In this document: piece by piece, positions 1 through 64,000 of the stretch
How positions within the stretch are numbered: position 1 is the first letter of the stretch
Layout: the number at the start of each line of letters is the position of its first letter
The notes under the pieces: generated by a model
Seen by the model: the letters and a program-made list of their open reading frames with translations, nothing else
What the model was told of the DNA's origin: nothing
Databases searched by the model: none
From: Antrodiella citrinella
Taxonomy: Eukaryota; Basidiomycota; Agaricomycetes; Polyporales; Steccherinaceae
Assembly: GCA_004802725.1 (NCBI GenBank)
Contig: SGPM01000008.1
Span: 1 to 64,000, forward strand
DNA: 64,000 bases
Direction: 5' to 3'
Program-made: the position numbers and the translations under genes

Positions 1-346
1 ACCTGGAGCGGAATACTACAGAATGAAAAAGACTTGCCAAAAGACTGGATAACACAATCAGGGGTTTTAGTGGGTGTAGGGTGACCGGAGCATTCACGAT
101 CAACGCCGAAACGGCTGCGATCGTCGAATGCGATGATGGCCCCCAGAGTCCCACACTGCCGAACACAACGGCGTGCCTAGAAGCATCTCCTCTGAGCGGA
201 CACATTGCATAAATACGGGTGAAAACCCCGTCATCTAGCTAAACACCAGGCGAGACTGAACCAAGTTAGTTGTCGTCTGGAGTGCTCCTCAAAAAAAAAA
301 AAATTTGCGGAGAATTTGCGCTACGTCCTAGCCAACATTCGCGTCA

Positions 347-1042
347 TTATGCCTGAGAGACCTTGACCTCAGCACCGTGCTTAAATGCACGGCTGTACGG
401 ACAAGCCTGCGGGAACAGTCAATATGCTAATATTTCAACCCCAAGATAAATGATATGTACCGCGTGCGCTCCGTCAATGAGAGCCTGATCTTTCACGCCC
501 TCTACTTGAATCTCCACGGAGAGACCGAACCCAGCCATGTCATTGGGCTTGCCAATGTGCACCTGAGCATGCACCTTGGCGTCACGAGCCAGGGCAGTCT
601 TTCCCTGTTGACCAGCGACCATCTGGAGGGCACCAAGGAAACAAGCTAAAGGTACGTATGCGTCCATTCAGGCAACTATAATGACTAGAGGTATGCGTTT
701 TAGCTCACCGGAATACCCCATAGCGAGGAGCATTTCGGGATTCTGTCCGTCGCCCTTCCCACCGAGGGACTTGGGCATGGCGAGACGGAGCTCGAGACCA
801 ATGTCGTCGTTCGACTTGACGGTTCCGTTGCGACCTTGACCGCTGGCAGTCGCGTGTGCGGTGTACTATACAAAACACGTCGAAGTTTGTATTAGAGGCG
901 ACAATTGAGCAGTGCGACTGAAAGACGGTACTTTATGGTCTTCTAGCGTCATCAACGTCCTATGAGACGCGAATTGAACGCGAAACACGCTTCGGGGAAG
1001 CACTGAGCTACGACGAGCAAGTATAGTGAACATGGTAGACAT
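347..1042 (-). CDS. Organic hydroperoxide resistance protein (Ohr/OsmC family), probably mitochondrial
   Basis: Four exons can be joined exactly with GT..AG introns: 932-1042, 709-865, 461-645 and 347-406, giving 170 residues. The second exon carries YTAHATASGQGRNG, and the exon 2/3 junction rebuilds the family motif GYSACFLGAL, which holds the first redox cysteine. The last exon gives AHAACPYSRA with the second cysteine. These two cysteines define the thiol peroxidases that reduce organic hydroperoxides using lipoylated or other dithiol reductants (family knowledge). The first 37 residues are rich in Arg, Ser and hydrophobic residues (TILARRSSVLPRSVFR) and precede the usual Ohr start, so they look like a mitochondrial presequence. 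An alternative start lies three codons downstream at 1033. The gene stands alone on the minus strand; the left flank (1-346) shows only an A-run near 290-303. Confidence 0.9.
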
Positions 1043-2445
1043 TTTTTGACAGTGTTGAACGAGGTTTCGTGGTAGATAGCAGAGAAGGACACGGTAGGAC
1101 TCGGAGTCGTCGTGGAAGTCGTGCAAGCGCTCAACACCTGTCTTGAACGTTTGAAGTTGAATTTGAACGGTCACCGCGTATTCTGACTATTCACCTCGCG
1201 GTACGCCTTCACGAGAATCTTGCCAAAATCTTGCTGTCTGTGCGGTACTGTCTCTCATGGTCTCATAATCTCATGTCTCTGTGAGTTATAACGGTTTCAC
1301 TTCGACATGTCATGGTATGCCGTGAAATCTGATTTTGATTCAGTGTTGATACGACTCACCAGCCTTGTACAGAATATCTTGACGATTGCCTCGTATCTGT
1401 GCTAGACAGTACGGGAATGTATCGTCGTCGAGAAGTCTCTTGCCAGTGTGCACTTTGGACACGTCACACGGATTGGCCCTTCTCACCACTCGAATACTGA
1501 GCGTGGTCCTGCTCTCGAGGCAAGAACTATTACATAAATCTAGTGTGTATGTTCTCTTTCACACTTGCGCTGAACAACTACATCGTCCTGTAAAATAGTA
1601 TCAGCGACCCACTTCTCGCGTCCCGGCTGCTCACTGCAGATGCAGATGGAGCTGAGTGGGCTTACAGCCTGTTTCCCTACGCGCGGATTTCGCCTGAGTG
1701 CTTTCTTGCACAAAGCTGTTTCGGATTCATCGCAGTCAGACCGGCAACTGTCTCGTCGCTCACCTTACCACCGGCTCCACTGCCCCCATGTTAGACGTCA
1801 AGTGCGAATTCAATGGCCAGCGCCGGTGCGAGCTCTCATGGGCGACCATTGGCTTGACAATAAGGACTCTTCGACAAATGATGACGATCATCAGCGCTCA
1901 CTCTGCAACACTGCTCGAGGACGACTCGCTGATTTTGGTCCGAGTCTCTGACCTGGTGCCGATACATTCTGAACTGGGCACTCCAAAACCTATGATATAC
2001 TCCTTTAGCCTTGCGGCAGGGTTCAGTGGAGCTCGGTCTTTCAAGCGATTCCGATGAATACGTGACCATTTTCATTTGGAGACTCTATCGAACACACACC
2101 GACATCTACTCTTACGACGTGTCATAAAGAACATTGCCAACAAGAACTTGCACCACGGTCTCCTTATACTACTTTCTCGGAGTCCTGCCGTGGCGCAAGG
2201 ACACAATCATGGCACTCAGCTTCCATTGACTCCCAGCCATCGCCCGTCGCTATCGTTGGTATTCTTCTTTCCGAGACTACATCATGTCGCGCATTGCTCT
2301 CATATACCTATTCGATGGGCGGTGTCCATTGCACAAGCGGGTTCCTTTGACACTTGCTTAGGACCTCTTCTTATAAAGCTTGTTCGCTCGGGAAACATAC
2401 ACCCCACCACAGTCTCTTCTCCATCCTGCATTCCTTCCGCTAGCT
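1043..2445. other. Intergenic stretch, no supported gene
   Basis: About 1.4 kb between the Ohr gene and the membrane-protein gene. Several short open frames exist on both strands (for example near 1640-2057), but none shows a recognisable domain, a good splice structure or a persistent coding frame. It may hold decayed sequence; nothing can be assigned. Confidence 0.5.
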
Positions 2446-3294
2446 ATGGTTCATTACAACTTTCCTCAAGGTCCAAAGAACGAAACCGACGCTCAAATAC
2501 TCACCGACATCATGGATATCAACGGTGCCGGTCTCGCGTTCGTTGCTTATGGTATGTCATCAGTGTTCTTGATCATATACGAGTGTCTACTCACGCAACC
2601 TGTTTACTCGCTAGGTGTTCATGCCACGTTGTTCTTCCTCTGCTTCGCTTTACTCTGGGAGGAGAGGCGAAAGAAACCCAAAGTGACATGGGGATGGATC
2701 ATTTACAGCACCGTGCTCTTTATCTTGGGCACTATCGGGAACGGTGTAAACATGTTCCTCAAGCAAGATGCCATCGTCAATCATCGCAGTTACCCTGGTG
2801 GTCCGGGTCAATTCGAGATTGAGCAGTACGCTTTACCGTACAATGCTGCGGGCACCGTCATATTCATCTTTGGTGCTTGGCTTATTGACGGTCTCATGGT
2901 AAGTGCCCGATCTGTCTTTTGATGTTGTATGCAGAACGAACTGAAAGATATGGTGCAGATATTTCATTTTTACATCATCTTAAGTCCGAGGTGGTGGGTC
3001 ATGAGCATCCCAGTTACTGTCTACGCGGTCTCTATCGGTGAGTCTGGCATATGCAACGCTGCTTCTCCAGCTGTAGAAACTCACAAGGATATTGCGTTGC
3101 TCACAGTGATGTCCATTCTCCTATTGCACCAGATTGCAGGTTGGGGGGCCTGTAATGGAACGGCTTCAGCATCGAGGGGGAACGCAACACAGTCGAATGG
3201 CGACTCGCCGCCGGAGGGAGCAGTGGCGGCATTGACTGCTATCAACAATAATCCCAAGAGGATTATGTTCAGAGAATACATCGTGGAAGGGTAA
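2446..3294 (+). pseudogene. Truncated polytopic membrane protein (paralogue of 11.2-12.3 kb gene)
   Basis: The frame starts MVHYNFPQGPKNET and continues over an intron (from 2552) into GVHATLFFLCFALLWEERRKK, then helices around TVLFILGTIGNGVNMFL and the family-like segment RSYPGGPGQFEIEQ. After a second intron it reads IFHFYIILSPRWWVMSIPV, and after a third TVMSILLLHQIA. In the paralogue on the minus strand near 11.2-11.7 kb the equivalent of this last segment is followed by about 100 residues with more helices. Here it jumps straight to a polar Asn/Ser tail ending REYIVEG. The simplest reading is an internal deletion removing the last transmembrane helices. The family is a hypothetical seven-helix type frequent in Agaricomycetes; its function is unknown to me. 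It could still be expressed as a short protein. Confidence 0.6.
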
Positions 3295-4107
3295 AGCAGT
3301 ACGTAATCTCTTTTTCCGTGTAGTGGTAAGGTGAATATGAAGCTCTAGGATCTGAATTGAGGCTTCACTGCAACGAGGGATCGCTCCTTATACGCGTTGC
3401 AGCTGCCGATTTTGAATATGTTGTCTTCCTGCTATTGCTGGTCAAATTCCTGCTAACTCGTGCTCCGGCAACTATTGCTGTCTGCGGATGTGAAGCATCG
3501 TGGAAACATCACCGTCGGACGAAGATTGCAACTTTGCAAGATAGGTTCTCCCAAACATGGCATCTTCGGGGAGTCGGTGTGCAACACTCATCATGAGCGC
3601 CGTGAGACCGACCTCAAGTTCCAAGTTTCTCTCATGGACGTCGAAGGCGCGGTCTGTCCACCAGCTGTTGCATCGCTTCTTCCGAATCACACTTCCCTTG
3701 TTCAAACTGTGTTACAGCACGGTCTCCGAGCACACAGACCTGTACATAATAGTATCCGACAGGTACTTTCAATGCCGACGATCATTGGAGAGGTCGTGAT
3801 TCGCCCTATCATGCAAGCAGGATCTATTCAAGTGCGTATCAATACCATCTGCCAGTCGTTGTTGTTGATTGGGCATCTCAGTGTGCGTTTAGATAGTCGT
3901 ACCCTATTGTCCAACCAAGTATAGTGATGTTTTCGGCGAACGACACTGGTCTGGACAAGACAATGAAGGTGTATTTGGTGCAGCCTGCGACCAAACAGAA
4001 CTTTCTCGGTACAATATTGTGTATACATCGGAGTATATATCACGTACAAGTATACTTTTCCCTACGAGTCTAATTCGAGGAGCAGATCGATCAAGTAATA
4101 TCGTCCC
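3295..4107. other. Intergenic stretch, no supported gene
   Basis: About 0.8 kb between the truncated membrane gene and the convergent F-box gene. The longest frame (about 3460-3924, plus) gives no recognisable motif. Nothing else is supported. Confidence 0.45.
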
Positions 4108-5865
4108 TTACTGCTCCGAGTCCCACGAAGCTGTCAGAGGATACGTTGGAGTAACGTTATCGACGGTGAACGGCGACTCTTCCAGCACTTTCTTCCTAGC
4201 ATCGCCTGTAATCTCTTCTATGCCAGGAGAACCAATTCTGGGACGCCACGACACCTCCCACAAGACGTCGTATTGCCGCTGCTTGCATAGAAAATGGATG
4301 TATTTTACTTGTGGGAGGCGTTCGGCCAATTGATGGACGAATGCCCAAGCACCCATAGGTAGTAGGAAATTGTCGATAGGATCCGGAATCTCAAGTTTTG
4401 CATTTTCCCTGAATGAGTCGTGATCGAATTCAAGAGCAAGGAAAACGAGAGAGAGGTTCTCGAGGCTCTCGATAAACTTGTCCTGTAATCGTAAGGGTAT
4501 TAGGATCTGTGACCGGTAGAGAGGATCGGTAGAACGCACCAAGGCCTGAAACATATCTAGTGTACAATGATTGAGATAGAGACACACTCGCAGATGAGAG
4601 GTCTCAGCGACAGGGAAAATGCGCGATAACGCGTCGAGTGAGAACCCCGAGAAGAATATCATGATGCTCAGATGCATTGGTTGGATGTCGTTCAAGCAAG
4701 TCCACAACCGCGAGAGTTGGACCTCAGCTCCAATTTGTACACCACCCCAAAAGCGAACCGGGCACCCGAGGGCAAGGGAATACGTGATCAACTCGTCTGC
4801 GATGAGGGAATGGAGAGATGTCCAATGGTATTCTGACTCCATGTTTGCGAGCCTTCGTTCGTCTACATCAATGGAGTCCGTGTTGTCCCCATCGAGACGG
4901 AGACGAGTCAAGTTTGGGAAGGTATAGGTCAAATCCGCCAGGTCATATGTATCCCAGTAGTAGGTCTCGACGGAGAGCAAATCGACACGGGGATACTGGA
5001 ACCCATCATACGCGCTCAGGCTTGGGGGATGGACTAGTTTCAGGTCTATGAGATACTCCGCGAACCCGTCAAAAAGTGTCGCAGCTTCCCCGGCCTCGTT
5101 GTCATTTTTTCCGCGCGACCAAAAGTCCTCATCGAAGGAGATCGTGACGGATGTGACAGGCGACTGCATAGATTCGAGCAGAAGGGTGCCCTGCTCTCGA
5201 GTGGCGTGGAGTGTAACGCAGTGCAGGTTGCGTAGAGAACCGAAAGCATTTGTAAGACCGTCACAAATTGTCAATAGATCGTCCGCATAGTCGAGCCAAA
5301 TGGTCTGTAGATCTTGTGCGTTCGTGATAACGCGGACTAGATCGTCGGAGACACATGACAAGTTGTTAAATTCCCAAATTTCGAGATGAAGAGAGCGCAA
5401 AAGTGCAGATCGACTCTCATCCTGAAGCATGAACGAACAGAATGAACGTAGGCTGCGAACGCTGCGTGCGGGATACCCGTTCTTCATCATCAGACATACT
5501 CCGAGGTGTTCTTTGGACAGTGTCCAGCATGTCTGCCTCAACTGCGATAAAGTCGCCCTGTCCATGAATGGCATCAGGTAAAGGAGAATGTCCCATGGCA
5601 GGCTTATAGAAAATCCGTTGAATGGGCTGGGGCTGGAATAAGATAACGGGAGTTGTATCAACTCGTATGTTTTGTAAGAGTGGAGCAGGACGGAAGAATG
5701 TGAGACGCACCTCTTTAAAACTACTCCTGCATAAACTGCGACTCGGAATACCTTGTCCGACCCTCCTATGACTACACATCTGTTGTCCATGCTAATAAAG
5801 AAAACAGAACTTGGAAGACGGAAATCTAGCGTTGGTGAGCGAGGTTTGCACACAACAGCGTACAA
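4108..5865 (-). CDS. F-box protein with leucine-rich C-terminal part
   Basis: A single uninterrupted frame of up to 585 residues. Residues about 85-125 contain an F-box-like segment (LPWDILLYLMPFMDRATLSQ, then RQTCWTLSKEHL), the domain that binds Skp1 in SCF ubiquitin ligases. The rest resembles the irregular leucine-rich repeats of Agaricomycete F-box proteins, with recurrent L..L.L and L..L.N patterns, and would select the substrate. The true start is uncertain. The N-terminal 60 residues before the F-box have low homology appeal, and MDNRCVV about 25 codons in is an alternative start; a short intron between it and the F-box cannot be excluded. No partner can be inferred from context. Confidence 0.75.
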   Translation of the reverse strand: MYAVVCKPRSPTLDFRLPSSVFFISMDNRCVVIGGSDKVFRVAVYAGVVLKRCVSHSSVLLHSYKTYELIQLPLSYSSPSPFNGFSISLPWDILLYLMPFMDRATLSQLRQTCWTLSKEHLGVCLMMKNGYPARSVRSLRSFCSFMLQDESRSALLRSLHLEIWEFNNLSCVSDDLVRVITNAQDLQTIWLDYADDLLTICDGLTNAFGSLRNLHCVTLHATREQGTLLLESMQSPVTSVTISFDEDFWSRGKNDNEAGEAATLFDGFAEYLIDLKLVHPPSLSAYDGFQYPRVDLLSVETYYWDTYDLADLTYTFPNLTRLRLDGDNTDSIDVDERRLANMESEYHWTSLHSLIADELITYSLALGCPVRFWGGVQIGAEVQLSRLWTCLNDIQPMHLSIMIFFSGFSLDALSRIFPVAETSHLRVCLYLNHCTLDMFQALVRSTDPLYRSQILIPLRLQDKFIESLENLSLVFLALEFDHDSFRENAKLEIPDPIDNFLLPMGAWAFVHQLAERLPQVKYIHFLCKQRQYDVLWEVSWRPRIGSPGIEEITGDARKKVLEESPFTVDNVTPTYPLTASWDSEQ

Positions 5866-6000
5866 GGGAGCAGAAGAGTGGCTTGTGCCAGTGCCACTCG
5901 ACGCGACGCGCCGGTATAGGCCGTGCGTCTATGGGGTTAGGGTTTCGGGCAGCGGCAGTCGCCCTGCTCAGAGTCACCGCCGGCATCCAACCTGAGGCTG

Positions 6001-6690
6001 ATGGTTCTGCGTCAACTCTTCATAGCTGGCCACATAGGAAACCAGACACATCCGTTTACTCGCCACAGGTCCTTACATTTTCCTTTCTTTCCAATACCAT
6101 GGCGCGTCATTGACTGCCTGCAGTCTCAGGCATATCCTCATTTTCTTATTGGCGGAGAAACTATACATTCACCTTTCCAGTAAACGGCTGGAGTACACCT
6201 CTCAGAAGGATGTTTTGATAGGAGGAAATCCACTCGAACTGCTCCTTAATACCAATCAGTCTCTTATTCGCCTTCTGTTCTGCTGATGTGCCTTTAGCTT
6301 ACCTGCAGAACATATCTGGACCCCCTCTCACGACGGCCCGGGCCCTTCGCAAAGCTGGCCTTCCTCGCTCCTTGTGATTCATTATTCCTTGTATCACCGG
6401 CCGTTTACTATCTCACCTAAATCTGGTGGGTCTGCCAACGGACACAATGGCGTCCGAAGCATCATAGCAGCCCGGGCAACAACTCAGACTTTCACCGCCT
6501 GCATGTTGGTGTCAGCAAGAACGACGGTCAAGATGCGATAGACTATGTCTTGAGTAAGCTCTCGGACGACGAGCGGACCTTCTGGGGTCGTGGAGGCAAA
6601 GGGATTGACCTCGTCTGGCAAAGATGGTCCGAATGTCATCGGAACCTGGTTAAGATCACGGTGACTGTACTACCTTGGTGTGGCCAGTAG
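6001..6690 (+). pseudogene. Decayed copy of peptidyl-tRNA hydrolase
   Basis: This stretch matches the intact gene at 39,097-39,785 exon by exon but is broken. It begins ATG with LRQLFIAG..GN.THPFTRH, including the GN.THPFTRH active-site segment. It continues with SQKDVLIGGNP in another frame, then NISGPP, then frameshifts into GGSANGHNGVRSIIAA. About one base is then missing before GNNSDFHRLHVGVSKND, and the copy ends in VLSKLSDDERTFWGRGGKGI. At least two frame changes and an in-frame stop separate these blocks, so no functional enzyme can be made. It sits between the F-box and GH92 genes and is one of several decayed relatives of 35-44 kb genes in this part of the window. Confidence 0.88.
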
Positions 6691-7177
6691 AACGCAACCT
6701 CACCCAAACAGGCAAGAGGGGAGTGAGCTTTGGTGGGTCACTTATATCTGTGGCTTCCATTATCCTCATATTCGGTTCAAGAGCAGGCGGCAGGGTCCGC
6801 CATTACTCGCAACTTGTGGTCACGCGTTGCCAAGACGGTCCCCGATAACATCCTCCGGCTCGCCAGCGGGATATTCATGCTTCTGTATGGTCATTTACCG
6901 CAGTTCAGCGCTGCTTATCATCGGCTACGCAACTTGCATTGTGACCTTCTCCCAAGTGCTAAACAGACGTAAATAACGCGAAGGTCTCAGTTGTGGTCAT
7001 GCGCTACGATCCCCGCAGAATTGACGTCTTCTTCATGTTCTGCACATGTGCTACGATGGTCACGAAACTACTCAGCTGCACGGGTTATAGATCTGCTGTT
7101 ATCTAGTCGTTCGATCCGTCAAGAATGCGTACATAAAGGGCGACGTATAGGTATCGGACAAGGGCCACAAGGACATA
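6691..7177 (+). promoter_or_regulatory. Upstream region of the GH92 gene
   Basis: About 490 bases between the hydrolase relic and the mannosidase start. It holds only short non-homologous frames. It should contain the GH92 promoter, but I see no clear TATA box or other defined site. Confidence 0.3.
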
Positions 7178-10100
7178 ATGACCGGTGTACGCGCTCTGTC
7201 GTTGCTTCTTGCAATTTCGGCTTGTACTTGGCACCCTGCGGTCCAGGCGCAACCTTCGCCGCAGGTCCAGGAGAGGATAACAGCTGCTATCAAGGCCGCG
7301 AATTCCACTAACATAGATTATACCAAGTTCGTGAATGTATTCATCGGAACAGACAATTACGGCGATGTCTGGTGCGTTCATAAGCCTGTTCTTCAGTTGT
7401 GCATCTAATCACGGATTCAATTTTCAGTCCAGGCGCGTCGGTTCCATTCGGTATGGTACGTATGGCGGAACGACAAACAGAAAATACGGCTTTGTAGCTG
7501 AACTTCACGTCTAGGTCAAGTTCTCTACGGATTTGACTGGCTATGCACCTGCCGGTACGTGTCGCCCTTCGACTCCATACCTTGTTCACGGACTGACACT
7601 TCCTTACCTATCAAGGTTACGTTACCGACAACACGCAGACGATACGTGGCTTGAGCCCCCTGCATGACAGCGGAACCGGTTCTTCATTAGGTATGTGTCG
7701 CACATTCACTCGTAGTTTGTATATTCATGAAATTCCATTCACAGGCACCTACGGAAACTTTGAGATCATGCCTATGTTGTGTCCTGGAGGATTCAACACC
7801 TGCGCTACCACCCTCGCGACCCGCGAAAGGTTCCGCAAGAACAACACTGATGTACGCTTGGACCCGTTGCGATCGTGACTCTAGGGCTGATGAAACGGCA
7901 TGTAGGAAGCCTCTCCAGGGTACTTCTCCCAGATCATGGACAACGACATTCAAATGGAAGCTACGTCAACTCGTCGGGCTGGTTTGGAGAGGTTCACATT
8001 CCCCAAAGGCTCGAAACCATACTTCGTACTCGATCTTAGCAATGATCTTCCTGCGTCATTTGCTGGAGGCACCATGGATATCGACCCGGTGAAAGGTCGC
8101 ATCACCATTGGCGGATTATGGGGATCTAGGTATGTACGGTCATCTAAGTCGAGATCTACCGTGCTAAGTCCTTCTAGTTTTGGCCCAGGAAGCTTGAACT
8201 ATCAGGCATTCGCTTGCTACGACCTGTTAGACGGTGGTAAACAGACCTTAGACGAGTATGGTATTTGGCGAGGCAACCAGTCAGTACCTTGGTTACTGTT
8301 CTAGCTCCCGTGGAAAGCTGATTGTCCTCTTCAGGTATGGTCTTGACGCGAGAGGCTTAGGCCAGACTCACATCAACCAAACGCGCAGTCTCATTGGAGA
8401 CCAATACGAATCCGGTGCACTTTTCTCGTATAGCGGCAAGGCGACCCAAATCAACATACGCGTCGGCGTGTCCTTCGTTTCCACCGACCAAGCGTGCCAG
8501 AACGCAGAAGAAGAGGTCGGAGACACGTCATTTGAAGAAATTATGGCACAGTCTGTCGCGCTGTGGAACGAAAAGCTGAGCAAGATTGAGATCGACGTTC
8601 CCAACACGCCAGCCAATGTTACAGAGCTCCTGTACTCGTCTTTGTACAGAGCATCGTTGACACCGGTACGTCAACATCCTTCTTCTGTCACTCTGGTTGC
8701 TCAGTCGGTCTGTTCGTAGAACAATGCTACCGGAGAGACTCAGGGGGTATTCGCCGGTACCACTCATCCCTACTTCGACTCTTTGTACTGCAGGTGAGCC
8801 CATTCCAATCAGCCACATGATAGTTAATCCTGACTTCGGGATTAGCTGGGATACTTTCCGCACCTACTATCCTCTCATGTCACTGCACTCTCCCGTGGAA
8901 TTCGCACAAATTGTCGACAACTACATAGACGGTTGGCGCAAGAACGGATGGATGCCTGAATGTCGGGCCAACAACCTCCCAGGCTGGACTCAAGGAGGTG
9001 AGTGTTTCGTTGTACTACTTAGTTCTCGTTTCTGACCTCTGTGCTAGGCTCCAGCGGTGACGTCATCGTTGGCCATTTCGCGCTCAACTACCACAATGAA
9101 GCGTCTGAGCTCGGTATCGATCTCGGCGAGCTCTATTCAGCCATGCTGGCCGACGGAGACATCAACCCTGCCGAATGGGATGTCCAGGGCCGTCAAGTTG
9201 ACGTTTACAAGTGAGGAATTTTGCATTTCTCGAGGCTACATCCTGAATTTATCCATTGTTGTTACAGGCAGTATGGCTTTGTGCCTTTCTCAGTCTTGGA
9301 CTCCTCAAGTACCGGCAGACAGACCAGAGAAGGTAGTCGAACTCTAGAGGTAAGCATTGTCACCTTTGTGATATTCTGGTGCTAATAAACTTTCAGTACG
9401 CTTTCGAGGACTTCGCCATACGCCAAGTTGCATTGGTCAGTGAATATTTAGACTGCGAGAGAATCCCGCTCATGATCACGCACACAGCTCCTGGATAAGA
9501 CCGACGATGTTACAACGTACTCCAATCGGTCATTGGTGCGTGACGTTTCGCTTCACAAACCAAATATGCTCATAAGTCAATACCTGCTGGTAGTTTTACC
9601 GCAATGTATTTGACACGTCGATCACGAGCGACGGATTCTCCAGTACGCACTCCCTCCACGTCTCACCTCCATCTGCATTGATTGACAGTCCATTTGAAGA
9701 TTTCGCACAGAAGCGTTATCCTAACGGAACCTTCTTCTTCACCGATCCCGTCGACTGTTCGCCTAACGACAAAGACGATTCACGCGAATGCTCACTCCAA
9801 GGTGATAACGAGGTCGGATTCTACGAGTCTTCATCTTGGGAGTATTCGTGGTTTGCTCCGCACGATACCGCCCATTTGATTACGCTGATGGGTGGCAATG
9901 TGAGTTGGCCATCCGTTCATGGGCTGTGTGATTTGTTACTCATGAGATATGCTAGAACACCTTCGTAAAGCGTCTGGATCATTTCTTCAACGTAAGTGCT
10001 GTAGTCTCGTGCGCTTTGGAGGCGGACTATTGACATCACCTTCATTGCCTAGGCTGGATATTACCTTGCAGGAAATGAGCCCTCATTCCAAACACCGATT

Positions 10101-10711
10101 GGATATCACTACGCCAATCATCCGTCGCACTCGGTGGATAGAGTCAGGCAGATCGTGTTTGAAAACTTCGATATCAGTGAGTCGGGCGTAAAGACTGCGT
10201 ATCGAGTCTCAGTCTCACGTTCGCCAAAGCCCCTGCTGGTTTGCCCGGGAATGACGATCAAGCAGCAATGGCAACGTTACTCGTGTTCCATCTGTTGGGT
10301 TTATACCCAGGTATTTGATCTCCTTCCAGTGCCAGAGAGGCCTCTTTGTCTCTGATCACATGTTCGTCTCCAACAGTCCCATCTACAACACAATTCCTTG
10401 TCTTGTCGCCCTTCATGCCAAAATACACCATTCACAACAGCTTCCTCAACTCCAGCACCACCGTTACCGCCAAGAACTTCGATCAGAGGTCCGTCCAGAA
10501 GACGATTCCGGAAGGTGTCGCCGCGTACGTCAAACAAGTCACCATCAATGGGCAGCAGACCGAGTCCAGATGCCATTTCGACTTCTACGACACCTTCCGT
10601 TTGGGTGGGGATATCGAAATCGAGTTGGTCCCGGACGGCGAGTCGGTAGATAACTGCGCGGGATCTTTGCCCGAGTCGCTGTCGACTGGAGGATGGAGCA
10701 CGATACGCTAA
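7178..10711 (+). CDS. Secreted GH92 family alpha-mannosidase
   Basis: About fifteen short introns split a protein of roughly 830 residues. It starts with a signal peptide (MTGVRALSLLLAISAC, cleavage likely near VQAQ). It then shows the GH92 landmarks in order: YTKFVNVFIGTDNYGDV, CPGASVPFGM, LTGYAP, RGLSPLHDSGTG, then SWDTFRTYYPLMSL, GWRKNGWMPECR, SGDVIVGHFALNY, NEPSFQTPIGYHYA, GLPGNDDQAAMATLLVFHLL with the Asp pair of the catalytic base region, and a C-terminal beta-rich part with FLVLSPFMPKYTIHN. GH92 enzymes are calcium-dependent inverting exo-alpha-mannosidases that trim N-glycans or fungal mannan. Near 10,310-10,375 two introns bring the frame from GLYP through VPERPL to PSTTQFLVL. The gene is intact as far as I can read. 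Confidence 0.92.
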
Positions 10712-11119
10712 CGAGTAGATCGGACTGCCAGTGGATAGCGCGACTGCAGTGTATAGCCTGTACACTTGTGAGATGAGAATAGTACATGTGTCTCGAACTT
10801 TTGGACGGTACAAGGGGCGCCGAAAATAAACATTTGTAGAGGTAAATTGGATACTCATGCGCGGGCAAACCCATCCTTACTTGTCCGGAGCATGTAGTAC
10901 ATCTAGTACTTACCGGGAGCCAAATAGATATCATAAAAACACTTGCCTCCCTCTCCCCTTGCTCACCTCACTCCTCACTGCGGTACACCCATCTCATCAA
11001 ACTTCACCACCCGATTATCCTGATCAGCCACCCCTCTGCCTTCTTTATCGGCTCAAGGACCAATATCTCCACGCTCTGCCCCTCCTGCTGGACCGTGTCG
11101 CTTTTCGTGGTTTTCTTTG

Positions 11120-12332
11120 TCAAGTTGATCGTCGTGGAGCTGTATGTTGCAGTATTGGTCGCGAGGTTTCCAAATTGAAGGTTCCTACTGGATGGATTAG
11201 AGTTGGGGCCTCGGACGGTGCTCTTGGTCTCATCGACGGCCTTGCACTTGAGTGCCCGTCCTTGGGCGACACGGAGGATGATGAGGAGCGGAGCGATGAA
11301 CTGATTTGATTATGCGTCGATGACTCGGAGTAAATGTGGTCGGAACCCGCAGGTGGATCGAGAAGATTGAACGCACCTGAACTTGTGGCAACACTTGAAA
11401 CCACAACAAATTCACCTCACTATTCTTCGCGAGTGGGATCAAGAACACAAGGGTAAACGCTATGTACAGGAACGCAGACTCGATAAGTATTGTCGAGATC
11501 GATAGGTACGCTGAGTTGTGGTTGGGGCCCATCGCGCGGCGCACGCGCAGACGCATGTACAATAGGAACCCGACTATACTGAGCGTGAGCATAAGATTAT
11601 TCGCGACGGATGTCGACCAGTACGCCAGGGCAAAGTTCACGCTCTCGGGCACCCATAGCGTCCCGCCGGGAGAGACGAGTTGGTGTAGCAGGAAAATGGA
11701 CATCACTATATATATATCGATTAGATAGATTATTTAGGTGGAGGGTAAGGGAACAAATTTACCAATCGAGGCGAGGTAGAGAATTGCTGGGACGATCATG
11801 AGCCACCATGTTGCGCCAAGGATAGTGTAGAAGCGGAAGATTTACGCATCCAGACATCAGTCCGTTTCCGCCACAAACGCTGCGCCGCAAAACGCCTTAC
11901 CATGAGCCAGTCGGTGAACCAGAGGCCAGTGATATAGACGACGGTATCGACAGCGTTGTCTGTATTGTTCGATCTCAAATTGCCCTGGTCCACCGGGATA
12001 ACTTCGATGATCGATGAAAGCGTCCTGGTTGAGGAACATATTGACGCCATTTCCGATGGAGCCCATGACAAAAGTCGTGGTGATGTGTGCAATCCAACAT
12101 CATTCTTGCGCCGCTCCTCCCAGAGCAAATTGAGGCAGAGGAAGAACAAAGTAGTAGCGTGAACACCTGCGAGTGAGGTGGATTTGAGTTGGATGTTCGC
12201 AGCGGGGTGACAATGCTTACCGTAGGCGACGAACGCAATGTCGGCACCCGGGCCGTTGATATCCATGATATCTGTAAATTTCTGAGTGTTGGTCTCGTTC
12301 ACCGGGCCCTGAGGAAAGTTGTAAGGCGCCAT
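11120..12332 (-). pseudogene. Frameshifted polytopic membrane protein (paralogue of 2.4-3.3 kb gene)
   Basis: The minus strand starts MAPYNFPQGPVNET, passes an intron into GVHATTLFFLCLNLLWEERRK, then loses the frame: the homologous block GSIGNGVNMFLNQDAF and RSYPGGPGQFEIEQY lies in a different frame, and TVVYITGLWFTDWLMV in another. Downstream it recovers IFRFYTILGATWWLMIVPAI, then MSIFLLHQLVSPGG and helices up to FQVLPQVQ, followed by a Ser-rich tail (SSLRSSSSSVSP) after a further intron. The 5' half is thus broken by at least two indels while the 3' half is well preserved, the mirror image of the 2.4 kb paralogue. The end coordinate is approximate. Confidence 0.65.
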
Positions 12333-13085
12333 GCCAGTGACTTGCAGACGGAGTGAGTGTTGTCTTTATGCTGCTCGACAAGATAAATGTCACCAAACTT
12401 CGGGAGTGCGCAGATTGCGTTGATCATGATCTGTCGGACTTCGTCTTGTCACCGGATTGGCAAGAAGATGTTGAAGTTGCCCTCTCGAGGCGATGAATCA
12501 AGTAACGTGTTTGCGCTGTACGCCACAACATATCGTGGCTGCCACGAATTCCAAAATGTTGTTAGTGGCAGGGCAAAAAAGTGGCTCACGACAGCGAGAA
12601 CTTGAAGGGTAGGCCTACGATGACGGGCAACTGTGTGCTCAGGTAGCAGCCTTTTGATGATCTCTCTCTGAGAACGACTCTGAACGAGAGGCTTTGACCC
12701 GTGATTAGGACAATAAGACGGTGAACATGGAACAAATTGAGATACTTGAAGTAGTTGTGGAAAATGTTGTGGGATGCTAATAGCTCCGCGACGGTGAGCA
12801 CTTCGTGGCGTAGTTAGGACTCTGCACGTCGGAGGTTTTGTTTAGATGATCGCAGATAATTGAGAGCCAGCGCCACTGAGACAGCTCTCTGCCACAATAC
12901 GGTGCAGCTCACACAGACCGCTGACTTTATCGACGACCGACGCCTGCGCCCTCATCGCGATATCATCAGACTTTCTCGTTATCGAGTACGTGCCATACCT
13001 TCCGTCCCATCTTCCTTTGATGATGAATAGAACTTTTGTTTATGCCACTTCAAGAATCGGATGCGTATTCGCAGTGTCAAAGAGG
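12333..13085. other. Intergenic stretch, no supported gene
   Basis: About 750 bases with only short, motif-free open frames on both strands. No repeat or RNA gene is evident. Confidence 0.45.
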
Positions 13086-13230
13086 TATATAAGCAACAGA
13101 CCTTTGACTTGGGAGATGAACCTCAATCCAATACTCTACACATCTTGAACGCAATCGCGATAGTCCTGGTGGGGATGATGATGATGATGGTCAATGCAGC
13201 TGCAATGACATGGGGGAAATCGTGACCACA
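13086..13230 (+). pseudogene. Relic of a small secreted peptide gene
   Basis: A TATATA box at 13,086-13,091 is followed about 55 bases on by a frame reading LNAIAIVLVGMMMMMVNAA. This resembles the signal peptides of the two intact peptide genes at 38,441 and 44,066 (compare LNIVFLVGVMLAAVNAA in the latter), including the VNAA end. There is no in-frame ATG at the right place, a stop follows shortly, and no recognisable VGDFDTPPG or GCIF part follows. The M-run comes from a GAT/ATG trinucleotide repeat, which by itself can mimic such a match, so this call rests on the combination of TATA spacing, signal-like frame and position just upstream of a UstYa-like gene. Confidence 0.35.
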
Positions 13231-13661
13231 AAATTGAACTATGGAAGGTGCACCATGTGACTAACGAAACAATTCAACTTCCAGTTCGGCCGAACTTCTG
13301 CGTACAGGCTGGCAAGGGAACATCATCCTAGTCTACACTGCGAGTCTGCACCATCATAATCGAAGTCTGGTATGACTGCCAGTGAGGATACTTCCGATCG
13401 GGCAAGTCAGTGACGCCAAATAATCACTTCTCAGACCGGAGGACAACTTGAACGTATTTGGCTTCAATTAGAGAACCAAGCGTGGCTTCACGTCCAACCT
13501 CATCGTCCTGACATCATGGCGAGTATCAGGAGTGTGCGATATCTTTCGGATTATTTCTATACTGATATGGACGTTATCAGAAGCCCGTATACATTTGACT
13601 TGTCCTAGCGCGAGCCTTGTACCCCAGAACATCAACGGTGCAACGCATGTTCCCGTATAGG

Positions 13662-13677
13662 TCCGAGTGCACTCGGA
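13662..13677. promoter_or_regulatory. 16-base perfect palindrome in front of the UstYa-like gene
   Basis: TCCGAGTGCACTCGGA reads the same on both strands and lies directly before a TATAAA box (13,679-13,684) and 47 bases before the start codon at 13,724. CCG..CGG half sites of this type are typical targets of fungal Zn(II)2Cys6 regulators; that role here is an inference. Confidence 0.45.
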
Positions 13678-13723
13678 GTATAAACAGTCTCGCTTCCAAT
13701 TTTCGACAACTCAGTCCTTCAGA

Positions 13724-14406
13724 ATGGCACGCCTCCGCGCTCAGCATGTTCTCATGAGCTGCATTGGCTTCGTTTTCTTCCTCAACCTGTTGATATGGAG
13801 TTATTTTCTGATTAGAGAATGGAGAAAGGCTGACTTCGCTCCAGGTACCAGTAAGCTCAACACGATAGTATACTTCACTGGCATTTACTGATTTACTGAC
13901 CCTTCCCCCCAGCGTACGTGGGCGATGACTATCCCGTCTATTTCCCCGTGCGTGCGACTCCGCCAGTCGCTCAAGTGATGGAAGAGTCGGTACACTACCT
14001 GATCGACGGGGACGACGCTCGCGATAATTGGGCCTTGAGCGTACGCAGGAACTACAGCCTGCACACCGCACTGGGGCTCGAGCATCGCTCGTTCGCAGTT
14101 GGGATGGCGCACCAGATGCATTGCCTTCGTCTCATGCGTTTGGCTCTCACCGGAATCTACGACGAAAAGACGCAGGGCCACTTCACACACTGTCTTCACT
14201 ACATCAGGCAGATGGTAATGTGTGACCCCAATCTCACCCTCGAACCGGCGGACGTGTTGGAAAGAGACTTTGAAGTGGAGAGGACTGGAGCAACGCATGT
14301 CTGCAAAGCTCAACATCGCGTACTTGGTGGCGTTTTTACAACCCAAGAACCCGTCGTGGTCCGATGTGGATCAGCACGAAGTCGCAAGCTCGTACATCGC
14401 TTTTGA
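13724..14406 (+). CDS. UstYa-family (DUF3328-like) protein with replaced C-terminus
   Basis: Exons 13,724-13,844 and 13,913-14,406 encode 204 residues. An N-terminal anchor (about residues 8-32, CIGFVFFLNLLIWSYFLI) is followed by YVGDDYPVYFPV and the two HxxHC motifs of the family, HQMHC and HFTHC, then CLHYIRQMVMCDPNLTLEP. UstYa/UstYb proteins catalyse oxidative cyclisation of RiPP precursors in ascomycete dikaritin pathways. The protein is a close paralogue of the one at 42,622-43,288. Identity stops abruptly after ERTGATHVC: the paralogue continues RDWRAVYGAMDDG, whereas here 36 unrelated residues follow because the DNA runs, out of frame, into a partner-gene copy. The catalytic motifs are kept, so activity is possible. 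Confidence 0.8.
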
Positions 14407-15032
14407 GGAGGCCTACAAGTCTGGCAGGTACAATGTGAATGGCACCAACGTCCCGCCGACCATGGTGTTCCCGCTCGTGCTGGCTCAATTAAATCAGTCA
14501 GACCCAGACAAATCATACATCGACACACATAGCTTCATATCTCGGATAGGCACTATCTATCCAAGCGATCGCCATGTGTTGGTATCTCCTAAGGTGCAGT
14601 CTAAAGTATTCTCGTGCTCGCTGTGCACTGACGAGCCCTCAGGAGTCGACTATCGCTCAGTTTTATGCCGGAGATTACGGCATGGAACGGTGCACGATCA
14701 AGATCATGTTCCCAGAGCTCAACGCTCAGATCTTACCCTCGGGCTCGGCGTCCATCCAGGTGTGGCGAGTGAAAGCGCAACGAAAGCTCGACATCCACTC
14801 GTTGAGTTGGAAGAAGCGTCCGGAGCGCGAGAGCATCGTCGCGTCTTGGAAAGTGCATAACAATCAGACCATGGAGTCGGCCGAGTTCGTGTGCCCTTCT
14901 GGCTCGTACCAAACGTTCGAGCTTGCATGCGGGGGCAGCTCCAACGACTGCGGCACAGTAGACTTTCGTCAAGAGACAAGAATGAAGACGATAGTGTGTG
15001 CTGTCCTGATTCCTCTGCGACGCGTACTGTAA
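14297..15032 (+). pseudogene. 5'-truncated copy of the UstYa partner gene
   Basis: From 14,297 the frame MSAKLNIAYLVAFLQ matches the inside of the membrane segment of the gene at 40,132-41,185 (SALNIVYLVATFQ). It then continues ASSYIAFEEAYKSGRYNVNG, PPTMVFP, IYPSDRHVLVSPK, an intron, ESTIAQFYAGDYGMERC, QILPSGSASIQVWRVKAQRK and SAEFVCPSGSYQTFELAC. The first exon and the start of the membrane helix are missing. The copy overlaps the end of the UstYa-like frame, so a deletion fused two neighbouring genes out of frame. Compared with the intact gene the last donor site has also lost a base, changing the extreme C-terminus. Translation from the internal ATG is conceivable, but a soluble or mis-anchored product would result. 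Confidence 0.7.
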
Positions 15033-15364
15033 GACTGAGTACATTGTCAGGGTTCTGGATGATACAAAGGCCGTCAATTTGAATGTAGTAGAGAACCTGC
15101 GCACTGTAATTTTCGTCTGGTATTGAGATTTAGTCGAAACGAAGGAAGAGAATTATTGACGAGTTGAATGAACATCATGATTGACATTCAACTTGAATGT
15201 TGTCCCCGCGCGCCTAATATTGTAAGCGACGTTCTCCACGTGGCACATGATCCTCGAGGCGGTCGTCGTCCGCCCTCATTCCGCCCTGCCATCACGATTG
15301 TCAACTATCCTTTCACGACCGACGCCGACGCTTTTGAGCTTGTTCAACGACTATATGCTTGAGG

Positions 15365-17236
15365 ATGGACAGCATCCTCGCTGTTGGCGTAGGACTTGGC
15401 CTCCGCGCCCTTATCGACAATGTTACAGATCATAACCTCACTGCCTCTGCTCTCGTCGGCATTTGGGAAGGCGTCGTCCTCAACCACTTCCTCCTCAAAC
15501 ACCGCACCTCCTCCGACCCTTACATCGCATTTGGATTCCGCCTCATCGTCGATTTCATGTTCACCGAATCCCTCGAAAGAATGACCTTAACAGTTCTTTG
15601 GGCTTTCCTGGGGATGGTCTTTGCAGACCTCGGAGGCGATCTGTCGAAAGACCGCAGATTCCGTAGGACATGGAGACGTATTCTCTATACTTTCCCCTTC
15701 CTATCGAGCATGTCTCGAAGTCGACACTCATCTCGGGTGCGTTTTGTGCCCGGTGGCTCTACCAGCTCGAGCAACTCGACGCGTTCTCCTCAGCTTCCCC
15801 TTCGACCTACTGCCACTCCATTTCCCGGATCATTTGACCAGTGGTCTGTCGCCAGTAGCGAGATAGGCGGGCCTGCCAGGAGTATAGATGAATCGTCGCT
15901 CGCGTCCGCGCCCAGAACGCGTCGGCCGACACCTCTTCGCCAAGACACAATTCGTGCGGCTTCCGTTCATATCACACACACGGATACCCAACCTAGCGTC
16001 CACGCCGTGCATACGGATGTCCAGCCCCCCACAGCTCGCTCCTCGTCTGAGCTGGAATACCTTGCTCTCCCCCACATTCCGGACGGCGAGCCTAGTCCTG
16101 TCGCACCGCATTTTAGACACAGAGATGACCCTCCACCCCACGACCGTTCCGGATTAACGACACCCACTAACGACCCATTACTACGAGACCTCCCAGACGA
16201 AGACCGTCCCATCGTTCACTCTGGATTGACTACCCCAGATCTTGACTACATGCCCATGCCTACAAGCGAGCTACCGCCTGTACGAGTCATCAGCGACACA
16301 CACGAGCATACCCCCACCCGCAGTCAACTTGATCTCCCACCCATTCCTATACGACCTCCGCAGATCGAAGTTATCAATCCAGCCGATGAACCTCGCATTG
16401 ACTTCCCCGAGCCACATCCACACCGGCCGAATTCGCTAGAACTTGACGTACAACCTCAACTCAGCGCTGACTTATACCACCTATGTCAGAGATCCCCAGT
16501 ATACCCACCCCTCTCCCTGAACCAGAGAAAGCTACCACTAGGGCCTCTCTCGTTGATCCGCCGCCGCAATACGAAGAGCCGATCAAGGATGTACCCGACC
16601 ATATATCTGACGGCGGAAGTGTCATTTCTGGCACCTCACGAACCGAGATCATCAACAAAGCCGACGAGCTGAGAAAGCTCGCGCAGGCGCAGGAGAAGGC
16701 GAAGGCGGACTATAAGGTTGCCGTGGAGAAGGCGAAGCGGGAGAAGCGTGGCTGGGATGCTTTGTGGTACGAGGGCGAAGCCGAGAATGCTGAGACTATG
16801 GCCCAAACATTGAATGCAAAAGCCGCTCATCGATATTTCAAAGGTGCGTATTCGCTCTATGCTGGCACAGAAATGTTAGCTCATGCATCACATCACAGCG
16901 CACAACTTGAACCCAGAACCCCAGACTATCGATGTACATCGTCTGGTGGTTCCCGAAGCCATCACAGAAGTCAAGCGTGCTTTGCGAGAGGCCCGTTCTT
17001 CGGGTACCACGGAGTTGCGCATCATTACAGGTCGTGGCAAGCATTCGAAAGGCAACATTCCCGTTCTGAAAAAGGCCATTATTCAAAAATTGGTTGAGTG
17101 AGTACCCTGACCCGCATTTCGTCGGAAGCATACTCACCGTATCTTTAGGTATCAAATAGAGGCCAAATCAGACACTACCAATCCAGGTGTACTGGTCATT
17201 GCGATACCTCAAGCTGGATCTTCCTCTACTACATGA
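15365..17236 (+). CDS. SMR-domain protein with N-terminal membrane segment
   Basis: The N-terminal part (MDSILAVGVGLGLRALID, then FMFTESLERMTLTVLWAFLG) has two likely membrane segments. A long Pro/Ser/Thr/His-rich linker follows, then a charged helical part (KADELRKLAQAQEKAKADYK, then EGEAENAETMAQTLNAKAA) of the DUF1771 kind. After an intron comes an SMR domain (IDVHRLVVPEAI, LRIITGRGKHSKGNIPVLKK). After one more intron the protein ends VLVIAIPQAGS. SMR domains bind or nick nucleic acids in MutS2-like and RNA-surveillance proteins. The frame changes between about 16,440 and 16,530, so an intron (not certain which) or a sequencing indel must join the two halves; alternatively the SMR part could start on its own at 16,483. 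Confidence 0.75.
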
Positions 17237-17340
17237 TGACATCGCTCTTCTCTATTCTTTGTTGTTTGATTCTGGGGTGCATGTATTCTCGTCTTGCTAT
17301 CACTTACACCTATTGTACAGTCGCTATCATTTACATCTAT

Positions 17341-18130
17341 CTAAACTTGTCGGCTAGAAATTGTGCATACCGTTATAATCATCGCCAAAGCGCAGACCGC
17401 CGTCCATAGTCCGGTGTTGACAGTGATGAAACTTGAAGTCAATCTATTGATGGCCCGCATTGTGCTGAAACGAACCAAGCGTTGGATCAGAGAGCATTCA
17501 CAATCGCGTATAAATGACTGGCTCGTACTTTGAGTTCCATGCTTTGCCACGCAGACACCATTGCCAAACGAAATAGAGCAGGATAGCGGAAATGATTATA
17601 TCCACCCCGGCACCCACGGCCCAAAACGATTGCGACAGTTTCTACGGATCACGCATATCAGCAAACGGACAGCCAGTCATGTTTGGATGATGGATGTTGA
17701 CTTACCTTAATGGCAGCAATGGCGGCAGCCCTGTCCGACCCCCCTGGAAACTTCGAAATTAGTGTCAGCGGTCGAACTACGAAGATAAGGACGGTGCATA
17801 CGCAAGAACGAAAAATGCTGTACGACGGACTCAGTCTCGAGGGACACAAGACAAGCACGATTGACGTACCAATGTATCCGCCTAAAGGGTATTGAGTGTC
17901 AGTCACATTTTTCCACACATAGGAATATGCACTTATCAAATTGAAACAAGCAACAAGGAATCTAACCGAAAGTGAGAGGATTGCGGTTTCGAGCTACTAT
18001 GTCACTCACAAATAATCCAAACAATGTCCAACCCCAGCCGAGACCAGCTCAAGTGACGGATCTGATGACTGCAGTGACAGGAAACATGTACGTAGTCAGT
18101 GTCCGGGTGTTGTGTATAAGAGACATGCTC
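17341..18130 (-). pseudogene. Decayed DUF6534-type membrane protein
   Basis: The minus strand preserves AINRLTSSFITVNTGLWTAVCALAMII and, upstream, KLSQSFWAVGAGVDIIISAI with LLYFVWQWCLRGKAWNSK and GGYIG. These align with exons of the intact gene at 35,442-37,217 (INRLTFITVNTGLWTAACALAVII). The conserved C-terminal NLYVALYFIQGTLYCN block is absent; the frame ends TVCTISSRQV. The 5' exons cannot be followed past about 18,130, where the frame is interrupted by stops. It is therefore a truncated, probably dead copy. Confidence 0.65.
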
Positions 18131-19140
18131 TCCGAAGAGAAGATGATTTCATCGCATGGGTAAGAAGGGAAACGAAAACGGAACCAAAATAGTCCGTGAA
18201 AACATACCGGGCAGGTATCATCCGATTGCTGAAACTGGTGTCGGTGGTGTTCGATGAATGAGAATACTTTAATCTCTGATATGTTCAGTAAAGGGAGGAT
18301 GCATACAAGACATACCGCGAAATCGTTGCAGCTTCAACGTTAATCCATGCTCAACAATGGAAGTTGACCGTCAAAGCACGGTTATTTCTGAATCCTTGGT
18401 ATCCGACTTCTACCACGATGCCTATCAAGTGGATTCAGAGTTATTGATAATTGAAGGCCTCGGAACAGAGTGAGACGGTACAATGTGCCTGCGAGGAACC
18501 AATGGGTCGATTGCCAGTGCGCTGTCGTTTGACAGAATCTTGACAGATTCTAACTTCAGTCCTCGAGGTTGAACCTGTTACGCTTCAGTTTCAGTCAGAT
18601 GATCTCGACAACGGCATTGTTGTCCTGAGCGCAACATTTCTGGGTTCTGCTTCCGTCATCGAGGAGCGGTAGAAGCAACGTACTTGTGTAACTGGGGGAC
18701 TATGGTGAGACATATGCGTCGTCTGGAAGTCGTAGAACTCACCTTCAGATGCTGAATCAGCAGCTGAACCCAGGAAAGTTGAACTACGCCCGGAGAGTCA
18801 CCTTTAGATTTCCGTGCGTGACGATCATAGCCCAGGGCAAGGACGGCGCTTGAATCAGATGCGATGGCTAACTCGTCTTTCTGCCTGTATTCCGTATAAC
18901 AGTCCGTGTGTTTCGTTGTGGAAAGCGAACAAATTTTGTACCAAGGGGGGTTTCAGCAACGACCTGGCACTGGCAGTGGCGGAAGCTGCCAGTGGCCACA
19001 CGGCATGCATATGACGGCATCTGCCGAATGCTAGATTAAATCTCGACTTGGTCGACTTCGAGAAACAAATCCTCTTGATACTATACAACATACAAGAAAT
19101 ATATACTAAGATACAGTATCACAAATCCTCATGTTACATC
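18131..19140. other. Intergenic stretch, no supported gene
   Basis: About 1 kb between the decayed DUF6534 copy and the convergent end of the DUF6697-type gene. Only short shadow frames are seen. No repeat or RNA gene was recognised. Confidence 0.45.
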
Positions 19141-21334
19141 CTAATCAGATTCATCATCACTGTCCATTCCGTTGTCTCCAAGCCCGGCGCGCCCAAGTTT
19201 CTGCGCCTTCAATTCGACCGCTTTGGCGAGGTATTCCTCACGATATGGAGGGTACTCCCGAGCCAGCTTACGCTGGAAATCTTCGTCGTACCCGACACAC
19301 TCTAGTCGCCAGATGTGTATTTGCTACACGGTACCGTCAGTCTTCAAGTTCCAACACTGAGCGAGCACATGAACTTGCAACGTACATCATGGCCCTGCAC
19401 GAACGCCTCCACGATGGCCGCGACCTCAAGATTGAACTTGTCCGTGGATGACAGCTTAGTTTCCAGCTCCTTTTCTGTTGGTTGGCGATTGTACTCTCGG
19501 CGGAAAGAGATCCGAGCGCGAAGTTTGCGGTACTTGTCCTTGGTCTTCACATCCTGCACCCATTTCTTCTGAGACTGAGGTTGGACAGAATACATGAATA
19601 CAAGACAAAACGGCTTCTGGAACAGGAGCCTCACCTTCTGTGGCAGTGCGCTGAACTCAGCTTGCGAGAGCGATCTCGTCCTCGTAGAGCAGTAATCACC
19701 CAGGTAGAGGAACGCCAAGTTTCCCAAGCGTACGAGGAGCTTCACAATACGGCCATCCCAGTCGATATAATCTAAGACTCGACACAACAATCCAGGCTCC
19801 CCTGGAGCCTTAGGTACATCGGGATTGTGCAGAGGGTTCGGGAACAAGAAGTGATGCTGGTGATTGCCCAACGCAACGCGCTTTGCGTGGCTGATCTCGG
19901 GGAATAGAGCCATCGTGGACCCGCCGAAAGTCTTGGAAATGTAGTTGCGGTCGACAGTCACTGACCGAACGCTTGGGTCGAGTTCCACTCTGAAGGACCT
20001 GCAGCCTAAGACGCGTGCACGAACGGCTTCAGGTCCGATCGTATGTTCTCCTGTCTTGACCAAAGACTTCCACCATTTCTTGTTGGGCGGCGGCTGGATG
20101 ATAGGAGGCGGCTACCAGAGAATCAATGAGACTAATCAATCAGTAGACGAGCTGAAAGAACCAACCGATCGTACTCGAGCAGCTTCGGGAGCGGCTGGCT
20201 TGAGCACGGACGAGGACGCTACTGGCTGCTCTGCTACGACAGGAGATAGAAGTGAGTGTGCAATAGGATTTAGAACGTTGTTTTCTGTGCGAATGTGGGG
20301 TTCTTCGGGCATATCGTAATCAGAGAACTGCTGAGAAGACTTGGTTCCATCAGGGCGAACTTTCAGCTTTGAGATATATGCATGAACTGACCATGGCTTC
20401 GCTGATTTGCGAATCCATGACATGCTTTCCCAGTGACTGAGGGGATGCTAGATTAAGCATCTCCTCAACGTCGTCGCTGTCGTCCCCAGCACTTGAGAAA
20501 CCATGAGGAACCAAGACTGGCGCAGCACCGAGACCGTCGTCGTCGTCTTCCTGGTCGCTAGTATCCGTCAATTCACTCAGGCTGCTAAGGCCTGAATCCG
20601 AGTCTTCGTCGCTGTCGTCCGTCAAGATCGCTCTTCGTTGTTGCGTGCGTCGCGCCCGGAGATCCCGCCGCCTGGGTACCCGTCGCGGTACGTGATGGCT
20701 GACCAGCACGTGCGGCACAGCCGGTAGCTTCCTGCGTTTCTGCGGTCTTGCATCGTCAGGTTCCAACAAAGGCTCAAGAACTTCCGGATCCGTTCTCCGC
20801 TTAGAACTTGAAGGAGGTGGGGATGACAGTGCCAGTGGCGTTGCAGGTGGACTGAGCGGCGATGAACTACGAGGTCGCAGTGCGGCGGGCGCAGGCTGTT
20901 GCGGGACGCGTTGTACGATGTGTTTGACAGTCTGCGGTGGACTCGGAAGGAAAGAGCTGGCGGCGTCGCCACTAGTACTCTTCGGTTTCTTTGGAGGTGC
21001 CGTTCGCTCTGCCCTCTCGAGGTCATTTGGGATCTATCGACAATTGAAGATATGGTCAGAGTGTACTCATCATATCTTGAGTTTGGAAAAGACATACTTT
21101 ACCAATATTTCTTTCTGCCCATGTACTAATCCCAATAGTGGGAATGCCTACGGACTGAGTCTGACTCGTCGTCTGTTGAGCCACTTGCGAATTTCTTTGT
21201 GTTGAAACGGAGCGCTCGATAACTGTTAACCGTCCTTCAAAGGACTCCAGGCGATCCAGTATTCGGAGTTCGGAGTTCTTCACGGCTGTGAAAATGGCTT
21301 GCAGACTGACTTCGAGCCCCGGATGGTTAGCCAT
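19141..21334 (-). CDS. Basidiomycete DUF6697-type protein
   Basis: Start MANHPGLEVSLQAIF at 21,334. The first exon (about 80 residues, with a short heptad-like helix around NSELRILDRLESFEGRL) joins by an intron to a Pro/Ser-rich, basic and acidic region (PQKRRKLPA, then SDEDSDSGLSSLSELTDTSD). Further exons give NKKWWKSLVKTGEHTIG and the C-terminal domain: NYISKTFGGSTMALFPEI, PGEPGLLCRVLDY, LAFLYLGDYCSTRTRSLSQA and EFSALPQKV, then after an intron IHIWRLECVGYDEDFQRKLA, ending DSDDESD. This pattern (FGG, APGEPGL-like, LGDY, LS..EF) is what I know as DUF6697, of unknown role, often in proteins with nuclear features. The K/R clusters suggest nuclear location; that is inference. The stop is at 19,141-19,143. 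Confidence 0.75.
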
Positions 21335-22384
21335 AGTGGTGATCGAATGAAAGTCGTGTTGCTCTTAGAACGAACCTCCTGTATGAGGTTGTACTGTAGC
21401 GCGGCGGCGGCGGCCCGACGCATACCGACCTCTCCTCGTCATCGTACTGTACTGTCTCAACGCTGATATCGAGTTACTGACCCGGAGCACGATCAGCATT
21501 ATATATAGGACATTGTTAGGACATGCTCCATCGTCTCAGTTGCAATTACCTCACCACGAACCACTGAGGACCTCAAGGCTCAGGCTAAATGCTCGTTGAG
21601 ATTCGACTGTCATGCGGCATAGTACATTGACATCATATAAGGCATGTATACGTACAGACTGCACCCTCTTCTGACTAAGTACAGATCTCTGAGAATGGTA
21701 GCACGAAGAACATCCCCCTGCTCAAACGCGTCAATTTTTGGGCGTTCTGTGAACTATCTCAGTCACGGACGACAATCGTACTTGTGTAATGAACGTTGCA
21801 TGCAGCTATCACCACTTGGCACGTTGGAATACTAGGAACTGTTGGATCTCGTAGCTCCGGCTCTGCATCGGTCCGTGCAATCGGCATGTCTTGGTAGGAC
21901 GTCGGCGTAGTGGGGTAGCGTTACGAGAGTTCAGATAACCGAGTGGAGGAATGGTGGGTGCCTCTTGTATCTTTCTAGGCCGGGTTTGTTTCGAAAGAAC
22001 AGGTGCAGTCGAGATAAGGGACGCACGGTTGATCGCTTTTCACTGACAGGCAGAAAGTGCATCACGTTCTCTTGGCTAGTCCATGTGGGGGATTTTGTGC
22101 TGCTGCTGCTCGTTGTGTCCGTCGTTGTTTCTCTGTAGATGTAGATACTCAGATGGGATGGTGTGGTCGAAAGAGAGATGGACTGAGGAAGGCAACGTTC
22201 GTGGTGCCAAGAGAGAGTGACTGAAGCGCCGAAGTGCCTTGTTCGATGATCCATGACTTGGGCCCTGCTCATTCCTTCCAACGCTCGGGACGCTCTCATG
22301 ATACCCTGATCATTCCATATATTATATATTCCCCTCGTTCCACGTTCGCGGCCGACTTTTTCGATACCCCGCACATTGCACTCC
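21335..22384. promoter_or_regulatory. Shared divergent upstream region, no gene
   Basis: About 1 kb between two divergently transcribed genes. It contains AT-rich patches (a TATATATAG near 21,500; ATATATTATATATTC near 22,317) that may act as core promoters for either gene. The 161-residue frame on the minus strand across 21,931-22,416 is a shadow with no motif. Confidence 0.4.
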
Positions 22385-24267
22385 ATGGCTACAACAAACC
22401 CCACCGTCATGGACACTGCGACAACGACAACGACACTGCGACGTCGCCCAACAAACCGTCGTCCTTCTGCGCATAGTCACGACTCTAGCAATTCATGGAT
22501 ACCACTCTCCCCGTCCATGGTCGCCGCAGAGCTCTCCTCCGTTCGTCCCTCTCAAGGCGTCCTCGTCTCGCTCCGGGTTCAGGTCCTCCAGTACCTCGCT
22601 GATCTCGAGCAGTACCTCTCCGCCGCCGTAGAAGCTGAGCGGATAAAGATGAACCAGGAGATTAACGTAGAAGAGGCGAGGGTGTGGGCGAGGACCGGAC
22701 TGGACATGCTCGATCGCATCCGCGCCGACGTACAATCACATTTGCCCGACCTGCACCTCGATGCGCCCGACTCTGTTCGCGCCAGACTGTCCGAAGCAAT
22801 CCCTGATGGTGTCCGCTCACGACTCGACGATGTTCGTTCCCGCATATCCGACATAGACTTCCATAGACCACTAGACTATATCCCCACCCTCCTCGACCAC
22901 CTGCAGTCCCTCCAAGTGCACATGGCGTCGCTGGAACACAGCCTTTCGGAGTCCGTCGCCATGCTCACACCCAGTACGACCCTCTGCGACCTCATGCAGA
23001 AAGCCATGACTTCAGAGGTCGTGAGTGATGTTGCCGCGGAGATTCGGGAGGGTGAAGAGATGTTAGAGAAGGCTGCCATCGAGATCGCACAGGCTGTTAA
23101 ACGCTCGCTGGATGGTTCCGAACTTATCCATTATCATGACCTCCCTGAGCTCTGGAAAAACAATCAGTTTGTTGTTGGTGGTTATCGGTACGTTACCCTC
23201 TTGATCTGGATCGGACCAGCAGTGCTAAGATGGTTCAATGTCAGCTTTATTCCACTCAGCCAATGGCCTCGACTCCTGCTATCAGTATTCACCTGGCATA
23301 ATGAAACAGGTTTGTCCATCACCGTTACCGGTAACCTCTTTCACTGACGTCGTTCATCCGCAGTCAATATCCACACACATTTAATACCCTTCGTTCTGTG
23401 GTCTATGAACCTTATTCCCGTTGCGCCGATGTGGTCAGCAGCCTTCCATGGGTCCAGCGACACCGATATACCCATCTTCGTCTACTCTACGTTCTCCCTA
23501 CTTTGTCTGTTCACCAGCTCGGTTTGGCACACGATGGCGGGGTGCGCTTCGCCTAGAGGTATGGAGTTGTGTGCCCGTGTTGATTACGTTGGAATCGGCT
23601 GGTAAGCAGAATTTGTGTCTTCGATGTATGTTTGAGACCTTTGTTGATGTCGGACTGGTGTGTACAGGCTGATCAGCGCAAGCATATCCACGTTCGTTTA
23701 CTATGGCTTCCAGGACTATCCTACGGAGTGTAGATTCTTCATGGCATTGTGTTTGGGGATGGGCTTGTCCGGAACAATTTTACCCTTCACGCAGTGGTTC
23801 AACGAGAAGGCATACCGCGTAAGTTATTTCCTCACTGTCCCTCTTCCGCCACACTCACCTTCAAGATACAGGCATACCGCAACGCGTTCTTCTTATTCCT
23901 CGCCCTCGCATCCGCCGCGCCAGTCGCCTACCTCTGCTGCCTGTACTCCACACGCGAAGTATTCTCGTTCCTCTGTAAGTCCCTCTCCCTCCCTCCCTCC
24001 TTTCCCTTCAACCCATAAACTCACTCTGATCACATTGACGCTACAGCACATATCGCCCCCTCCGTCGGCGTGTATACCCTCGGGTTCCTGATCTACGTCT
24101 CGCACTTCCCCGAGGGGCTGCTGAACAGCAAGAGCGAGCACCACTGGCTGGACTGGGTCGGCGGCGGCTCGCACGCTATCTGGCACGTCTGCGTCGTCGT
24201 GGCGATCAGCTTGCATCGCGGGGGGATGTATCGCCTCGCGCAGGGTATCGGTGCTAGCTCAGCGTGA
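22385..24267 (+). CDS. PAQR / HlyIII family membrane receptor (Izh3-like)
   Basis: A long cytosolic N-terminus (about 270 residues, amphipathic helices such as VLVSLRVQVLQYLADLEQYL) precedes a seven-helix core: FIPLSQWPRLLLSVFTWHNE, VNIHTHLIPFVLWSMNL, SLLCLFTSSVWHTMAGCAS, DYVGIGWLISASISTFVYY, and at the end GGGSHAIWHVCVVVAISLH. The E..NIHTH, S..WH and H..WH positions are the conserved zinc-binding residues of the progestin/adipoQ receptor family. Yeast Izh proteins act in zinc and sterol homeostasis. The long N-terminal extension is as in yeast Izh3. Five or so introns of 50-70 bases interrupt the frame; ATG at 22,385 is chosen as the first in frame (a second lies at 22,409). Confidence 0.88.
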
Positions 24268-24739
24268 GGCGCTCATGTGAGTTTGGATTTGTGTTGGATA
24301 TGGATATTGTTTTGTTTTCTTCCGGTCGGTCGGTCTGCTCTGGGTTGTGTATGATATGATATCCTCAACATCGTTACTAGTATTTTCCTTTGTGTTTCGT
24401 AATGGTTCGTCGTGTATAGCGTTGGGTCGCGGTTTGCGCCTCGCTTTTCGTCGCTCTTTTTTGTCCAGCTGTTTATAGTAGATTTACTACGAGCATATAG
24501 ACAGACTTCCCATCGTTCTGCCTGCGGATTCGATGCCAAGATGAAACTAGCTCAGGAAAAGCTTCCGCCCCCGCAAGACTCGATCGCATACAGATCATTG
24601 GACCCACAACTCACAACTCACACCGGTGACCGAAGTAGTAGATAATGCACTAACTTATGATTCAGAAACGCCAGATACAAATACACACAAGAATCATCGT
24701 CGAGAATCGTCGTCAAGGTCATGAGCAGAACCATCATCA
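24268..24739. other. Convergent 3' flank, no gene
   Basis: About 470 bases between two convergent genes. Nothing recognisable beyond likely 3' untranslated sequence. Confidence 0.4.
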
Positions 24740-26779
24740 TCAGAGACCTCCTTTCAAATCCGCACTCTCCGTCAACGCCTGGATTGTGTCCTTCTCGCCC
24801 ACAGCCCTCCGCATAGGCGGCGGCGGCGGCGGCGGCACTGTCTTGATAGCCATCCGCTGCCCAGAAGGCACCCGCGTCTTCCTCCGCAGACGCGGCCCCG
24901 CCAACTTCGTCTGCTGCTGCTGTCCAGCCTTCTTCTCATCCGATGACTGCGTCTTCTGCTGCACCGCCGACGTCGTCTGTGGCTTCTTCTCCGTCTTCTG
25001 GACCGTCTTCTGCGCCGGAACAGGCGTGGACCCTTGCCCTTGTCCCTGACCTTTCGTCGCCGTCTTCCCCTGCGCGACCTCCGGGATACGAGCAGCCTCT
25101 TTCGCGGGGATCTGAGGTGCAGGCTTCTTCCCCGTCTCGAAATCCGGCTTCTGGTTGCTGTCAACGTTCACCAAGCCCTCTCGCGCGTCAAAATCAGGAC
25201 GATTGCCGTTCGAGTCGGGAGGAGGAGAGAGGAGGGAGCTAGTGGATAAGTCCACTTCGTGGCGCTTGCCAATGGGGAGGTGTGTAAGGGCGGTCGCTTG
25301 ATTCAACTGACGCTTCTCGATGGCGCCGACGACTGGCCGTGGGAGGTCTCGGGTGACGTGGTAGACGTTCGCGCTGTGGCCGTCTCCGAGGGCGCGACCC
25401 GTCAGAGAAGTGGAAGATTTCTTGGGCTGAGTGGTCTTCTGGGATTTCATAGTCTTCTGAGACTGAGCGGTCTTCTGGGGCGCGGCGACTTTCGCTTGCG
25501 GAGGTGCGGCGGTGGGCACAGGTGCCGGGGTTTCCTGAGCCTGGGTAAGCGGGCTGCCCATGTTCTTGTGCATGCGAGCTGGGTTCAGTCCATTAGTCAC
25601 GGTGTTCAACTGGCGTTTATGGCCGACCACGGGGAGGCGGACGGGGGCATTGTTGACCACGCTATTAGGGTTCACCTTGCTCCCAACGTCATTCACACCC
25701 ATGCCCCTGGGAACCAAGCGAGCCAAGTATGTGGCGGAGTCCAAGGAGCGATGGTGCACGTTAGAATTCTTGTTACTCTTGTCCCCAGGTAGGTTCTTCG
25801 TCACAGTCCTCCCCTCGACAGTATCCGCACCTGCAGGTAGACCGCCTGCCTTGGCCTCTTCTGGGAAAGCCTCTGCAGTTGGGATGGCTTCTGATTCGGC
25901 TTTGGGAACAGCAGCGTTGGCATCAGGAACTCCATTCTGCTCTGGAACATCTGCCTTTGCCTCTTGCGGAATAGCTTCGACAGCGCCTGCCTCTCCTTGA
26001 GCTTCGGGAACTGCACCGGCGGAGTTGGGAACTTCTGCGCCGGCTGCATCTGCTGACGCCTCACCCGGAAGCTCTTCTGCCGTCTGTTCTGCTCCGAGTG
26101 CAACCGAGGACTGAGGTGAGCCGGTGTCGGGAGCGCTGACCGGCGTGTTGGGAAGGTCGCTGAGAGGCAAGGCGTAGACTACTCCAGAGGTAGCATCTTT
26201 GCTAGAACCGAGAGTTTGAATTCCGTGAGCCGTAGCAGCGTATGGACCAGTGGGACCGTTGGCGGTTTGCTGAGCACCGGGACGAGCAGGAGCGTTCTTA
26301 GGAGCACTGGCAGCGGCGCCTATCTTAGACAAGGAATCCAGAGGAGAGGGACCAGAACTAGAACCGGCGGATGGAGACTTGGCGTTGAGCTGAGCAGCGC
26401 GGCTATTAGCGGGTTGTTGACCTTCGGCACCAGCCTTGGAACCGGAAGGTCGGGTAGTACGCTGCGTTCGCTCTGTCCTGGCAGACCGCTTCTCGAGGTC
26501 GGTCAAAGACGGGAAGGAGGGGGCAGGGCTGACAGCGTAGTCGGCATTGCGAAACTCCCGAGGATGAATATCGTTCGTATGAGATCGCTTGAAGGGGAGG
26601 CCTGTTGACGAGCTGGGTACGACAGGGCTAGCGACGCTGGGTATCATTGAGGGTAGTGAGACCCCGACAGTCATAAAATCGCCGAGAGGGACCTTATTCT
26701 TCATGGGTTGGGCGGCGACGGCGGCGGGAGCCAGGTTGATGAAAGCGGACCAGACGGGGAGCAGCAAGACGAGACGCAT
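24740..26779 (-). CDS. Secreted Ala/Pro/Gln-rich protein with several Kex2-type sites
   Basis: An intronless frame of 679 residues. The start at 26,779 is chosen because it opens a clear signal peptide (MRLVLLLPVWSAFINLAP, cleavage near AVAAQ); the same frame stays open upstream. The rest is low-complexity and probably disordered: Ala/Glu-rich repeats (EAIPQEAKADVPEQN, EAIPTAEAFPEEAK), Gln/Lys-rich stretches (QKTAQSQKTMKSQKTTQPKK) and a PPPPPPP run. It has at least five Lys-Arg sites: PFKRSH, LEKRSA, GHKRQLN, IEKRQLN, GKRHEV. The two QLN sites release similar starts (QLNTVTNGLNP, QLNQATALTHLP). It may be a cell-wall or Kex2-processed repeat protein. No enzymatic domain is visible. Confidence 0.7.
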   Translation of the reverse strand: MRLVLLLPVWSAFINLAPAAVAAQPMKNKVPLGDFMTVGVSLPSMIPSVASPVVPSSSTGLPFKRSHTNDIHPREFRNADYAVSPAPSFPSLTDLEKRSARTERTQRTTRPSGSKAGAEGQQPANSRAAQLNAKSPSAGSSSGPSPLDSLSKIGAAASAPKNAPARPGAQQTANGPTGPYAATAHGIQTLGSSKDATSGVVYALPLSDLPNTPVSAPDTGSPQSSVALGAEQTAEELPGEASADAAGAEVPNSAGAVPEAQGEAGAVEAIPQEAKADVPEQNGVPDANAAVPKAESEAIPTAEAFPEEAKAGGLPAGADTVEGRTVTKNLPGDKSNKNSNVHHRSLDSATYLARLVPRGMGVNDVGSKVNPNSVVNNAPVRLPVVGHKRQLNTVTNGLNPARMHKNMGSPLTQAQETPAPVPTAAPPQAKVAAPQKTAQSQKTMKSQKTTQPKKSSTSLTGRALGDGHSANVYHVTRDLPRPVVGAIEKRQLNQATALTHLPIGKRHEVDLSTSSLLSPPPDSNGNRPDFDAREGLVNVDSNQKPDFETGKKPAPQIPAKEAARIPEVAQGKTATKGQGQGQGSTPVPAQKTVQKTEKKPQTTSAVQQKTQSSDEKKAGQQQQTKLAGPRLRRKTRVPSGQRMAIKTVPPPPPPPMRRAVGEKDTIQALTESADLKGGL

Positions 26780-27028
26780 GTTGGATAGAAATTGTTTAAG
26801 AGATAAAAGAGTGTGAGGGTTTATACGATGTTGGTGTTGAGAAACGTGGAGAGGGGGAAGGGAGAGGGAAGGAAGAAAGAGGGATAGGCTGTTGAAAGTG
26901 TTCTGGTGGGCTGAAATAAGAGGTGAGCCACCGCGATCGTCCCCGTCAGCCTTCAAAACTTCAACATCCATATCCCTTTTCGGAAACGTCTCGTGACTCC
27001 TTCCCAATCCACGTCTCTAAAGTCATCG

Positions 27029-28341
27029 TCAGTACTCTTGTAGCACAGTATGTAGCAGTAAACTACCTTTCAACCACACGTCAATTGCTTCAAACGCCGC
27101 TTTGCACTCAAAGTTGAACCACGGCATCACCAGGATCGCGTGAATCCCATCCTTCACCACGTGATGGCGAACCCATTCACCCCCGAGATCATCCACCATC
27201 CTGTCCCTCAGCGTCACCACCTGGTCATGCAACACCTCTGCATCCCCATACACGATCAATGTCCTCGGAAAGCCCTTGAAACTGACATGCTCCATATCAT
27301 GGTCGATAGACGCAGGTGAAATATATCGGTTCGAATTCGTCGCCTCCGGGTACCCAACCACGCTGCAGTAGTGTTTCCGCGCCCACACCATCATCGGAGA
27401 CCCGTACCCAGGAAGGTAGTCAGACGACAGACACATTCGCTGCGAGCACTCTGGGTGATCGTCGTGCGAATCCCCGAGATCGACCCACGGTGAGACGAGG
27501 ATGAGGCCGCCCGGGACGCCAGGGAGGTGATTCTTCTCCGTTCCGTTCTCTATGAGGTACCTCACGAGCGCAATCGCCAGGTTCCCTCCTGAAGAGTCCC
27601 CCTCGACGACGATGTCCTCCGGGGCGAACCCTACATGGTCCGTCAGATACGCGTACCCCGCCAGCACATCCATCAATGCGGTCGGGAACGGGTGTTCGTG
27701 CTCAAGAGGTGGGCCCGTGGTGAGCCTGTACTCCACAGAAAACCCGCGTCGAATCAGTGGGTGGCTGCCCACCAATCGCCGAAACATGGGTCCAAACGTG
27801 TAGTCTGGGTGCGCACTGAGCCCGACGAAGGCGCCGCCTTTGATCATGTACAACACTTTCTCGCCTTTGTGAGGCGCTGTGCCGATAGGCGTGTCGTCTC
27901 CGTGTCTGTCGTACCAATAACCTGGCAGGCGAACATAGGGTATATTCCCTGCGTCAGCCCACTCGTTGACGTCACCGAACAATAGGTCGGGCGTCGGGTC
28001 TATCCATAACGCTTTGACCCCAGGTATATCTGGTATAGACCGGTGGTCGGGCTTTGTCGATATAGGACCAGCTCTGAAATCGACTAGGTCAGCTTCTGTA
28101 GGAGATACGAGCTTTCGGCAAAGACGTACCTCGCAGCAATAGGCCCAACGAACATCAGCGTGCGGAGGATCTCTACCGCGATGCATCGTGAATACGGCCA
28201 CGAGACGCGTGGACGTCTATGTCTCGGGATGTAGAGGATAAGCCAATACGGAAGACGTATGAACACAGTAATCAGGAGCTCTACGACGATATAGATCGCC
28301 CGGAAAGGCTGCTGTCGGAGGGCGTAAACTTCTAGATCCAT
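27029..28341 (-). CDS. Alpha/beta hydrolase, hormone-sensitive-lipase (HSL) type
   Basis: Exon 1 (28,130-28,341) encodes a membrane-anchor segment (AIYIVVELLITVFIRLPYWL). Exon 2 starts at 28,073 and carries the hydrolase. The oxyanion-hole motif reads KGGAFVGLS (HGG in most relatives), the nucleophile elbow is GDSSGGNLA, the likely acid is the Asp in VYGDAEVLHDQ, and the His is in DGIHAILVMPWF. Enzymes of this family hydrolyse esters of sterols, acylglycerols or xenobiotics at membranes. The C-terminus is ambiguous: reading through ends at 27,029 with WLKGSLLLHTVLQEY, while splicing a GTAGTT..TTTAG intron would add about 20 other residues downstream. The gene lies head-to-tail with the secreted Kex2-site protein. 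Confidence 0.85.
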
Positions 28342-29623
28342 GGTGAAGAAGTGTGAACAGCGAGACCAGTGCTGAGATGCTACTTAGGTGTTGTCGACCT
28401 TAGCGACGATGGGTAGTTAAACAAGACTGCCAAGCTGCGTATCCCTGGACCCCTTTGAATAGGATCAAGACAAGAGACGTTGACTACTCAAATGAAACCG
28501 CACATGCGTCCGTACTCCGAGCGCTACGTTCCGATACGCACGGGGTAGCGTGTCCTGCCAGTGATAGATCTAGAACGGACAGTGAGCAGACATACACGTA
28601 GACGTTCATTAGAATAAGAATACCATACCACGATGACTGACAAAGCCCCCAGTAAATAGACCAAACCCACACAGGCTGGCGCGGCGAATCCGTTTATCCG
28701 TCCTTCTACAAACCCCGCACGACCAACGTTTTCACGCAAAGGCTTTGGAAACGCCAAAAACCCAGTGGGAAGGGTCACATGCGCTCAAAAGCCCGTGATG
28801 AGACCGAGGAGGGTGTCGTGTTCAGAAGAAGCAAAGTTTCAATTAGATCAGGTCCTGAATCCGGCCATGACTAGCAGACACCTCCGAGGTCGTCGTCTGT
28901 CATGATATAGGCTCAGGAGCTAGCTGCCTGCAGTCAGTCATGCCAGTCTCCGCGAACGTGGCGGTGATAGTCTTTAAACATGTCATTAGTCGACGTATTT
29001 TGGGAAGAATAGTTGCTTTAACTCACATGTCGGGCTCGGCAGTATCGGTTCGCTGTTTACCATTCAGCTTGAACAAGAACCTTTTGATTCTGGAGATTTT
29101 GACGGTCGAACAAAATGATTGCGAGTCGGGATCCGGAGGTCCATAGACCTACACAGACGCCCATACGGCTATCTTATCACCTCACCGGTACCGATTAACC
29201 AAGCCCTCGTAAGTTGAAGTCGTAACGAACAACTCGAACAAGGACTCTCGGAGGTACGATCCTTACATTCAGGTCGTTCGGGGATAACCCTGCACACTAA
29301 GTGAAACGAATCCACATCGGTTCAGGTAATGATACAAAACAGATATAAGTATTCTGTGATCCTATGTACTAACGCAACGACGGAGCGGCGGATGTATAAG
29401 CTACACGAATAGAATGTCAGCTCGCACAGTTTTCGAGAAATCGAAGCTGCCAAGTGCCAGTAAAAATACAGTGTGTTGTGATGTGATGTGCGTGAGGTGA
29501 ATGATAACGAGCTCGAGAAACACGGAAGGAAGAAGAAACGTGAACGTGCAGAGAGATATTAAACAAAGTATGGTAAATAAGAGGAGAAGAGAGATCGTTC
29601 AGCGTTCAACCAAAACAAACGAC
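28342..29623. other. Intergenic stretch, no supported gene
   Basis: About 1.3 kb between the hydrolase start and the PRM1 3' end. Short frames near 28,484-28,778 (minus) have no motif. No repeats or RNA genes recognised. Confidence 0.45.
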
Positions 29624-32600
29624 CTAGATCGCTAAAGCAATGAATGGATTCGACGGCGTACTTCGTCTCGTATGCATGCTACGGTGCGGCGGCGGCGACG
29701 GCAAGTCACCCGCCGACGTCGGCGCGTTCTCGTCGTCAAAAGGCGTCACAAATGGGTCCACCGCCTGGGTGGACTGTCGTGCAGGAACTGCCAGTGGGGT
29801 CGGCATCACAGGCTGCAGACCCCGTCTATTCGGGTGGAGGGGTGGTGGTGCGAGGTAGTACGACCGGATCGGGGACGGGATCTGGCCGAACTCTGGAGAC
29901 ACCATCGGAGGGAGAGTCGGTGCGGCGTCCGTGCGCTCGAATCCGTGATGCAGTGGCACAGCGAAGCGAAGCTCGGGTTGAACAGGCATGGGGAGTTGGT
30001 ATGAGTCCCGTACCGAACCCACGTCGTCGGGGACGCTAGCAGTGCGACGAGACTTCGGTCGCAGACTGTGCATCCAAGGCATCCTGGGCGGAGGTCCGGG
30101 TGAGACAGACCAAGCCGATCCTAACTCGTTGCCTTCGTTAGGCGTATGGTCATCTGACGCACGGGAGACTGAGATAGTAAGATTGGGGTTGGGGCGGGGG
30201 CGAGTATCCTCCGATGGAGGATTCTTCTTCCACAGCGACGTAGCACGCGAAAGCCAAGTAGACTTTGCCTGTGAGTCGTCAGTGGCGTCTGGAGCACTGT
30301 CATCGGCGAAACGCTCCGTGCCCAAGTTCCCTCTGCCAACCGCCATGAGCTTCTTCGGGCCACTGATCTTCAGACCGCGTTTGGCCTCAGGCGCGGGAGC
30401 AGGAGCTGCACCGGCGTTGGCTTGGTCCATCAAGCTATCCCAAGACTTCTCGAAGGCAGGATTGATGCCGCTCAAAGGGTGGCGAGGAGGCGGAGCGCGG
30501 AAAGTAGGGGAACGCAGAGCGGTGAGGAATCCCGGTCTGGGAGTAGACATAGGACTGAAAGAAGGCAGCTCCGCAGGAGGCTTCTCATCAACACCTCCCA
30601 TGACATTGTTCCCTCCGGTGAGGTCGAAGTGGCCACCAGAGCCGGGCTCATGATCGCGGAAGGGAATGACGATGCCATCAATGCCTGCGCGATGCCTCTT
30701 CTGCCACCTCTTCTTCTTGTACGCCTCGTACATGTCCCGGCCATAAGAATGCCAGAAAATGACGGCCAGTGCCATGAGGACAACAATGATCCAAAGACCC
30801 ATGAAGATCCCGAATACAAGGCGCTCCGCCTCGAGCGATTTGACGTATGTGCCTACAAGACGGCCAACGAGTCCCTGGCTGTTGTCTCCGGTGCTGTTGC
30901 TACCACCGATGGCTGCTGTAGCAATAGGAAGAACGGCCTCGTTGACAGAAGCCGGAGAGAGAACAAGGACGGAGTCGTTGACGCGAGGAATGTTGATCTG
31001 GAGGTTCTGGTTGAGGAACGTCAACACGCTTTCGATATCATCGACTTTGGAGCCAATGAAGCAACGGATGAACTCGTCGATGGGGCTCTGGAGGACAGTG
31101 CCGTTGAATACAGAGTTCACTGCGTCCTGAAGGTCCGTGTAGAAGGTATTGATGGTGTTGTTGAGGACAGTAGTAGTTCCGTTAACCCAGCCAAAGAGAC
31201 CATCGTTGACGGTCGATTGAATGAGATCGACGCGTCCGTTTACATCAGCTGCATACGCAGCAGACTGGTTGTACATGCTAGCGTTGATAGACGTGGCAAT
31301 CGTGTTGGAGAAGTCGTTGACGGAAGCGGCAGCTTGCAACTGATAATGATTAGCGAGTGGAGTGACTGCGATGATCTGTATCTGGACAGAGAGAAGTCCG
31401 AAGAATCCAATGAGGAAACAAGCCAATGCAGGAGGGTGGAAGACGTAGTGAAAGAACCACTGGAGGTGGATGTACTGGGACGGGCTGAGGCGCATTATTG
31501 CGGTCATGGTATTGGCGAGGCGCATAAGGAGCGGATGCTGGGAAGAGGCCTGTAGCATGAGGAGATTATGATCGCTCAAGTCTACGATAGGTGCCGTCTT
31601 GGACCCATTGTAATAGAGGGAAGGATCGGAGGTCCACGCTTCGCGGGTATAGCGCAAGTGGGCTTTCAAGCATCGCCACCTGTACCACTCCAAGGCGCAG
31701 TTGGCGAGAATAAGAAGGATCGCGACAGCGATAAGTATGATGGTACCAATCTTCGTAATCTTCACCAAGTCTCGGCCCAGGTTGTCAACAACAGAGGTGT
31801 CCATCTGATCGCAGAAGGAGACAGTGTTCACCGCAGGCACGGGAAGCGTAGCGCGATCGAAGACGATTCCTTCAAACGTATCATTGATATCCTTCTTGAC
31901 TAGTTCGAAAGGTGTATCAACTCTGCAATACATCATGTTAGAAACGCTCAGATGTGGATAAACTTGTTGACTTACATTGATTCCAGGTCGTCTTTCAGTT
32001 GAGAAAGGGTCGGAAGAGAGTTGTTGAGACTGGTGAGAGCTGTCTCGAAGTCCGAGGGCAATGTCACGTTCTGCAGCCCGCTTAGGCTTGGGATGGAGAA
32101 CTGAGGGACGGTGATGTTGCCAAACGGGTTGATCTTGTTAATGGCATTGACTGCAGACTGGATCGCAGAATTGGCCGTGCCAACATCGTTCTGGATGCCA
32201 GTGCGCACGCTGTTCAAGGTGCTCAAAAGGAAGCTGTTGAACTGCAAACAGCCGTTAGACTTGCATGAAACAGACGCGTTATATGAACTCACCTCTTGAA
32301 CGGCACCAATCAAGATGGACAAAGCCCCGCGAACCACTAGCTCCAAGAAGCACAGGAATGTGGACTTGTAGATGCTGATTATGAAATTGATGATAGCTTC
32401 CATGACGGTCAAGGCAAGCACGAGTGTAGCTCGTGCAGCATTCATGGTATCATTCACTGCATCCGCGATTTGGTCGTTGGTCGCGGCGGCCAAGTACCGT
32501 GGCAGACTGGCAGTGGCAGTAGCTGCGTGTTCTGCAGCTGTACAGCTGGTCAAGAGGTCACCTTTCGCATCGGCAGCTGCGGACGCGGCGGACGCGCCTG

Positions 32601-32784
32601 AAAGCTGGAGTCGGAACGCGACGAAGAGGAGGGAGAGGATGGGGTAGGCAAGCCATGTCAAAGACAGAAGATGAGGTAGGGTGAGGTAGGGGGTCAGTGT
32701 GGTGTAGTGCTGGGGTGTAGAAAGAGCGGCATCGTAAACGGGAGGTGGAGACATCCAACGGTTCTGGGAAGACATGGCTGGCAA
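29624..32784 (-). CDS. PRM1: Plasma membrane fusion protein PRM1
   Basis: Three exons joined at 32,296/32,244 and 31,975/31,924 give a protein of about 1,000 residues. The order is a Pro-rich start ([16 protein letters not shown]), a first helix ([19 protein letters not shown]), a large N-glycosylation-rich loop (NITVPQF, NVTLPSD), a second helix pair ([39 protein letters not shown]), a second large loop with coiled-coil character, a last helix ([16 protein letters not shown]) and a 250-residue disordered Ser/Pro-rich cytosolic tail. The loop-helix layout and Cys/Asn pattern match PRM1, which promotes plasma-membrane merger during mating and hyphal fusion. A second possible start is three codons downstream. 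The tail is longer than in yeast. Confidence 0.88.
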
Positions 32785-33447
32785 GCAGGGAGGTCGGCCG
32801 GCGACGTCGAATGAGCAGGAGAAGGTCGTTGAGAGGGTCGTCGAGGAAGAAAGAGAAAGAGTCTACAAGAGCGCAGAACCCAAAAGGGTACGAGATAAAG
32901 AAAGGCCATTGCGACGTGTTTTTGACCAGACGGACAGTGGAGGACAGAGGCCATTGTGTTCAAGGTCATTGTTCTCGCTAAACACCACACAATAGCTCTT
33001 GGGCGCTCCGCAGTCTCACCCGTCGCGTAGCACCTGGCGCGACCTTTTCTGGCACCTGTCGGGATTCTTATTGTCGAGAACATCCACGTATAAAAGCAGA
33101 GACGTCGAGTGGTATTACTCCAAGGACACAACTCGTATGAGACACGCTGCGACACACTCTTCACTCTACGTCGAGGATGTCTCGGCATCTACCGGCTCAT
33201 AGTCACTCCCGCCCATGCCCTTTCCTGCAACAAGGGCTTGAGTGTGAATCGGGGGAATGGAGAGCATGCACTGCCATGTCAACTCGGATGTCGCATCCGC
33301 GATTATTGTTTAAATGCAGCTCACGAGGCAACCGACCTGCCAGTCATGATATGATTGTCCACATCGATTAGGAACCGCAAACAAGACTACTTTACAAACA
33401 AGATATCAAGAATAAACCGTTACCGTGGGTCCCATGAGCATGTCCCT
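32785..33447. other. Intergenic stretch, no supported gene
   Basis: About 660 bases covering the PRM1 upstream region and the 3' flank of the Bax-inhibitor-like gene. Frames here are shadows without motifs. Confidence 0.4.
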
Positions 33448-34782
33448 TAATTCTCCTGTGCGTTGTTGAGGAGACGAAGGATGTTGATAACTAGATCAAA
33501 CGGTCAGTTGCAGATAGAGACTTGTGAGCAGATCAAACTTACAGAGGTTGATGAAACTAGACAACGACGTGCATTAGGAAATGTTCGTAAGGAGAAATAG
33601 TGATAGACGTACTCGAGGTACAGGCTGATAGCAGCCATGATGTACTCGTCCGGAGACAACCTGTTGTTGATGTTGTAGGTGTCATAGACGATGTACCCAC
33701 TGAACAAGAGGCATCCGCCACCTGCGTATACCATATCCATCGTCCTACCGAAGGGAATGAAAATGCCAACAACGCCGGTCATCACTGTATTCAAGCATAA
33801 GCGACTAGACAGATTTCATTACTCAGAACTACTCACTGAGAGCCATCAAGCCTCCGAACAACCATGGTCCCATGCCAGAGAAGTCATACTGACAAAGAGT
33901 CAGACGATCGATAGAAGCAATTCTGAACGAAATCTACCTTCGACTGGAATGTAAACAGAGTTAATCCCAAGAAAACACCGAGGGTGATGAGACTAGCACG
34001 CGGAGGTCAATGCAAGATCGGACGGACGCAGCTTCCGAAACGACTCACAGAGCTTGTAAGACGATAGAGTTGTCGAAGAAAGCCGTCATAATGCCAAGAG
34101 CCCATGCCTCAAGAAGCGTGAAACTTCCCAGCAAGAAGAGGTTGAGAGGGTGGCTGTGGCGCTTCCAATAGAGGACACCGAGGTTGATGAGAGTACCGAA
34201 AAGAGGGACGTAGAGGGCCCAGGTGCTGTACGACAGGTTGTGAATGGAACTCCCCTGATGAAGACAAGGCAATACTCACTTCTGCTGAACCCAGACGATG
34301 GCACTCGGGGAGTGCGAGACAACCCCTGCCACAATGCAAGTCGCGAGCTGCAAGAATGGGTCAGATAACGATAGCCCCTGCCAAAATTTGCTCTCCACTC
34401 ACAATCTGTACAACTGAGATATACCGAGTTGAGACACCGAGTTAGGGTCGATCCTTGGAAGGTAATGAACCGGCTCTACTCACACAAGATGGAATACACC
34501 TTGCGGACGAACGCCCTCCTAATCTCTGGGGCGCTGTCGGACACAGAGGTACCGTACTAACACGAACATACCAAAGTCAGCTGGAAAACTCGAAAGCAAG
34601 TAAGTGCAACTCACCTTGAAGTCGTCGGGAAGATCATCTGCGTCAGGTTGGTCGAAGTAAGCACCTCCACTGGCACTGGGACCCGCCCGTGTGTTCAACA
34701 GCGGTTGGGCGGCTTCCTCATCACGACTCTTGGTCGGCGAGACCGACTGGTAAGACGGTGGTGCAGCCGTATAGTTGCTCAT
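33448..34782 (-). CDS. Bax inhibitor-1 / Lifeguard family membrane protein
   Basis: Starts MSNYTAAPPSYQSVSPT at 34,782, a polar Pro/Ser/Asp-rich cytosolic head, then RRAFVRKVYSIL and six to seven helices over seven or so short exons: ACIVAGVVSHSPSAIVWVQQ-like, WALYVPLFGTLINLGVLYW, LFLLGSFTLLEAWALGIMTA, GPWLFGGLMALMMT, GVVGIFIPFGRTMDMVYAGG, LLFSGYIVYDTYNINNRLSP. It ends INILRLLNNAQEN at the stop 33,448-33,450. The YDTY and final LLN segments are hallmarks of the TMBIM family, calcium-leak proteins of the ER, Golgi or vacuole that dampen cell death. Yeast Bxi1/Ybh3 is the nearest named relative. Confidence 0.88.
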
Positions 34783-35440
34783 CGTAGTGGTGGTTATGGA
34801 TGAAGGTAGGCAATGACTACGCAGCAAGCGATATTCGTACTAGGCACCGGAACTCCCCAGTAGGTCATCGAAGGACTTCGGCCCCGGCATGGTCGGCATC
34901 CCCCACGTGCGTGTTGCACGGCATTATGTAATCAGTGTTTGCCCAAAGGAGGACCCACAGCTCAGCCTCGCCTCGAAGCTCTGCTCTCAGTCTCAGAAAG
35001 CATTCGGTCTGCGGAAGGGGCATAGAGCCTCAAGTCCATGTAATCATTACACCTCCTCTCCTAAATAACATGTAAATATTACTAGGTTGAGCGTGGAGTG
35101 AGCACGATTCAACCCTTGTCGAGACCTCTGGATACTAAAGATGGACCGTCTAGTAGCATCACCGATTTCATATCTGAGAAGCGAAGCGCGACCTCCCTTA
35201 AGCCTGAATTTCCTTTTCATCCTGGCTTTCCTTTTCTTCCTTCTTCGCCAAACTACTCGAATTGCTGCGATTCAGCGTACTGGTGGCACCTACACCTGAA
35301 ATGGGGAGCCATCGAACGTTCACCGCACCTTCATCGTCCAAAGACGAGGTAACTCCGGAGGTTGTAGGTACAGAGGGTTGGTCCTAGGAGATTCAGGGAA
35401 GATCGCGTCAGGAAAACTTGATATAGTCAAAAGGAGATAC
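34783..35440. other. Intergenic stretch, no supported gene
   Basis: About 660 bases between the Bax-inhibitor-like gene start and the DUF6534 gene end. One short plus-strand frame (35,098-35,352) has no motif. Nothing assigned. Confidence 0.4.
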
Positions 35441-35441
35441 A

Positions 35442-37217
35442 TTAACAGGGTGAACATACCGAAGCAATTGTCGGGCGATTAAATGATATCCCCGTAGCTT
35501 GCACCGTACTCAACCCTGTCGTCTCTCCGAGGTCGCCGCAAATGAAGCCACGCGTGTTGAGGTTGGCCAAGAAGGTGTTGCAGTACAGTGTTCCCTGGAT
35601 GAAGTACAGGGCGACATAGAGGTTCACGTCGGGCCTTACAGCCAGCTAAACACATGAATACGTGTAAGTAGTGGTGGGGGGTATTCGAGAAAGCAAATGG
35701 ACAAACAGATATGATGACTGCGAGAGCGCATGCTGCTGTCCATAGTCCGGTATTAACAGTAATGAAAGTCAGCCTGTTGATGATCTTCATCGTGCTTAAA
35801 CGTGGATCGCTGTGAACTCCCAGACCTTTTACGTTTGACGACTTGCACATACCTCCTGGAGGTCCATTCCTGGTCTTGCAGACGCCATTGCCAGACGAAG
35901 AAGAGAAGAATAAGGGATATAATAATGTCCTCCGCGGCACCGACACCCCAGAATGATTGCGGAAGTTTCTGAAAGGGGTTTTATGAATATATTGAACGCA
36001 AACGTGAAAATCTTCACTGACCCTGATCGCAGCAACGCCTGCCGCGTCGTGTGGTGCATTGATGCTAAGTCGAGGTGTGAGAGACGGTTGATGTATGAGT
36101 ATACAGAGGGTACTCACGCGAGAACAATGAAAGCTGCGCTGCAGACTTAATCTTCGGTGAACTCATGAACTTAAGAATGTACGCACCAATATATCCGCCT
36201 AAGAGATGGTGTCAGTTCACGGCAGTTACTACCAACAGGTTCAAAGTACTCACCAAGTTGGTACAAAGAGCAAGGAACCTAGTCGATTGTTAGGCCGTCT
36301 TGCAGGATGAAATCAGGTTGTAGCACTCACGAAAGCAAATAGTAGCCAACGCCAGCGACCGTGAACAATATCTCTGACGACTAAGAGATCATTGTTATCT
36401 ATGTCAATCCAGGAATAGAGAAGGGAGACTGCTCACATTTATATATACGCCATGCAAAGAATAGCTGCACGATGACTGTCATGAACGTCTAAATGCAGAC
36501 ATCAACGACTGAATGATGGCCACGAAAATAAAAAATGCTCACGGTGAAGAGGCCTGCGATCTGAGCGTCGTAGGCATTAGCGTGAGTGAAACAGTCGAAG
36601 GCACAACAGTCACACGTACGAGGGCTTCTCTAATGGTGCCATGATTGAGTATAAGGGCGAAAGACAGAGAAGCATAGAATTCCAGACGTACATGGACAAA
36701 CTCTGGGCGAAGACAGGATCGATGATAGAACGCCAAACTTAGAAAGAGAGCGATTGTCAGCATGACTAAGTGAGCGAGAAGAGACAACCATACCAGCACG
36801 AACAGTGAGCACGAAATGGGCGGAATCCATGGCCCTGTCACGACAGATTATAAACGTCACAGTGTTGAAGCAAAAAGTAGAGCATACCACAGGGTGACGA
36901 CCTGTACGCCATGCTCAGATCAACATGTAACCGATACCCTCAGCAGGAAGACTCACTAAGAACCTCACGAATTGACTGTCATGTTGATGATAGCTGCAAC
37001 CCGAGATGAGTTCATGCAATGCTCGTGAAGAGAGGCAAACATACTGAATGAAGTAAAGGAATCTTCAAATCACGAAACGTATCAGCGTTTGATATGGTTC
37101 GACAGCACGAGTATGTGCGTACGTTTGCATGCAAGTGATAGCATAAAGTCCAGTAGTCGTCAGAGCCGCCGCAAACACGTATACTGTGATGTGTTCTGAA
37201 TCCGGGAGGGGTGCCAT
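35442..37217 (-). CDS. DUF6534-type seven-helix membrane protein
   Basis: Many small exons (about a dozen) can be traced. It starts MAPLPDSEHITVYVF, then AAALTTTGLYAITCMQ at 37,217. It continues through FMTVIVQLFFAWRIYK, GGYIG, SINAPHDAAGVAAIR and KLPQSFWGVGAAEDIIISLI with LLFFVWQWRLQ. It ends with the diagnostic KIINRLTFITVNTGLWTAAC followed after an intron by RPDVNLYVALYFIQGTLYCN and TFLANLNTR. The last two blocks define DUF6534, a receptor-like family greatly expanded in Agaricomycetes with no proven ligand. The 5' exons between 36,300 and 37,200 are the least certain. A truncated relative lies at 17.3-18.1 kb. It borders the putative peptide cluster, but a role in it is unproven. Confidence 0.72.
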
Positions 37218-37609
37218 CGTTTGGAGGAGGGCGTTCGATGCAAAGGGTCGACGACGTGCGGGCCAGGGAGTAGCAATCGATATAAGTGACCCTCACGATA
37301 CCACCGGCAACGAGTGCAAGGCACATTAGGGCACATTTTGACATTATCATCGCCCGGCAGGAAAACACCGACAGAATCCGAGACTTGGCCAAAAACATTG
37401 TAGGAATCATGCGAGAACAGTGGGAAGCTTGGAGTGATGGCGCTCGAACCGGAGGTCAGAAGATCTTTCTATCGCTATCCAAACGTAAGTTCGTGCGATT
37501 TTGTGCCGCTGAAGTGTGATTTTGGGGTAATCCAGGGTCATCCATGCTGGCAATCGTCTTCGCCTTCATACGGGAACTAAAGAATCCAGTTGTGTGATTG
37601 CAAGAGGAC

Positions 37610-38090
37610 GTCTGATCGACTGTCCAGAGGGCTATAGCCCTATAGCCCTGTGGCCGGTTAGCCCTCATGTAAGCGCCAACGCCGCGGCGCCGGACGGCCA
37701 CAATTGGAGTCTAGAATTTGGCACTGCACGACGTCGACGTTCCAATGGCCGTTGTCACAAGATTACCTTTTGTGCGATACCGCAACCGCGTGCCATACCA
37801 AGGGAGTCGGGGTCAAGTCCGATACAGAATATTTGAAGGTACAGAGCGCGGGCATGTATTTGAACGAGATCTAGAGTGTCGTGGGCACTGGGCGGTCGTC
37901 GGTCGAAGCAGTCGCCATCGCGGCCCATCGTCGGAGTCCCCACGCAACCAGCTCGCACTGAGAAGTTGCGTCGCGCGTCGGTAGCCTCGTGGTGATGCGC
38001 CGTGGATGTAGTGCCGCCTCGGCTGAAGGGGATATGGCCCTTTAGCCCTTTAGCCCTGGGGCCATTGGCCCTCCGGGCAGTCGATCAGAC
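37610..38090. mobile_element. TIR-bounded, GC-rich element of about 480 bases (MITE-like)
   Basis: The left end starts GTCTGATCGACTGTCCAGAG; the reverse complement of the right end starts GTCTGATCGACTGCCCGGAG. Over 23 bases 21 are identical. Just inside both ends are short tandem AGCCCTAT / AGCCCTTT units (37,632-37,672 and 38,036-38,070) in inverted arrangement. The inside has no convincing coding frame. No clear target-site duplication is visible at the flanks (GAGGAC on the left, TTTCTG on the right). The structure fits a non-autonomous DNA element; a plain hairpin-forming repeat is the alternative. Confidence 0.55.
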
Positions 38091-38376
38091 TTTCTGGATT
38101 GCAACGCCGAAGTTCGGTGCACTCCGAAGAGCCCGTGAACTTTATTACTCGGCGAAACAGCCACAACATGATGAGTGATCAACAAGCTCCTGCGCCGCTC
38201 AATGCGGATGAATGATCATGGTCAGTACAGGCGCAACCCGTCGCCACATTGTAAGGATGCTCACAATAAACGCTGACATCTTGACAGATGGTCATGGTGT
38301 GAGCATGTCGACGCTGTTGCGGACGAAATACCTTGTGGTCGTAGCTATCAAAGAAGTTGATGTACCCCCGGAGGAG

Positions 38377-38382
38377 TATATA
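38377..38382 (+). promoter_or_regulatory. TATA box of peptide gene A
   Basis: TATATA followed by GGTAG, 59 bases before the start codon at 38,441. The same box and spacing class occurs before peptide gene B. Confidence 0.55.
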
Positions 38383-38440
38383 GGTAGTAGGCTCGCGGAC
38401 CAACCCTGACCACTATTCTGAACGACCCTGCGTAGAGACC

Positions 38441-38664
38441 ATGCATATTAACCTCAGCACGCTCATCATCATCGCGGGCTCCCTTTTCGCGACAGCCAAT
38501 GCGGCTTTGCTCCCTCGTAATTCAGGTATGCTCATAGCTCGACCGTTTGCTTCCTTGACATTGACCTGTTCGACTCAGAGGGATGCATAGATTCCGCGGT
38601 GGGCGATTTTGACACACCGCCAGGAGAGAACACACGCCGTGAAGTTAATGGCTGTATCTTCTGA
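38441..38664 (+). CDS. Small secreted peptide precursor A (candidate RiPP precursor)
   Basis: Two exons, 38,441-38,525 and 38,579-38,664, split by a 53-base intron in phase 1, encode 56 residues. Residues 1-20 are a signal peptide (LSTLIIIAGSLFATANA, cleavage after ANA). The mature part starts ALLPRN and contains EGCIDSA and VGDFDTPPG. A dibasic RR then precedes the last seven residues, EVNGCIF. Peptide B has the same layout, the same intron position and phase, and the same VGDFDTPPG and GCIF blocks. The RR fits Kex2 cleavage, which would release EVNGCIF. Ascomycete dikaritin precursors such as UstA are also secreted and Kex2-processed, and UstYa-like genes lie 3-5 kb away. Expression and product are unknown. 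Confidence 0.72.
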
Positions 38665-39096
38665 TCTGCCAACAGTGTGTCTCCTTCTAGTGGCATTGCA
38701 GGAGACAAGAGCCTAATCCTTTCTTTTAGATATATAGACGAATAGACTCCGATATGAACCACGCACCCTTCAGTTCTCGAACATATGATATATCTATGTA
38801 GCGAGCATGCGCCATCCTAATTTTCGTGATTACGTTATGTATCACTTCCGACTGCTGCCTACAAATAGCATTGCATCACGCTATGCTGACACTGCGATGA
38901 GTTATGGAAGTCTACGATGACCCTTGAACAAGAGCCACATAATGACATCGGGCACGACGCAGATAAGAATCGCATGATCGTCGCGATGTCGTCAGGGTCT
39001 GCGAGACGGTGAAGATCGCGCAGTGCGTCAGGTCGATCCAGCAGGATTCAACGAGAGAAATAGACGACGTACCAATGCTAGGCGCAGTCCGGAGAA
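38665..39096. other. 3' flank of peptide gene A, no gene
   Basis: About 430 bases before the convergent peptidyl-tRNA hydrolase end. No coding evidence. Confidence 0.4.
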
Positions 39097-39785
39097 TTAA
39101 CGAGCTTCCGAAGAACTCTCGATAATCTTCTCAATGCTCGTCCAAGCAAGGTCGACACCTTTACCCCTGCGGCTTAAGAAGATCCGTTCTTCGTTCGAAA
39201 GCTTGCTCAAAACGTAGTCTGCCGCATCCTGGCTATTCCGATCGTTCTTTCCTATACCGACACGCAGGCGGTGAAAATCGGAGTTATTGCCTAGGGCCGC
39301 TATGACGCTCCGTACGCCGTTGTGTCCGTTCGCGGAACCACCGAATTTCGGTGCGATCACGAAAGGCCGGTGATCCAAAGAGTCATGGATCACCAGAAGT
39401 GAAGCAGGAGAACATCCAGCGATGCGGAGAACAGCTGCGACCGGGGGCCCAGAGATGTTCATAAACGTTTCTAAGCCAAAAGTCAGGTCGTAGGTAATAA
39501 TCTAGAACAGTCCTCGGCTGACAAGACACGAACTGGTTCTGAGGAGAGTCACCTTGACCGAATTTTCTCCTACCAAGACATCCCTCTGAGCGATGAACCC
39601 ATGCCGTTCGTTGGAGAGACGTACACCCAACCTCTCAGCCAAAGAGTCGATAAGGACATGCCCGACGCTGCCTGGAATATTAGTGGGCATTGCACCGCAA
39701 GTCAGATGATATAGGCATACCTGTGACGAGTAAACGGATGCGTGTGATTGCCTATACCAGCTATTACGAGTTGACGCAACCCCAT
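39097..39785 (-). CDS. PTH1: Peptidyl-tRNA hydrolase (bacterial-type Pth)
   Basis: Exons 39,721-39,785, 39,534-39,667 and 39,097-39,470 give 190 residues in one frame. The family motifs are in order: LVIAGIGNHTHPFTRHSVGH (active-site His region), then LAERLGV, LLRTKTFMNISGPPV across the second intron, LLVIHDSLDHRP (the His/Asp pair), GGSANGHNGVRSVI and FHRLRVGIGKND. The length is near the bacterial enzyme's usual 190-200. It cleaves the ester between peptide and tRNA in stalled peptidyl-tRNAs; in yeast the relative Pth1 is mitochondrial. Intron 1 uses the second of two closely spaced AG acceptors, which alone keeps TRHSVGH intact. It is inserted between the peptide gene and the UstYa-related genes, and its duplicate at 6.0 kb is dead. 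Confidence 0.92.
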
Positions 39786-40131
39786 TCAACAGACGTGCCA
39801 GCACTCAGCACACTGCCCTAGCGTGTAATCTCAAAATCGTAGAGGTCAAGATGAACGAAGTTCGAACGGTGCCGGGTGAAGTAGAGCTGAACCTGTAAAG
39901 ATTTACGGTTTCGATGAAGTGGCGGTCAACGTTCAACCCTAAATTGTGGTTACACAGGCGTCTATCAATTATTCTCAGACGTTTTGGGCCAGCTCCGCTT
40001 TCCCTTGTCTCTGCCGCTGCATTGGCCAACTTGAATGTGCGATTGCTTTTCAGTCATACGATAGAGCCTAAATCTGCTAGAAGAGTAAAAACTGTAGTGC
40101 GTGGTACTTTGTTGTGTAACTCTCTATCCTC
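39786..40131. promoter_or_regulatory. Hydrolase upstream region / partner gene 3' flank
   Basis: About 350 bases with no supported coding frame. Confidence 0.35.
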
Positions 40132-41185
40132 AAAGTGACGATCTTTGTACCATCCAGAACCCTGCGCTCATGACGCTCAGCTCTCACTGCATTCAAAATG
40201 AATATGATTCAGTACGCACCTAATGTTTTCACCCTTGTCTCTTGACGAAGGTCCACTATTCCGCAATCCTTTGTGTTGTCGGTGCATGCAAGCTCGAACG
40301 TTTGATATGAGCCGGAAGGGCACACAAACTCGGCCGACTCCACGGTCTGATTATTGTGCAGCTCCCAAGACGCGACCATGCTCTCGCGCTGCGGACGCGT
40401 CTTCCAATTCAACTTGTGAATATCGAGCTTCCTTTGCGCTTTCACCCGCCACACCTGAATGGATGCCGAGCCCGAGGGCAAGATCTGAGAGTTTGACTCT
40501 GGGAGCATCATCTTGATCGTGCAGCGTTCCATGCCATAGTCTCCGGCATAGAACTGAGCAATAGTAGACTCCTAAGACCCCGTCAAACATTATCATTGAA
40601 GGCAACATAGATCACTTGATACGCACCTTAAGAGATACCACCAATCGACGGTCGCTCGGGTAAAACGTACCGTCCAGAGACAACACACGGTGCGCGCCGA
40701 CATAGTATCTCTCTGGTTCTGACTGATTTATCGGAGCCAGTACAGATGGGAACAACATAGATGGCGGGACATTGGAGCCATTCACGTTGTATCTGCCTGA
40801 TTTGTGGGCCTCCTCGAAAGCGATGTACGAGCTTGCAAACTCGAGTTTGTCTACGTTCAAGGAGGACCACGCTGGGCTCTTGTACTGGAAAGTGGCCACC
40901 AGGTACACGATGTTGAGAGCCGAGCAGGTGAGCACTCCGAGGAAAGCCCAGTAGTACAGGCGCGGCATGCGTTGACTGTGCTCTTTAGCAGTCTCATAGT
41001 GCCCTGTGAGGTGAGTGCTCTGATGAGTTGGACTTGTCAGTCTACCGATACACAGTGGCCAATTTACCTCCTGTTTCCTTCAGCTCCACGCCTTCATGAG
41101 AGGCTTTACTCTTCGATTCTACTAGTAGTGGGCGGTCATCGGAGTCGTCGGATGTACGGAGCGGCGTATAGGTAGGAGAACGCAT
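40132..41185 (-). CDS. Membrane-anchored UstYa-partner protein of unknown function
   Basis: Four exons (41,068-41,185; 40,627-41,003; 40,571 down to 40,220; 40,132-40,163) give 292 residues. A 50-residue cytosolic head (MRSPTYTPLRTSDDSDDRPL) precedes one helix (YYWAFLGVLTCSALNIVYLV). The outer part carries ASSYIAFEEAHKSGRYN, FYPSDRRLVVSLK, ESTIAQFYAGDYGMERC, ILPSGSASIQVWRVKAQRK and SAEFVCPSGSYQTFELAC. I recognise this as a protein often found beside UstYa-like genes in Agaricomycetes; it may relate to the But2 C-terminal fold, but that is unsure. Three cysteines in the last block could form disulfides. A 5'-truncated copy is fused to the UstYa-like gene at 13.7-15.0 kb, so the pairing occurs twice in this window. 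Confidence 0.75.
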
Positions 41186-41770
41186 CTGACTAAAGCCTTT
41201 CTGTGCAGGATATGCAAAGCCTGAGTACTTATGTCTACGGCCACTGTAACTTACAGACGTCGTCAAATCGCCGGATAGATGAGCGCCGGTGAGCACCCGT
41301 TTTGCACCCCGGCGATAAGTACTGTAAAAGTCACACATTGACAATTTTCAAGCGGCGGTGATGTGAGGGCGTTTACAGTAAGACGCATAAAGTTAGAGCT
41401 TATTCGTCGCCTGCAATTATTCTCAGGGATACTTATGATGTACATTTTACAGAACTCCGAAGGACCATGAGTTTTACACCGCCAGCCTTCACAATCAGCG
41501 CGGCGGTGGCTCTGTGTTTTGGAATGCAGTGGCGGACTATAATAGCTGGTTGTGCTGATCATTTACAGAAGGCCACTTCCCGGCGGACAAATGAATCATA
41601 CACATGATGCAGTGAGGCTCAGTCAGTAGGCACGTACTTCTGGCCTCTCACCCACGCGCACTGCACACCTGTCTCTCGGAACCTTTATTCAGACTTCCCC
41701 ATGCGTAGCCGTCCATTCTGATCTACTCAGACTCTGCCTCCAACATCACACCGTATTCTTCATTGTGACA
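41186..41770. other. Intergenic stretch, partner gene upstream region
   Basis: About 585 bases between two minus-strand genes. No supported gene; the promoter of the partner gene should lie at its left side. Confidence 0.35.
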
Positions 41771-42408
41771 TCAGCTGCGCGACGTCGACACCAAAAGCGT
41801 GATTTGCTTACCGCGTTGATTATCGCGCTGAGCTTGATAGATGCGCCGCCAGTCCTGGCACACCATCGGGCCCCAAGGCTCTACACGGTGCTCTCCTGTG
41901 AAGGAAATCACCTTCTCAAGCTTTGTGTCTGCGCGGCAGAGCACCGTTTGCCTGATGTAATTCATGCAGTGCCGGGCCAGAGGGCCTGCGCGGTCGCGGG
42001 CGGCATATGTGCTGCGCAGGACGTCCAGACAACGGAGTTGGTGGAAGACGGAAACCATGAACGGCTCCGGAGACGCTCCGCCATCAACGTCGACATGAAC
42101 AATTCCACCGTTGGGAGGGACGAGCAAAGCCCACTCTACTGCCGCATCTGAGCTGTTGAGTATGTAGCGCACAGACTCTTCCGAGTACATTGCGACCTGA
42201 GGAAGTTTTCCGACGTCCCAGGTCGGCGAAACAGGGCTGCGAAGTCCTGTTCAAAGTTCGAACTCGTCAGCGAAAATAGGTTGAGGCCCCGGAAAGACTC
42301 GGTCCGCTCACGTTCATTCTTTTGCTCCAGGATGTGCCAGATGCCACTGCCTGCCGCATACAACGCAATCAGTGATACGAGGAGGACTAGGATGGTGAAG
42401 GAACCCAT
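41771..42408 (-). CDS. UstYa-family protein with altered HxxHC motifs
   Basis: Exons 42,299-42,408 and 41,771-42,236 (62-base intron) give 191 residues. The anchor is TILVLLVSLIALYAAGSGIW, followed after the intron by PVSPTWDVGKLPQ, SEESVRYILNSSD and the family core. The first motif reads HQLRC instead of HxxHC (His to Arg), and the second reads LARHC instead of HxxHC, while CMNYIRQTVLC is kept and VCQDWRRIYQAQ ends the domain. UstYa proteins need the HxxHC histidines for oxidation in known pathways, so this one may be inactive, use another residue, or act as the helper in a heterodimer like the UstYa/UstYb pair. A TATATA-like box lies at 42,458-42,465. Confidence 0.8.
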
Positions 42409-42621
42409 ATGAGCGGTCTTGATACTGTCGTTCGAAAGAGAGAGACCTATGATAGACGTATATACTATGCGAAGTTACAGGCACCTGTGAGATCAATCTT
42501 CAAGTATCGCTTCTGCCAGCGGTGGAAGGGATCAGACAAAAGACAAATATGACATGCTTCGAGATGGAATGAATAGCAGATACAGTATCACAGCCGACCA
42601 AGGATCGGATGTACAACGGAA

Positions 42622-43288
42622 TCACGAAGATGCTTCCTTCATCCATGGGGAGCGCACATCCATCCAGGTGGTCCACCCATCATCCATCGCGCCGTACACA
42701 GCCCGCCAGTCCCTGCAAACATGTGTCGCGCCCGTTCTCTCCACTTCAAAATCTCGCTCCATTACATCTGCCGGTTCGAGAGTAAGGTTGGGATTACACA
42801 AGACCATATGTCTTATGTAGTGGAGGCAGTGTGTGAAGTGGCCCTGTGTCTGCTCGTCGTAAGCTCCGTTCAGAGCTGCACGCATGAGGCGAAGACAGTG
42901 GAGTTGATGCTCCATCGCGACGGTGAATGCGCGATGTTCGGGTCCAACCAAAGTATACAGGCTGAAGTTGTTGCGAAGGCTCAAAGCCCAATTGTTGCGG
43001 GCTTCATTCCCGTAGATCGGGTAGTGCGCCGTCTCTTCCATCACTTGTACCACTGGCGCAGCTGGGCGCACAGGGAGGTAGATAGGATAGTCGTCACCCA
43101 CATAAGCTATTCAAGATAGACCATTAGACAGAGTACACTTGGACTGCACGAGTCAACTCACTGAACTCTGAAGTGGGCTCGGCTTTTCTCCATTCACCAA
43201 TGAGAAAGTAACTCCATATCATCAGGTTGAGAATAAAAAGAGAGCCAAGACTGCCCGTGAGGATATGCTGAGCGTGGAGACGACCCAT
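42622..43288 (-). CDS. UstYa-family (DUF3328-like) putative RiPP oxidase
   Basis: Exons 43,162-43,288 and 42,622-43,106 give 203 residues. An N-terminal anchor (GSLFILNLMIWSYFLIG) is followed by TYVGDDYPIYLPVRPA, YGNEARNNWALSL, the first motif HQLHC, the second motif HFTHC, CLHYIRHMVLCNPNLTLEP and the end HVCRDWRAVYGAMDDG. Both HxxHC motifs are complete, as in the ascomycete UstYa/UstYb proteins that oxidatively cyclise ustiloxin, phomopsin and asperipin precursors. The paralogue at 13,724 shares intron position and most residues. It is tandem with the altered copy at 41.8-42.4 kb (213 bases apart) and divergent from peptide gene B, so the 43.3-44.1 kb gap is a shared promoter region. Confidence 0.85.
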
Positions 43289-43332
43289 GCTGAAGCTGTT
43301 GATAACTTAGTGAGGATAGATGAGTGTGACCG

Positions 43333-43338
43333 TTTATA
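43333..43338 (-). promoter_or_regulatory. TATA box of the UstYa-like gene
   Basis: TATAAA on the minus strand, 44 bases before the start codon at 43,288. Confidence 0.5.
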
Positions 43339-43395
43339 CGCACTTTTTGATACAGGTGTTTAAGGGTCGCGCGTTATGCGCACCAATACTAGTAT

Positions 43396-43431
43396 ATCCG
43401 AGATCTCAGGCTCCCAAGTCACATCTCGGAT
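43396..43431. promoter_or_regulatory. Inverted repeat ATCCGAGAT / ATCTCGGAT upstream of UstYa-like gene
   Basis: Two perfect 9-base inverted copies at 43,396-43,404 and 43,423-43,431, 18 bases apart, about 60 bases upstream of the TATA box. The TCCGAG core is the same as in the palindrome at 13,662-13,677 before the paralogous gene. This suggests a shared regulator site; no regulator gene is visible in the window. Confidence 0.4.
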
Positions 43432-43970
43432 GTTTGCAGGGTCCGTCGCACGCAAATCGCCACGATGATGATCAGTATTCAGAATGGAACTTTGACGGGC
43501 GATTGGAGTTATTGCTGAATACTGACTGAACCAATATGTCACTCACGAAGGCACTGCGTGCTGTGAACGCATTGACCCGGTACATGCTGAGGGTGCAGAC
43601 CATGGCCGTGAGCCGTGTGAAGAGAAGCCTATGGACAGCATGCGAGCGGAAAAGGGTTGATGCGCCCGAAAGAGAAGCTGTCTTGCAGCTGGGTGCTCGG
43701 ACAGATGGATCGAGCGTAACTTTGAACATTGCATTATTATGGTGCTGCGAACCCTGCTCGGCAAGATTAGTGACAGGAACAGTGCCAGTGGAAAATAACA
43801 GCCAATCGTTCACTGGCAAATTCCCGAGCTGAGACCGCCGACAGAGTCGTTATACTTGCTTTATGCATATGTTGAACTGATGGCACTCAATAATTCCTCT
43901 TTGGTATGTCACGGTTGACCAATCCCATGGCCATAGCAATCAAAGGCTGCTCCGGGTCAGCGTGGCAGGG

Positions 43971-43976
43971 TATATA
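43971..43976 (+). promoter_or_regulatory. TATA box of peptide gene B
   Basis: TATATA followed by GGCC, 90 bases before the start codon at 44,066. It resembles the box of peptide gene A and the one before the relic at 13,086. Confidence 0.5.
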
Positions 43977-44065
43977 GGCCCTAATGAAGTGAGTTGTGAA
44001 ATGGAGTCCAATTCGAGTCTTGAAATCGTTCGCACCTCCTCTCCAAGACCCTACAATCATACGCC

Positions 44066-44286
44066 ATGCACTTCAGTCTTAACATTGTTTTTCTTGTGGG
44101 AGTTATGCTGGCGGCAGTCAACGCAGCTATAATCCCTCGCAATGGAGGTAAAGCTGATGCCTCGAGCATTTCTTTCTTGACGCTGAATCATCTTTCTATC
44201 TAGGATCAACCTGCGGCGCTGCGGTAGGAGACTTCGATACGCCTCCCGGGGCTGAACGTCGGGATGTGGAGGGCTGTATCTTCTAG
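44066..44286 (+). CDS. Small secreted peptide precursor B (candidate RiPP precursor)
   Basis: Exons 44,066-44,147 and 44,204-44,286 (56-base intron, phase 1) encode 54 residues. The signal peptide (FSLNIVFLVGVMLAAVNA) is followed by AIIPRNGG, TCGAA, then VGDFDTPPG as in peptide A, a dibasic RR and the last seven residues DVEGCIF. Against peptide A the final seven differ only at two positions (E/D and N/E). Constraint at the very C-terminus and in the VGDFDTPPG spacer, but not elsewhere, is what one expects of a processed peptide. The gene lies between the UstYa-like gene (divergent) and the P450 (same strand, 420 bases downstream). It could also be an ordinary small secreted effector-like protein. 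Confidence 0.72.
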
Positions 44287-44706
44287 ACCGTCACATATTC
44301 CCGTTCTAGTACGTCTGTTCCAACTAGCTCTGCTTCCTGACATAACTTTCGTTTGCCTTCAGATTACAGCGGCTCAGACCATATTACTGCGCACCTTGTT
44401 ATGTTAGTGTCCCGAGTAGATCTGGACTCATGGAGAGGGAGAAGTCAGAGGGACGACGGGCGTTAGATTATCATCTGTATTCTACCGAGGATTCAACTAG
44501 ATTTCGTCTTCGTCTCTTACGACGATACGACGATACATAATTCCCACCCCCACGCTCACCATACCGTATGTACCACGATGCTGAAAGATGCAGAATCAAT
44601 TCGGAACCGCTGGTATTGATGGAATACATAACGCGCTCAGGAGAAGGAAGTCATACGTCCTCAACTTCCACTTGATCAGTAGCCCCCTACAGTCGACGAT
44701 CTTGAG
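44287..44706 (+). promoter_or_regulatory. P450 upstream region, no gene
   Basis: About 420 bases between peptide B and the P450 start. No coding frame; the P450 promoter must lie here, but no clear TATA box was found. Confidence 0.35.
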
Positions 44707-46585
44707 ATGGCTCTCTGGTGGATACCTTCTCTGGTCAACCTGTTCGCAGTGGGAGGAGTAGTTCTCCTCGTTGCGGTCGTAAGACGCGTCTATCTTCATC
44801 CGCTTGCCCATTTCCCCGGCCCTAAGCTCGCTGCCGCGACTTACTGGTATACCGCATATTACGAAGTCTGGAAAGATGGAGGCCTTGTTGAGCATTTGGT
44901 AGAGCTGCACAAGCAATATGGTACGTGACACTGTGGCCGTAGACGACGAATCGCTAATGCGGTGTTCGTAGGACCTGTGGTACGAATAGGACCCAACGAT
45001 GTGCGTATCTTGCGCAATGACTGCCTTTGCGTGCCGCTGCTGATCACAGATACATGCTCAGCTTCACTTCAGCGACCCGCAAGCGTACAATGATATCTAC
45101 TCTGAGAGGTTTCCAAAGGATCCGAAACTGTATGGCGCGTTGCACCAGGACCGCTCGCTGTTCGGAATGCCTGACCCTCGCGAAGCCAAAATCCGCCGTG
45201 AAATCATGAGCCCCATGTTCTCACGGAGAGCGATTGTCGACTTGGAGCCTGTTGTACTTCAAAAGGTTGGACGCCTCCTATTTTCCTATTCGCAGCCTGC
45301 TGAATGTTCGCATACAGGTTGAGACTTTGGTCTCTGCGATCCTAGCGCACGAGAAGACAGGAGAACCCGTGAACATGCACCGCGCGTATCGTTCTGCCAC
45401 ACTGGACATCATCATAGCGTATTGCTTTGGAACCGACTATGGTGTTATCACGACTCCCCAGTTCCGGCACAAGCTCATCCTCAACTGGGAGATTGTATTC
45501 CCTTTCTTCCACATCGTAAAGAACTTCACCGTTATCTTCCCGCTCATGATCACCATGGCCAAGATCTCTTCTTGGCTCAGTCCTCCCAAGGACACTGGCG
45601 AACTCGGGAACATCCAGAAATACCTAGAGAAGCAAGTCGATACATTCCTTGCCGATCCTGCTTTGCTCGAAAACGCGGAGCACGAGAATATCTTCCAGCA
45701 CTTGATGAAGCCCAATCCGCAAAAAGGCCAGCCGGAAATCCTGAGCAGACAAGATCTTGTTGAGGAGGCTGGTAGTACGCTGGCGGCGGGAAGCGACACT
45801 GTTGGCAACACTATGACTGTCGGCACGTTCTACATATTAAGCGATCCCAGAGTTTGCAACAAGCTAGTGGCGGAATTGGAAGAGGCTTGGCCAGATGTAG
45901 AGGTTCCAATGCACCTTGAAATCCTGGAAAAGCTCCCGTACTTGGTGCGCGTATACCTTTCTCAGCTGGACGACCATAGGGACTGAATTTATGCTATCGC
46001 AGACTGCAGTCATCAAAGAAAGCTTGCGCCTATCTCATGGCGTCGTTCATCCCGCGCCGCGTGTGGTCACCAGTGCCTCCGTCATTGACGGTTACCATAT
46101 TCCGGCTGGTGTGGGTGTATCATGTTTATCGCCGTCGACTGCGTTCTCATGAAAAATTTGCAGGCTGTCGTTGCAATGGGATCGACCTTCATGCATTATA
46201 ATGCGGACTTGTTCCCGGAGCCTTATGTATTCCGTCCCGAGCGATGGCTCCAACCTGACACGGACATCGAGGTTGTTGCGTTCTCCAAAGGTCCTAGAAG
46301 TTGTTTGGGTATCAAGTAGGTCTTTTCAAAATTTCGCCCATTCAGTAAGAACGGTGTTGACGCATGTTCTCAAAGTCTTGCTTGGTGCGAGATGTATTTG
46401 CTGTTTGGGTACATGTTCCGTAAGGTGGATATGTCATTACATGAGACGAGGTACGATGTTCGCTGTTTAGCTTTTCATGCTGATGCTGACTCGGATCCAG
46501 CATCGAGGATATGGCTTTCCGATGCCACTTGACACCGACGTTCCGCAAAAGAATGATGCATTGCACCGTGAAATCTAGAGTGTAA
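44707..46585 (+). CDS. Cytochrome P450 monooxygenase
   Basis: Eight or so exons. The N-terminal anchor (FAVGGVVLLVAVVRRVYLHP) is followed by the Pro-rich hinge PLAHFPGPKLAAAT. The I-helix oxygen motif is LAAGSDTVGNT, the K-helix ExxR is KESLR, the PERF-type motif reads FRPERWLQP, and the heme loop is FSKGPRSCLGI with the cysteine ligand. The last exons (LAWCEMYLLFGYMFRKVDMS and IEDMAFRCHLTPTFRKRMM) complete a full-length protein ending at 46,585. Such P450s (CYP sensu lato E-class) hydroxylate or couple small molecules. Dikaritin clusters often contain a P450 (UstC), so its position beside peptide B supports, but does not prove, a joint pathway. Confidence 0.9.
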
Positions 46586-46915
46586 TCACCGGCTTTTACT
46601 GGACTTTGTGCTAGCATTTCTTGTATACTTGTCAGTATCATACGCATCTCTCCGCTGTGCATGAAATTTGAAATCGTACCAGTGTCGGAGAAGTAACTCA
46701 ACTTGCAGGAAGGTGCGGATTTTGTGAGTTGAAGATATCTATACTCTCCTACATAAGGGTGAGCGAATGTTGTATGACGATAGTCAAACTATGTAACAAT
46801 AAGGGTGAATGCGTTATGATACTTTTGAAATGCACGAGAAACTGTCCCAATGAAAGCATATAAACTGAGTTGAGTGATATTGTCGACCGATGTACCTCCC
46901 CTCTCCCCTCTGATT
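46586..46915. other. Convergent 3' flank, no gene
   Basis: About 330 bases between the P450 and the convergent MDM31 end. Nothing recognised. Confidence 0.35.
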
Positions 46916-49430
46916 TCACGAACCCGCTCTCGCCAAAATAGCGCCGCTCTCCATGCGGAACCCATCCTCGTAGATATCACGCAAATGAGTTGCCATAGGA
47001 TCCACAAAGTAGCGCATCGCCGAAAGAATAGCACTGGTGGTCATATGCAGACTCCATGTGCTGACTACCTTGATGCGACGGTTGATGTTGGCTTGCGTAA
47101 CGTGGAACGCCATTGCTTCATACACCTTGTCTGCGATGACATCCATGAGACCGGCTGAAAGAAAGGAAAGTGTCAGTGTGTATCTGATGCAGTAGAGACG
47201 CGACCATGTCAGAAAACTTACTTTCCCACATCTGAGCAAACGAGCAAACGAGCATAGCATGAGTAACCACATGTAATCATTGGCAGTACGTCACTTACCG
47301 TCCATGACCCGTCGAAGTCGCTCAGGTCTCTCACCACTCGGCAATGTATAGGCACCAAAGTCCGGTTGGCGCTGCACGACGTTCAACACCGCTACCTCAA
47401 CAATCAGCCAAAACAGAAATAGGAGACTCACTTCATGAAGGCGACGATAGGTCTGATCAACGCATTGTTCGCATACGACAAATCCTGCGTGAAGATGGGC
47501 ACAGCGGCTTTCAAGTCCCTGAACCTTAAGTCAATGTCCACCACGACCCGCTTCTTCTCGTCTTCTATCAACTTCACCTCCGCATGGTCAGACGGAGCGC
47601 TCAGAGGTGGCTTTGCCAATTCGCGTTGTCCCGGGATGCGGTCAGCGACGGCAGACGTGGCAGCAGTGGTGATGGCGTCCGCAATCTCCCCCAGAAACGC
47701 GTTGAGTGGGAGGCCATCTTCTGGGTCTCGAGGAAACTTGATGTCCAGAACGGCATCGAGTTTACCAGACGTGATCCATGAGATAGGACCTTCCTCTGTG
47801 GTCATAGCCTGGAGATGGTCGACATTGACACCATCAATCCTGAAACGGGCCTACGAGGAGTCAGTATCGTGCTTGTGAGATACCAAAACTGCAGTAAAAA
47901 TACCATTCGAGCCCACTGTCCGTCTTTCAAATCCTGTTCCGTGGTCCTTCCAATGCTCTGTGGCTTATGCAAGCTGAACAAACAGTTGTCAAACTGTCCG
48001 ACAACGTTCTCGGCGGAAAGAAAATCGTAGAAACACCACTGCTTCCGGAAACATCTCATGTCTGCACGGAAAATGGAAGCAGTATATGGTCGGAAATTGC
48101 CTGGCTGATAGACAGTGACGAGGACATCTTCCAGCTGCAATGATTCTAGTTCGAAATCACCCGCTTGAGCAATGTGCCTGTATGCAGCGGGGTCAAGTGG
48201 ATGCTCTGGATCCCAATAGACAGACCGTCTGTCTGGAGGTGACGTGAGTAACAGCTAAGGTGTCAGTCGAGCCAAGGTACTCACCTACAACCCCACGCAC
48301 ACCTTTGACCACAGCATCCTTGATCAGACCTTTCCCATCCAACCACCGCCAGAGGGACAACGTAAAGTCAATGCTGTCAACGTTCAGATCGAACATGGTG
48401 TAGTTTGTGTCTTCGTCAGACATATCAGGTAGATGGTTTTCCTCATCTTCTTCCTCGAAGGTATGGTTAGACGGATGGTTGCTGACGTCATAGCCCACGG
48501 CGGCCAGGTGTGCAGCGTTTGGTTTGGGCCTCAGAGGTTGAGACTTGGGGCGGCGTGTGATGAAGACATTCCTGATGGATATTCGAGAGTCCTTCCACTT
48601 GGGTACGATTGCAGACTCAAAGATAATGGTAATGCCAGTTTCAGCAGTAAGGTAATCACTGATAGCCCGAGCAACATAAGCTGGATAGAGGTAAGTAGAA
48701 GCCATATATAACGCAGAACACACATACGTACCCTGTAGCTGCAAGCTGTTCACGGTGGCAAACACGACAGAAAAGAACGTCGTTCTGTAATACGCGCTCA
48801 TGAGCTAGACTGAGCGCCCCTTAGCACAGCGAGCACGTACGTTCCCACCAGCAGCCACAAGGTTTGGCTCATAAAGAACCATGTAATAAAGGCAGAGATA
48901 TCGTCGGCGTTGTATTTGCGAAACGACCGTATCGTCAGCCATTTGAATCTGATGCGAAATCTCTCCCAGAAACCGGTTGCAGCGTTCAGGAAGTCGTCTC
49001 GGGTAGGTCTGTGTAAATGCGGAAGCGACAATGCCAATCTCCTGAATAGTTTGGGGTAGTTTTCAAGGAGTGTGGGATCGTGAACTGGGCCTGTCCTAGG
49101 AGGCTGCGGTGGATCTGGAGGCCGCTCCTCCTTGTTTTCGTTGGTGGGGTTGGGCGGCGAGTTGTCCTGGCTGTGACGTTCGTGCCGGGCTAACGGTGTC
49201 GCTGCGAAAGTACGTATTGTGATACGATCGCCAAAGGTTCTAGGGGTCAACGAAAATCGATATGAAGTGAAGGCATGAAGGGGTGTGTGAGGAGTACTGG
49301 TGCTCTGTGCCCTGAAGAACGTCCAGATAGTGGTGTATCGGTCACAAGCAGCAGAGACCGGTCTTGTTCGCTGCGAGGACAAGAAAGACCGTCCGCCGCG
49401 AGATACGGCATTCCTAAGAACGTTGGCCAT
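46916..49430 (-). CDS. MDM31: Mitochondrial inner membrane protein MDM31
   Basis: A protein of about 650 residues in seven or so exons. It opens with a basic mitochondrial leader (MANVLRNAVSRGGRSFL), then a Pro-rich stretch and the MDM31/32 core: DDISAFITWFFMSQTLWLLVG joined by an intron to TTFFSVVFATVNSLQLQ, the diagnostic ITIIFESAIVPKWKDSRI and SIRNVFITRRPK, then DSIDFTLSLWRWLDGKGLIK and DAVVKGVRGVVDRRSVYWDP. It goes on through FDNCLFSLHKPQS and SWITSGKLDAVLDIKFP, and ends with a helix-rich C-terminus (MRYFVDPMATHLRDIYEDG). MDM31 and MDM32 are inner-membrane proteins needed for mitochondrial shape, mtDNA inheritance and lipid balance. Intact. Confidence 0.9.
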
Positions 49431-50123
49431 GGTGAGGAGGAGGGGAGGTCATGTCCAGCGCATTGCACACGACCGTGACAACTTGAACGCAAAACCACGA
49501 CTATACCTCCGGCAAGCTCGAAAAGGAAACTCTTCAACTGACACAGTCACGTGGTTGCTCTACCACAGCTTTTGAGTTTGTGTTCGTTGCGATTCTCAAG
49601 GTACAAGTATGCAGAGACATCTCATCAATGTTCCCTATTCCTAGGATCCTCTGTGTTGCGAAATGAGGTAGTTGCACTCGAAAGAGGACTAAACTCTACT
49701 AAGTATGACATCAGTATCAAACCCGAAAACCAGACCTGTGTTTACTGGTTGCGACGACGGAGTAGGGGGAAACCGAGGGTCATCCGTGTTTCATTTCTTT
49801 AGTGTGACCACTGTTTGAAGGACAACGAGTTGGCGACTAGGTCGAATGCGACGATGAGCAGGGTCCGAGGTTTATCGCAAGGAGAGCGGTGAATGGGCGC
49901 CTGTAATTAAATAAACAATGTACTTCCCGATCTGGCGGTTGGTTCCCTTCAGCGTCCACTCTCCTCCTTCCCTCCTTGACCTCCTACCACCACCACCTTT
50001 CCCTCTACGGCCATCTTTTGTGCTGTAAGATAGGTAGGACAACCTACAAACAAAGTCTCCGGCAACTTTCCTACCCATCCACCGTCAACGGGACCCTTTG
50101 GTGACGCCAAGTCGCCACTCAAG
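49431..50123. promoter_or_regulatory. Shared divergent upstream region, no gene
   Basis: About 690 bases between the divergent MDM31 and ELL-like genes. A CT-rich tract (about 49,963-50,015) lies before the ELL-like start, as is common in fungal promoters. Confidence 0.4.
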
Positions 50124-52653
50124 ATGCCTCTTCCAACCGATGCCACTCTTTCTCTTCAGAGATACACAAATCCCGGTACCAGCGCACAATCTAGCCCTCT
50201 ACACCATGCCATGATGGTCCGGATGACGGCTGAGACCTTCGACGCCCTGGACCAGAGTGAGAAGCCACGCATGCAGATACAGTTTGGCCCCGACAAGCAG
50301 GTGCGTAGGCCCTTTCCTTGTACTGTTTCCGGGATTGATTACTTCGTAGTCAATTATCATCGATGGCGCTTCTTATCCCTTCCAACTGAGCACAGACTCA
50401 ATTCCACATGAGATATACTTGAGGACGTTGCAATCCAATAAGCCCAATGCCCCACTCAAACTGTTTGCCAACGTCGGCGCAAAAATCGCTGTCCAGCGGG
50501 ACATCCGGCAAGTGCAAGAACAAATTCGTGGAAAGGCACGCGCGGCAGAAGAGCAACGGAGTGAACGACAGGTCGTTGTCCTCGAGGGTCCCCCTCCACC
50601 TACCAAAGTATCGGGGATCAAGAAACGCAAAGAACCTGCAACGGTGCGCAAGATGCCTGCTACCAATGCGCATCGCAACTTGTCTGCTGCCTCCTCTTCT
50701 CTCCCCACTAGGGTGCCGTCACCCAGACCTTCGCCGCCGCCACCACCACCTCCGAATCCTGCGTTACGGTCTCGCATAATCAACATCTTGGGCCATGTTC
50801 CTAATCCAACTTCAGCCATTGTCGGGGAGTATTTGGGCATCGGGACGGGCGCGGACCGGACCGTTCGTCAAGAGGTCACAGCCCACTTGCAACATGTATG
50901 CCTTCAATGCGTTGACCTTCCCGATCATACACTGACTGAACTTATGTAGGTCGCTACCTTCGCGAAGTCGGCAAACAACAAAGTTGGCTCGTGGACACTG
51001 TTTCCTGAGCTGCGCTCAGAAGTCTCCAAAGAACCACCAACAAAGGGTGCGCCTGCTGAGCCCAAACGACGAGTAGCGTCATCTGCGGATGCCAAACTCA
51101 AGAGACCTTCTGGCGCTCCCCGAGCATCTGATCATATTTCTGCCCGGGATGAACGTGCGCAATCTCTCAGAGTGGACACGCTCAAGGCTCAGGAACGTGA
51201 TACGGATGACGCTAGTTCCCCTGGCACGCCGAACTCGTCGAAAGCTCCTCCGACGAGAAGACCAGGGTCCGGGTACAAGGCACCCAAGACAGGAAGCAGT
51301 GGGGACATTACCTCCGAAGGATCTGTACCACCACAAAGGCGACCAGCACATCCTGATCCTCGTGATGTCAAACGAGAAGCGGGTAGCCCTTCCCTACCCC
51401 CTGCAAGTCGATCTTTGAATATGCATGAAAGGACGCCATCTGTCAACAGCATCACTCCATCTTCATCTCGTCAGTCCAATAGAGCCAAAGAAGTACCTGT
51501 AGCTTCTACCTCTCGAAGCACTGTGTCGTCCAAATACGACCGGCCTGAGTCGCCACCTGCATTGGCTGCTTCCTCATCGGGGACCAAGCGGAAGAAAGCT
51601 CCGCCACCAGACTACGACGACTATTCCGATCGCGACGGCCCCAGCAACCTTAGCTTCTCCAAAAAGCGTCGCGTGGCAGAAGGGTCTGGCACCACTACCA
51701 CCACCGTCACCAAGGTAGTCAGGGAGAAAGAGAGAGAACGGGAAAGAGTACGAGAGGAGCCTAAAGAGCGAGACTTGTCGCTACCCAAGAAGCCCGTCAT
51801 GTATGCCGACGCGTCGCCGAGAGCTGCGAAGGTCAACAGGGAAGCCTCGCCGCCCTCACGTCAGTTGCATGCCTCACCCGCACGTCGAACACGCTCTCCC
51901 CTTCCTGATAGAGAACGCGAGCGAGAGCGCGGACGTGACAAGGAGAGAGGAGATCGAGATAAAGACAGAAGAGAGGACGGAGACCGGGACAGACCAGATA
52001 AGACTAGAGAAAGAGGTCGCGAACGAGAACGCGAACGGGAGCGGGACAGAGATAGAGAAGACCGCACGTTATCCTCAAGCACCTCCTCCCAACAGCGTCA
52101 TCCGAGGACCGAGAACGGTGGCGGCGGTAGCTCACAGCGCTCGAACGGCTCTGCCAAACCCCGCCGTAAGTCGCCCACCTATACCTCCTCTGAAGACGAC
52201 GAGCGTGAACCATCTTCGCATGACGTAGCTTGGACCAAACCCGAACTTGGCCCCGCGTCCACGCCTACGCCCAGGATGGATGTGGACGTGCCACCGACGC
52301 CGATCCCAGTGCCGGTGTCGTCCCCTGTGAGGCAGAAGACGCTGCCGAAGGATTTGGACCAGCTGCAGCGGATGTATATGAAGAAGTATCCGTTTTACAT
52401 CCAGCTGTACTACCAGGCTAAGTCGGCGCGTGCGGCGCTCGAGGAGGCGTTGGAGTACGACACGCCTGACTCGGATTTGGACGCGGATGGGGATGCGGAC
52501 ATGGTGTTGAATCTGGAGCAGTCGGTGGACCTGAAGCGGAGGTTGGAGAATGCGAGAGAGGAGCTGGATAAGATCACGGCGTTGTATTCGTCGTTGACAG
52601 GAGGTGAGGATATCGGGAAGGCGGTGGATATCAAGTTGGAGGTGGAGGTTTAG
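50124..52653 (+). CDS. RNA polymerase II elongation factor ELL-like protein
   Basis: Three exons. Exon 1 (50,124 to 50,300, ending FGPDKQ) joins at 50,413 to IYLRTLQSNKPNAPLKLFAN, followed by VQRDIRQVQEQIRGKARAAE, a short winged-helix-like part (LRSRIINILGHVPNPTSAIV, then EYLGIGTGADRTVRQEVTAH), and after an intron VATFAKSANNKVGSWTLFPE. A 300-residue disordered, strongly charged region follows, with Arg/Glu/Asp repeats. The last 120 residues are an occludin/ELL-like helical domain: LPKDLDQLQRMYMKKYPFYI, then LEQSVDLKRRLENAREELDK. This order fits ELL/Ell1, a super-elongation-complex component that suppresses pausing of polymerase II. The family call is moderately sure because the N-terminal similarity is weak by eye. 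Confidence 0.65.
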
Positions 52654-52903
52654 GTTGATCTTGACCTCGCAAGGCATGGCATCTTGTAGACTGTCTGCTT
52701 GGAGTGTTTTGGACACTGGACTCTTGTCATCTCGCATCATCACACCACACATATAGATACAGATTGCCATTGCAACACACAACACCCTTGGTACTATAAT
52801 ACTACTCATGGTTCATGAGTTCCAGACACACAAAGGCCCGACAACGAAGAATAAAAACCGTAGCCCTGCAAACGGAGAGGCTCGTATGTATCATGCGACA
52901 TTG

Positions 52904-54360
52904 CTATTCTCTTTTCATATATTCCTCGTCGAGCTCCTCCAACGACATCGTGCTCATGTCCTTCTCGTCCTGCTCCGTGATCACAGACAACTCCAAACAC
53001 GGCTTCGATATGGGCATCGGTAGCACAGACACACACCACTCAGACCCATACACCTCCTCCACATCCCCCTCCGAAATCACCACCGTACTCTCCGTACACT
53101 CCGACGTCGTCGGCAAACACACCGGGCCCACGAAAGCCCCACTCGGCGTGAACGCCCCGTCAATCGCGCCCGCGGGAGCCGCCGGCCTCAGACTCGATCC
53201 GGACGTCGCCCAGAAAAGCACGGCGGCGTTGACGATGATGTCGCCCGAGAAGCTCACAAGGCAGACCCACCCGGTCTCGCGGCCGTCCATCGCGGTGAGG
53301 ACGACGATGTTCACGGTGGAGGAGGTGAGCATGATGAGCGTGGCGTAGATGGCGCGCAGCGCGATGGAGCGGAGGTAGAGGTTGCGCACGCGCGCGCGGT
53401 GGAGGGGCCAGAGGAACATGATTAGGAGGGTGACGTTGCTACATCTGTAGGGAAGAGAGGAGGAGTGAGAGGAGTGAAGAAGGCGAGGCGGGGGAGAGAG
53501 GGACGTACACGTCGTAGGAAAGCAGAAGAACCGAGCCCAGGCGTTTGAGGCCTATGATGCACACCCTACCTAGGTCTTCGAAATACGCTATTCGTTCTGT
53601 AGACAGAATCAAGATCAGCATGTATGATGAGCCGCACGAGAGTATGTGGAGCTCACCCCAAACGAGATACACACCAACACTCGTATACATTAGAATGACG
53701 AGCATGCAGGCCATGTAAATAGGCGACTTGATGCGGGGACATCCTTGCGTCGATGACCATACGATATGCACTTTCTCCGCTGCAGATGAAATGTCAGTTC
53801 AAGATGTAATTATATGACCAGGAGAGCAGCTTACAGAGGAAAAGAAAAAGGAAGATCTTCGACGTCACGTAGAACCCGATACATATGGCGATACCACTGG
53901 TGCATACAGCTTCGTTGAGTTCAAGGCTAAGGCCGTGCACAAGGATACTTGCTGCACAGAATATCAGCGAGATGAATTTCATGGCGGGGGCGAGAAATAC
54001 GCACAAGCAAATAGGAATACCCAACTGTCATCAAGCCCAAGAGATGAGCACAGCAAATTCGGTAAAATAGCTTAACGTCAACTTACGAATCACAGAACGT
54101 CGCCACGGTGAGTAACCGGGGCAAGCTGACCTGTCTCAGCCCATGCAATGATGAAATATCCTCAAGTCTGACTCTTCGCGAAATGAAATGCGAGATCAAT
54201 GTCACCCCTGTGAACCACATATGAACGTCAGCTTCTGTTTCATGACCTGTAGCACAAAACAAGACATACCGAGTATATAAATCACATCGCTCAACGTCCG
54301 CATCCCCGCCCTCGCGAGACGGTACCTCTCCTCCTCAGTCACCATTGCCACGGCGGGCAT
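52904..54360 (-). CDS. Polytopic membrane protein of unknown function
   Basis: Starts MPAVAMVTEEERYRLARAG at 54,360, with the first helix split by an intron (DVIYILG / GVTLISHFIS), then RRVRLEDISSLHGLRQVSLP. Short exons with helices follow across 53,440-54,100. The last exon starts NVTLLIMFLWPLHRARVRNL and continues IALRAIYATLIMLTSSTVNI, VSFSGDIIVNAAVLFW and an acidic tail (SVITEQDEKDMSTMSLEELD). The layout (about seven helices, ISRRVR loop, acidic tail) is like other hypothetical Agaricomycete receptor-like proteins. I cannot name the family. The middle exons are uncertain. Confidence 0.6.
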
Positions 54361-54806
54361 GAATAAAACAAAACAAGAAAGAGTGAAACCTTGACGAGAC
54401 AACGGGGGTTTTGGTTTTGGTTTGGAAAGAAATCCCAACAGCGACTCGGTTGCATGTTAGTCTATATACCATGTGCGCATAGAAAGACAACAAGTGTATC
54501 CGCACACGCGGATACGCTCAGCCTGTATCCGCGCAGACTCGATCACGCCTCGACCAGTCGAACTAAGAAGAGGATTGCCCGATGTGGACTTGCACGCTGA
54601 GCGCTTAAATGGATTTAAATGGATTGCCGACGCGCATTACCACAAACAAGATCCGTATCGGCGCACTGCCAGGCTCAAATTCCGAGTGCAGAGGGGAAGG
54701 AGTGTGTATCGCATCGCGAACTCCGAGGCCGCATGGCGAGGTGAACTCGCGAAGATCTGGTGATATGACTTCAGCATACAACGCCTTCATACTCGAAACG
54801 ACACCT
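54361..54806. other. Intergenic stretch, no supported gene
   Basis: About 450 bases between two minus-strand genes. No coding evidence. Confidence 0.35.
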
Positions 54807-55924
54807 TTAAGGTCTCAAATTCTCCTCGATGTACAGCCCAAACTTGTTCGCTATACTTCCCTCACTCCAATCGACCGCACCCTTCTCCGTCGTCCCCAGT
54901 GTGATCGCTTTTTTGTGCACCGTGACGAACTGTCTCTTGATTCTCTGCAGCTCTGAAAGCGTGACATTCCGAGGTGGGAGGGTGATTTGAGGTTTGAGCG
55001 TAGATGAGAGCGGGAGGAAAACAGGCCCGCCCAATCCGCCGGATGCAGACTGTTCGGCCATGATGGCTGCGACCATCGATGTGGTGGTGTGTTCCAATAT
55101 CTGGAGTGCGTCGGTTGGGGCTTTGGCGACCTATGACATGGACTTTAAGATCAGACAAGTGTGAGACATGAAGAAGGATGGCACGCACGGCTTGGGTCCC
55201 CGCGTTGGGTGGCTTCACAACTCCTTCCGTCACTGCTTTCCATACATCATCTATCGGAAGATCTGCATCCCAGAGCACCGTGATCAGAGGTGAGTCCCAT
55301 CGGACCATTGACGAAGGTTCTTCAAAGCGCATCAAGAGATTGTCAAATCTACGAGACGTCAGTACGTGACCCGACAACAAGAGACAGGACCTGGCGTACG
55401 TTTCTGGGGGGTACACCAACCCGTCCGTCCGCGACTGGTGCCATTCTCGACACAGCTCCTGTGTAGCGACGACATAGACCTACTTCCCTTTGAAGTCAGA
55501 CATTGGGTATCTTATCAATCAACTGATGTATGTACTCACTGTGCATACGCGCAACTTTAGCTCTCTCGCGGCACAGTACATCTGATATCGGAATCCCTTG
55601 ATGTAGTTCATGGCGTCGACGATGAGGACGGTGTCCAGTGCCATCTGCCGCTGCATAGCAGTGAAGAGAGCCCCTCGGGCTGGCTTTTCAGATCTGCTCT
55701 CTGCCTGATGTATTAGAGACGGCGTGCGCGTAGGAGAATGAGCGGGGCTTACGACTATACGCATCACGGGGAACGTTGAGGGTGTCGTCGGACAAGACGA
55801 CGACTTTTAGCTGAGGACCGGTATACAATGGGTTTTGAAATCGTTCTTCCAGCTGCTGTTTGAGCTGTTGAGCCCGTGAGGACTTGCCACTGCATGGATA
55901 ACCAGAAAACGTGATGAGAGCCAT
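54807..55924 (-). CDS. KTI12: KTI12-family protein (Elongator / tRNA modification)
   Basis: Starts MALITFSGYPCSGKSSRA, whose GYPCSGKS is the P-loop for ATP. It continues QLKVVVLSDDTLNVPRDAYS, then across introns SEKPARGALFTAMQRQM, DTVLIVDAMNYIKGFRYQMY, CAARELKLRVCTVYVV, LCREWHQSRTDGLVYPPET, DNLLMRFEEPSSMVRWDSPL and FVTVHKKAI near the C-terminus EENLRP. KTI12 binds tRNA and Elongator and is needed for wobble-uridine modification; it is related to the PSTK kinases. All expected motifs are present and the length (about 300) is normal. It is divergent from the phosphatase gene. Confidence 0.92.
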
Positions 55925-56909
55925 TGAAGAACAGTTGTGGGTCCACACTTGCACAAATTTTTGATCACGAGATAATTGTTCAAATGCATCATGTATTGCA
56001 ATCTATCTAGGGCTACAGTAAATCCTCTCGTACCTCAGGCAAATGCCATCACAGGAAAGTCAAGAGGAAGGTGGGGGTTGTTGTCCAAAAATTGCTGAAA
56101 GCCAAAGCTAACAGACGTGTTCGGATGTGTAATTTGCAATCAGCAAAAGACTGTGCCTCGGTAAAAACCTCACTGGCGACAGTACGTGCCCGAGCACAAG
56201 AATGGAGAACCATCAAAACACACACACACCAACTCTTTATACGGGCGATCCCTGCGCACGGACCATGCATGCGCTGTGGGAGACTTGTCGAGCGCCCGTT
56301 GTCGTCGTGGTTAACGACGTCGACGTCGCAGTCGAGACTCAAAGCGACACGCGTGTTGGCAACGACAGCCTCGAGGATGCATCCAAGATGTATCTATCCA
56401 GATAATCTTGTTCAAAGTGACGTGGAGAGAGTATCGCGGCAAGACACGTTCCATCCTGCGACTTTCACTTTTTGATTTGCACGGCGCCGTCACGATCGTC
56501 GCTTTGCGCCCTCCGTTTGAGAAAATTAGTCTACTAGTGCTCCGTCGTCGTGTCCGTCGTACTTGTACTTTCGTATCCAGCCCCCGCAGTTGTTAAACAC
56601 ACAAACACGGGAGATGTTACCATCAAAGACTCTCACGGAGCAAGGGGAAATGAATCTGATGCGTTGACCAAGGCAACTTTTTGCATTCACTTTCGGTGCG
56701 ACTCCCCTTGGCAAGTTGACCGTCACAACGTCCGGCGTTGGCGAGCTCGCGATTCTTGCTCTTCGCCATCCCACATGCGAACCGCCGCTATCGTTCTCTG
56801 ATTCATTTCTCTTCTTTCTTGCAAGTCGACGTCCACCTCGAACTCGTTTCTTTCTTGCCTTTTCTCTCTGACGAACCTCGTGCTCTCGGCGGGTCTCATT
56901 CCACGTCCA
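55925..56909. promoter_or_regulatory. Shared divergent upstream region, no gene
   Basis: About 985 bases between the divergent KTI12 and phosphatase genes. The frames seen here (both strands) have no motif and no splice support. The stretch 56,790-56,880 is CT-rich, just before the phosphatase start. Confidence 0.4.
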
Positions 56910-58916
56910 TGGCCGACGCTGATCTCCCAATTTCGTCCCCTCCCTCCCAGGTAGGCTGATTCGAAACCACAGAGACCTCTGTTCTCGAACTCACTAGCTT
57001 CAAATGTCGTTCCTTTTGCAGTCCCAGGAGATCCCTTCGGACGAGGTTCTAGCGGGCTCCAGCGTGCAGGCTGCAGAGGGGTCCTCCTCAAATTCCCCAC
57101 CAGAAAGTGCCTCTTCCCCCTTGCACTCTGATGACCTCGCCAGCGCATCCTCTGCCCCCAACGACGTTCAACAAGACCAGGAACACCCGCAACAGGAGGA
57201 TGGACAGGCTATGACGGCCGAAAGCCCAGATGCTAGTGCGTCCGACGTCAACCATAACGAGCAAGGGCAGGTCCCTTCCCTTCCGGAGAAGACCGTCGCC
57301 TCTTCCCCAGAGACACCTTCCGCCACCATGTCCTCCGTCGCGACGCCCACAGTCGCAACTTCGACGGAGAAGGAAAAGGACGGTGAGTCGTCCCTCGCAA
57401 CGGCGACTCTCAGCATGCCTTTCCGTAAGCGTACGCGACGTAAAGACGATCCCTCAACTTCGAATGGAAAATACGCCGCGAGCAGCACCGGGCAACCGTC
57501 TGCTCTCTCAGTCACTGTCAAGGGTCCTCCCACTAAGAAAAGCAGAACGTCCCTCTTCACGAAGATCAGCCATATCTTCACGTCTTGCGTTAGCACATCG
57601 CACCGCACACACGTTGTAGACGTCGACGAGGGTCCCTCCCATACAATACATCAGAATGACTCGGAGAAGGCCTCACACAAAGACGCGGAAGTGACGAAGG
57701 AGGCGTCATCCCGTGAACCTTCGGCACCTAGTACTGGTGAGGAGATATCTCGCCCTTTTGTCGTACTGGCCTCGTGTTTCTAACGATGAGAAAACAGTTA
57801 TAACTTCGCCTCCCAAGCTGACAGTCGTGACTCCCCCTTCTACACTCTCAGACTCGGACATCGTTGTACCACCCACCCCAACGAAACAACTTCTCCCCCT
57901 CTCCGAAACTGACGGTCTGACTTCAGGCGCAGTACAACCACCAGGATCGACAGGTGACGAGGGCAAAACGGAACACTCGCCTCATTCGGAGTCGGGGGAC
58001 GAATCGGATGCGTCGTACTCTGACGACGACATGTTGATGGCTGGAGAGGACGACGAGGAGAGACTCATCAGGCAAGGCGGCGCGGGTATACCCATTGGAC
58101 TTGTACGTCCCATCTTTTATCTCATGAATCCCGCTGGACTGAATGTCGTGATAGAATGGCGTACCGAAACCGCTACTCCCGCCAATAGAACCGAAATACG
58201 CCGGAAGGAAGTGTCTCGTTCTCGACCTCGACGAGACGCTGGTTCACAGTAGTCTCAAGGTGAGTCTTTCACACCGTCCCGTCATACATCATGGCCATCC
58301 CTCTGACGCGTGCATACAGCCCGTCCCTTCACCTGATTTCATCGTTCCCGTTGAAATTGAATACAACTGGCATAACTTTTATGTCTTGAAACGTCCTGGA
58401 GTTGATACCTTTTTGAAGAAGATGGGCGATATATACGAAGTCGTTGTCTTCACTGCCAGTCTTAGCAAAGTGCGTATCCTTCTCCCGCTCCATCACGGAC
58501 GATGTCTTATCTATCCCATGTCGCGCCTATAGTATGCGGACCCCGTATTGGACCGTTTAGATCCAGACCACAGCGTGGCACACAGACTGTTCCGAGAGAG
58601 TTGTTACAATCATCGAGGGAACTATGTCAAGGTGCGTTCTAGCCTTCTTTCACAGGTCTCTTGTGCGTCATCGTGATTGACCATACACACTCCTCAGGAC
58701 CTCTCACAACTAGGCAGACCAATAGGCAACACGATCATCCTCGACAACTCTCCCGCGTCGTACATTTTCCACCCTCACAACGCTGTGCCCGTGTCATCAT
58801 GGTTCAGCGACGTACACGATACGGAGTTGGGCGATATGGCCCCCTTCCTTGCTGATCTGTGTCACGCGGGTGACGTGCGAGGAATCCTGAACCCAGGCTT
58901 ACCAGATAAAAACTAG
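56910..58916 (+). CDS. FCP/SCP-type protein phosphatase (PSR1-like)
   Basis: A tiny first exon ([14 protein letters not shown], 56,910-56,951) splices to a long Ser/Pro/Glu-rich disordered part (about 400 residues with [19 protein letters not shown]). The catalytic domain follows in five or so exons: [16 protein letters not shown] with the DxDxT nucleophile, [80 protein letters not shown] and [20 protein letters not shown]. It ends [11 protein letters not shown]. This is the NIF/SCP subfamily; yeast Psr1/Psr2 act with Whi2 at the plasma membrane in stress signalling. All catalytic residues visible are kept. Confidence 0.9.
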
Positions 58917-60787
58917 TCTGCGTTCACATTCACCACAGTGGGCCCTCAGCCAACCCAGCCTATACCCCCCATATTCACATCACAATCTACCACGACTTTC
59001 ACCCCACATCCTCACAATTCTCACATGCTCGTAGGCTCAGGTGGCTGAACATCATCCCGCTCTTCTTCATGCCTTCTTATGCACGCACAGTGCCGATCTC
59101 GCTGCTGTGACGCGTTTTGGCTGTATGCAGCCGAGGGGACTGCTGTGCGTGCACAGGCGAACCAATCCCTTCGGCATTCTGTTCCCTGAGGCGTACAGAA
59201 CCGTCACTGGTTCTTCTATACCCAGACGAACACGTGAGTCCGCTTCGTCTGAAGTCTGCAGACGCAAGCGCGGCTGACCGTGATGTCTTTTGCTAGATTA
59301 TTTTCAGATTCACCTCGCACCTCTTTCTCGCTTTTTTTTTGCTGTGTGAATTAGTCACACTCAGCGTTGCACGCTCCTTACAGGCTTTCATGCCACCCTA
59401 TTTACTGTGTTTTACTTCTTTCCTGCATAGCCATCTCACCTGACTCTTGTGTTTTCTGTGTTCTTTTGGTTACTTGGTGTGTACGTCCCCTCTCCGTCTT
59501 TCAGTTGTCGAACGATGAAGCTGACCCTTTCATTGCAAGACGCGGCAAGTACGGATTCATATACCCCCACACATCGACAAGCCCAGCATTGTTCCTTCCT
59601 CTCCTCCTCTGCCTCTCCTCTCGCCTCCGTTTCCTTATCTCTCCGCCCCTCCGTTCTCACATGCTTCCTCACTCGAATATCTTTATCCTCCCTCTTCTTA
59701 CACCCGCGCCCCTCCTACCCACCTACACTCACCTGTTTACCTTTGGCCCTCCTCGCCCTCCGCGATATTGTCAGTGTCACGAACCCAGTTGTACGAACGT
59801 CCCCCTCACAATGATCAGAAATGCGTGCCGTTTCTGGATCTCCCTTCTTCCTGATTGATCACGTCTGGACTCTGCTGCGAACTGCGAATTGGATTCAAGC
59901 GTGGAAGAGCGGGTGTCCGCGAAAGCCTTCTCTCCTACTGCATACGCGTATGTACGCGTGCTTGGTCTCGTCTTGGGTGTTATTGAGTTCTGCGTAAGGT
60001 AGTTTGGACCGGTCTCGCTCCCTGCGATTCGGCGGACCGTAAAACATCGATATCTAAGAAGTCAAGCTTTCTATATTTACGGTTATGGGGTAGAGATTCT
60101 GGGAGACGAGGGTCACTGGGTAAGGAAAGCGAGTGGAACGACCTCGGGGCACGGCGCCGACGATGCTACGACAGAAGTCTAAAGTGACTGCGCAGTGCCA
60201 GGGTCTCTCCGGTACACCAGGCCCCCTACGAATCGGATGCATTTTTCTGTATACACCTGTCATCACCCGCATGGTCCTCTGCGTCACGCTCTGACCGGGG
60301 ATGATTCGAAATTTGCTTTTGGGCACTGCTATAATAAAACAAAAACTACATCTTGGGAGATCCTAGCCTGTGAACAACCAGCTTTACTCAGAGGGGGGAA
60401 GAGGGGCGATTGGTGAGGGAGGGATATATATATATATATGTCATTTCAAAATCATCAACTTTCGTATTCGTATGCGCACGTCTCAACGCCGGATCCTCTC
60501 TCTTCCTTTCTTCCTATGTCTTTTTCTCTTCCTCGTTTCGTTCTGGATGCGAAGGGGGAATAGGTGAGGGGCTGAAGGGGTGTGGTGGGGTGGGGTGAAA
60601 TTACTTTACACAAAAGACTCAGACACAAGCACAAAGGGGTCACCAGCCACGCCGATCTCCTCACCCACGGACCTGAAACAAAGGACAAGTGAAGAACAAC
60701 AACAGCGACAACAATCGACCAGAACAGAAAGAAAAATAGGAAAAAAAACCCATGTCGTCTGGTCTCGCGAGAGAGAACAAGGAAGAG
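58917..60787. other. Long convergent 3' region, no supported gene
   Basis: About 1.9 kb between the phosphatase and the next convergent gene. It contains pyrimidine-rich tracts (about 59,580-59,720) and an AT dinucleotide run (about 60,425-60,439). The open frames, up to 163 residues, are products of this skewed composition and show no motif. Part must be 3' untranslated sequence. Confidence 0.5.
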
Positions 60788-63700
60788 CTAAAAGCTCGCC
60801 TCGCCCCCCTCGACGCCCTCCTCTTCCTCCCAAGGACTGAACTTCGTCTTCCGGACTTTCGGCAGCGCAGCCAACCACGCCGGCAGCCCGCTCATCATCC
60901 TCCCCTGTCCCTGCTGCCCTTGCTGTTGCGACTGTTGATGAGGACGACCCTGAGCGTTGGCGTGCACATGAGACGGACTCGACGGCAAGCTGGCGATCGA
61001 CACCTCGCTGAGCGTGGGGATGCGCTCGAGCGACGTGTTCGCGGACGACCCGAGCCGCCGCGCGAGCTCCTCGCGCTCCGCCGGCGACGGCGCGAACGCG
61101 TGCATCGACAGCGCCGAGAAGATCGAGTCGCTCTCCGACGACGACACGTCCCCGTGCGTATGCCGTGACAGATGCGCGTGGGGCGGCAGCGGCAGCATGA
61201 TGTGATTACCGTTGTTGTTGTTGGAGAGGGCGGTGATGTTGTACGGCGCGGAGATGGGCATGGACCGGATCCCGAGCGTGTCGAGCGTCGACAGGCGCTG
61301 CTGCGACTTGGACGTGGTCGACCCAAAAGGCTTCTTGAACTGGAACACCTTCGCTTCGGGGTTCAGACCCTTCTTGTCCTTGTCCTTCGTGCTCGGAGAT
61401 CCGGAGAACCAACGACGGTGCCCAGACCCTGTGACGACCGCTTGCTGCTCGTCCTCGCCGCTCATGTCCATCTCATCCGACTCCCGCGTGCGAGACCGAC
61501 TGAGTGTACCAGCGGACTGGGGATCCGACGAAGACCGACTGGAGTTGGTGAAGACGGCGCGCTGCATGTCCGAAACGTCCGACGCAAACCGATGTCGCAG
61601 AGGCGGCGGCGGGCGAATCTCGAATGGATCCTCCCTATCCACACCTTCAAAAGATGGATGCGTGAGTGAGGTAGGTGACGAGCTGTANGCAGCAGGGCTC
61701 TCGACGGGTTGTGGCGGGAATGGGAACGTCTTGCGCCAACCGCGCTCCAGGAAGTCGTCTGTGTCTGACTGGAAGGACCGGGAGAGGTCTTCAGACCCAC
61801 CGGAGTTCTCGAGGGATGCGATGAGGCTGGTGGGGATCAACGAAGAGCTCTTGGGCGAGAGCGCACCGCCGTCACGCATCAACGAGTGAACAGGCACTTC
61901 GAGCTCGTTGGTCTCTGCGAAAGGTGAGAACCGTGTGGAATGACTAGATAGGTTGTCTTCAAAGCTCGGGAAACCGACTGTACGCTGAACAGCATGCTCA
62001 GCATTGACCTGTTCGACAGCCGCAGCGCGCGAAGGGTGCAGATTCGACAAGAGACCAAGAGAGAGTTTCCTAGGTCGTGATGAGACGGAGAAATCGGTAG
62101 GTACCGGATTGCTTGAACCAGACGAGCCTGAACCGCCGCGACTGCGAGTGCCAGGGACGTGAAGAGATTGTGGGAAGACCTCAATGCCTGCAGACAGGTC
62201 GGAGTGGATGTAAGTATGTGGGTCGACAGGTATCTGGGGCGAGACGAGGGGTGACCACGGATTTGCTATCGGAACGGTAGGTTCTTCTGTCTGAATGACG
62301 TGCAATGGGAAGAACGCCCTATCTTGTTTCCTGAGCTCCGCCTCCTCCTTTGCCTTCTTCAGTAGCTCCTCTTCTGCAGTAATCTTCTCCTCCAGATCCT
62401 TCGCCCTCGCACTTAATGCAGCCACCACATCTTCGGCGACCTTCACTTCCTTCTTCTTCAGCTCCAACTCCTTCGCCATCTCCTCTTCAGCCTGGTCACC
62501 TTCTTCCTTCGCATTCGTCATCGCTCGCACATCCTCACCCATCCGTTCCTTCAAAACTTCAATCTCTTTATCGAGCCTATCGATCCGCTCAGCAGCCTTA
62601 TCCCTCTGACTCTCCGCCTGCTTCAATTTCTTATCCGCTTCTCGCTTCACCGCCTCCGCACTCCGCTTGCTCTCCTCCAACGTTTTGTTCTTCGTCTTCA
62701 ACTCCACCTTCGCCGCATCCTCCGCGCGCTTCTGCTCCCTCTGCGCGTCCAAATCGCGCTGGATCGCCGACCGCGACTCCGCCGCAACCGCCTGCGACTC
62801 CTGCAACGACGCGCGCACATCGACCACAGCGCCCTTGCTGAGCGCGATCTGACGCAGCAGCTCACTGATCACCGGGTTCTGATCAAACAACAACGAAGGC
62901 GATGTCTGGATCTGCAACGGGCTAGGCACACCCGCTGTTGTCGATGCGGTCGCAGTCGCGACCACAGCGTGCTGCTGTGGTGCGATCAGAGCTGGCGTGG
63001 ATCGGGGCGCTGTGGTCTTGTCGTTGTTTCCCTTGGACGCTGTGGCGGTCACACGAGGCGCGTGCAGCGGGAGCGAGGCCGACTTCGGGAGCGGCGGCGG
63101 GGTGATGCTCCGCGGCACAGAGTTGGGTGCGCGTGTGCCAGCACGTGCAGTGTCTCGCAGTTGCGGTGGGCATGCCTTGCCATTGGGAGCGAGGTGAGGT
63201 GGCGGCGCCGTCAGTAATAAACCTGGGCGTCGTGTTAGTTATGATAATCACGGCAAGCGGAAATACACATGTTTGATTGGGAGAAATACGTACCATCATA
63301 GTCCTCCAGGCTGTCGAGAGATTTTACGTCAAGGATACCCGAGTTGCAACGTTCCGCGTCTTTGGTGTTCGCCACAGTTTCGATCCACCACGATTGGAGT
63401 GCGCCTCCTCGCCACCACTTGCCAAACGCACCGATGTACCACGAGTTGGAGACCATTGCGCCAGAGCCATCGATGCGCACACGGCGACCGTGATGGGACT
63501 GCGATCGTGCACCACTGGGGACGATCGCGGCGATGGTGAAGATGCCGAAGCTTTGGAACAGATGCTTGGGGGTCCGAAGAGCGACGGAGGCACGGTTGGT
63601 GAAATGGAAGGTGGTCGAAGCGGGGTCGTACGAGCGACCAGGCTGCTTGAAGGCAGCTGGTGCGGCGAGGCGACGAGGAGACAGTGTATAGTGAACGCCG

Positions 63701-63991
63701 GTGTCGTCGCGATGGGACTGGTCGTCGTGGTTGTCGTCTTCCAACCGCCTGAGATGTTGGCGAAAGGACTGCTCGGTCAAGAAGGTACGGAAGGAAGTCT
63801 CGGACGGGTTTGTGAGATAGGCTGATTCGGGGAATTAGATGAAAAAAGAGGGGAGATGAAGGGGGCGGAAAGGACTCACCGAGGATAACGAGAATGACGA
63901 GGAACATGGAGGCAAAGAAGAGGGACTGGATGTCTACTCTCCTGAGAGCTAGGTTGATGGACCAGAGAGCAGGCGGACCGGAGAACATCAT
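60788..63991 (-). CDS. Membrane-anchored protein with long coiled coil, function unknown
   Basis: Exons 63,880-63,991, 63,294-63,821 and 60,788-63,222 join in frame to 1,024 residues. The N-terminal helix is IQSLFFASMFLVILVILAYL. A globular part follows (FTNRASVALRTPKHLFQSFG; VSNSWYIGAFGKWWRGGALQ; SLDSLEDYDG), then a Pro/Thr-rich linker, a coiled coil of about 200 residues (SKGAVVDVRASLQESQAV, LDKEIEVLKERMGEDVRAM, KAKEEAELRKQDRAF) and a 450-residue Ser/Pro-rich disordered end. The sequence has an undetermined base at 61,688, so one residue is unknown. The frame may continue left of the chosen ATG beyond the window edge (codons before it are open), so the N-terminus may be incomplete. I do not recognise the family. 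Confidence 0.7.
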
Positions 63992-64000
63992 GAGGCCGAG

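Follow-up and report, generated by a model that had tools for sequence, protein, structure and literature searches.

The stretch of DNA analysed (the window; 64,000 nucleotides) belongs to contig C581 of the wood-rotting polypore Antrodiella citrinella (Polyporales). At 38.4-46.6 kb of the window lie two small precursor genes (pre1 and pre2), two UstYa-family genes, a But2 membrane protein gene, a cytochrome P450 gene and a peptidyl-tRNA hydrolase (Pth) gene (Table 1). Exon models were rebuilt from the DNA with introns placed by hand. UstYa-B, UstYa-A and But2 form a contiguous block with pre1 on one side and pre2 on the other; the right-hand boundary of the cluster is MDM31. The scan, which covered part of the frames (two of the three plus frames at 47-60 kb, and listed ORFs for the plus frames of 36-47 kb), revealed no tyrosinase, methyltransferase, peptidase or transporter. 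A common promoter element was rejected, since no shared element of 8 or more bases occurred in four of the six upstream regions; six 7-mers were found against 0.73 expected from block shuffles.

Table 1. Features of the cluster and of its decayed duplicate (positions in the window).
Feature	Position	Strand	Remarks
pre1	38441..38664	+	exons 38441-38525, 38579-38664; 56 aa; tblastn match to pre2
AVGDFDTPPG block in pre1	38596..38625	+	most constrained block; 9/10 codons differ from pre2, all silent
Pth	39097..39804	-	PF01195 E 2.1e-27; scanned frame 39097-39501 only
But2 membrane protein	40209..41185	-	exons 41185-41068, 41003-40627, 40571-40209; 285 aa; PF09792 E 1.7e-7
UstYa-A	41771..42408	-	exons 42408-42312, 42246-41771; 190 aa; PF11807 E 3.8e-14
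UstYa-B	42622..43288	-	exons 43288-43162, 43106-42622; 203 aa; PF11807 E 2.1e-13
pre2	44066..44286	+	exons 44066-44147, 44204-44286; 54 aa; EUX98_g883
AVGDFDTPPG block in pre2	44221..44250	+	9 silent, 0 replacement codon differences vs pre1
P450	44707..46585	+	8 exons; complete, 501 aa; PF00067 E 8.1e-61
Decayed duplicate	13717..15082	+	UstYa-B2 fused to But2-C2 near 14305/14309

The first-pass annotation had described two tiny secreted precursors with a dibasic site ahead of a near-identical C-terminal heptapeptide, and the gene models bear this out. By our own hydrophobicity and small-residue rule both proteins carry a signal peptide; exon 1 of pre1 encodes it together with ALLPRNS. Exon 2 ends in AVGDFDTPPGENTRR followed by EVNGCIF and a stop in pre1, and in AVGDFDTPPGAERR followed by DVEGCIF and a stop in pre2. 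The heptapeptides are identical in five of seven residues, and RR, a predicted Kex2 site, stands directly before both. As had also been claimed, this candidate core contains Cys and no Tyr. Each precursor holds a single core, and repeats separated by dibasic sites were not found in the cluster. The pre2 model is letter-for-letter identical to the deposited A. citrinella protein EUX98_g883.

Searched against the 30.0 Mb genome, pre2 gave three matches, namely its own two exons (E 7.9e-13 and 3.7e-12) and exon 2 of pre1 (E 3.3e-4). The pattern GANTTYGANACNCCNCCNGG matched the genome 10 times with at most one mismatch (reversed-pattern control: 2), and its exact matches were only pre1 and pre2. 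Thus, neither whole-genome search revealed a third intact copy. Relatives in other species were not found either, the single candidate of the database search being pre2 itself. Chance open reading frames were rejected as an explanation because pre2 is a deposited protein and pre1 its relative with silent-only change over ten codons. The precursor is under selection, most strictly in these ten codons, AVGDFDTPPG, and the heptapeptide therefore need not be the sole product. Within the heptapeptide one silent and three replacement codon differences were counted, so that selection is not demonstrated there apart from the identical GCIF. A wider family of GCIF-ending frames was rejected as well (7 genome pattern matches versus 4 in the reversed control). 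Two of the seven are pre1 and pre2, one (L014) has no stop, and the remaining four (L012, L013, L015 and L016), read on the right strand, are devoid of DFDTPPG. In L012, KR immediately precedes GCIF.

Both members of the tandem UstYa pair proposed earlier exceed the Pfam cut-off for PF11807 and have a hydrophobic N-terminus. UstYa-B carries two intact HxxHC motifs (HQLHC and HFTHC). UstYa-A departs from this double motif with HQLRC and LARHC. Among 63 candidates, 31 database relatives of UstYa-B were identified, with Amylostereum, Hymenopellis, Mycena, Armillaria, Pleurotus and Obba among the genera represented. The viral and prokaryotic collections yielded no relative. All four His are kept in 32 of 32 aligned sequences, a set chosen by similarity to UstYa-B, and form invariant H/C columns; UstYa-A is without two of them. 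The altered arrangement HxxRC...LxxHC is common to UstYa-A and its three paralogues (4/4 loci), and A and B types co-occur on four of the seven contigs with UstYa matches. We know of no biochemistry for A-type proteins. The PDB gave no match to the UstYa profile, and five weak matches of a single-sequence search (best E 0.086) were judged to be chance.

The But2 gene ends at a stop at 40209, which corrects the earlier boundary of 40132. Like members of the But2 C-terminal domain family (PF09792), the UstYa-adjacent proteins score above the family cut-off. Unlike the family in general, the cluster protein carries a hydrophobic segment at its N-terminus, and the four genome matches at E ≤ 0.01 all adjoin UstYa genes. 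The P450, previously described as full, is indeed complete and contains FSKGPRSCLG at what we take to be the heme-motif position. No relative of it at E ≤ 1e-3 was present in the other fetched UstYa flanks. Assignment to a named P450 family was rejected (the best NCBIfam match, ApyO, scored 87.8 bits where the cut-off is 525). Pth had been regarded as a probable bystander inside the block, and its housekeeping identity agrees with this.

At 2-15 kb the window contains a paralogous block, which has decayed. The membrane protein had been said to accompany UstYa twice in the window; the second pair is real (13.7-15.0 kb) but represents a duplicate that has been truncated and fused. The duplicate has no counterpart of the right-hand 40918-42713, including UstYa-A. 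It does retain a Pth remnant, so the linkage of Pth to the block is old. Two weak relic signal-peptide exons were observed, one at 3278 on the minus strand (score 62) and one at 13.14 kb on the plus strand (score 40, which is background level, 38-42).

UstYa matches occur on seven contigs of the genome. Signal-peptide precursor candidates were found near UstYa on six of them (C168, C309, C584, C565, C90 and the window), some being single-core or having one repeat per exon; the UstYa neighbourhood on C9 yielded no convincing precursor. Translated repeats were detected on four of the six other UstYa contigs (108 kb scanned), and the three matches in an 85 kb control were Arg-rich and of low complexity. 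By a rule written after the candidates had already been seen, the UstYa flanks (36 kb) contained 10 short signal-peptide exons and the control (85 kb) 5 (p 0.0034); leaving out an exon counted twice and another that is probably the first exon of a UstYa gene gives 8 versus 5 (p 0.017). The locus C168:37144 is a textbook Kex2-processed repeat protein (KEP), with RIDATSFGNLxKK units separated by dibasic sites beside UstYa; a Pfam scan of L022 on C168 found no family. Searches of the whole genome with four precursor families, exclusive of the C565, C90 and C168:38291 precursors, gave no further locus except one weak match (E 0.02).

The UstYa/DUF3328 enzyme is class-defining for dikaritin RiPPs according to the definition quoted in PMC12048977, which also names a P450 in the ustiloxin B cluster. 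Like the ascomycete dikaritins (ustiloxin, phomopsin and asperipin-2a, with victorin grouped in), the A. citrinella cluster contains a tandem UstYa/DUF3328 pair, a precursor with signal peptide and a dibasic Kex2 site ahead of the candidate core; like that of ustiloxin B, it includes a P450. However, the host is a basidiomycete, no tyrosinase was seen in the frames scanned, a But2 companion is present, one UstYa has altered motifs, and two single-core precursor genes take the place of the multiple repeated cores described for classical dikaritin precursors (PMC9769878, PMC9233826). The Cys-containing core without Tyr sets it apart from ustiloxin, phomopsin and asperipin; for victorin, cyclisation through Phe has been described. 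Pre1 and pre2 share signal peptide and dibasic site with KEPs (PMC7329392, PMC9769878), including those of Agaricomycetes, but lack repeats and would thus escape any survey that relies on them. DUF3328 oxidases are reported in PMC12186524 to be copper-dependent, with a dicopper active site, in asperipin-2a crosslinking. UstYa-B retains both HxxHC motifs of these oxidases, whereas UstYa-A and its paralogues do not.

We consider the cluster to be a UstYa-type (dikaritin-like) RiPP pathway, with a probability of roughly 0.7. This reading is supported by the recurrence of UstYa together with secreted precursor candidates across the genome. The earlier proposal of a dikaritin-related pathway holds insofar as gene content and recurrence indicate a UstYa-type RiPP locus; the classical repeated cores it would imply are missing, and we therefore use the term dikaritin-like rather than dikaritin in the narrow sense. 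That proposal made no mention of the missing repeats, of the more strongly constrained AVGDFDTPPG block or of the altered motifs in UstYa-A. The main competing explanation, which we regard as unlikely, is that pre1 and pre2 give rise to secreted peptides that are cut by Kex2 but otherwise left unmodified (linear signals of the KEP type), with UstYa acting elsewhere or adjoining by chance. In the figures of Umemura 2020, DUF3328 lies near only 103 of 1680 basidiomycete KEPs (6.1%) and 94% are without a nearby DUF3328; moreover, control region L034, devoid of UstYa, also contains a dibasic site in a signal-peptide exon. Yet secreted precursor candidates recur with UstYa on six of seven contigs, and pre1 and pre2, of which the genome searches found no third intact copy, lie on either side of the UstYa-B/UstYa-A/But2 block.

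Loss of function was considered too, in that the cluster might be a decaying remnant of a once larger pathway, now without product. The decayed paralogous block and the two His missing from the double motif of UstYa-A would fit such a history, but under the hand-placed splice models the frames of all six cluster genes are open, AVGDFDTPPG shows silent changes only, and the A-type motif change, being common to 4/4 loci, does not reflect recent decay. We hold it to be very improbable. In basidiomycetes, pheromone precursors are not known to carry a signal peptide, and a CAAX box has its Cys at position -4. Divergent mating pheromones, with C-termini resembling a shortened prenylation box, were suggested by STE3 pheromone receptor matches on the same contig (C581:127-166 kb) and by a Cys near the C-terminus preceded by acidic and basic residues. 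Both precursors, however, have the Cys at -3 and carry a signal peptide, their genes adjoin oxidases, and 83 kb separate pre2 from the nearest STE3 match. Lacking a CAAX box and possessing a signal peptide, they were rejected as mating pheromones, an identity that we judge to be most improbable.

For the preferred dikaritin-like pathway we infer processing, modification chemistry, the roles of UstYa-A and But2 and the identity of the core as follows. The two small genes would encode preproprecursors, which the signal peptide would direct into the secretory path and Kex2 would cut past the conserved RR. The two membrane-anchored UstYa proteins, of which B has kept its double HxxHC site intact and A has a conserved altered one, may crosslink or otherwise oxidise the precursor within the lumen of the Golgi, with additional oxidation perhaps supplied by the P450. 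But2 would accompany UstYa in the membrane, where it might serve as a scaffold or present the substrate. The C-terminal [DE]VxGCIF peptide would most likely be the modified product, the alternative being the AVGDFDTPPG peptide; if not the product, AVGDFDTPPG would be the recognition sequence.

More tentatively, Agaricomycetes might possess a UstYa chemistry of their own, in which an obligate two-subunit oxidase, made up of a catalytic B and of an A whose HxxRC/LxxHC site is rebuilt and conserved, works with a But2 membrane companion and modifies single-core, Cys-containing precursors, here yielding a short peptide crosslinked through Cys-Phe or Cys-Ile; we consider this possible rather than probable. 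If it were true, mushroom pathways of this kind would be overlooked, because precursors of ~55 aa with an intron and no repeats, and A-type enzymes without the double HxxHC, fail the usual search rules. UstYa oxidases are familiar from mould toxin pathways and have been little studied in mushrooms. Umemura 2020 already recorded basidiomycete precursors beside DUF3328 genes (the 103 KEPs) and suggested that in basidiomycetes the cyclisation motif might differ, or cyclisation hardly occur. In the one polypore genome on which our analysis is based, the presence of UstYa beside precursor candidates on six of seven contigs turns this question into testable loci, and the break with the double HxxHC rule in one member of each of four A/B pairs suggests how surveys could change.

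Every element of the cluster proposed by the first-pass annotation was found, namely two small precursor genes (pre1 and pre2), a peptidyl-tRNA hydrolase (Pth), the But2 membrane protein, the UstYa-family genes UstYa-A and UstYa-B, and a P450. The window spans bases 1 to 64,000 of contig C581 (240,495 bases in all), part of the 30.0-Mb genome of Antrodiella citrinella, a polypore of the Steccherinaceae. Intron positions were set by hand throughout the cluster; a deposited model backs pre2 alone. In frame scans, MDM31 adjoins the cluster on the right, with KTI12 and an NIF phosphatase farther out. On the left, the scans gave a DUF6534-like frame that scores under its cut-off, together with Bax1-I and an alpha/beta hydrolase. 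No tyrosinase, methyltransferase, peptidase or transporter was found in the frames scanned around the cluster. Within the part scanned, about 35.5-35.8 kb is the only place with a DUF6534 match, and that match is under the cut-off. Near this frame, 35702-35970 shows 67% identity to 17366-17643 in direct orientation, perhaps also a trace of duplication history. Four groups of STE3 pheromone-receptor matches (C581:127282-166055, about 83-122 kb from pre2) are perhaps the mating (PR) locus.

Features of the cluster, its duplicate and precursor candidates on other contigs (C numbers) of the genome
Feature	Position	Strand or orientation	Remark
pre1	38441-38664	+	
Pth	about 39.1-39.8 kb	-	
But2 membrane protein	40209-41185	-	
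UstYa-A	41771-42408	-	
UstYa-B	42622-43288	-	
pre2	44066-44286	+	protein identical to deposited EUX98_g883 of A. citrinella
P450	44707-46585	+	
Duplicate segment	42714-43295 to 14305-13717	inverted	73% identity
Duplicate segment	40130-40917 to 15082-14309	inverted	76% identity
Duplicate segment, Pth	39149-39778 to 6611-6008	inverted	67% identity; Pth remnant
Precursor candidate	C168:37144	+	RIDATSFGNLxKK repeats; signal peptide, near UstYa
Precursor candidate	C168:38291	-	VPRKNAAVFAKARSE-type repeats; signal peptide, near UstYa
Precursor candidate	C309:10693	-	nine SADELxKEAxENVVLAA(K)R-kind repeats, one per exon; signal peptide, near UstYa
Precursor candidate	C584:50848	-	two exon repeats with EDDFVNSSYSNSHY; signal peptide, near UstYa
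Precursor candidate	C565:81291	+	exon repeats with SYIEDGTTMVRY; signal peptide, near UstYa
Precursor candidates, two genes	C90:96356 and 97177	+	AKR and ARK sites; signal peptides, near UstYa

The two precursors share one anatomy. Exon 1 encodes a signal peptide and a short stub (ALLPRNS and AIIPRNGG, respectively), and exon 2 encodes, in order, a variable Cys-containing stretch, AVGDFDTPPG, RR and the C-terminal heptapeptide. Codon comparison of pre1 and pre2 revealed selection: 9 of the 10 AVGDFDTPPG codons differ, every difference being silent. In the heptapeptide 5/7 residues agree; the GCIF codons are identical and the first three codons hold one silent and three replacement differences. 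Because differences in AVGDFDTPPG are silent only, unlike those in the heptapeptide, it is the strongest measured constraint in the precursors. The near-identity of the heptapeptides noted earlier holds for five residues; the more constrained AVGDFDTPPG had gone unmentioned. This stretch may be a recognition sequence, or it may be the product itself, in which case GCIF would be a tail.

A genome search with pre2 returned no precursor relatives beyond pre1 and pre2 themselves, and the sole candidate in the protein database was pre2 itself. Absence of precursors elsewhere is weak evidence, since a relative can be picked up in the protein search only if its small gene has been annotated and it has five-residue words in common with the query. 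The pattern [DE]F[DE]TPPG gave 10 genome matches with at most one mismatch, versus 2 in the control; the two exact ones are pre1 and pre2, and precursor context was absent in all seven that were read of the eight inexact ones. On another contig (C55; fetched piece L012, about 1430-1515) a frame ends in SKRGCIF, with a dibasic site right before GCIF and without DFDTPPG, probably by chance.

Precursor candidates beside UstYa recur in the A. citrinella genome. A whole-genome profile search for PF11807 (UstYa) gave 15 exon-level matches over 7 contigs, and the flanks of the six non-window contigs (108 kb in total) were examined. We read the C90 pair as single-core genes with the pre1/pre2 architecture. 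C9 yielded no convincing precursor, the most plausible of three signal-like starts in 60-69 kb lying 3.8 kb from UstYa. In the window (pre2), C309, C584, C565 and C90, precursor and nearest UstYa frame are divergent and separated by 0.7 to 1.2 kb, a distance taken to the open frame rather than to a proven start; C168 does not show this arrangement. Searched against the whole genome, three non-window precursor families gave no further locus save one weak match (E 0.02). A second signal-peptide protein at C565:83867-84680 (piece L031, about 3867-4680), dibasic-rich with repeats around HMNNSRR and RLDARENE, is perhaps another precursor.

Control DNA comprised five 10-kb regions and 35 kb of the window (85 kb). 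Translated-repeat arrays were detected on four of the six other UstYa contigs (C168, C309, C584 and C565; not C9 or C90). The UstYa regions of the window itself contained no such array, and the control gave three matches, all Arg-rich. The UstYa flanks examined (36 kb) contained 10 short signal-peptide exons, versus 5 in the control (one-sided binomial p 0.0034); once an exon counted twice and a likely first exon of UstYa were removed, the figures were 8 versus 5 (p 0.017). The rule was drafted with the candidates already known and failed to pick up C168:37144. One such exon in a control region off the UstYa contigs (piece L034, about 1203, minus strand) ends in GRREPAKWEP and may belong to a linear gene for a Kex2-processed repeat protein (KEP).

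Of 63 database candidates, 31 are relatives of UstYa-B at E <= 0.001; those bearing species names belong to genera that we take to be Agaricomycetes. When these relatives are aligned with UstYa-B (n = 32), every sequence keeps the same four His and four Cys, and with them both HxxHC motifs. UstYa-A carries HQLRC and LARHC, Arg replacing the second His of motif 1 and Leu the first His of motif 2, and all four A-type genes of the genome (window, C168, C309, C90) bear this signature. Each of these contigs also encodes a B-type gene with both motifs, 7.4 kb from the A-type gene on C168. The single UstYa gene of C9 is B-like; on C584 and C565 the frames are split, and motif 2, the motif read there, is HxxHC. 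In excerpts of two papers, the double motif is the suspected UstYa active site (PMC12048977) and DUF3328 enzymes are dicopper oxidases (PMC12186524). UstYa-A would then be a partner subunit with its metal site rebuilt or absent.

But2 (PF09792) has four genome matches at E <= 0.01, none of them farther than 1.5 kb from a UstYa frame (C309, C168 and two in the window); two of the four matches stem from a single duplication. The window at 13.7-15.1 kb and 6.0-6.6 kb is an inverted, rearranged copy of the cluster block, in which UstYa-B2 joins But2-C2 at 14305/14309 and the UstYa-A-bearing stretch is missing. The public protein EUX98_g872 crosses this junction, matching But2 and containing UstYa motifs. 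Thus, the membrane protein said to accompany UstYa twice is indeed present in two copies, but as one arrangement, intact and decayed. Possible relics of precursor signal-peptide exons lie at 3278 (minus strand; score 62 to pre2) and about 13140 (plus strand; background level). Beside the relics, two related multi-pass membrane protein genes were seen by eye (about 2.4-3.3 kb and 11-12.3 kb).

Basidiomycete KEPs with DUF3328 neighbours are already known: the portions of Umemura 2020 (PMC7329392) consulted record them for 103 of 1680 KEPs, with no But2 in that main text, and an excerpt of PMC8893723 reports 16 UstYa-like genes in Pleurotus, 6 developmentally expressed. Among the papers that searches of the non-subscription literature gave for basidiomycete UstYa, DUF3328 or dikaritins, no title or abstract opening describes a comparable cluster. 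By the rule of the class-defining enzyme, the cluster is dikaritin-like, and to this extent the first-pass annotation stands. Dikaritins, in excerpts of PMC9769878 and PMC9233826, repeat their cores in one precursor, whereas pre1 and pre2 have no repeated cores; dikaritins of the ustiloxin, phomopsin and asperipin type have Tyr in the core, and the candidate core has none. Because both features are lacking, we do not file it as a narrow-sense dikaritin cluster.

For processing, chemistry and product we infer the following pathway. The precursors would enter the secretory lumen via their signal peptides, Kex2 would cleave behind RR, and the UstYa-A/UstYa-B pair would oxidise the precursor in the lumen, with the P450 as a putative tailoring step and But2 as a likely membrane companion.
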